From a virus, in IMG/VR virus record IMGVR_UViG_3300023202_000066, positions 1-25,604 of that record: 25,604 nt of DNA; one strand, 5' to 3'. The position numbers and the translations under genes were made by a program. The notes beneath the pieces were generated by a model. It did no database searches and was not told the DNA's origin. It was given only the letters and a program-made list of their open reading frames with translations. Position 1 is the stretch's first letter, and every line of letters begins with the position of its first letter. Positions 1-25,604 of this stretch are shown here, one piece after another.

Positions 1-196
1 GGGGAATCTGGTAGTCAGGAACGCACGCCGTGACTTTCGCCCCAGTTTCAGCCAGAGCCGCCGCCGTACCGCCGATCATTATGAGAGCATCGCCGACGCC
101 ACCGGTCATCTTCAAGCAGACCGATAGCCCGTCGCGAATTGTTGCAGGCAACACGCGGTCGGGGTACTTTGCCGATGCTTTCGCGAAACCTCTCAT
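1..196 (-). CDS. Partial gene, possible GT9-like glycosyltransferase N-terminus
   Basis: An ATG at 194-196 follows a strong Shine-Dalgarno GGGAGG and opens a frame that runs off the left edge of the window, leaving 65 visible codons. The visible part has a basic N-terminus, then a strand followed by a glycine-rich turn (LKMTGGVGDALIMIGG), an alanine-rich helix and a second strand (AKVTACVPDY). That beta-Gly-Gly-x-Gly-Asp-helix-beta start resembles the N-terminal Rossmann half of GT9/GT-B heptosyltransferase-like enzymes, but too little is visible to be sure. It lies just beyond the terminator that follows the capsid gene, so it belongs to the next transcriptional block or is reached by read-through. 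Any other Rossmann-fold enzyme is possible. Confidence 0.55.
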   Translation of the reverse strand, partial: MRGFAKASAKYPDRVLPATIRDGLSVCLKMTGGVGDALIMIGGTAAALAETGAKVTACVPDYQIP

Positions 197-213
197 CCGA
201 TCCTCCCGCTATG

Positions 214-248
214 AAAAAACCCCCCGCACCCATGCGGGAACGGGGGGC
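214..248 (-). terminator. Intrinsic terminator after the major capsid gene
   Basis: On the minus strand six C residues (242-247 on plus are G) pair with six G (220-225), enclosing an inner CCCGCA/TGCGGG hairpin, and six T follow (A-tract 214-219 on plus). It starts about 40 nt after the capsid stop codon. The GC-rich stem plus U-tract is a textbook rho-independent terminator and probably ends the head operon. Confidence 0.85.
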
Positions 249-286
249 TAGATTCTTCAGCCTAACGTGGCTCTCGCCGCCCCAAA

Positions 287-1288
287 TTACGCCGTGTAAT
301 CGGAGCCGCTCATCGCCACGTTGTTCGCCATGATGACGAGTTCGGGATTCTCGATCTCGAAATCGACGCGGAAGTGGATGGTGATTTCCCACACATCCTG
401 ACGCGGACGACGGTCGAACTCGATGGTGATGTCCCGCTGCACGATGTACAGCAAGTTCTTGAGCGGGGTCAACCAGATCGAACTTCCGTCCGTTCCAGCC
501 GAGCCATAGCTCAAGTCTTCAGGCATCAGCGGAACTTCCAACATGGAAATTCCCCAGGGGCCAGGAACCATGCCGCGAGACAACGCAACGTCACCGCCGC
601 CCGTCTCACGATCCGACCAGTCGAGCGTCCACTTGTCCGCAGGGCCACTCGGCATGATCCAAACGTAGTTCGGTTTTGCCGCACGGTAGCGGGAAGGGAT
701 CGCCCGTTTCATGGCGTAGTACAGTTCCTTGCCCGGAGCCGCACCAGCCGCGTCCACCTGTTGAGCAGACGGAACATTGTCTTCGAGAATTTTCTGCCAG
801 CCATCATTGATGCCGAACAGGTTGTTCTCGTCGGTTTGGGCATCGCCGGTCGTCAGCGAGTCATCGCCTTGGATACCGGTGAGTTCCGTGTCGATTGCGA
901 TTCGCTTCGAGAACATCGACAACAGCGTGTCACGCACGCCGCTCTTTTCGATGTTGTCTTCCATGAAGTCGGTCTTCAGGTCGAACGCCGAGCGATACTT
1001 CTCGCAATCGAAGGTGACAACCGCTTCGGTGGGAACGCGAGTCGTTGCACGGCTCGTGGTTCTCGCACCTTCGGTTACGATGTTGCCGAGATCGAGCTTG
1101 TTGATCTCGCCTTTGTTTCGGTCGGTTCGGATCACGCGAACCTTGTTCAAGAGCACCGATTCGTTGACAACCAAGTCAATGAAACGATCCGCTTGCTTGC
1201 GGTTCAGCACCGAGTTCGGCAGCGACGTACTGTCAACCGCCGACTTCGACGCCATGATCTTCTCCAACGGGAGCTTCAGGTCGTCCAT
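287..1288 (-). CDS. Major capsid protein (HK97 fold)
   Basis: The product is a 333-residue protein in the position expected for a major capsid protein, directly after protease and scaffold and before a strong terminator. The N-terminal ~40 residues are helical and basic. They are followed by a segment ending in RTDRNKGEINKLDLG, then an E-loop-like stretch (TRVPTEAVVTFDCEKY), and a spine-helix region with DFMEDNIE. The C-terminal part is beta-rich and ends with a capsid-like strand (WEITIHFRVDFEIENPE). Length and layout fit the HK97-fold capsid family. The ATG is preceded by AGGAAA and the leader TTCTCAA. I see no delta-domain cleavage site I would stand behind. The assignment rests on context and fold-like patterns, not a single signature motif. 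Confidence 0.82.
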   Translation of the reverse strand: MDDLKLPLEKIMASKSAVDSTSLPNSVLNRKQADRFIDLVVNESVLLNKVRVIRTDRNKGEINKLDLGNIVTEGARTTSRATTRVPTEAVVTFDCEKYRSAFDLKTDFMEDNIEKSGVRDTLLSMFSKRIAIDTELTGIQGDDSLTTGDAQTDENNLFGINDGWQKILEDNVPSAQQVDAAGAAPGKELYYAMKRAIPSRYRAAKPNYVWIMPSGPADKWTLDWSDRETGGGDVALSRGMVPGPWGISMLEVPLMPEDLSYGSAGTDGSSIWLTPLKNLLYIVQRDITIEFDRRPRQDVWEITIHFRVDFEIENPELVIMANNVAMSGSDYTA

Positions 1289-1350
1289 TTGAGAATTTCC
1301 TATGAGGGGTAAAGTTCAGGATACGAAACGTGCAGTTCAGCGAGCGGGTG

Positions 1351-2028
1351 TTACTTGATGAACGCCCACAAGCCGTCGAAGCAACTGTTCGGATCACCGT
1401 CCGCCGATTTGCTCGCTTCGATTTTCTCGTCGCGATTCACTTCGTCGGGGGTTGCCTTCGCCAGAGCCGCGTTCGCCTTTTGCACATCAGCGACGGTCGT
1501 CTGGAGTTGCTTCATTCCGTCCATCAGCCCGCCGAGCACATCGCTCAGACCAGACAGATCGGCGGATTTGGCAGCTTCGGTCTTCGCCGGAGCCGCGTCC
1601 GTTTCCGTATCCGTTTCTTTACTCTCGCCCGACTTCTCCGCTTCCGTTTTGGAAGCATCGGCTTCGGGGGTCGCCACTTCGCCAGATTTCTCGGCTTCGG
1701 CTTTCGCAGGCTCAACACCCGTCGCCATTTTGCTGGCGATTTCGGTCAGGCCCGACTTGAACGCTTCGGTCATTTGAGCGAACGCAGGGGTCAGCCCATC
1801 GACCACATTCTTCGCGACCACTTCGCCCAGGGTGTTGATTTGGTCAACAGCCTTGGCAGCGTCGGTCTTATTTTTGCCGTCGTCGCCGGTCTTTTCGACT
1901 TCCTTTTTCTCTTTCGCCTTGGCGAGAGCTTCGGGCATCTTGCCCTTCTTTTCGACTTCGGTTTGAGTTGGATCAGCGGTCGCCTCCACCGTGGTGTCGG
2001 CAGCTTCCTTTGGGGCTTCGGTTGCCAT
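1351..2028 (-). CDS. Nested scaffolding protein from an internal start
   Basis: Inside the protease gene and in the same frame, an ATG at 2026-2028 is preceded by GAGGA with seven-nucleotide spacing, a better ribosome site than most in the window. It opens 225 codons encoding only the Lys/Glu/Ala/Thr-rich segment, with stretches such as EKSGE repeated several times and a helical C-terminus (LSGLSDVLGGLMDGMKQL). Lambda Nu3 nested in gpC is the established precedent for such an arrangement. That it is translated separately is inference from the ribosome site and the sharp composition change at this point. Confidence 0.6.
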   Translation of the reverse strand: MATEAPKEAADTTVEATADPTQTEVEKKGKMPEALAKAKEKKEVEKTGDDGKNKTDAAKAVDQINTLGEVVAKNVVDGLTPAFAQMTEAFKSGLTEIASKMATGVEPAKAEAEKSGEVATPEADASKTEAEKSGESKETDTETDAAPAKTEAAKSADLSGLSDVLGGLMDGMKQLQTTVADVQKANAALAKATPDEVNRDEKIEASKSADGDPNSCFDGLWAFIK

Positions 2029-2994
2029 GATGGAGTCCTCTTGTGAGTCCTGGGATTTTGAAAGTTCAACCCGCTCAGCGAGCCAAGCGAGACGCGATGC
2101 GGGTGTGTCTTCAGCGACAACAGGCCCGACTACCATCCGAACACCGTCCGCCATTTTGATCGAAGCGAGACGCTCCAAATCGAAAGCAAGATGACGCTGC
2201 TGCGGAGCATGATATGCGTACTCATCTTCGTTGAAGTCATCAAACGACAAACCGTGCTTGACCGCGTAGGCTTTCGCCATATCTTCCGACTCGAACCGAG
2301 ACTTCTCCAGCGTTACACGATAGAGAGCCAAGTTCTCGTTTACGACTTCTTCCTCCACGAACTTACCGTCCACCGACTTACCGATGACGAACGTCGAATC
2401 GGGATTGTCAGGAACATGCGTAAGCGAAATCTCGTACAGGTCGATGTCGCGAAACACTCGCCGCGTCATTCCGGTTTTTCGATCAACTTCATACTCTACG
2501 CTTGTGAGTCCTCGCCACGAAAACGCGGAGAGTTCACCAGCCCGAACACGCCGAACAACTTCATGCTCGGTGACTTCAGCAACCACGAACAAACCACGGT
2601 CGCCTTTCTTCAGGTTCGGAACCTTGTCTCGCGGGAAGCGAGCTACAACTTTCTTCGATTTGAGATCATACACGCCCCAATTTTTCTGATCGCGTTCACC
2701 CAGGTCATCCAGGCGAGCCGCAAACATTTCGTTCGGTCGCCCGACACCTACGCCGTTGCCCATCATGTCGATCCACAATTTGTGGTTGACCAGCAACGTC
2801 GGAGCCGCCATGAACTGCTCGATGCGGAATTCTTCAGGCGGAACCAAGTCACCGGAGCGGTCGTTTTTTGACATGACCGATGCGAAACCCTTCACGACCA
2901 CCTTGGTCATATCCGGTTCCGCAGAGTCCGCGTCATCGACAGCAATCGCGACGGGAGCCGCTAGGTGAAATAGTTCGCGTACCGCTTCAGGCAT
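1351..2994 (-). CDS. Prohead protease fused in frame to scaffold domain
   Basis: This is a capsid maturation serine protease (HK97 prohead/S78-like) with a long C-terminal scaffolding extension. The protease core has a strand ending in the catalytic-type histidine (LLVNHKLW), a serine context (LSAFSWRG) and the family-typical strand EISLTHVPDNPDS. From about residue 320 the protein becomes Lys/Glu/Ala-rich, low-complexity and helical, as scaffolds are. I chose the ATG at 2994 (MPEAVREL), which has an AAGGG ribosome site. The longer frame would start with TTG at 3069, inside the predicted -35 box of the gene's promoter. It lies directly upstream of the capsid gene. An internal start probably yields free scaffold (see 1351-2028). 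Confidence 0.85.
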   Translation of the reverse strand: MPEAVRELFHLAAPVAIAVDDADSAEPDMTKVVVKGFASVMSKNDRSGDLVPPEEFRIEQFMAAPTLLVNHKLWIDMMGNGVGVGRPNEMFAARLDDLGERDQKNWGVYDLKSKKVVARFPRDKVPNLKKGDRGLFVVAEVTEHEVVRRVRAGELSAFSWRGLTSVEYEVDRKTGMTRRVFRDIDLYEISLTHVPDNPDSTFVIGKSVDGKFVEEEVVNENLALYRVTLEKSRFESEDMAKAYAVKHGLSFDDFNEDEYAYHAPQQRHLAFDLERLASIKMADGVRMVVGPVVAEDTPASRLAWLAERVELSKSQDSQEDSIMATEAPKEAADTTVEATADPTQTEVEKKGKMPEALAKAKEKKEVEKTGDDGKNKTDAAKAVDQINTLGEVVAKNVVDGLTPAFAQMTEAFKSGLTEIASKMATGVEPAKAEAEKSGEVATPEADASKTEAEKSGESKETDTETDAAPAKTEAAKSADLSGLSDVLGGLMDGMKQLQTTVADVQKANAALAKATPDEVNRDEKIEASKSADGDPNSCFDGLWAFIK

Positions 2995-3040
2995 TTCTGC
3001 AACCCTTTTGAACGCACGACAAGTGGCGTGAATTTTCTGA

Positions 3041-3069
3041 AATGTATGACGCGAGCGAATCTGTGTCAA
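3041..3069 (-). promoter_or_regulatory. Sigma70-type promoter of the protease-scaffold-capsid unit
   Basis: On the minus strand a perfect TTGACA (-35, 3064-3069) is followed after exactly 17 nt by TACATT (-10, 3041-3046, four of six consensus). The ATG at 2994 lies about 45 nt downstream. One arm of a 10-bp inverted repeat (3056-3065 with 3116-3125) overlaps the -35 box, and the recurrent 16-bp element lies upstream at 3102-3117. Confidence 0.6.
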
Positions 3070-3125
3070 TCGCGACTTTCAGAAAAACCAGGGAACCCGC
3101 GAGTGAAACCGGTTGCACAGATTCG
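3056..3125. repeat. 10-bp inverted repeat around the capsid-operon control region
   Basis: CGAATCTGTG at 3056-3065 and its exact reverse complement CACAGATTCG at 3116-3125 are separated by 50 nt. The left arm overlaps the -35 box and the right arm overlaps the end of the recurrent 16-bp element. This could be a looping operator or an RNA stem in transcripts arriving from upstream. Confidence 0.6.
3102..3117 (-). promoter_or_regulatory. Recurrent 16-bp operator-like element, copy 1
   Basis: Plus-strand AGTGAAACCGGTTGCA lies in the 160-nt gap upstream of the protease gene, about 35 nt upstream of its -35 box. The core AAACCGGTT is a near-perfect palindrome. Confidence 0.65.
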
Positions 3126-3164
3126 GCTAAGTGTGAAATTCCCTATGATTTAAGGGGATTAGCC
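3125..3164 (-). terminator. Weak terminator-like nested hairpin after the candidate immunity gene
   Basis: On the minus strand GGCTAA and TTAGCC form an outer six-bp stem around an inner CCCT/AGGG hairpin, directly overlapping the stop codon of the upstream gene. There is no strong U-tract. It may slow transcription or act as a processing site before the promoter at 3041-3069. Confidence 0.35.
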
Positions 3165-3563
3165 GTACAGAGAGCGTTTTTCACCTTCGACGAATCGCAA
3201 AAAACTTTCTTCGTTTTCCGTCACCGAAATGAAATCGAGCCATCGCTGCCAGTCCGTCTCGAAATCCTTCTCCCGCCCATCGAACTCCCGATAGGGAGCG
3301 AAATAACCAACCATTTGACCAGCCGCGTCCCGCAACAGCACGTCACGACCATGATGAATTTCGGCTTTGACGTATTCGAGCGAATGAACGTGTTGCTGAT
3401 TTGGCCCGTCCAGCGAACCAGGAATCGCAACGAAAAACACCGCGTCATGCCCCGCCTCCGCATAGGCAACGGGGAAAACGTAATCGTTGATTTGAACCAC
3501 GCACCCAGCGGTCACCAGACGCCGCAGCAGTTCATCGAGTTGTTCGGTGGGTGGATTTTTCAT
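3159..3563 (-). CDS. Small acidic protein, candidate immunity factor of the Mu-F effector
   Basis: This 134-residue protein is not one I recognise by family. It is translationally coupled to the giant Mu-F protein: that gene's stop and this gene's start share one base (TAATG). It is mixed alpha/beta with strands such as GCVVQINDYVFPVAY and AVFFVAIPG, and its C-terminus is acidic and aromatic (DFETDWQRWLDFISVTENEESF). Small, often acidic, single-domain proteins encoded directly after polymorphic toxin genes are frequently immunity proteins, which makes that role plausible. It could equally be a small head-completion or structural protein. The function is inference from position and size only. 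Confidence 0.7.
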   Translation of the reverse strand: MKNPPTEQLDELLRRLVTAGCVVQINDYVFPVAYAEAGHDAVFFVAIPGSLDGPNQQHVHSLEYVKAEIHHGRDVLLRDAAGQMVGYFAPYREFDGREKDFETDWQRWLDFISVTENEESFLRFVEGEKRSLYG

Positions 3564-6500
3564 TAGATAGCCGGTGGGGTTTTTGGAATTGAAGTCACGA
3601 TCACATCCTCGATCAGCCGCCCATCGGGGAGCCGACGAATACCGCGATCATGGAACACCTTGATGAGCCGCAGACGTTGAGCCGTGTTACCGGCCCGAAT
3701 GAATTCCACGTCATCCAGTAAGTTGATCCCCTCTTTGAAAATCGTCTCGTTGCCGCCATAGCCCGCGAATTTTTTGTAGTCGCCGATGTCTTTCCCACGC
3801 TGCGACAACGCCGAGATGCGACCGAACTTGTCACCGGAGTACGACACCGCGTCCTGCCGAGCCAAAATCTTCGGCTTAAAGAATAGCTGAGAATGAGCGT
3901 TCTCGCCCCGCTTGGCGATGCGGGTGAAGAAATAGCTCGCACCACCGGTACTCACATCAGTCGATGACGACATACCGCCCGTCGCCGAGACGTTCACGCC
4001 CTTGCGAGTTCGCCCAACGGTCGTGGTCATTTCCCCGCCCGAATCCAAAATCTTCGGCAGCACATCCTCGATGTCACTTCCCATCGAGTGAGTCAGGTAA
4101 TGCGTTTTGGCGAGTTCCGCCTCGATTTTAGATTCCGGCATTTCCGGTCGGAGCCAATGCCGCGTACCCGAACCATCGGAACCCTTCGCCATGCCGCCAG
4201 GATTGTACCAGTCGGTCGCCTTGCCCTTCGGGGGAAGTTTCACGCCGTATTTTTTCGAGAACCACTTTCGCATTTGATCCAGCTTCTCAGCATCCGACAG
4301 CGAGTCGTTCTCCCAAATTGCACGGTAGCCTTTCAGTTTGTGATTGTTGTTCAGATACACCGACCGATGCAGGTACAGAATTTCTTCGTACTCCGGCGTC
4401 GGGGGAGTGATGTCTACGCCCATTTCTTCGAGAACGCGATACGCACGGTTGAGCGTTTTCTCGGAGATTTCCCCAGGCACTTTGATCTCAACCGTTCCCT
4501 GGAACGCCAGCCCTTGCTGCTCGGAGTGCGAACCGGTCGCCTTCACGAATCGCATCTCAACACCGTCGCCGAGATCGACAACGTGCATCTCACCAGAGAA
4601 CGAATTGTTCACGCCGCTTTGAACTTGCCCGACGCCATCCTTGTGGTTCCGAGTTTCAAATTCGATCTTGTCTTTCCGCGTGACTTTGAACGATGTCTTC
4701 TTCTTGCCGCCATCGGGAACGTGCTTATACCGCTTGAAAATTGGAACCTTGCCGCCCTTCGATTGAGCGTCCAGAATCGCGTCCATTTGCTTCAGATATT
4801 CCTTCTTCATGGCAGCGGGAATACCGGTCGCAGATTGGAGTTCGGTCTTCGCGTTTTTCAACGCTTCAATTTTCGCCATGTTATACGCACCATCATCGGC
4901 GTGATGGTTTACCGTTTTCGCAGCACCGAGAATATCGTCCCAGTATTTATCCTTCGGGTGAACATCCGACGTAGCCGACACCAGAGCATCGCCGAGCGTA
5001 TCCTCGATTTTGTCCGAGCCATCCTTTGTGACCTTCAAGCCGAGCCGAGTCTGCTTCTTACCGTCCGCCCCGATTTCTTCCCAGGCGAGCACGTTGTTGT
5101 CTTCAATGTCGCCTTTGTCGGTTGCCCGCGTTCGACCGTTGATCTTGGCTTTCTTCGCCGCCTTTGCGTGAGCCTTATCAACTTCGTAATCCGGTTGCCG
5201 AACCTTCGGTTGTGAGTTCGGAGTTCGGGCAGCTTTCGACGCCTTCGCAGCCTTCGACACCTTCGGTGCAGGGGGAGCCTTGCCGAGAACGCCGTCAGCG
5301 AAATCTTCCATGTGTTGCAAGCGAGCCGCGAGCCGTTCGCGGAGTTCCTGCGGAGCCGCGTCCAGAATTTGAGCCTTGCGGTCTGCGAGTTGGCGAATTT
5401 GCTTTGCCACGTCTTCGTCCGAGAGCTTCCCGAACGCCTTCGCGGTTTGCGGGTTGGTTGCCGCGTCCCGCATGGTCTTCAATTCGAGAACTTCGTCCGT
5501 CCATTGATCGCCAGACTTGAGCGAACCCATCGCCCGATACCGAAGCGAGCCGCCGTTGTCGATGCGTAGCACTTTGCCGGATTTGGTCACCAGCACGTTG
5601 TCGCCCGACATGCCCACCACGTCCCAGTTGCCCAGCAACGCATCCATCGCGAAACCGTCCGAGAGTTCACCCGACGCCTTCGTGAGCTTCGCCCCCTTCA
5701 AGTTTCCGAACGCAGTCGTGTCGTCTTCAAACAGCGTGAGCTTGACCGGCCCATCGGAAGTTTCATAGAGCACGCCTTCAGGGACATCCAACCCAGCCGC
5801 CCGATACAGTTCGTCGGCGATTGCCTCCTCGCGGAGATGCCCAGGATTCGCCCCCTTCTTGAGAACGTACTTCTGGCCCGTCTTCGGATCGACCACCAGC
5901 TTCGCACCGGTTGAGCCGCCGAGAGATTGAACATCTTGCAGCTTGTCCAAATCCTGAATGTCGGGGAAGTTTAACGGGTTCACCGCCTTGGCTTTTCCAG
6001 CGGTCACCAGCACGTCCTCGAACACGTCGTCGTACTTGGCAAGTTGCTCTTTGATTTGATCGACAAGATGCCCCATCAGACCATCCGCGTCGGGGTCTTT
6101 TGCCAACTGCTTCGCCAGCCACGAATCCATTTCTTCGAGTTGCGATTTGTTCAGAAATTTAGGCTGAACGAAATCAACCAACTGAAACATATTGTCGAAG
6201 TCTTCGTCGGCCATCTTCGGCGTGATGCCATTCGGCCAGCCGTTCGAGTAATCCTTGCCCATCACCGTCTTCGGTTTCCATTCGGGCTTCGTCGGATCGG
6301 GGAGTTCTTTCTTCTTGACCAGCTTCTTCTCGAATTGAGCCGAACCGGTAGCCTCGTCCACCTTTGCGACCGGTGGTTTTTTCGCTTTCGGAGTCGGCCC
6401 CTTCGCCTTCGGTGCAGGCTTCGGTTTCGGAGCCGCCCCGCCCAGGATTTTCTTCTTCTTTTGCTTCAGGTGCGTCATGCGGAGTTTGATCTTTTTCTTC

Positions 6501-8761
6501 AGAGCCGGAGTGAGATCACCCGCCTCATCCAACAGGTCGAGCTTCACACCGAGCAAACCGATCATCTCGTCGATGTCGTCGGCGGTTGTTGGCATTGCAC
6601 CGGTGATCGGAGCATCCAGAGCCTTCTGCTTCAGAACCGCGTCCGCATTGTTGGCATCGAACGCCGCCTGCACTTCTTTCTTCTTCGCTTCCAGATTTGC
6701 GACCAGTTCATCGGCTTGCTTCTTCGGGAGAGCGGAACCCTTCACCGCCGCGAGAGCATCATCGACATCGCCCACTTCGAGATCGGGAGCATCCACGATG
6801 AGCACGTCATCGGCTTGTTGCTTGACGGTTGCCGCCTTCAGTTCTGCCGCTTGCTTCTCCTTCAGTTTCGCCGCCTTTTGTTTGACATGCGTCCGCCGCA
6901 GTTTCAGCTTCTTGATTTTAGCTTTGTGCTCGGCAATCGACGGGTTCAGTTTGGCGATTGCATCGTCCAGGTTTTTCTCCAACACCTCCAACCCATCGAC
7001 CGAACTCGGCATCGAACCCTTCGTGGGGAACACCAGAGCCTCGTCGATTTGCTTTTGAGTGTTCGCAACGGTCGCCTTGGCGATTGCTTCGTCGATTTCG
7101 CCTTTCGTTGCCCCCAGTTTTTTCGCCTGAGCAATTGCATCATCAACGGCAGAGTTTGCCGCGAGCAAGTCGTCGCCGACAGCCCCGAACGAATCGAGTT
7201 GTGCCGCTTCCAACTGCCCTAGCTTGGCAATTTTCGCAGCCTTGATTTCGGCTTCTGCGGCATTGTAGATCGCCGAGAGTTCTTCATCCGTCACACCCGC
7301 CTTTGACGCCGCCGCATACGCATCGTTGAACGCAGGCGAAACGACATCATCCCAGGTATCCCCAGTGATGACTTTCTTCTTCGAGATTTCCGCGAAGTCC
7401 GCAATCGCCTCTTTCTTCTTCGACGCAGCCGCCGCCAATTCGAGAGCCTTATCCGCCGCTTCCTTCTCTTGGAGCTTCACCAGTTTTTGCTTCAAGTGGG
7501 TACGCCGGAGCTTCGCCGCCTTCGTCCAAACCGGATCAAGGTCGCCCCAGTTTTCGATGGCTTCGTCCATCAACTTGATCGCATCATCGACGCCGCTAAC
7601 CGTCTTGGGCATTGCCCCTTTGATTTTAGGTTTCGGCGGGGGAGTGAACGTAGGCTTCGGTTCGAGAACGGTCGGCTTCTTCAGACCGGTCACCGGAATC
7701 TTGACCTTCGGTTTTGGGCCAATCGGCGGTGGGATCGTTTTCGTATGGAACCCAGGCGAGCCATCCCAGGGTTCAAGCAAGATGTTCGGATCGCTGAGAT
7801 CAGGAATCAGCGAGCACCGGCAGTTGATAGACTGCGGCCCGTCGCCAGGATGTAGCTGTCCATTCGGGAACGGTTTACCAAGTTCAACCGGCCCGCTGGT
7901 TTCGTTGAGAATATGCTCAGGGCGAACACGCCGGTCGCCAACCGTGAGCCATTGGTTGAACTTCACGCCCGACGTTTCATATTGCCGGAACGATGCCAGA
8001 TTGAACGCCTGCCCCGCTTCGGTGCGAGCGATTTTCAAACCACGCCATTCGGGGATACCCGCACCCGACGCAATGATCTCGCCCGTTTCCTGAGCGGTAG
8101 CCGCCCCCAGGTACATCTTCTCGCGTACAATTTTCCGCGAGTCGTTGATGATTTGCTCGGTGATTCCCGCCCCATGTTCGACCGCCCGATCTTGCAGAGC
8201 CGAGCGGATTTCTTCGTCGGTGAGTTCAAACACCAAGTCGCCCGCAGCCTTCGCAACGGGGAGCCGAAAATCAAAGTCCGCAGATTTGCCGACATCCAAC
8301 CGACGCCGAGCGGGGAGCCGAGCATTGAAACCCATCGCGTTCAGAGATGCCACGCCGCCAACGTGGTACATCAACAGCGAGTAATCGAACAGCATCCGCG
8401 TGAGCACTTGCTTCTCCGCAGACGAATAGAGCCATTCCCGAACGGGAACAAACGCCTCGTCGATTTCGCGATTGATCTCCGCGTGATACCGCGAACGCTT
8501 CCGACGTTCCCGAACGGGAAGATTGCGAGCGACAACCGCCCCACGCTGTAGGTCGGGTAGAACGGGTTTGATACGCTTCGCCAGCGACTCGAACCAGAGC
8601 GACAGAAACACGGTGATACGCTTCTGAAAGTCCAACTCCATCGCCGGTCGCAGACCTTCGTCGATGGCTTTCAGAACAACCAGCCGCGAGTTTTGATACC
8701 GGAGCCGAGCCGCCAGTTCTTTAGCGTCCGCCGCCGAATGGTTTAGGCTTGCTACCGGCAT
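3563..8761 (-). CDS. Giant Mu-F head morphogenesis protein with kinase-like and ADP-ribosyltransferase-like domains
   Basis: The 1732-residue minor head protein follows the portal and overlaps it by 41 nt. Residues ~237-316 are a Mu gpF/SPP1 gp7-type domain (EWRGLKIARTEAG, then NCRCSL). Three ~55-residue repeats at ~381-437, 581-640 and 720-773 each begin with GAMP/GSMP and end with LRxTHLKQK-like helices, joined by Lys/Pro-rich linkers. Residues ~945-1160 look like a PI3/4-kinase or HipA-like fold: a lysine strand (QKYVLKKG), NWDVVGMSGDN and RIDNGGS as catalytic and metal motifs. Residues ~1551-1715 look like an ADP-ribosyltransferase, with candidate H1558, Y1610 and E1672. Such modular tails on Mu-F proteins are typical of virion-borne polymorphic effectors delivered with the genome. 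The kinase and transferase activities are inferred from motifs. Confidence 0.85.
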   Translation of the reverse strand: MPVASLNHSAADAKELAARLRYQNSRLVVLKAIDEGLRPAMELDFQKRITVFLSLWFESLAKRIKPVLPDLQRGAVVARNLPVRERRKRSRYHAEINREIDEAFVPVREWLYSSAEKQVLTRMLFDYSLLMYHVGGVASLNAMGFNARLPARRRLDVGKSADFDFRLPVAKAAGDLVFELTDEEIRSALQDRAVEHGAGITEQIINDSRKIVREKMYLGAATAQETGEIIASGAGIPEWRGLKIARTEAGQAFNLASFRQYETSGVKFNQWLTVGDRRVRPEHILNETSGPVELGKPFPNGQLHPGDGPQSINCRCSLIPDLSDPNILLEPWDGSPGFHTKTIPPPIGPKPKVKIPVTGLKKPTVLEPKPTFTPPPKPKIKGAMPKTVSGVDDAIKLMDEAIENWGDLDPVWTKAAKLRRTHLKQKLVKLQEKEAADKALELAAAASKKKEAIADFAEISKKKVITGDTWDDVVSPAFNDAYAAASKAGVTDEELSAIYNAAEAEIKAAKIAKLGQLEAAQLDSFGAVGDDLLAANSAVDDAIAQAKKLGATKGEIDEAIAKATVANTQKQIDEALVFPTKGSMPSSVDGLEVLEKNLDDAIAKLNPSIAEHKAKIKKLKLRRTHVKQKAAKLKEKQAAELKAATVKQQADDVLIVDAPDLEVGDVDDALAAVKGSALPKKQADELVANLEAKKKEVQAAFDANNADAVLKQKALDAPITGAMPTTADDIDEMIGLLGVKLDLLDEAGDLTPALKKKIKLRMTHLKQKKKKILGGAAPKPKPAPKAKGPTPKAKKPPVAKVDEATGSAQFEKKLVKKKELPDPTKPEWKPKTVMGKDYSNGWPNGITPKMADEDFDNMFQLVDFVQPKFLNKSQLEEMDSWLAKQLAKDPDADGLMGHLVDQIKEQLAKYDDVFEDVLVTAGKAKAVNPLNFPDIQDLDKLQDVQSLGGSTGAKLVVDPKTGQKYVLKKGANPGHLREEAIADELYRAAGLDVPEGVLYETSDGPVKLTLFEDDTTAFGNLKGAKLTKASGELSDGFAMDALLGNWDVVGMSGDNVLVTKSGKVLRIDNGGSLRYRAMGSLKSGDQWTDEVLELKTMRDAATNPQTAKAFGKLSDEDVAKQIRQLADRKAQILDAAPQELRERLAARLQHMEDFADGVLGKAPPAPKVSKAAKASKAARTPNSQPKVRQPDYEVDKAHAKAAKKAKINGRTRATDKGDIEDNNVLAWEEIGADGKKQTRLGLKVTKDGSDKIEDTLGDALVSATSDVHPKDKYWDDILGAAKTVNHHADDGAYNMAKIEALKNAKTELQSATGIPAAMKKEYLKQMDAILDAQSKGGKVPIFKRYKHVPDGGKKKTSFKVTRKDKIEFETRNHKDGVGQVQSGVNNSFSGEMHVVDLGDGVEMRFVKATGSHSEQQGLAFQGTVEIKVPGEISEKTLNRAYRVLEEMGVDITPPTPEYEEILYLHRSVYLNNNHKLKGYRAIWENDSLSDAEKLDQMRKWFSKKYGVKLPPKGKATDWYNPGGMAKGSDGSGTRHWLRPEMPESKIEAELAKTHYLTHSMGSDIEDVLPKILDSGGEMTTTVGRTRKGVNVSATGGMSSSTDVSTGGASYFFTRIAKRGENAHSQLFFKPKILARQDAVSYSGDKFGRISALSQRGKDIGDYKKFAGYGGNETIFKEGINLLDDVEFIRAGNTAQRLRLIKVFHDRGIRRLPDGRLIEDVIVTSIPKTPPAI

Positions 8762-10835
8762 TTGGTGGTGCTCCAGGCTTTCCAGGCGGTTGTCCAGGTG
8801 GGGCTTGTTTCATGCCTTCGGCCATCCCCTTCTGGCGAGCCGCTTCTTCGTTTGCTTTATTCGCGAGTTCTTGCTTCGTCGTTTCGATTTCCTGGGCGAG
8901 AGCTTCCCGCTCAGACGACATCGCATCGGTGAGTTCGTCAACGAATTGGATGCCTTGCCCTTGGATTTGAATGAACGCACGGTCACCGCCAGTGATCGCG
9001 TCCCCCAGGCCCGCAGCCTTCCGCACTTCGTTGATCGTGATCGCCCCGCGTTCGAGATACCCGTCGTACATCTCTTGCTCGGCTTTCCGGTCGCGGATGT
9101 CGAGCGGGGAAAATTTGAGTGAAACCGATTGCACTCCGAGTCCGAGCTTGAACAACCGGTTCAGCCAATGCCCCCATTTCTTCTGAGACGGGGAAACGAT
9201 TCGATCCTTGTAGATTTCCGCTTGGCTCAGACCTTTACCAGAGCCGAGTTCGCTCGATTCCGCGATACCGATGATCGCAGGCGAGACGCCGTGAGCCGTC
9301 ATAATGCCTTGAGCGTTTGCCTTCCGCGATTCGATGAACGATGACTCCTTCGAGTCCGCGTCCAGCTTTTCAAACCGGAGCTTCACCTCACCACGCAACG
9401 CCGGAATCGGAACGATGAGCGTCTTGTGAGCTTTGCCTTTGACATGCGTACCGAAGTATTCCTGAATCAGTTTTTTCACCGATTCGGAGAGCTTCGCACC
9501 TTCGATCACGACCGCGTAACGGGGAACCGTGTTGTGCTCGAAAAACTGCAACTGGTAGTCACGAATATGCACGTTCGCCAGAACGTAGCCGAGAGCCGGA
9601 GTCACATCACCGATCCCGTAATAGATCGTTTTTGAGTGATGCTTCGGAATCCAAATGATCTCGTTCGCCGACTTGTTGAAGTTCGACGTAGGCTCGCCCG
9701 TTTCGCGGTCGATCATCGACCAGTCGAGCTTGCTCATATTGAGTTCGCCGTCTTCACGCGGGTTGTACTTTTCCGCCTTTTTGGTTAGCGGGTCTTTCCG
9801 CGATTTGGATACCACCTTCTCGCCGAGATTCTGGTAGTACACGAACTTCGTAGGCGAGACGATTTCAACGAATCCCTTCCAGCCACGCAGCACCCGAATC
9901 CGTTCAGCCGGAACGTGTGCGAGCTTTCGGATTTGCCCATCGCGAGAGCGGATCACTTCAATCGCAGCCCAGCCAATCGCCTCGTAGTCCATGCCCGCAC
10001 GTTCGAGCACGCCCTCGAAACCGATGATTTCGTTGCACTCGTCGATGAATTGCTTGATTCGATCAACTTCGTCGTCGATGACCGATTGTTTGACCGCGTT
10101 TCGCTTTTCGGATTCCGGCATCTTCGGAGTGTCCGAGCGTTTCGCGAGATCCTCTCCAGGGGTTCGCGGCTTCGTTTTATCGACCGGTGGTTTGAACGGG
10201 GTCGCTTCGCCTTCCTTCTTCGGCTTGCCGTTTTCCGGTTCGTTTTCAGGCTTGTCTTTGTCGGGCTTGCCCTCCGGCTTCGCCGCCGATTTGCCGTCGC
10301 CGTAATCCTCCAGAATCGGGTTCTTCCCAGGCTTGAACGCCGGAGTTTCATCGCCCTCGTCAGCTTGCGGTTCAGCGACAACGGGAACGTGCGGCTTCAG
10401 TTCGTAATCACGACCGATGGCATCCGTGGTTTTTGTTTTCACGCACCGAAAATGCGTCTCGTCGATTTCGAGAAACACCGAGAGCACTTCAGGCGGATAC
10501 GGTGGCTCAACCACCTTGATGTTCGCGAGCGACGTAGCCTGGATTTCCGACTCGTTCATTTCGCGGTCGGATTGAGTCGAGCCGGAAACAACCGACTTCG
10601 AGACATCAAGCAGCGGAGAGTTTTCAGCTTCCCGATGGATTCGTTCAGAATCGAAGCAACGCATCGTCCCCCGCAGAATCGACTTCACCGCGTCGTTCTC
10701 TGAGATCACTTCACCCGAATCGGTGATGAACGCTTCGTCGATAACGGGATCGTCACCGCCCGCAGCTTCAGCCTCGGCAGCGATGGCATCCGCCAGTTCT
10801 TCTTCAAGTTCCGCTGCGGTTTTTTCAACTGCCAT
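8721..10835 (-). CDS. Portal protein (PBSX-like family)
   Basis: The product is a 704-residue portal forming the vertex through which DNA is packaged and tails attach. The recognisable core lies in the C-terminal two thirds: IIWIPKHHSKTIYYGIGDVTPA, in which the phrase YYGxGDVxPAL and the following RDYQLQFFEHNTVP are characteristic of PBSX-type portals. It continues with the SELGSGKGLSQAEIYKD region and an extended glutamate/lysine helix. The C-terminus is Gly/Pro-rich and disordered. Roughly residues 150-235 form an unusual Lys/Pro/Glu-rich disordered insert not typical of portals. I chose the ATG at 10835, with AGGA upstream; an in-frame TTG at 10862 is less likely. It lies between glycosyltransferase and Mu-F genes. 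Confidence 0.88.
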   Translation of the reverse strand: MAVEKTAAELEEELADAIAAEAEAAGGDDPVIDEAFITDSGEVISENDAVKSILRGTMRCFDSERIHREAENSPLLDVSKSVVSGSTQSDREMNESEIQATSLANIKVVEPPYPPEVLSVFLEIDETHFRCVKTKTTDAIGRDYELKPHVPVVAEPQADEGDETPAFKPGKNPILEDYGDGKSAAKPEGKPDKDKPENEPENGKPKKEGEATPFKPPVDKTKPRTPGEDLAKRSDTPKMPESEKRNAVKQSVIDDEVDRIKQFIDECNEIIGFEGVLERAGMDYEAIGWAAIEVIRSRDGQIRKLAHVPAERIRVLRGWKGFVEIVSPTKFVYYQNLGEKVVSKSRKDPLTKKAEKYNPREDGELNMSKLDWSMIDRETGEPTSNFNKSANEIIWIPKHHSKTIYYGIGDVTPALGYVLANVHIRDYQLQFFEHNTVPRYAVVIEGAKLSESVKKLIQEYFGTHVKGKAHKTLIVPIPALRGEVKLRFEKLDADSKESSFIESRKANAQGIMTAHGVSPAIIGIAESSELGSGKGLSQAEIYKDRIVSPSQKKWGHWLNRLFKLGLGVQSVSLKFSPLDIRDRKAEQEMYDGYLERGAITINEVRKAAGLGDAITGGDRAFIQIQGQGIQFVDELTDAMSSEREALAQEIETTKQELANKANEEAARQKGMAEGMKQAPPGQPPGKPGAPPNAGSKPKPFGGGR
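9118..9133 (-). promoter_or_regulatory. Recurrent 16-bp element, copy 2, inside the portal gene
   Basis: Plus-strand AGTGAAACCGATTGCA lies inside the portal coding sequence (codons for QSVSL), about 360 nt upstream of the Mu-F start. It matches the consensus AGTGAAAYCGRTTGCA at every position, which is notable within a coding region. Confidence 0.5.
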
Positions 10836-10886
10836 TTGAGAGAATCCTCGGCCACTTTTCAACGGGAACAGGTATATGCAACCCGA

Positions 10887-10915
10887 ATCATATCACCTTG
10901 ACTTGAGTTGGTCGA
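10887..10915 (-). promoter_or_regulatory. Candidate sigma70-type promoter of the portal gene
   Basis: On the minus strand TCGACC (-35-like, four of six) at 10910-10915 and TATGAT (-10, five of six) at 10887-10892 are separated by exactly 17 nt, about 50 nt upstream of the portal ATG. The -35 box lies inside one copy of an 11-bp direct repeat, suggesting regulated initiation. Confidence 0.45.
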
Positions 10916-10931
10916 GCCTAAGTTGGTCGAG
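10906..10931. repeat. Tandem 11-bp direct repeat at the portal promoter
   Basis: AGTTGGTCGAG occurs at 10906-10916 and again at 10921-10931, a 15-bp period. The first copy covers the -35-like box of the portal promoter. The second covers the last codons and stop of the glycosyltransferase gene. This is a candidate tandem operator. Confidence 0.6.
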
Positions 10932-11586
10932 AGACAAACGGGTGCAACCAATAATCTGCGAGAACATCCTTCGATTGGAGTTCAGGCGAAAGCGAGAGAG
11001 TGTGCTCGTCTTTCACCTCCGGCAGAAACGTAATGTCGCCCGCCCCCTTTTCGAGACGGTAGCCCAACGATTGAGCACGCCCGCAGAACCAGAGATCATC
11101 TACCCAGCGACAAACCGGTGGACATTTCCCGCAGGCCCGCACAACCGACGCCTCCGCAACCAGCCCGCAGGAACCCAGGAAATCCGCAGGCTTGCCTACC
11201 TTCGAGATTTCGACGCGAGAATGATAGGATTTCGGCCATCCCGACTCTTGCCGCTTGAGATTGAACGCCCACCAGCCAAATACAGGCCGCGTGTGCGATT
11301 CTAACGCCCTTTCCAGGTAATCGGGAGCGTAAAGAGCATCATCGTCGCAGAACGCCCAGTAATCAGGCTGTGACGCCGCCATCGCCGCGAACGAATACCG
11401 GTCGCCTGGAGCACCAGTCTCGCCCATTTCCCACTCCAGGCCCGACGCCGCCGCGTATTCGCCCGCTTCGACCGTTTGAGCGAGCAGAACCACCTCAGAC
11501 GGGACAGTTTGAGCATTTAGGGCTTCGATTACAGCATCCGCGACGTGAACGCGGTGAGCCAACGGGAGCACAATCTTGATGTTCAT
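10918..11586 (-). CDS. Family 2-like glycosyltransferase
   Basis: This 222-residue GT-A-type glycosyltransferase would transfer a sugar from a nucleotide-sugar donor to an unknown acceptor. The N-terminal strand MNIKIVLPLA and the segment ending in PDYWAFCDDDALYAPDYLERAL show the metal-binding aspartate cluster (residues 81-83) typical of GT2-like enzymes. A second motif (WVDDLWFCGRAQSLGY) matches the acceptor-side acidic region. It overlaps the methyltransferase gene by 92 nt and has no clear ribosome site, which suggests translational coupling. Between terminase and portal it sits where phages carry accessory morons. Possible targets are the virion surface, host glycans or modified phage DNA; nothing in the sequence decides. 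Confidence 0.75.
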   Translation of the reverse strand: MNIKIVLPLAHRVHVADAVIEALNAQTVPSEVVLLAQTVEAGEYAAASGLEWEMGETGAPGDRYSFAAMAASQPDYWAFCDDDALYAPDYLERALESHTRPVFGWWAFNLKRQESGWPKSYHSRVEISKVGKPADFLGSCGLVAEASVVRACGKCPPVCRWVDDLWFCGRAQSLGYRLEKGAGDITFLPEVKDEHTLSLSPELQSKDVLADYWLHPFVSRPT

Positions 11587-12172
11587 ACAGCCGAAAATCC
11601 GAATAAGTTGCAGGGCGAAACGGATTCACCTCATGCCATGCCAACCGCCAACCAGCCGGAACCGAATCCGACCATCGACGCCGCCGAACATGCCGCCCTT
11701 CGCATTGCGAAATATCCTCGAAGTTCGACGAATAAACCAGCACCAGCGGAGCCGACGCAAACAGCCGCTCCATGTACGCCTCGAACGCCGAATCTTCGAC
11801 CAAGTGAAACAGGACATCTAGCGAGAGAGCCAAGTCCGCCCGCACAACCGAATCGCCGAGCACATCGAACCGCCGCCCGTCGCCGCCGTGCTTGCGATTT
11901 GCGAGCACAACAGCCGATGGTGAGACATCCAGCCCCAGGTAATCCGAGCACGCGATGTGAGACGCCACAAAGCCGTCCCCGCTGCCCAGGTCAACCACTG
12001 ATTGTACCGCACGATCAGCGATCACGCGATTGACCGTCGCCGCTTTGTAATCAGCCAAAGCACCGCGAGAACCAGACCCCGAATTACCCCCGTCGTCATA
12101 CCGGTTCTCCCAGTAGCGAGCCGTGAAATCGGTTGCACTAGCCAAACGACACATCGTCGATGATTGATTCAT
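11495..12172 (-). CDS. Class I SAM-dependent methyltransferase
   Basis: This 225-residue Rossmann-fold methyltransferase has the SAM-binding motif I VVDLGSGDG at about residues 59-67, an acidic strand (YLGLDVSPSAV), motif IV-like DLALSLDVLFHLVED, and a downstream strand VLVYSSNF. The N-terminal FTARYWENRYDDGGNSGSGSRG resembles small-molecule, lipid or sugar methyltransferases rather than DNA methylases, since no DPPY or PCQ motif is seen. The last ~30 residues are cysteine- and arginine-rich and overlap the next gene out of frame, so the true domain probably ends near residue 195. The gene begins inside the 3' end of the large terminase gene (35-nt overlap). It may work with the adjacent glycosyltransferase on the same glycan; this is inference. 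Confidence 0.82.
   Translation of the reverse strand: MNQSSTMCRLASATDFTARYWENRYDDGGNSGSGSRGALADYKAATVNRVIADRAVQSVVDLGSGDGFVASHIACSDYLGLDVSPSAVVLANRKHGGDGRRFDVLGDSVVRADLALSLDVLFHLVEDSAFEAYMERLFASAPLVLVYSSNFEDISQCEGRHVRRRRWSDSVPAGWRLAWHEVNPFRPATYSDFRLYEHQDCAPVGSPRSRRGCCNRSPKCSNCPV
12122..12137 (-). promoter_or_regulatory. Recurrent 16-bp element, copy 3
   Basis: Plus-strand CGTGAAATCGGTTGCA differs from consensus only at the first base. It directly abuts the terminase stop codon (12138-12140) and lies within the first codons of the methyltransferase gene. Confidence 0.55.
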
Positions 12173-13841
12173 TTACCAAGTCCGATGCAAAAATGTCGTA
12201 GGCATCCGCGTGCCTTTGGTGATCCGTACACTTCGACCATTCGTACTTCGCGTTCCCTTTGTCATCTTCAACCACCTCGCGAACCGGCCCGCACATTTCC
12301 TTTGCGTAGGAACCGCCGAGCACCGACTCATAGTTGGTCGGCAGGTAGTTGATCTTTCGACGCAAGTGAGCGAACCCGCGATCCAACGCTTCAGTTCGGT
12401 CAGCCCGAATGATCCGATCCCGAACGTCGTAAGTTCGACGCCCATCTTTCCCTTCGCGAGCATATTGGCAGAGCCAAACATCGCAGGGAGCCATATCCTG
12501 AAAATCTTGAACCAGCGTGATCTCCGGCATCGCGTCGATCACCACCTTCTCGACGTTGTACCGATGGATCAGGTCGATCAATTCCTCAAGGTTATTTCGC
12601 ACCTTCCCGATGAACACCGCCTCCCGCTGACCACGCGGATGAACGTGCGAAATCCGAACGTCAAAGTTGCCGCCGACATCAACACCCATCGAACATGGCC
12701 CAGGATGCCGGTCGCCTTCGATATGACCGCAACCGTCGCCGTCGATTTGAAACGCGAACGGGGTAACGCCGTCGATTTCAGCACAATCGTCCAGCAACTC
12801 GCTCGTTACCTTGTTGCCGAGAGCCGAGTAGGGCAAGCCGAGATCGGAATTGTAGAATTGCTGCAACCGCAACGGGTCATCCAGAGCACGCTGGAACCGC
12901 ATCCACATCCCCGCGATTGAGTTGATCGGGGAACAGAGCATCGACAAATGGTAGCCTTCCATTCGCCCGCCAGGATTCGTCGGTCGCCAGTCGCCACGTT
13001 GCGAAGCATGCTCCAACGGCCCGCCGCAATCAGGGCAAACGCATTGAATATCCCGACGCCCTCCAGGTTCCCAATCCTTATCCCGCAGAACGTAGTTCAG
13101 CACTTGGCCCGATTTATCGTGAATCGCTTCGACAACCGTCTCGAACCAATCGAGAATGTGAAAGTTGCCACATTTCAGGCAGGGAACGTACCACTCTCGC
13201 TGATCCGATTGCTCATAGAATTGATGGATTCCCCGCCCTTTGAGTTTCGGGTTTCCCAGGTAACGCTTGAATTGAAAGTGAGACGCCCGCAACCGGTCAA
13301 GAGCGTACTCCACGTTGTCCGCGTCACATTCATCGACTTCTTCGACGATCAGAACGTCCGCAGGGAACTCCTTAAAGTCCGCGAGCACGTTCGAGCCGAC
13401 GTACTTAATCGAGCCGCGTCCGAAGTTTTTCAACGCAACCGAGTCGAAGAAACCAGAGCGAACGATTCGCTTGTATTCGGGCGAGTTTTCAACGGCACGA
13501 TTCACGCGGTTCTGCACATACGTTGTCCGCATGTCGAACTTCGGCAGAACGTAGAAAATCGACAACCCGTTAAACGCCATCGCGAAGTGGTCGATGACCG
13601 CCCACTCCGACTTCATGGATTGCACCGAACCCATGAGAGCGAGTTCGGGAGCCAGCGAATTATACAACGCTCGGATGTGCGGATACGCCGCGAAGTCCAT
13701 CCGCTCACCGCGAGTATTGCAATGATGTTCGACCGCGAAACGCACCCGCGTATCCCGAACTTCGAGCAATTTCTTCATCGCCCGCAGTTCACGCTCGGAG
13801 TCGAACGCTTCCGACAACACATCAAAATCCATTGATACCAT
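12138..13841 (-). CDS. Terminase large subunit (lambda gpA-like)
   Basis: The product is a 567-residue packaging motor: an ATPase that drives DNA into the prohead and a nuclease that cuts it. The ATPase half has a deviant P-loop-like GSVQSMKSEW (residues 71-80) and a Walker B VLIVEEVDE (163-171). Cysteine pairs at 221/224 and at 267-272 (CVCPDCGG) form a probable zinc knuckle, as in lambda gpA relatives. The RNase H-like nuclease half shows acidic residues in MGVDVGG (D388), VVIDAMPE (D436) and DAYDIFA near the C-terminus. The ATG follows AAGGA and comes 12 nt after the small terminase stop. Length and order fit the family. Confidence 0.9.
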   Translation of the reverse strand: MVSMDFDVLSEAFDSERELRAMKKLLEVRDTRVRFAVEHHCNTRGERMDFAAYPHIRALYNSLAPELALMGSVQSMKSEWAVIDHFAMAFNGLSIFYVLPKFDMRTTYVQNRVNRAVENSPEYKRIVRSGFFDSVALKNFGRGSIKYVGSNVLADFKEFPADVLIVEEVDECDADNVEYALDRLRASHFQFKRYLGNPKLKGRGIHQFYEQSDQREWYVPCLKCGNFHILDWFETVVEAIHDKSGQVLNYVLRDKDWEPGGRRDIQCVCPDCGGPLEHASQRGDWRPTNPGGRMEGYHLSMLCSPINSIAGMWMRFQRALDDPLRLQQFYNSDLGLPYSALGNKVTSELLDDCAEIDGVTPFAFQIDGDGCGHIEGDRHPGPCSMGVDVGGNFDVRISHVHPRGQREAVFIGKVRNNLEELIDLIHRYNVEKVVIDAMPEITLVQDFQDMAPCDVWLCQYAREGKDGRRTYDVRDRIIRADRTEALDRGFAHLRRKINYLPTNYESVLGGSYAKEMCGPVREVVEDDKGNAKYEWSKCTDHQRHADAYDIFASDLVNESIIDDVSFG

Positions 13842-13852
13842 CGCATCCGTCC

Positions 13853-14509
13853 TTAGAGTCGTCGGCCATGCCGAACCAGTTGCTCGATGTCTTTCATCAG
13901 ATCATCTTTTGAGATTTCCGCGACAGCCGCGTCCGACTTATCCTCTTTGTCGTCGCCCTTCATCGTGTGATAGATTTTCTCCGGTTCCTTCTTCAGCACG
14001 CCCGCATTGAACAGCAGATCAATCTTCATCTGCCGAGCCTTCAGAGCCTTATCAACCCAGCGACTTCGCTCTTTGCGATTCGGGTCGGAGCTTGCCCGCG
14101 AAACCACGCCAGTCGTCTCGTCGATTTCAGCCGCGTCCGCATCCATTTGATCGACTTCGTAGAGACAAACCTCCTCGATGCGAGTCAACCAGAGCATGTT
14201 GTCCGCCACGATATTCGCACCGGATTCTTGCTCAAGTTGTTGCCGATATTGCGAAGCGTACTGCGACCGCCAACGGTAGATCGTGGATTCATCGACGCCG
14301 AACAGTTCAGCGAGAGCCGGAATCGACGCACCACGCATCGAGAGATCGAACGCCTTCCGCCGCCGCTCCTCCAGGGGCATACCAGCCAGCCCAGGGGTCG
14401 CTTTTTTGGGTGCAACCTCATCCTCGGCCAGCCCAGGAATCGGAGCATCCGCGTCCAGAGCTTCGAGTAGGCTCGCAGGCCCAGCGATTTTAGAGTGTTC
14501 GTCTGCCAT
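13853..14509 (-). CDS. Terminase small subunit (HTH DNA-binding)
   Basis: This 218-residue protein precedes the large terminase. Residues ~50-85 contain a clear helix-turn-helix (KAFDLSMRGASIPALAELFGV followed by DESTIYRWRSQY) of the type found in small terminases that recognise the packaging site. Next comes a long helical middle (MLWLTRIEEVCLYEVDQMDAD), suited to ring oligomerisation, and a lysine/aspartate-rich tail that could bind the large subunit. The assignment depends on context plus the HTH. Its ATG immediately follows the U-tract of an intrinsic terminator (14511-14545). Any Shine-Dalgarno would have to lie inside that hairpin's 3' arm (GCGGGG), implying structural control of initiation. 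Confidence 0.8.
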   Translation of the reverse strand: MADEHSKIAGPASLLEALDADAPIPGLAEDEVAPKKATPGLAGMPLEERRRKAFDLSMRGASIPALAELFGVDESTIYRWRSQYASQYRQQLEQESGANIVADNMLWLTRIEEVCLYEVDQMDADAAEIDETTGVVSRASSDPNRKERSRWVDKALKARQMKIDLLFNAGVLKKEPEKIYHTMKGDDKEDKSDAAVAEISKDDLMKDIEQLVRHGRRL

Positions 14510-14510
14510 T

Positions 14511-14545
14511 AAAAAAACCCCGCGAGAATTTTAATTCACGCAGGG
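14511..14545 (-). terminator. Intrinsic terminator abutting the small terminase start codon
   Basis: On the minus strand CCCTGCGTGAATT (14533-14545) pairs with AATTCTCGCGGGG (14518-14530), 11 of 13 pairs. Seven T residues follow (14511-14517), then one A and the terminase ATG. The only SD-like sequence, GCGGGG, is inside the stem. The element thus separates the ParB block from the packaging genes and may also mask their ribosome site. Confidence 0.8.
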
Positions 14546-14581
14546 AATTCTATCGGCAACGCGAGCACCGGTCTAGCCCAG

Positions 14582-14668
14582 TTAATCACGCCTCATAGGT
14601 TTCGCACAAATCAGCAAGGTGACGACCATGATAATCACGCCCGCCGCCAACGCCCACCACGTCACCAT
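14582..14668 (-). CDS. 28-residue single-span membrane micro-protein
   Basis: The start codon overlaps the ParB stop (TGATG), so translation is coupled. The product has a tryptophan pair, then a strongly hydrophobic stretch (ALAAGVIIMVVTLLICA), then a short positively charged tail (KPMRRD). This is one transmembrane helix with its C-terminus probably cytoplasmic by the positive-inside rule. I recognise no family. Phages often encode such peptides as holin-like, lysis-control or exclusion proteins, but nothing shows that here. It is short, so the claim rests on the coupling and the very clear hydrophobic design. Confidence 0.55.
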   Translation of the reverse strand: MVTWWALAAGVIIMVVTLLICAKPMRRD

Positions 14669-15492
14669 CACTTGATGCCGGATTCTTCCAGAACATGCCG
14701 GAAGAAATTCGTCGCAGTATCGCCCGACGTTTTGAGTTCGCGAGACGCCGCCACCAGTTGACGCTTCAACTTTTCGTCCGCCATGACGACCATCACCATC
14801 GAACCCTTGTGCGTGAAAATCAGATAATCTTGATCCAACGTATCCGCCGAATCAGCGAACAGCGAAGTCACGATGTCGTGGATCGAATCGAGAGCAAACC
14901 GCTCCCGTTTGGATTCCGTAGCCAGCCCGTCGATGAACGATTTATCCTTCGCGTCCTTTTCGACCAGCAAGTGACGCCGGAACTGCCGCTCATCATCGAA
15001 ACCGAGCATCTTCGGTAGCATGGCCGAATCAATCCGACCTTCGAGCGAGCGAACCAGATCGGTGAACTTGCGAGCGTTCAAGTCACCAGAGATGAGATTT
15101 CGCCGAACCGTTTTCAGACGTTGCTCGGTTTCATCCCAGTCGTCGTAGAGATACGCGGGCATCTTTTCCATACCCAAATCACCGCCCGCCCGCCAACGGT
15201 GTTCACCTTCGATAATCAGGTAGTGATTCCCACCAGTCCAGGCAGGCTCGCCAGAGTGATCGACGCCGCGAACCTCCAGCCAGAGACGGTCGTGCTCAGC
15301 CCGCGAGATAGGAACCAGCCCTAACGGGTTCCCGAAACCATCCGCCAGGATTTCCGCCTTCAGAGCCTCGAACGTCTCGTCGCTTTGCTCGTTCGGATTC
15401 CAGGGATTCGGGTGAATGTTTTCGCGGGGGATCAGTTGCGAATCCAGAATCGCCACGCGGGTAACAGGTAGGGCTTCCGATTCCTTCGTCAT
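14668..15492 (-). CDS. ParB-like nuclease-fold protein
   Basis: The 274-residue protein has a ParB/sulfiredoxin-type N-terminal domain. It opens with a strand and proline motif (LIPRENIHPNPWNPN), then the helix FEALKAEILADG, and the signature strand IIEGEHRWRAG at residues ~93-103, where GEHR/W corresponds to the ParB CTP-binding box. Helical regions follow. It has the usual length for phage ParB-like proteins located just before terminase, which may organise DNA for packaging, regulate transcription or nick DNA. The start ATG has GGGAG seven nucleotides upstream. The upstream lipoprotein gene runs 197 nt into it in another frame. It is not clearly a plasmid partition protein, because no ParA is nearby. 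Confidence 0.78.
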   Translation of the reverse strand: MTKESEALPVTRVAILDSQLIPRENIHPNPWNPNEQSDETFEALKAEILADGFGNPLGLVPISRAEHDRLWLEVRGVDHSGEPAWTGGNHYLIIEGEHRWRAGGDLGMEKMPAYLYDDWDETEQRLKTVRRNLISGDLNARKFTDLVRSLEGRIDSAMLPKMLGFDDERQFRRHLLVEKDAKDKSFIDGLATESKRERFALDSIHDIVTSLFADSADTLDQDYLIFTHKGSMVMVVMADEKLKRQLVAASRELKTSGDTATNFFRHVLEESGIK

Positions 15493-16138
15493 TTTTGTAC
15501 TCCCGATATGCGATGACGACCGGAGTCAATTCGCGGTCGCCGATTCGTACTTTTACGATTTTGACAGTTTCCAGAGCACGATCAACATATCGCTCATCGC
15601 CCTCATCCAACACGATCAGATACAGCGTCGGATGCAGACCGGTGTGCCGAGCATAATGGCACGCTTGGCCCAGGGCTTCGTACCACTTCACCGCGAAATC
15701 AACCTCCACCGCCAACGCATCTGTAACAATATCAACCCGCGTCCCATCCCGCAAGCGATACTCCAGTTGGCCCTGAAGCACTTCGTTGATTTCTTCGCAG
15801 TATTGAGCTTCCGTTTTTCGGAGAACAGCCGCCGCAACAAACCCAGGGAGCCGACAGCCCCCAGGCGGACATTGCACCTCAGTCACCGGCAGCGGGGGAG
15901 CTTCGATAACCGGTGGGCAAACGCCGTCGCAATCTTCGCACTCGCAACCGTCGCCGAATTTCACGCAGGGACAGCAAGTGCAATCGGTTTCACAACTGCC
16001 GCAACATTCAGTCTTTGCTTGGCAGGGTGGACAGCTTTCTGCGGGATACTTTTCGCTTGGGTTTTCGTTTTTCAGGTTCGGGCAACCGCTCAGGCAGACC
16101 AGCAAAACTGCCATCATCACGCCGACGAAACACTTCAT
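15296..16138 (-). CDS. Cysteine-rich lipoprotein with PD-(D/E)XK-like nuclease core
   Basis: I chose the ATG at 16138. It gives a short lipoprotein signal: a basic start, a hydrophobic core and lipobox LSGC with the lipidated cysteine at residue 19. Residues ~36-74 are extraordinarily cysteine-rich with many CxxC-like pairs, suggesting metal binding or disulfides. Residues ~115-205 resemble a PD-(D/E)XK fold: GTRVDIVTD with D136, then AVEVDFAVKW with E145 and K151, then an EALGQA helix and a LYLIVLDE strand. A membrane-anchored nuclease outside the cytoplasm would fit superinfection exclusion or DNA scavenging; this is inference. The last ~60 residues overlap the ParB gene out of frame and look non-native, so a lost stop codon is likely. 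Confidence 0.72.
   Translation of the reverse strand: MKCFVGVMMAVLLVCLSGCPNLKNENPSEKYPAESCPPCQAKTECCGSCETDCTCCPCVKFGDGCECEDCDGVCPPVIEAPPLPVTEVQCPPGGCRLPGFVAAAVLRKTEAQYCEEINEVLQGQLEYRLRDGTRVDIVTDALAVEVDFAVKWYEALGQACHYARHTGLHPTLYLIVLDEGDERYVDRALETVKIVKVRIGDRELTPVVIAYREYKNDEGIGSPTCYPRGDSGFATDPPRKHSPESLESERAKRRDVRGSEGGNPGGWFREPVRAGSYLAG
15979..15993 (+). promoter_or_regulatory. Recurrent element, copy 4, opposite orientation
   Basis: Plus-strand TGCAATCGGTTTCAC is the inverted form of the element, inside the cysteine-rich lipoprotein gene. It is the only copy oriented against the others. The element is an imperfect palindrome, so inversion may not abolish binding. Confidence 0.4.
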
Positions 16139-16367
16139 GGTAGGGCTTCCCTTCAATGACCAAATCATAGAATTCGAGCGGGCAACCGAGAACTTCTTGG
16201 TCAGCAGAGAACGTCACCTCGGCACGATCATCGGCCCGCTGGCAGACAAACAAATCACCAGACGCCCCTCTTTTTATCCGGTGGATCACCAAATAGCAAC
16301 AGTCATCCAGGCGGAACGCTTCGCCAACGGTGCAGAACGTCAATCGACGGGGATCGTCCAGGTTCAT
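16008..16367 (-). CDS. Uncharacterised 119-residue protein with basic tail
   Basis: The frame can start at TTG (16388), but ATG 16367 has GGAG nine nucleotides upstream and is preferred. The N-terminal ~80 residues form a compact domain with strands such as CTVGEAFRLDD, CCYLVIHRIKRG and LFVCQRADDRAEVTF. The C-terminus is Lys/Arg/Pro-rich (PEPEKRKPKRKVSRRK) and coincides with a 131-nt out-of-frame overlap with the lipoprotein gene, so it may be shaped by that gene's signal-peptide codons. No family is recognised. Its position in the block between the tRNA region and ParB gives no clear role. Confidence 0.6.
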   Translation of the reverse strand: MNLDDPRRLTFCTVGEAFRLDDCCYLVIHRIKRGASGDLFVCQRADDRAEVTFSADQEVLGCPLEFYDLVIEGKPYHEVFRRRDDGSFAGLPERLPEPEKRKPKRKVSRRKLSTLPSKD

Positions 16368-16400
16368 ACGAGATTTCTCCAGGTTCAAAAGTGCTTGAAT

Positions 16401-16544
16401 TTATAAGCCGCCGAGCTTCTTCCCAAACAGCCGCAGCCCTTCAGCAGCTTGCTCCATTGAAACGCCCAACTTCCGAAACGCCGAGACAGCCGGAGTCAGG
16501 TCGATCTCAACGTCGCCGATTTTGGTGCTCAAGTCGCTGCTCAT
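16401..16544 (-). CDS. 47-residue micro-protein after the SDR gene
   Basis: An ATGA overlap couples the start to the stop of the upstream SDR gene. The product begins with a polar beta segment (TKIGDVEIDLTPAVSAF) and continues with an amphipathic helix rich in Ala/Glu/Leu and a basic glycine end (LFGKKLGGL). Codon use is like its neighbours and there is no internal stop. No family is recognised. The strength of the call lies in the exact four-base overlap and the well-formed amphipathic sequence. Confidence 0.55.
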   Translation of the reverse strand: MSSDLSTKIGDVEIDLTPAVSAFRKLGVSMEQAAEGLRLFGKKLGGL

Positions 16545-17182
16545 TTTGGAATTCGGATCACGCGAGAAACGAGTTCGGGATCGGTTTCGATGTTCCGCCG
16601 AATTTGGTCAACCGAGAGATCAAGTTCAGCGTCATTTGTGAGATATTCCGCGAACGCAACCTTCAGGTGCGAGAATTGATGCCCGCACCGAAAGAACGCC
16701 TCGACCGCCGCCTGCCGCGATGCAACCGACAGCGATGTGGGAACTTGGTCGAACGAAAACGCCCGATTGTCGAGCGGGAAGATTACCAGCCCGTTCGGAA
16801 CCAGCACGCCGAAGTCGAGCATGTATTTGATGAGCATTAGCGGATTGATGACGTTGACCTTGAACGCCCGCTCGATGTCCGCAGGCGAGAGCAAGTCCCA
16901 GTCGATAGGTTCCCGCCGAAACGCGAGATGAACCACCGCGTCGATTTGAACGCCTTGTTCAACCAACGGGTGAAACGCCGCCACCATCTCATCCGCGTAT
17001 TCGAGATTTGCCTGCAACCAGTTCGCACCGAGATGCGGTCGTTGATCGACGCCTGGGGGTGGCTTTCGCTGGAGCGTGAAAACTTCATGCCCGCGAGCAT
17101 CCAGCGAGTTCAAGAGCGACAAGCCGATCTGACCAGTCGCCCCAGTGATGAGAATTCGTTTCTGATTTCGAGCCTTCGCCAT
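16541..17182 (-). CDS. NAD(P)-binding SDR/epimerase-like protein
   Basis: The 213-residue Rossmann-fold protein opens with the nucleotide-binding strand and loop ILITGATGQIG, followed by a helix and the second strand HEVFTLQRK. Later signatures of extended/atypical SDRs are AVVHLAF (the usual AxxHLA-like strand) and FKVNVINPLMLIKY. The usual catalytic YxxxK is not obvious; the expected place reads SLSVASRQAAVEAFF, so it may be an NAD-binding but non-oxidising protein or a divergent epimerase. It starts with a good GGAAGG site. Such enzymes in phages often modify nucleotide sugars, which would fit the glycosyltransferase downstream; this is inference. Confidence 0.75.
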   Translation of the reverse strand: MAKARNQKRILITGATGQIGLSLLNSLDARGHEVFTLQRKPPPGVDQRPHLGANWLQANLEYADEMVAAFHPLVEQGVQIDAVVHLAFRREPIDWDLLSPADIERAFKVNVINPLMLIKYMLDFGVLVPNGLVIFPLDNRAFSFDQVPTSLSVASRQAAVEAFFRCGHQFSHLKVAFAEYLTNDAELDLSVDQIRRNIETDPELVSRVIRIPK

Positions 17183-17185
17183 AGC

Positions 17186-17605
17186 TTACCTTCCAGACGG
17201 TTTGATAATTCCGCTCGGTCGCGGAGCCTCGGCGATGATGGGTTTTTTGGCCGCAGCCTTCGCCGCCTCCCCCACACTTTGACGCGAATCGTTCAGTTTC
17301 GCAACCACGCCGGTCACAAACTGCTCTTTTTGTTCTTCGGTGAGCAAATCCGCGAGCGTCTCCAACGCCGCCAAACAGAGCAAGTTCTGATGTTGGGTTT
17401 GGATCATGCCGCCCTTCAGCGACACCAGAGTTTGAATCACCGACGCCGGATGCAGAGAGCCGTCAGGGAACTGGCCGAGCTTCAGCTTCCCCATGTGCTC
17501 GTCCATGATTTGCATGAGTTCGTTCGCCGCTTCGCCGATGCGAGCGTCGTTCAACAAGCCAATCGGAGCCACGTCGGGAGTTTCGGTTTTCGTTTCGTCG
17601 GCCAT
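17186..17605 (-). CDS. Uncharacterised helical protein with operator-fused leader
   Basis: The product is 139 residues, mostly alpha-helical (LNDARIGEAANELMQIMDEHMG, then LLCLAALETLADLLTEEQKEQF), with an Ala/Lys/Pro-rich C-terminus. I start at ATG 17605, which has GGAG seven nucleotides upstream; the frame extends further up without a better site. The recurrent 16-bp element directly precedes the SD, forming TGCAACCGATTTCACTGGAG, identical over 20 nt to the leader at 22140. No family is recognised. The stop lies inside the ribosome site of the SDR gene, so the two are likely co-translated. Confidence 0.7.
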   Translation of the reverse strand: MADETKTETPDVAPIGLLNDARIGEAANELMQIMDEHMGKLKLGQFPDGSLHPASVIQTLVSLKGGMIQTQHQNLLCLAALETLADLLTEEQKEQFVTGVVAKLNDSRQSVGEAAKAAAKKPIIAEAPRPSGIIKPSGR

Positions 17606-17615
17606 TGGGTTCTCC

Positions 17616-17631
17616 AGTGAAATCGGTTGCA
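17616..17631 (-). promoter_or_regulatory. Recurrent 16-bp element, copy 5, fused to a ribosome site
   Basis: Plus-strand AGTGAAATCGGTTGCA. Read on the coding strand it runs straight into GGAG and then the ATG at 17605. Position in a leader argues for a role in transcription start or translation of this gene. Confidence 0.7.
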
Positions 17632-17641
17632 AAAATAAAAG

Positions 17642-17898
17642 TGGGCGATGATGGACTCGAACCACCGACCTTGGCTTTCGCCATGCTCTGAGGGACGCTC
17701 CGTGCTAACGCTTACGTTCCCAACCGGTTGAGAATTTCGCCGTCGCCAGTTAGACCATTGCGGGTGTCTTACGTTTTCCCGCGAGCCTGCACGCCCAGGT
17801 TCCACGCCAGAGAAATGATAACCAATGATCCCCTGATGCTCGACGCCGGATGCCTCCAGCATTTCGCCACGCTTCACCACCAACTGAGCTAATCGCCC
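17642..17898 (-). tRNA. tRNA-like gene with a ~189-nt insertion in the D-loop
   Basis: The 5' part (from 17898) reads GGGCGAT, TA, then a canonical D-arm start GCTCAGTTGGT. The 3' part (17689-17642) gives AGAGC, a short hairpin TGGC-GAAA-GCCA, variable AGGTC, a perfect T-arm (GGTGG, TTCGAGT, CCATC), acceptor ATCGCCC and discriminator A, without encoded CCA. The acceptor pairs 7/7. Joining GGT to AGAGC would give an ordinary D-arm, so 17690-17878 is inserted; several hairpins can form in it. The anticodon arm is five nucleotides short, with a GAAA loop. Alternatively the insertion is in the anticodon loop, because TGGCGAAA occurs at both edges. I cannot assign an anticodon. It could be an intron-bearing tRNA, a tRNA-derived RNA or a decayed gene. 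Confidence 0.5.
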
Positions 17899-18011
17899 AA
17901 AATAGAAATCGACAACAGCGGGAAATCGCTCTCTCCAAGCATTTCAGAGCACGCTCCGAAACGGCGATTCTCGTCTCGTAAGTTTTTACAACTGCCGTCG
18001 ATTTCGTTCAG

Positions 18012-18190
18012 CCTCGCCCCCTGGACTCGAACCAGAACCTACGGAATCCAAATCCGCCGTGCTACCTCGTAATGTTGCCGTTGAACCGCCCACCGTTTTG
18101 TCACCGATCAGAGTGTCTGAGCGGTTCTCTCCGAACCGGAGCCGCCACGGTTTCTGTTTCAACCTTTCACCACTATTACACTAGAGCAAG
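18012..18190 (-). tRNA. tRNA with UGG anticodon and a ~108-nt insertion in the D-loop
   Basis: The 5' part (from 18190) is CTTGCTC, TA, GTGTAAT; the 3' part resumes GGTAGCAC. GTGT pairs with GCAC to close a normal D-stem once 18067-18174 is removed. The anticodon arm GCGGA-TTTGGAT-TCCGT is complete, with TGG at 18048-18050, which would read proline codons, although position 37 is A and the body looks glutamine-like. The T-arm is regular (TTCGAGT loop), and acceptor GGGCGAG pairs with CTTGCTC using two G-U pairs; the discriminator is G. The insertion contains hairpins such as TCAGA-CAC-TCTGA and is too short for a known group I intron. It begins a few bases after the terminator-like U-tract at 18195. 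Confidence 0.55.
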
Positions 18191-18194
18191 GTTA

Positions 18195-18241
18195 AAAATG
18201 CGATGCGAACCGCCACCTGCATGAGACGGTTCGCACCGCAA
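18195..18241 (-). terminator. Long 14-bp hairpin plus U-tract upstream of the tRNA pair
   Basis: On the minus strand TGCGGTGCGAACCG pairs with CGGTTCGCATCGCA over 14 bp with one G-U pair. The loop is 14 nt and TTTTT follows. It has the shape of an intrinsic terminator and ends the structured region 18242-18545. Because a tRNA begins about five bases later, it could instead be an RNase processing site. Confidence 0.65.
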
Positions 18242-18596
18242 AGTTCGGATCGTTGTCTCAGTTCATACGCGATAGGCTTGACACCTCGCGTCCCCCCTTC
18301 GACGGTTCGTTGTGACGATTGGCGACCGCTTTCAGGCTACCCGCTAATGAGCGGAAGCATCGCCAGAACCAGCCCCGAATCTTTCGGAGAACAGCACGCC
18401 CACGACCATCTTCATGCCCGCACCACGCACCGTTCAGTGATTCCATTCACGTCAGGCTTCAAGGTTTACTCCGGCAGGTTCGCTTGGTTTTACGTTACCT
18501 ACTCACCAGCCGCGTCATCCACAACGCTCCTCGGAACCGTTTATGCTTTTTATGGGGAGCATCGAAAAACGGCCAAAACTCCGCTCGCCTTCCCTA
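18242..18596 (-). ncRNA. Structured non-coding RNA candidate, class unknown
   Basis: No convincing protein frame covers this 355-nt stretch between a gp49-family gene and a terminator-like hairpin. It contains multiple compact hairpins, for example CCGCT-CATT-AGCGG (18341-18354) and GTGA-ATGGAA-TCAC (18437-18450), and an interrupted GCTCC/GGAGC pairing near 18523-18562. It is rich in GNRA-like loops. The overall look (GGTAACGTAAAACC, GTATGAACTGAGAC) reminds me of group II intron domain I, but I find no canonical domain V, so I do not assign it. It does not match RNase P RNA or tmRNA signatures I know. Confidence 0.4.
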
Positions 18597-18914
18597 CTAT
18601 ACCGCAGGCGAATCGGAACCCGCAACCGGCAGAACACCGATGCCGTTCTTCCCCCATTGAAGCGTAAAGCCGAGCAACTCGAACACCTTGTCGGTCGCAC
18701 GTTCAGCCGCGATACGCTTCCCGATTTCTTCGTCGTAGTTCGCCGGATCAACGCACGATGAGTGCGTCACGATCTCGAACCCGTTCACCAGCGTCGTCAC
18801 GCAGACGCAAGTCTTCGCTCCGAGCTTTTGGAATTCCTGCTTGTCGATGAAAGCGTTCACCGTATCCAAGTCCACGCGAGAGATCTCTTCAACGCCATCC
18901 CGACAGCCCTCCAT
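18597..18914 (-). CDS. Phage N4 gp49 / Sf6 gene 66 family protein
   Basis: The 105-residue protein has the diagnostic block of this small phage family: GFEIVTHSSCVDPANYDEEIGKRIAAERATDKVFELLGF, where a cysteine-valine-aspartate strand precedes the conserved Pro-Ala-Asn/acidic helix. It has no established biochemical function but is widespread in tailed phages, usually among early genes. The first ATG (18914) lacks an obvious SD; an in-frame GTG shortly downstream (preceding DLDTVNAF) with a purine-rich upstream is an alternative start. A run of ten T (18940-18950 region) lies just upstream on the coding strand. Confidence 0.75.
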   Translation of the reverse strand: MEGCRDGVEEISRVDLDTVNAFIDKQEFQKLGAKTCVCVTTLVNGFEIVTHSSCVDPANYDEEIGKRIAAERATDKVFELLGFTLQWGKNGIGVLPVAGSDSPAV

Positions 18915-19040
18915 TGAGTAATACGCATGACCGTGACAAAAAAAAAACAGCAGCGAGCGAGAGCACCAAATCCGTCCTGCGATTTACAGGATAATTGGTG
19001 AGACAGAGGCGGATTACAGCCCCCGCCCGCCGCTTGTACG
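18915..19040. other. Intergenic 126 nt with nested inverted repeat and poly-A/T tract
   Basis: No gene is seen. AATCCG near 18968 and CGGATT near 19012 bracket an inner CCTG/CAGG hairpin, and a run of ten A (T on the coding strand) precedes the gp49-family gene. The homopolymer is prone to slippage. No promoter of convincing quality is present. Confidence 0.45.
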
Positions 19041-19310
19041 TTAGCCGAGATAGCTCATCTTGCCGCCGAAGCGACTCGACAATTTCACTCGGAATTCTTC
19101 GGGATCGTCAGCCACCACGATAGGCTTCGACGATGCCCAGGTTCCCTTTCCGTCGAACCCGATGCCCCTCCAGACTTCAGGCCCGTCAGGATCATCACCG
19201 AGATGGCCGAAACCCGTCACGATGCCAACACGACCAGTCGAGCAAACGCAAATCTTGCCCGCCAAGTCTTCATCTCCGTCCCAAACGCGGGGAAGGTTTT
19301 CACCCATCAA
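19041..19310 (-). CDS. Uncharacterised 89-residue SH3-like small protein
   Basis: This is coupled to the thymidylate synthase gene by an ATGA overlap. Its sequence (GKICVCSTGRVGIVTGFGHLG, then WRGIGFDGKGTWASSKPIVVADD) has the glycine-spaced beta-strand pattern of small SH3- or KOW-like barrels common in phages. I recognise no specific family. It belongs to the packed nucleotide-metabolism block; function unknown. Confidence 0.7.
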   Translation of the reverse strand: MMGENLPRVWDGDEDLAGKICVCSTGRVGIVTGFGHLGDDPDGPEVWRGIGFDGKGTWASSKPIVVADDPEEFRVKLSSRFGGKMSYLG

Positions 19311-20149
19311 GCCACCATACTCCGGTCAGGTAAAATGTCGGCGGTTTCGTTGCCGAACAGCTTCCGGTATTGCCGCCAGCCGTTCACGAAGTTGCCAGAG
19401 AACACGTCCTCCTCATGGCAAACCGCCGCGTGCTCGAATGGCGACCAGTGACCATTTCCGAGCAAGCGATCATGCAATTTGATGTCAGCTTCGACATCAC
19501 GAACGCCTTCGTGAGTCAGGTAAGAAACGCGAGCACATCGAGCGACCGACACCTTCACCAAGTCGTTCGAGAGCAGTTCATCATCGCCGTCGAAACCGGT
19601 CAACGGGAGATGCCACTGGCCCCAATCCAACGCGGTAGGTTCCGCCGCTTCGCGGAGATCGCGAGCCATGTACGCGATTTTTTGAATGTGGGGTTCGGCA
19701 GCTTCGTGACACCGGAGCTTGAAGAAATTATCCCAGCACGTCGCCGACGCGATGACCGTAATCCACATCCACGGTTCGACCAACCGGTTCACGATTTGTT
19801 TGTGCAGGCCCATCTCATGCATGACCTTCGCCCGCCGAACGGTAGACTTCATGCACTCCACCCAGGCCGACTCTGATGCGAGAGCCACCGCCGAACCAGC
19901 CTCGAATTCTTCGTAGGCTTGCATCCCCTTCTGATTTTTGCCCCATTTGATCGGGATGAACGGGTCAGCCAGGATGTTCTCGATCATCTTCTCGAACGGG
20001 ATAGCCCGCGAGCTTGCCGAGTTCCGAGAGAACATCCGATGCGTCATAAATTCCGAGTGAATACAACGCGGGTAAGTGAGCGACATCGTTGTGAGACGCT
20101 GCCCGTTTGGATTCACCGAATCCGCCAAAATTTTCGCTTCAAAAGCCAC
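19307..20149 (-). CDS. thyX: Flavin-dependent thymidylate synthase (ThyX-like)
   Basis: This 280-residue enzyme would methylate dUMP to dTMP using methylene-tetrahydrofolate and FAD, supplying thymidine for phage replication. The ThyX signature, normally RHRxxSxNExSxRY, is recognisable but altered: residues 36-49 read THRMFSRNSASSRA, keeping HR, S, N and SxR but replacing the glutamate and final tyrosine. The context SEFMTHRMFSRN, an internal NGHWSPFEHAA (the substrate-binding H-x-SPFEH region of ThyX), and GWRQYRKLFGN near the C-terminus support the family. It is longer than typical bacterial ThyX by about 40 residues, as in related phage variants. It sits near a MazG-like pyrophosphohydrolase. 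Confidence 0.85.
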   Translation of the reverse strand: MAFEAKILADSVNPNGQRLTTMSLTYPRCIHSEFMTHRMFSRNSASSRAIPFEKMIENILADPFIPIKWGKNQKGMQAYEEFEAGSAVALASESAWVECMKSTVRRAKVMHEMGLHKQIVNRLVEPWMWITVIASATCWDNFFKLRCHEAAEPHIQKIAYMARDLREAAEPTALDWGQWHLPLTGFDGDDELLSNDLVKVSVARCARVSYLTHEGVRDVEADIKLHDRLLGNGHWSPFEHAAVCHEEDVFSGNFVNGWRQYRKLFGNETADILPDRSMVA

Positions 20150-20150
20150 G

Positions 20151-20462
20151 TCAATACTCCTTTGAGTCTGAGAGAACGAACCCAGTCTTCGGGTTCCAAG
20201 GTTGGGGATCGCGAGCCGACAGCCCGATCACTTCCCCGCGAGAGTCTACGTCGATGTCTTTGGTGGTCACGAACCACCCGCCGCACGTTGCGTAGATGCC
20301 GTTCGGCCATGCCTCATTTTGAACGTACACGCGGTCGCCTTTGACGACTTCCTTCACGTCTACGTTCACCCAACGCCCGCCGCGATACACCGCGTAGATG
20401 TCAGGAACGGTCGGCAACACCGCAGCAACAGCCAGAGCCATTAGATCACGTCGCGAAATCAT
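20151..20462 (-). CDS. Exported small protein with twin-arginine-like signal
   Basis: The 103-residue product begins MISRRDLMALAVAAVLP, a Tat-type signal (S-R-R-x-L then a hydrophobic core) followed by a short polar linker. The mature part is beta-rich with Gly/Trp/Tyr (YRGGRWVNVDVKEVVKGDRVYV, ATCGGWFVTTKDI), like a small barrel. The start overlaps the upstream stop as ATGA. Folded-state export by a phage-encoded Tat substrate is unusual. The signal could also serve Sec as a membrane anchor. Function is unknown; envelope modification or exclusion are guesses. Confidence 0.68.
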   Translation of the reverse strand: MISRRDLMALAVAAVLPTVPDIYAVYRGGRWVNVDVKEVVKGDRVYVQNEAWPNGIYATCGGWFVTTKDIDVDSRGEVIGLSARDPQPWNPKTGFVLSDSKEY

Positions 20463-20686
20463 GCCGTCACCGGTTTAAGCATTGCGGGTAGAGTTCCAGA
20501 TTTGCGTAGCCGCACAAACGTCTGCCGCAGATCATCCAAATCATCCGTCACTTCGACATGCATCTCCGCGAACAATTCCTGAGCACGCCGCAAATCCCGC
20601 ACTCGCCAATGATCGGCACAATGCCCAGTTGAAAGCGACAGCAGAATGTGAACAGCCTCGAACGCCTTCTTAGTTTGCCAACTCAT
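20459..20686 (-). CDS. Uncharacterised 75-residue helical protein
   Basis: An ATG preceded by GGAGAAAGAT opens this small gene; the leader CCGGAGAAAGATATG is almost the same as that of the gene at 22898. The product is helical with several histidines and arginines (FEAVHILLSLSTGHCADHW, DLRRAQELFAEMH). No family is recognised. Its end is coupled to the Tat-signal gene. Confidence 0.65.
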   Translation of the reverse strand: MSWQTKKAFEAVHILLSLSTGHCADHWRVRDLRRAQELFAEMHVEVTDDLDDLRQTFVRLRKSGTLPAMLKPVTA

Positions 20687-20727
20687 ATCTTTCTCCGGTT
20701 GCCCCGCCCTGACGCGGGGAGATGTTG

Positions 20728-20883
20728 TTACTGAAATCCAGATGGATACCGCCCCACAATCGTGAGCGGTTGGCCGCGTTCCGCAGCCGGTCGGGGGTGC
20801 TCTTTATGGATAGCCAGCGGTTCCGAGAATTCGTCAGGGGGAACCGCAACGGACTGAAACCAGAGCAGAATCCATACGATCAA
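20728..20883 (-). CDS. 51-residue TTG-started protein with hydrophobic N-terminus
   Basis: The start TTG overlaps the upstream stop as TTGA and has GAGGAG five nucleotides before it, the stop-proximal codons of the MazG-like gene. The product begins with a hydrophobic stretch (IVWILLWFQSVAVPP) resembling a short signal or membrane anchor, followed by a charged, proline-rich tail. It is short and uses a rare start, which explains why it is easily missed. A CCCCGC/GCGGGG hairpin (about 20702-20719) follows its stop. No family is recognised. Confidence 0.5.
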   Translation of the reverse strand: MIVWILLWFQSVAVPPDEFSEPLAIHKEHPRPAAERGQPLTIVGRYPSGFQ

Positions 20884-21467
20884 TTTGACTCCTCGTTCGG
20901 GTCTTTCCAGCCCATCTTGATAAGCAATTCGCGGATGCGGGGAGGTTTGTGATCGGCAGGTTTGATGAGCTTGCCGTGCTCGTTGAATTGCGGTTCGGTT
21001 CCGAGCTTCGCGAGATTGTTCTGCTCAACTTCGACATCCACCGGAGCCACTTCGACGCCGAGCCGCGTGAGAATCCAGTTCGTGACATAGCGAACGTCAC
21101 AGGAACCATCGACCGCTTCGACCATATCCATCTTGTCGCCGTCGCGGGGAGTGTAATCGAATCGCGAGTTCGTCGTATGCGTCAAAACACGACCGCCCGA
21201 CTTGCCGAACCCGTTCAAGTGCGTGATCTGCACGTTCAATCCGAGTTCGATGGTTTCGATGGTTTCCTCCAGCAGCAATGCCGCACAGAGAACGCGGTCT
21301 TCAGGCGAGAGTTCGACCGGTACATCGGGGATTGATTGCCGACACCCGCGAATGAACCCAGCGACTCGTTCCTGAGACGCCGCGAGAGTTGTTTGATCCT
21401 TTTTCGGAACGGTTGCACGTTCCACGGTTGGCGTTTCCACGCCCTGCTGCGGTTGTGGTTGGGTCAT
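20880..21467 (-). CDS. MazG/PRA-PH-like nucleotide pyrophosphohydrolase
   Basis: The product (195 residues from ATG 21467) belongs to the all-alpha NTP pyrophosphohydrolase superfamily that hydrolyses (d)NTPs to monophosphates. Metal-binding acidic residues show in LLLEETIETIELGL (E-E-x-x-E) and in MVEAVDGSCDVRYV (E-x-x-D-x-x-D). The following VEQNNLAKLG and GKLIKPADHKPPRIRELL match the characteristic phage version with a lysine/proline closing motif (usually SNxSK...DGK...PPDI). The N-terminal 35 residues are Gln/Pro/Thr-rich and disordered. It lies near thyX and probably tunes nucleotide pools during infection. Confidence 0.82.
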   Translation of the reverse strand: MTQPQPQQGVETPTVERATVPKKDQTTLAASQERVAGFIRGCRQSIPDVPVELSPEDRVLCAALLLEETIETIELGLNVQITHLNGFGKSGGRVLTHTTNSRFDYTPRDGDKMDMVEAVDGSCDVRYVTNWILTRLGVEVAPVDVEVEQNNLAKLGTEPQFNEHGKLIKPADHKPPRIRELLIKMGWKDPNEESN

Positions 21468-21470
21468 CAC

Positions 21471-21662
21471 CAGCTTTCAGGTTTGAGAATGAGAAATAAA
21501 AGGGTGCGGGTCTTCCAACCCGCGTGCGATCAAGTAATTTCAGGCCCAGCCTTCGGTCGCATTTCCAACTTTCGGCCCGTCACCCATAAGCGATGCGGGA
21601 ACCCTCAAGTAATGGCGAACATCTCTCCGACCGTCGAGTTTCCGTTTCAGAGAACGCCCGCC
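21471..21662. other. 192-nt intergenic region with terminator-like hairpin and short repeats
   Basis: No supported gene. On the minus strand GCGGGT-TGGAAG-ACCCGC (21506-21523) followed by ACCCTTTTATTT resembles a terminator just upstream of the MazG-like gene. TCAAGTAAT occurs twice on plus (21530-21538 and 21605-21613). A transcript here would be structured (GGGTTCCCG, GGGTGACGGGCC), so a leader RNA or small RNA is possible. Confidence 0.45.
21494..21523 (-). terminator. Terminator-like hairpin before the MazG-like gene
   Basis: A six-bp GC stem with six-nt loop is followed by ACCCTTTTATTT on the minus strand. It could end transcription of the upstream helical-protein gene or attenuate the MazG-thyX block. 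Confidence 0.5.
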
Positions 21663-22124
21663 CTATTCCTTCTTGTCTTCAGGCGGTTCGCTCAAGTCGT
21701 TCGGCATCGCCGCTTCAGCCCGCAAGCCGTTAAGAGCCACCCGCCATTGGCGAGTTGCCTCCTTGTGAGCACCGCGAACGGTTGCCTTGGTCTTCTTGAG
21801 ATTCGCGTCGATTTCGTCCCGCAGCTTTGTGCGTTCCGCCTTCAAGCGAGCCTCCAGGTCATCCTTCGCCTTCTTCGCAGCGTTCACCGCCGCTTCGAGC
21901 TTCGCGTCCCGAATTTCATCGAGTTGCGTGATGCGAGCTTCCACCGACTTGATGGTCACTTCGGTCATCGGTTCGAGTTCAGGAATGACCGGTTCAGCCG
22001 GAGCTTCCGGTTTCGTTTCTTCCGCCGCCGTTTCTTCGACAGCCGGAACCGAGCCACCCTCGAACGGTGCAGCATCGGGGTCGGTTTGTTCGACAGCCGG
22101 AGCCGTCGCAGATTCAGTATTCAT
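21663..22124 (-). CDS. Acidic N-terminal/coiled-coil protein
   Basis: This 153-residue protein has a disordered Glu/Pro/Ala-rich first 55 residues, then a long coiled coil with heptad-like Leu/Ala and alternating Lys/Glu (ITQLDEIRDAKLEAAVNAAKKAKDDLEARL) and an acidic tail. No enzyme motif is seen. The ATG is preceded by GGAGGG, into which the recurrent 16-bp element runs directly. The composition suggests a scaffold, chaperone or nucleoid-type binding partner; no family is recognised. Confidence 0.7.
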   Translation of the reverse strand: MNTESATAPAVEQTDPDAAPFEGGSVPAVEETAAEETKPEAPAEPVIPELEPMTEVTIKSVEARITQLDEIRDAKLEAAVNAAKKAKDDLEARLKAERTKLRDEIDANLKKTKATVRGAHKEATRQWRVALNGLRAEAAMPNDLSEPPEDKKE

Positions 22125-22139
22125 TGAAAAACACCCTCC

Positions 22140-22155
22140 AGTGAAATCGGTTGCA
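22140..22155 (-). promoter_or_regulatory. Recurrent 16-bp element, copy 6, fused to a ribosome site
   Basis: Plus-strand AGTGAAATCGGTTGCA. On the coding strand the 20-nt string TGCAACCGATTTCACTGGAG is identical to that before the gene at 17605, then continues into GGGTG and the ATG at 22124. Confidence 0.7.
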
Positions 22156-22227
22156 CACGCGGTCGGGTTTCACATTCACACCACGAAGTCCTGCGATAGA
22201 CACCGCGACATGCAACCAGAGATTAGA

Positions 22228-22233
22228 ATTGTA
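22228..22233 (-). promoter_or_regulatory. Possible extended -10 box
   Basis: On the minus strand TGGTACAAT, an extended -10 (TGn plus TACAAT), lies about 100 nt upstream of the coiled-coil gene in a 132-nt gap. No good -35 box is found at 17 nt. Confidence 0.3.
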
Positions 22234-22256
22234 CCACCCGCGAAACGATTCAGCGA

Positions 22257-22898
22257 CTAGCCGATTTCGTCTTCGTTGTCGTGATCGCCGGTCGCGTAAT
22301 TCGAGCCAACACCCGACGCAACCGGTTCACGCTCGTCTTTCGAGAGTTCGCGAATTGCATCGGGATCAGCGAAACCGTCGCGAGCTTCGGTTTGCGGGAT
22401 CGCTTCGCGAGCCGAGTTCTCCGACTTGCACGCACCCTTACAGCACTTCGGCCCTTCGATCAGCGTGCGAATCGACTTCTCATCGAAACCCACCGCCGCG
22501 TTCGAGTCGAGAATCAAGTCCTTCAACTTGTTCGCGATGTGGGTCGGAACCGCCACGTTCCCCATGTCATCCTCGCCGGAGATTTCGATGAGCGAGATAC
22601 CCTCATCGAACCGACGCAGACCGCCCGCGAGTTGTCGCTTTTGTTCCGAGCCGGAACCAGCACGCATGACCAGCATGGTCAGGGAGAGAACACGCTGCAT
22701 GAGATCACCCACGCCAGCGTTCGGGTCAGAGAGAGCTTCGACCAGCGAAGTCGCCGCATTGATCGCTTCGGTACGATCTTCCGTTGTGTCGATTTCAGCA
22801 ATCGCCGTTTGAAGTTCCTCGCGTGCAGCTTGGAGCTTCTCGATGACCGCTTCTTTGTTGAGCAAATCGACAGCTTGCTCAGGGGTTCCGTTACTCAT
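22257..22898 (-). CDS. Uncharacterised 213-residue protein
   Basis: The product is helical at the N-terminus (EKLQAAREELQTAIAEIDTTEDR), followed by a mixed domain (RFDEGISLIEISGEDDMGNVAVPTHIANKLKDLI) and a short cysteine cluster (KCCKGACKSENSA) before an acidic, disordered tail. The leader is ACCGGAGAACGATATG. It is immediately downstream of the alpha-CTD-like gene (30-nt gap) and probably shares its transcript. No family is recognised. Confidence 0.7.
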   Translation of the reverse strand: MSNGTPEQAVDLLNKEAVIEKLQAAREELQTAIAEIDTTEDRTEAINAATSLVEALSDPNAGVGDLMQRVLSLTMLVMRAGSGSEQKRQLAGGLRRFDEGISLIEISGEDDMGNVAVPTHIANKLKDLILDSNAAVGFDEKSIRTLIEGPKCCKGACKSENSAREAIPQTEARDGFADPDAIRELSKDEREPVASGVGSNYATGDHDNEDEIG

Positions 22899-22928
22899 AT
22901 CGTTCTCCGGTTCTTTCGGCCCTTCAGG

Positions 22929-23324
22929 TTACATTGGCAAGCGGGAGCGGAGCCGAGTGTACTCCCACATTTGCCGGTTCAATTCAGCCCGCCGAGACGC
23001 GGGATAAAACCCACACTTCTCAAGCAACGCGAGCAGTTGTTTTAACATAGTCTCTCCGAGATTCGCAACCCCCAGCAACTCGTTCTGATTGCAATTCAGC
23101 AAGTCGCGAATCGTATAGACTTTGATTTCTTCGAGCGTGTTTGAGAGCCGCACGAATCCCTTGTCTTCGGCGGGAACAAACTGCTCAAGCCACGATACAG
23201 GCTTGTCTAAAATTCGTTGTTGTTGAGCAGGCGACAGCCGCACAAATTCAGGGGGAGAGATGCGAGCCTCTCGGTGCAACCGTTGCCGCCGCAACGATTC
23301 GACCAGCCTTGTGAGTTCCACCAT
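22929..23324 (-). CDS. RNA polymerase alpha C-terminal-domain-like protein
   Basis: This 131-residue protein resembles the alpha-CTD of bacterial RNA polymerase over about residues 43-108. The string FVRLSNTLEEIKVYTIRDLL aligns with the E. coli segment containing R265 and N268, which contact UP-element DNA; here R59 and N62 are the equivalents. NELLGVANLGETMLKQL aligns with the helix-hairpin-helix around N294-L295-G296. The K297/K298 pair is replaced by Glu-Thr. The first ~40 residues are basic and not part of the alpha subunit, and no alpha-NTD is present. The start has an excellent GGAGGTGATCGG site. A free alpha-CTD could bind promoters, activators or sigma and redirect host polymerase; this role is inference. 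Confidence 0.75.
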   Translation of the reverse strand: MVELTRLVESLRRQRLHREARISPPEFVRLSPAQQQRILDKPVSWLEQFVPAEDKGFVRLSNTLEEIKVYTIRDLLNCNQNELLGVANLGETMLKQLLALLEKCGFYPASRRAELNRQMWEYTRLRSRLPM

Positions 23325-23359
23325 CCGATCACCTCCGTCCGATTTTCTAGGTCGCTTCC

Positions 23360-23386
23360 CGAATAAATAACCCTGTTATTTATTCG
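23360..23386. promoter_or_regulatory. Perfect 12-bp inverted repeat 36 nt before the alpha-CTD-like gene
   Basis: CGAATAAATAAC and GTTATTTATTCG are exact reverse complements separated by CCT. The AT-rich arms stand out from the GC-rich surroundings. It could be an operator or an RNA attenuator hairpin; no U-tract follows on the coding strand. Confidence 0.65.
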
Positions 23387-23498
23387 ACCGAAGCAGGACA
23401 TCCCCACAACCATTACACGCGGTGATCCGATACCGGAACCCGCCCAAAAATTTTATCCACCGAAGTGAAATCGGTTGCACTCCACGGTTGCATCGCAT
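23376..23498 (-). CDS. Possible 40-residue leader peptide with CxxC
   Basis: An ATG at 23496-23498 opens a frame encoding a basic, hydrophobic peptide that ends RITACNGCGDVLLRSNK, with a CxxCG pair like half a zinc ribbon. Its stop lies within the first arm of the 12-bp hairpin upstream of the alpha-CTD-like gene. No proper Shine-Dalgarno is present, so translation is doubtful. If real, its ribosomes would disturb the hairpin. Confidence 0.25.
   Translation of the reverse strand: MRCNRGVQPISLRWIKFLGGFRYRITACNGCGDVLLRSNK
23464..23479 (-). promoter_or_regulatory. Recurrent 16-bp element, copy 7
   Basis: Plus-strand AGTGAAATCGGTTGCA, identical to copies 5 and 6. It lies 140 nt upstream of the alpha-CTD-like gene and is followed on the coding strand by TTCGGTGGATAAAATT, which includes a -10-like TAAAAT. 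Confidence 0.65.
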
Positions 23499-23510
23499 CC
23501 CACCGAACAC

Positions 23511-23549
23511 CACTGAAGCGTAGCAAGTTCGTACCCACTGAAGCGTAGC
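23511..23549. repeat. Pair of 14-bp direct repeats
   Basis: CACTGAAGCGTAGC occurs at 23511-23524 and 23536-23549, a 25-bp period. It lies between the coiled-coil gene at 23616 and the recurrent element. It could be a tandem binding site. Confidence 0.6.
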
Positions 23550-23615
23550 GTTTGCATGGATTCGAGTGAGTGCTGTTTTTTGTGCCGCAACGGGTGCGAC
23601 AGCATAATCCGATTT

Positions 23616-24191
23616 CTACGTTTCCGCAACTAGCTCACGCAAAGCGGGAACCAGTTCGCAGAGATCGACGCCATACGACTCGAACGCAGGCTCCCACTTT
23701 TTGTAGACGGTGAACAACTGCCCGATGGCTTCGTCCACGCTGCCTTTGATCTCAACGATTTCTTCGACTTCAGGCGACTCCGCGATGGATTCCTTCAGCA
23801 CCGCGAGACGGTTCTCGTAGAACGAAATCTGCCGCGTCGTTTTGGCGTTCGTTTCGAGTTCGTTCATCAGCCGGAGTTCCTGAATCTTTTCCTCGGCAGC
23901 TTTGATTTGTTCGAGCGTAGCCTCGGCCCGCCGCGAGTTCATCGACGATGACTTCGTGACCTTTTCCAGTTCGCGAGCCTTCTTCACGTCCGAGAGAGCG
24001 AGCACGACTTCAGTGATTCCGATTTCCACTTTCGGGTGCTCTTTGATCGCGAGATCAGCCTCCAGCCGAGCCTCCTTGTCCTTCAGTTTCCGCAGCATTT
24101 CAGCGAGTTCAACAGGCGACTCCGGCAGAGCCGTGAGCTTGAATTTTCGCTTCCGTTTCTTAGCGGGCTTCTTTTTCTTTTCGACAGACAT
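23616..24191 (-). CDS. Lysine-rich coiled-coil protein
   Basis: The 191-residue product starts with a very basic tail (EKKKKPAKKRKRKFK) that could bind nucleic acid. Long coiled-coil helices follow (ELAEMLRKLKDKEARLEADLAI, and ATLEQIKAAEEKIQELRLMNELE), with a compact C-terminal segment (YKKWEPAFESYGVDLCELVPAL). It has a strong GAGGAGGT ribosome site and overlaps the previous gene by 32 nt. It recalls phage proteins such as siphovirus Gp157-like or nuclease-inhibitor coiled coils, but no signature decides. Confidence 0.72.
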   Translation of the reverse strand: MSVEKKKKPAKKRKRKFKLTALPESPVELAEMLRKLKDKEARLEADLAIKEHPKVEIGITEVVLALSDVKKARELEKVTKSSSMNSRRAEATLEQIKAAEEKIQELRLMNELETNAKTTRQISFYENRLAVLKESIAESPEVEEIVEIKGSVDEAIGQLFTVYKKWEPAFESYGVDLCELVPALRELVAET

Positions 24192-24693
24192 CGCAGTACC
24201 TCCTCAGAGTTTCGACTTGCAGGTTTGTGAAATCGGCTCCCTTTTCGTATTTCTCGATCAGGCCAGCCACGGTCTTATGCCAACGCCGCCCGAACCCGCA
24301 CTTCTTGAACAGAATCGCAGGTTTGACGACCGCATCGTAGTACGCAAACGGATACACGTCGTCGGGATGTTCGACGGTGAAATCCAACCCAGGAACGTCG
24401 TCAACGCTTGGGGGAGTCCAGCGTTCACCCGACACCTTCTCGAACCGAACGCGAGCCGCGAACCGCCCATCCGTTACCGCTTCGAGACAGCCCTCGTTTG
24501 CGATACAGACGCGAGCACCAACATCGCCGCCATCGGTCAAGCCGTAGGCGACAACCGCGTACCGACCACCGCAGACATCACACTGATGCACCACCGGAGT
24601 CCCGTCCGATTCGCGAGCTTCGTTCTGAATTGTCCAGGTAAACGGCCCGCGATTCCGCAGGTACGCCCCCATCGCTTTATCAACTTCACGCAT
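24160..24693 (-). CDS. Cysteine-motif protein, possible zinc-binding
   Basis: The product is 177 residues. An early CDVCGGRYAVVAYG knuckle, later isolated cysteines (RVCIANEGC) and a C-terminal YCDVCRKEKEAR suggest two half zinc sites. Between them are beta-rich segments and an aromatic helix (YPFAYYDAVVKPAILFKKCGFG). It may bind nucleic acid through zinc knuckles. No family is recognised. An ATG at 24693 with GGGGAACCTGGATC upstream is used; the core match of the recurrent element lies within its 3' end. Confidence 0.7.
   Translation of the reverse strand: MREVDKAMGAYLRNRGPFTWTIQNEARESDGTPVVHQCDVCGGRYAVVAYGLTDGGDVGARVCIANEGCLEAVTDGRFAARVRFEKVSGERWTPPSVDDVPGLDFTVEHPDDVYPFAYYDAVVKPAILFKKCGFGRRWHKTVAGLIEKYEKGADFTNLQVETLRRYCDVCRKEKEAR
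24227..24236 (-). promoter_or_regulatory. Core-only match to the recurrent element
   Basis: Plus-strand GTGAAATCGG matches 10 bases of the element, but the second half diverges (CTCC). It lies 36 nt upstream of the gene starting at 24191, a spacing similar to other copies. Confidence 0.25.
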
Positions 24694-24711
24694 GATCCAG
24701 GTTCCCCAGGT

Positions 24712-25128
24712 TTAGCCCGCCACAACGCGGGTCGGTAACATTTCGCGAACGAACGTCTGCACATTCCAAATGTGCCAACACCGGTCGTCGCCCTTCGCTT
24801 TCACATACCGCTTATTTGGTGCAGGCCAGCCCGCAACGCGGATGAAAGTCTTGTTGTCGGTTTCGAGAGTCGCCGCATTTTTGAAGCAGAGAAACCCGAC
24901 TCGCTCCTCCAGTTCGTCGCCGCCGTCTTCCGGTTCAATCATCACGCCTTCAGCATGAAATTGATCGCGGTAGTAGACCACGCCGAGCGACTTCAAGTGC
25001 GAGCGAGCCGCTTCACCTTCCGGCGATTCTTGGTACGGGTCGCCAGGGAGAGCGAACGCCGTCCGCTGCCCTTCGTCGAACGGGAGCAAGCCGTACATTT
25101 GAACGCGGAATCGGTCAATCTTCGCCAT
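24712..25128 (-). CDS. Uncharacterised 138-residue protein
   Basis: The start ATG 25128 is preceded by GAGGAG, and overlaps the upstream gene by 14 nt. The sequence is mixed alpha/beta (FRVQMYGLLPFDEGQ, VVYYRDQFHAEGVMIEPEDGGDELEERVGFLCF) with a basic, aromatic C-terminus (KGDDRCWHIWNVQTFVREML). It could be a small nucleic-acid or structural protein; no family is recognised. Confidence 0.68.
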   Translation of the reverse strand: MAKIDRFRVQMYGLLPFDEGQRTAFALPGDPYQESPEGEAARSHLKSLGVVYYRDQFHAEGVMIEPEDGGDELEERVGFLCFKNAATLETDNKTFIRVAGWPAPNKRYVKAKGDDRCWHIWNVQTFVREMLPTRVVAG

Positions 25129-25483
25129 CGTAATCAGTCTCCTCATCAGCCAAGTCACAAATTAGAGCCGTCCCTCGATAGTTCTGACGAACAACGTAGA
25201 GATCGGTCACGAAATACGGCCCATCGCCGAACCGCCGACGCAACTCATCCTGAGCCGCCTGCACCAGCAAGCAAGTGACGCCTCGGCTATTTTCCGAGAC
25301 GTACCAGCCGGAACATTCAGGATCAATGGCCGCGTACACGATCATCAATTCCTTCGGCCCGTCCCCTCGGTCGGGTTTGGTTTCCACTTTCACCCGAACC
25401 CGCTCGCCATCCTTGGGTTGCAGGTACACGCCAGCCTCCGGTTTTGATTCCATCAAGTTGTCAAACGCCACCGGATCAAGCAT
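25115..25483 (-). CDS. Uncharacterised 122-residue protein
   Basis: ATG 25483 overlaps the stop of the upstream partial gene by eight nucleotides (ATGCTTGA) and lies just after GGAGGAAG. The protein is predicted to be a compact mixed-structure domain (GVYLQPKDGERVRVKVETK, LMIVYAAIDPECSGWYVSENSRG) with an acidic C-terminus. No family is recognised. Confidence 0.68.
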   Translation of the reverse strand: MLDPVAFDNLMESKPEAGVYLQPKDGERVRVKVETKPDRGDGPKELMIVYAAIDPECSGWYVSENSRGVTCLLVQAAQDELRRRFGDGPYFVTDLYVVRQNYRGTALICDLADEETDYDGED

Positions 25484-25604
25484 AGCTTTTTACTTCCTCC
25501 ACCACCGAGCCGAGAGCAGCGTCGATGGCTTGTTTGTATTTGGATCGTTGATCGTTCAGCTTGTAGACTGAGCGAGCCGCAGCCACGAATCGAGAGCCGA
25601 AACG
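25476..25604 (-). CDS. Partial C-terminal end of an unknown gene
   Basis: A frame enters from the right edge and ends with TGA at 25476-25478, overlapping the next start. Its 42 visible residues form a helix rich in Lys/Gln/Ala (YKLNDQRSKYKQAIDAAL) and end in VVEEVKSYA. Nothing more can be said. Confidence 0.6.
   Translation of the reverse strand, partial: RFGSRFVAAARSVYKLNDQRSKYKQAIDAALGSVVEEVKSYA

Follow-up and report, generated by a model that had tools for sequence, protein, structure and literature searches.

A stand-alone alpha-CTD-like phage protein and its kinship with free planctomycete alpha-CTDs

The C-terminal domain of the RNA polymerase alpha subunit (alpha-CTD) is the main docking point of the polymerase for activators and UP elements. 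What role would such a domain have when it is encoded on its own, in a phage genome? The question is raised by a 25,604-base IMG/VR virus record, here referred to as the window, i.e., the whole stretch of DNA that was analysed. The gene content of the window includes a portal, a GpA-type terminase, a Mu-F-like giant fusion protein, a major capsid protein, a ParB-like protein, ThyX and a MazG-like gene, and all recognised genes are found on the minus strand. An earlier analysis of the letters alone (below, the sequence-only reading) described one short gene (Table 1), without giving its strand, as encoding a detached mimic of the host polymerase alpha-CTD. When positions 22929-23324 are read on the plus strand, the frame contains stops.

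The product of this gene (the window protein, 131 residues) is a genuine free alpha-CTD fold that lacks the N-terminal domain of the alpha subunit (alpha-NTD). It matches the Pfam family PF03118 (RNA_pol_A_CTD) at 25.6 bits (E=1e-5), above the gathering cut-off of 23.8, and at E=1.5e-7 in a single-record search; no other Pfam family was matched. Generic helix-hairpin-helix (HHH) models remained below their own cut-offs (HHH_5, E 0.06), and RNA_pol_A_CTD is the only model above the Pfam cut-off in the window protein and in two of its relatives. In a phmmer search of PDB sequences, 30 of the 31 matches were RNA polymerase alpha chains (best E=0.004). The protein is not an RpoA, as NCBIfam rpoA models gave 11-22 bits against cut-offs of 227-406, and no PHROGs family was found above noise for the protein or its homologues. 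A count of charged residues gives the extension at the N-terminus a net basic character, as had been stated.

The fold was modelled with AlphaFold from the five phage homologues only; confidence in the result is moderate, with a mean pLDDT of 65 and values of about 75-80 across most of the domain. Residues 31-107 of this model superpose best on alpha-CTDs in the PDB (Z 9.7, rmsd 1.5-1.6 Å over 64-69 residues), ahead of RAD51-type HHH domains (Z 7.4-8); Foldseek E-values were weak (best 0.1). The alpha-CTD pattern that the sequence-only reading had placed at residues ~43-108 is thus borne out by both the Pfam match and the superposition, and the protein does not fall into an unrelated HHH family.

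The functional surfaces are kept only in part. In Escherichia coli, the 265 determinant, which contacts DNA, consists of R265, N268, N294, G296, K298, S299 and E302, and the 287-type activator surface consists of T285, E286 and V287. By alignment, R265, N268, N294 and G296 correspond to R59, N62, N88 and G90 of the window protein, in agreement with the earlier assignment, while K298, S299 and E302 are replaced by T92, M93 and Q96. Four of the seven residues are therefore kept and three are changed; the determinant describes how the E. coli subunit functions and is not a criterion for membership in PF03118. Most of the activator-contact patch is changed as well, T285, E286 and V287 being replaced by N79, Q80 and N81. 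Consequently, the DNA- and activator-contact surfaces survive just partly. Three of the phage homologues described below (G009, G011 and G020) additionally lack the equivalents of N294 and G296. With these losses, the ability to bind DNA may be reduced or gone.

Neither a single-sequence search for close relatives in viral contigs and annotated phages nor tblastn in INPHARED (E<=1) gave a match to the window protein, and homologues were therefore reached by way of the terminase. A terminase search identified 54 related viral contigs, and PF03118, sought in 50 of these, is present in five of them (G005, G011, G020, and G009 and G010, which are nearly identical). The gene is thus best described as an accessory gene, where absence from a contig is weak evidence because many of the contigs are fragments. 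The homologues are only 22-31% identical overall to the window protein, yet across all five phage sequences 11 residues are invariant, among them R59 and N62. The case that the sequence-only reading had named as its refutation, with these two positions not conserved, is thus not observed.

The homologues occupy a comparable region of the genome. In the window, G009-G011 and G020, the gene is located downstream of a coiled-coil-like gene (cc191, Table 1) and upstream of an epimerase gene and ParB, and in G005 it is found between cc191 and ThyX. In G009 (L025:1321-2136) and G010 (L026), the alpha-CTD-like domain forms an in-frame fusion with a coiled-coil-like phage protein that is conserved and that in G011 and G020 is encoded by a separate, overlapping downstream gene (E=2e-39 for the fusion partner). 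CsrA-like genes (PF02599) are also present in related phages (L022:571-810, L023:1706-1999 and L024:1714-2001); in G011 and G020 such a gene is found directly upstream of the alpha-CTD gene, and the L023 and L024 versions have an apparent insertion in the domain.

Table 1. Positions of the alpha-CTD gene, its domain, neighbouring genes and leader elements, numbered along the window.
Feature	Positions	Strand	Evidence
Gene for stand-alone alpha-CTD-like protein, ATG start, 131 aa	22929..23324	-	ORF; PF03118 above gathering cut-off; homologues in related phages
alpha-CTD domain proper, residues ~43-108	23001..23198	-	Alignment, AlphaFold model, PDB comparison
cc191, upstream neighbour, 191-aa coiled-coil-like protein with homologues in alpha-CTD-bearing relatives	23616..24191	-	tblastn synteny
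cc153, downstream neighbour, with weak similarity to the gene that immediately follows alpha-CTD in G005	21663..22124	-	BLASTP E=6e-5
cc159, homologue of the gene directly after the alpha-CTD gene in G011/G020 (in G009/G010 joined to it as one gene)	17186..17605	-	BLASTP E=6e-9; fusion partner E=2e-39
Shine-Dalgarno sequence GGAGGTGAT	23328..23336	-	Duplex energy -13.8 kcal/mol, rank 1 of 27 window genes
Perfect AT-rich inverted repeat CGAATAAATAAC-AGG-GTTATTTATTCG, 12-bp arms, in the leader	23360..23386	-	Fold
18-bp palindrome AGTGAAATCGGTTGCACT preceding the alpha-CTD leader, from a dispersed set of seven	23464..23481	.	Copy count against shuffled sequences

From where was this domain derived? 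Nearly all Planctomycetota genomes contain PF03118 matches, typically three; RpoA is among those of the genome examined, as is a TPR protein that has two alpha-CTDs at its C-terminus. When a profile of the phage proteins was compared with 294 planctomycete genomes, the top matches were not RpoA, but short chromosomal open reading frames in four genomes, which encode free alpha-CTD proteins of about 90 residues. With a profile of this free family, members are detected in about 140 of the 147 genomes of a single Planctomycetota order (that of genome G172); elsewhere in the phylum the family is nearly absent (4 of 294 genomes in a phylum-wide search). The free host genes have neighbours that are common to several genomes, including a UvrD/PcrA-like helicase gene; the window gene does not share this chromosomal context and is found among phage genes.

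Several comparisons place the window protein closer to this free family than to RpoA. It shares 47% identity with a free host protein over 55 residues (45-47% over about 55 residues for the closest members), compared with 44% over 48 residues for planctomycete RpoA and 33% over 48 residues for E. coli RpoA. Profile scores are 51.5 bits for the free family, 32.2 for RpoA and 36.9 for the TPR-linked alpha-CTDs; for the G005 homologue the respective values are 42.1, 28.0 and 23.9, whereas the G009/G011/G020 group gives similar scores for the free and RpoA types, i.e., its affinity is less clear. The phage profile and the host free-family profile match each other with 98.9% probability (E 9.8e-18), and domain trees join the phage proteins to the free host proteins (support 0.981-0.991 with all phage sequences, 0.966 with the window protein alone), where the trees were calculated with FastTree from about 79 columns of a short domain with long phage branches. 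The window protein is homologous to these order-wide proteins and, more distantly, to RpoA. Its nearest relatives are the free planctomycete alpha-CTDs, and the template was probably not the polymerase subunit of the host. In this respect the sequence-only reading is supported for the free alpha-CTD fold and not supported for its presumed source, the closest relative being a free planctomycete paralogue.

The kinship has clear bounds. Like the window protein, the planctomycete proteins (e.g., L082, L083, L084 and L089) are free-standing and carry the equivalents of R265, N268, N294 and G296, and both share the DLL(N/H)-C and GFY signatures. In contrast, most of the planctomycete members begin with an M-x-RIPL-like segment followed by an STAEIGL helix and retain the K298 and E302 equivalents, none of which is found in the window protein. 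The latter has a different, longer, basic N-terminus, an insertion of 6-7 residues before the first DNA-contact helix, and T92, M93 and Q96. Because of the different N-terminus, the insertion before R59 and the T92/Q96 changes, we consider the window protein a relative rather than an orthologous member of the family. From these affinities we infer that the phage host is a member of the same order, and an ancestor of the phage may have acquired the gene from a bacterium of that order, or the transfer may have gone the other way. A scan of GTDB contigs revealed no prophage of this phage lineage, and the terminase relatives found within the order are only 24-26% identical.

The phylum harbors other forms of the domain. 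In addition to RpoA, a TPR protein with a tandem pair of alpha-CTDs at its end is encoded in L070, L072, L087, L093 and L094, and in L070 its gene adjoins a queuine tRNA-ribosyltransferase-like gene. A 1425-residue Planctomycetota NERD-kinase protein (L069:577-4854), which by its architecture we take to be PglW-like, contains an alpha-CTD-like HHH domain.

Phage proteins of this kind are already known by annotation, since named examples exist (“RNA polymerase alpha subunit C-terminal domain-containing” proteins of uncultured Caudovirales phages and of Mycobacterium phage Mithril, in BFVD), as do the viral contigs L131 and L132. The annotated proteins are small with a predicted alpha-CTD-like fold, but are weak structural matches to the window protein (E 0.03 and above); in a Foldseek comparison of the window model with the BFVD models, the best match, which is unnamed, had a probability of 1.0 and the named ones at most 0.98. 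On L131 (5923-6384) and L132 (2349-2798), a free alpha-CTD is encoded on a phage-like contig, as in the window, but there it is about 60% identical to proteobacterial RpoA (Salmonella/Acinetobacter) and has a WPPE tail and an unrelated C-terminal extension. On this similarity, it is an independent capture straight from proteobacterial RpoA, unrelated to the lineage of the window. The tblastn “phage” matches in Salmonella and Acinetobacter records were set aside as bacterial rpoA within the annotated-phage collection; plain bacterial rpoA is present in the “phage” records OR851339, CAKLQH020000003, AFYI01000003 and others, and alpha-CTD matches in that collection therefore need a contamination check. 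A phage-encoded homologue of a host core component is also represented by ribosomal protein bS21 (PMC9723584); it too is a small phage copy of a part of the host machinery, from a different machine, which makes it an analogy only. In the open-licence literature, we found neither a functional study of phage alpha-CTD proteins nor a paper on the free planctomycete proteins. New here are the connection to a host family that spans an order, the comparison across several related phages, and the fused form.

Which function would be consistent with these observations? We favor, with a probability of roughly 55%, that the window protein is a phage homologue of the free alpha-CTD factor of the host, acting in transcription as its competitor or substitute. 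Because it lacks the alpha-NTD, the protein has no place in the polymerase core and would act in trans, as a small transcription-modulating protein. The R59/N62/N88/G90 face may contact the DNA minor groove, or a partner of the host free alpha-CTD or of the RpoA alpha-CTD, and the protein's own N-terminal helices could supply a phage-specific contact. During infection the host factor would be outcompeted or replaced, and RNA polymerase would be diverted from the activators of the host or drawn to the promoters of the phage. Direct tethering of the polymerase to phage promoters, as had been suggested, is not supported in that form and would require a partner. A more far-reaching version, which we put forward only tentatively, holds that the free family is a dedicated transcription factor throughout the order and that the diverged phage version takes over or poisons that factor.

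Competition with the alpha-CTD of RpoA itself is less likely than competition with the free host protein. A true mimic of the polymerase domain, derived from RpoA and competing for activators or UP elements, would have the same fold, domain family and R265/N268/N294/G296 equivalents as are seen here, and the L131/L132 proteins show that phages do capture this domain from RpoA. We nevertheless regard such an origin as unlikely, given that the similarity to RpoA is the weaker one in profiles and trees, and that the T285/E286/V287 surface is not kept. It is similarly improbable that the alpha-CTD fold serves as a generic HHH DNA-binding accessory in replication, recombination or packaging, unrelated to transcription. 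Here, the superposition of RAD51-type domains, the fusion in G009/G010 to a coiled-coil-like protein whose gene lies close to those of the terminase, the HHH domain within the NERD-kinase protein and the helicase gene that adjoins the host free family in several genomes are weighed against the Pfam result, where RNA_pol_A_CTD stands alone, and the higher rank of PDB alpha-CTDs over other HHH proteins. A decayed passenger, i.e., a functionless remnant of a captured host gene, would explain the patchy distribution among the relatives and the partial loss of the DNA-contact patch, but the frame has stayed open in several diverged lineages with the invariant residues noted above, and the gene has the strongest Shine-Dalgarno sequence of the window, which makes decay very improbable.

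Since the closest relatives of the protein are free order-wide alpha-CTDs and not the polymerase, the phage probably disrupts or substitutes for a transcription factor of its host that has been little studied. A free alpha-CTD that is nearly universal in one order, and is present in its probable phages, poses a question on polymerase regulation in a poorly studied phylum and offers a candidate handle on how phages of that order redirect transcription. If the phage protein does compete with the host protein, it could become a small genetic tool in a phylum that has few; if it takes over or poisons an order-wide factor, it would represent a new way in which a phage gains control of the RNA polymerase of its host.

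The sequences upstream of the gene had been read as one of the best ribosome sites in the window and an elaborate leader. The ribosome site is indeed the strongest (Table 1), and the 76-nt leader, with its inverted repeat, folds at about -22 kcal/mol. Neither the strong Shine-Dalgarno sequence nor the hairpin is conserved upstream of the homologous phage genes; the two were therefore rejected as a conserved regulatory signature, and controlled high expression can be inferred at most. A scan for sigma70-like promoters around the gene detected none, where planctomycete promoters may differ.

The 18-bp palindrome (AGTGnAAnCGnTTnCACT) is found in seven copies in the window, at 3102, 9118, 12122, 15977, 17616, 22140 and 23464 (counted at <=2 mismatches; shuffled sequences gave a mean of 0.05 and a maximum of 1). 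The sequence-only reading had proposed this recurrent element as the DNA target of the alpha-CTD, a proposal that is weakened because palindromes of the same class are present also in related contigs where an alpha-CTD gene was not detected; a dedicated partnership is thus unlikely. In related phages, such dispersed palindromes have other centres (e.g., AGTGCAAGCACTTGCACT in L051 and L059, AGTGCACACGTTTGCACT in L039), a pattern that resembles a network of operators or stoperators whose binding protein co-evolves with them. Two further repeats are found in the window. The sequence CACTGAAGCGTAGC occurs in two exact copies (23511-23524 and 23536-23549) in the intergenic stretch that precedes the alpha-CTD gene, and the translation start regions of g75 and g213 (20681-20700 and 22893-22912) are identical at 19 of 20 positions, AACCGGAGAA(A/C)GATATGAGT.
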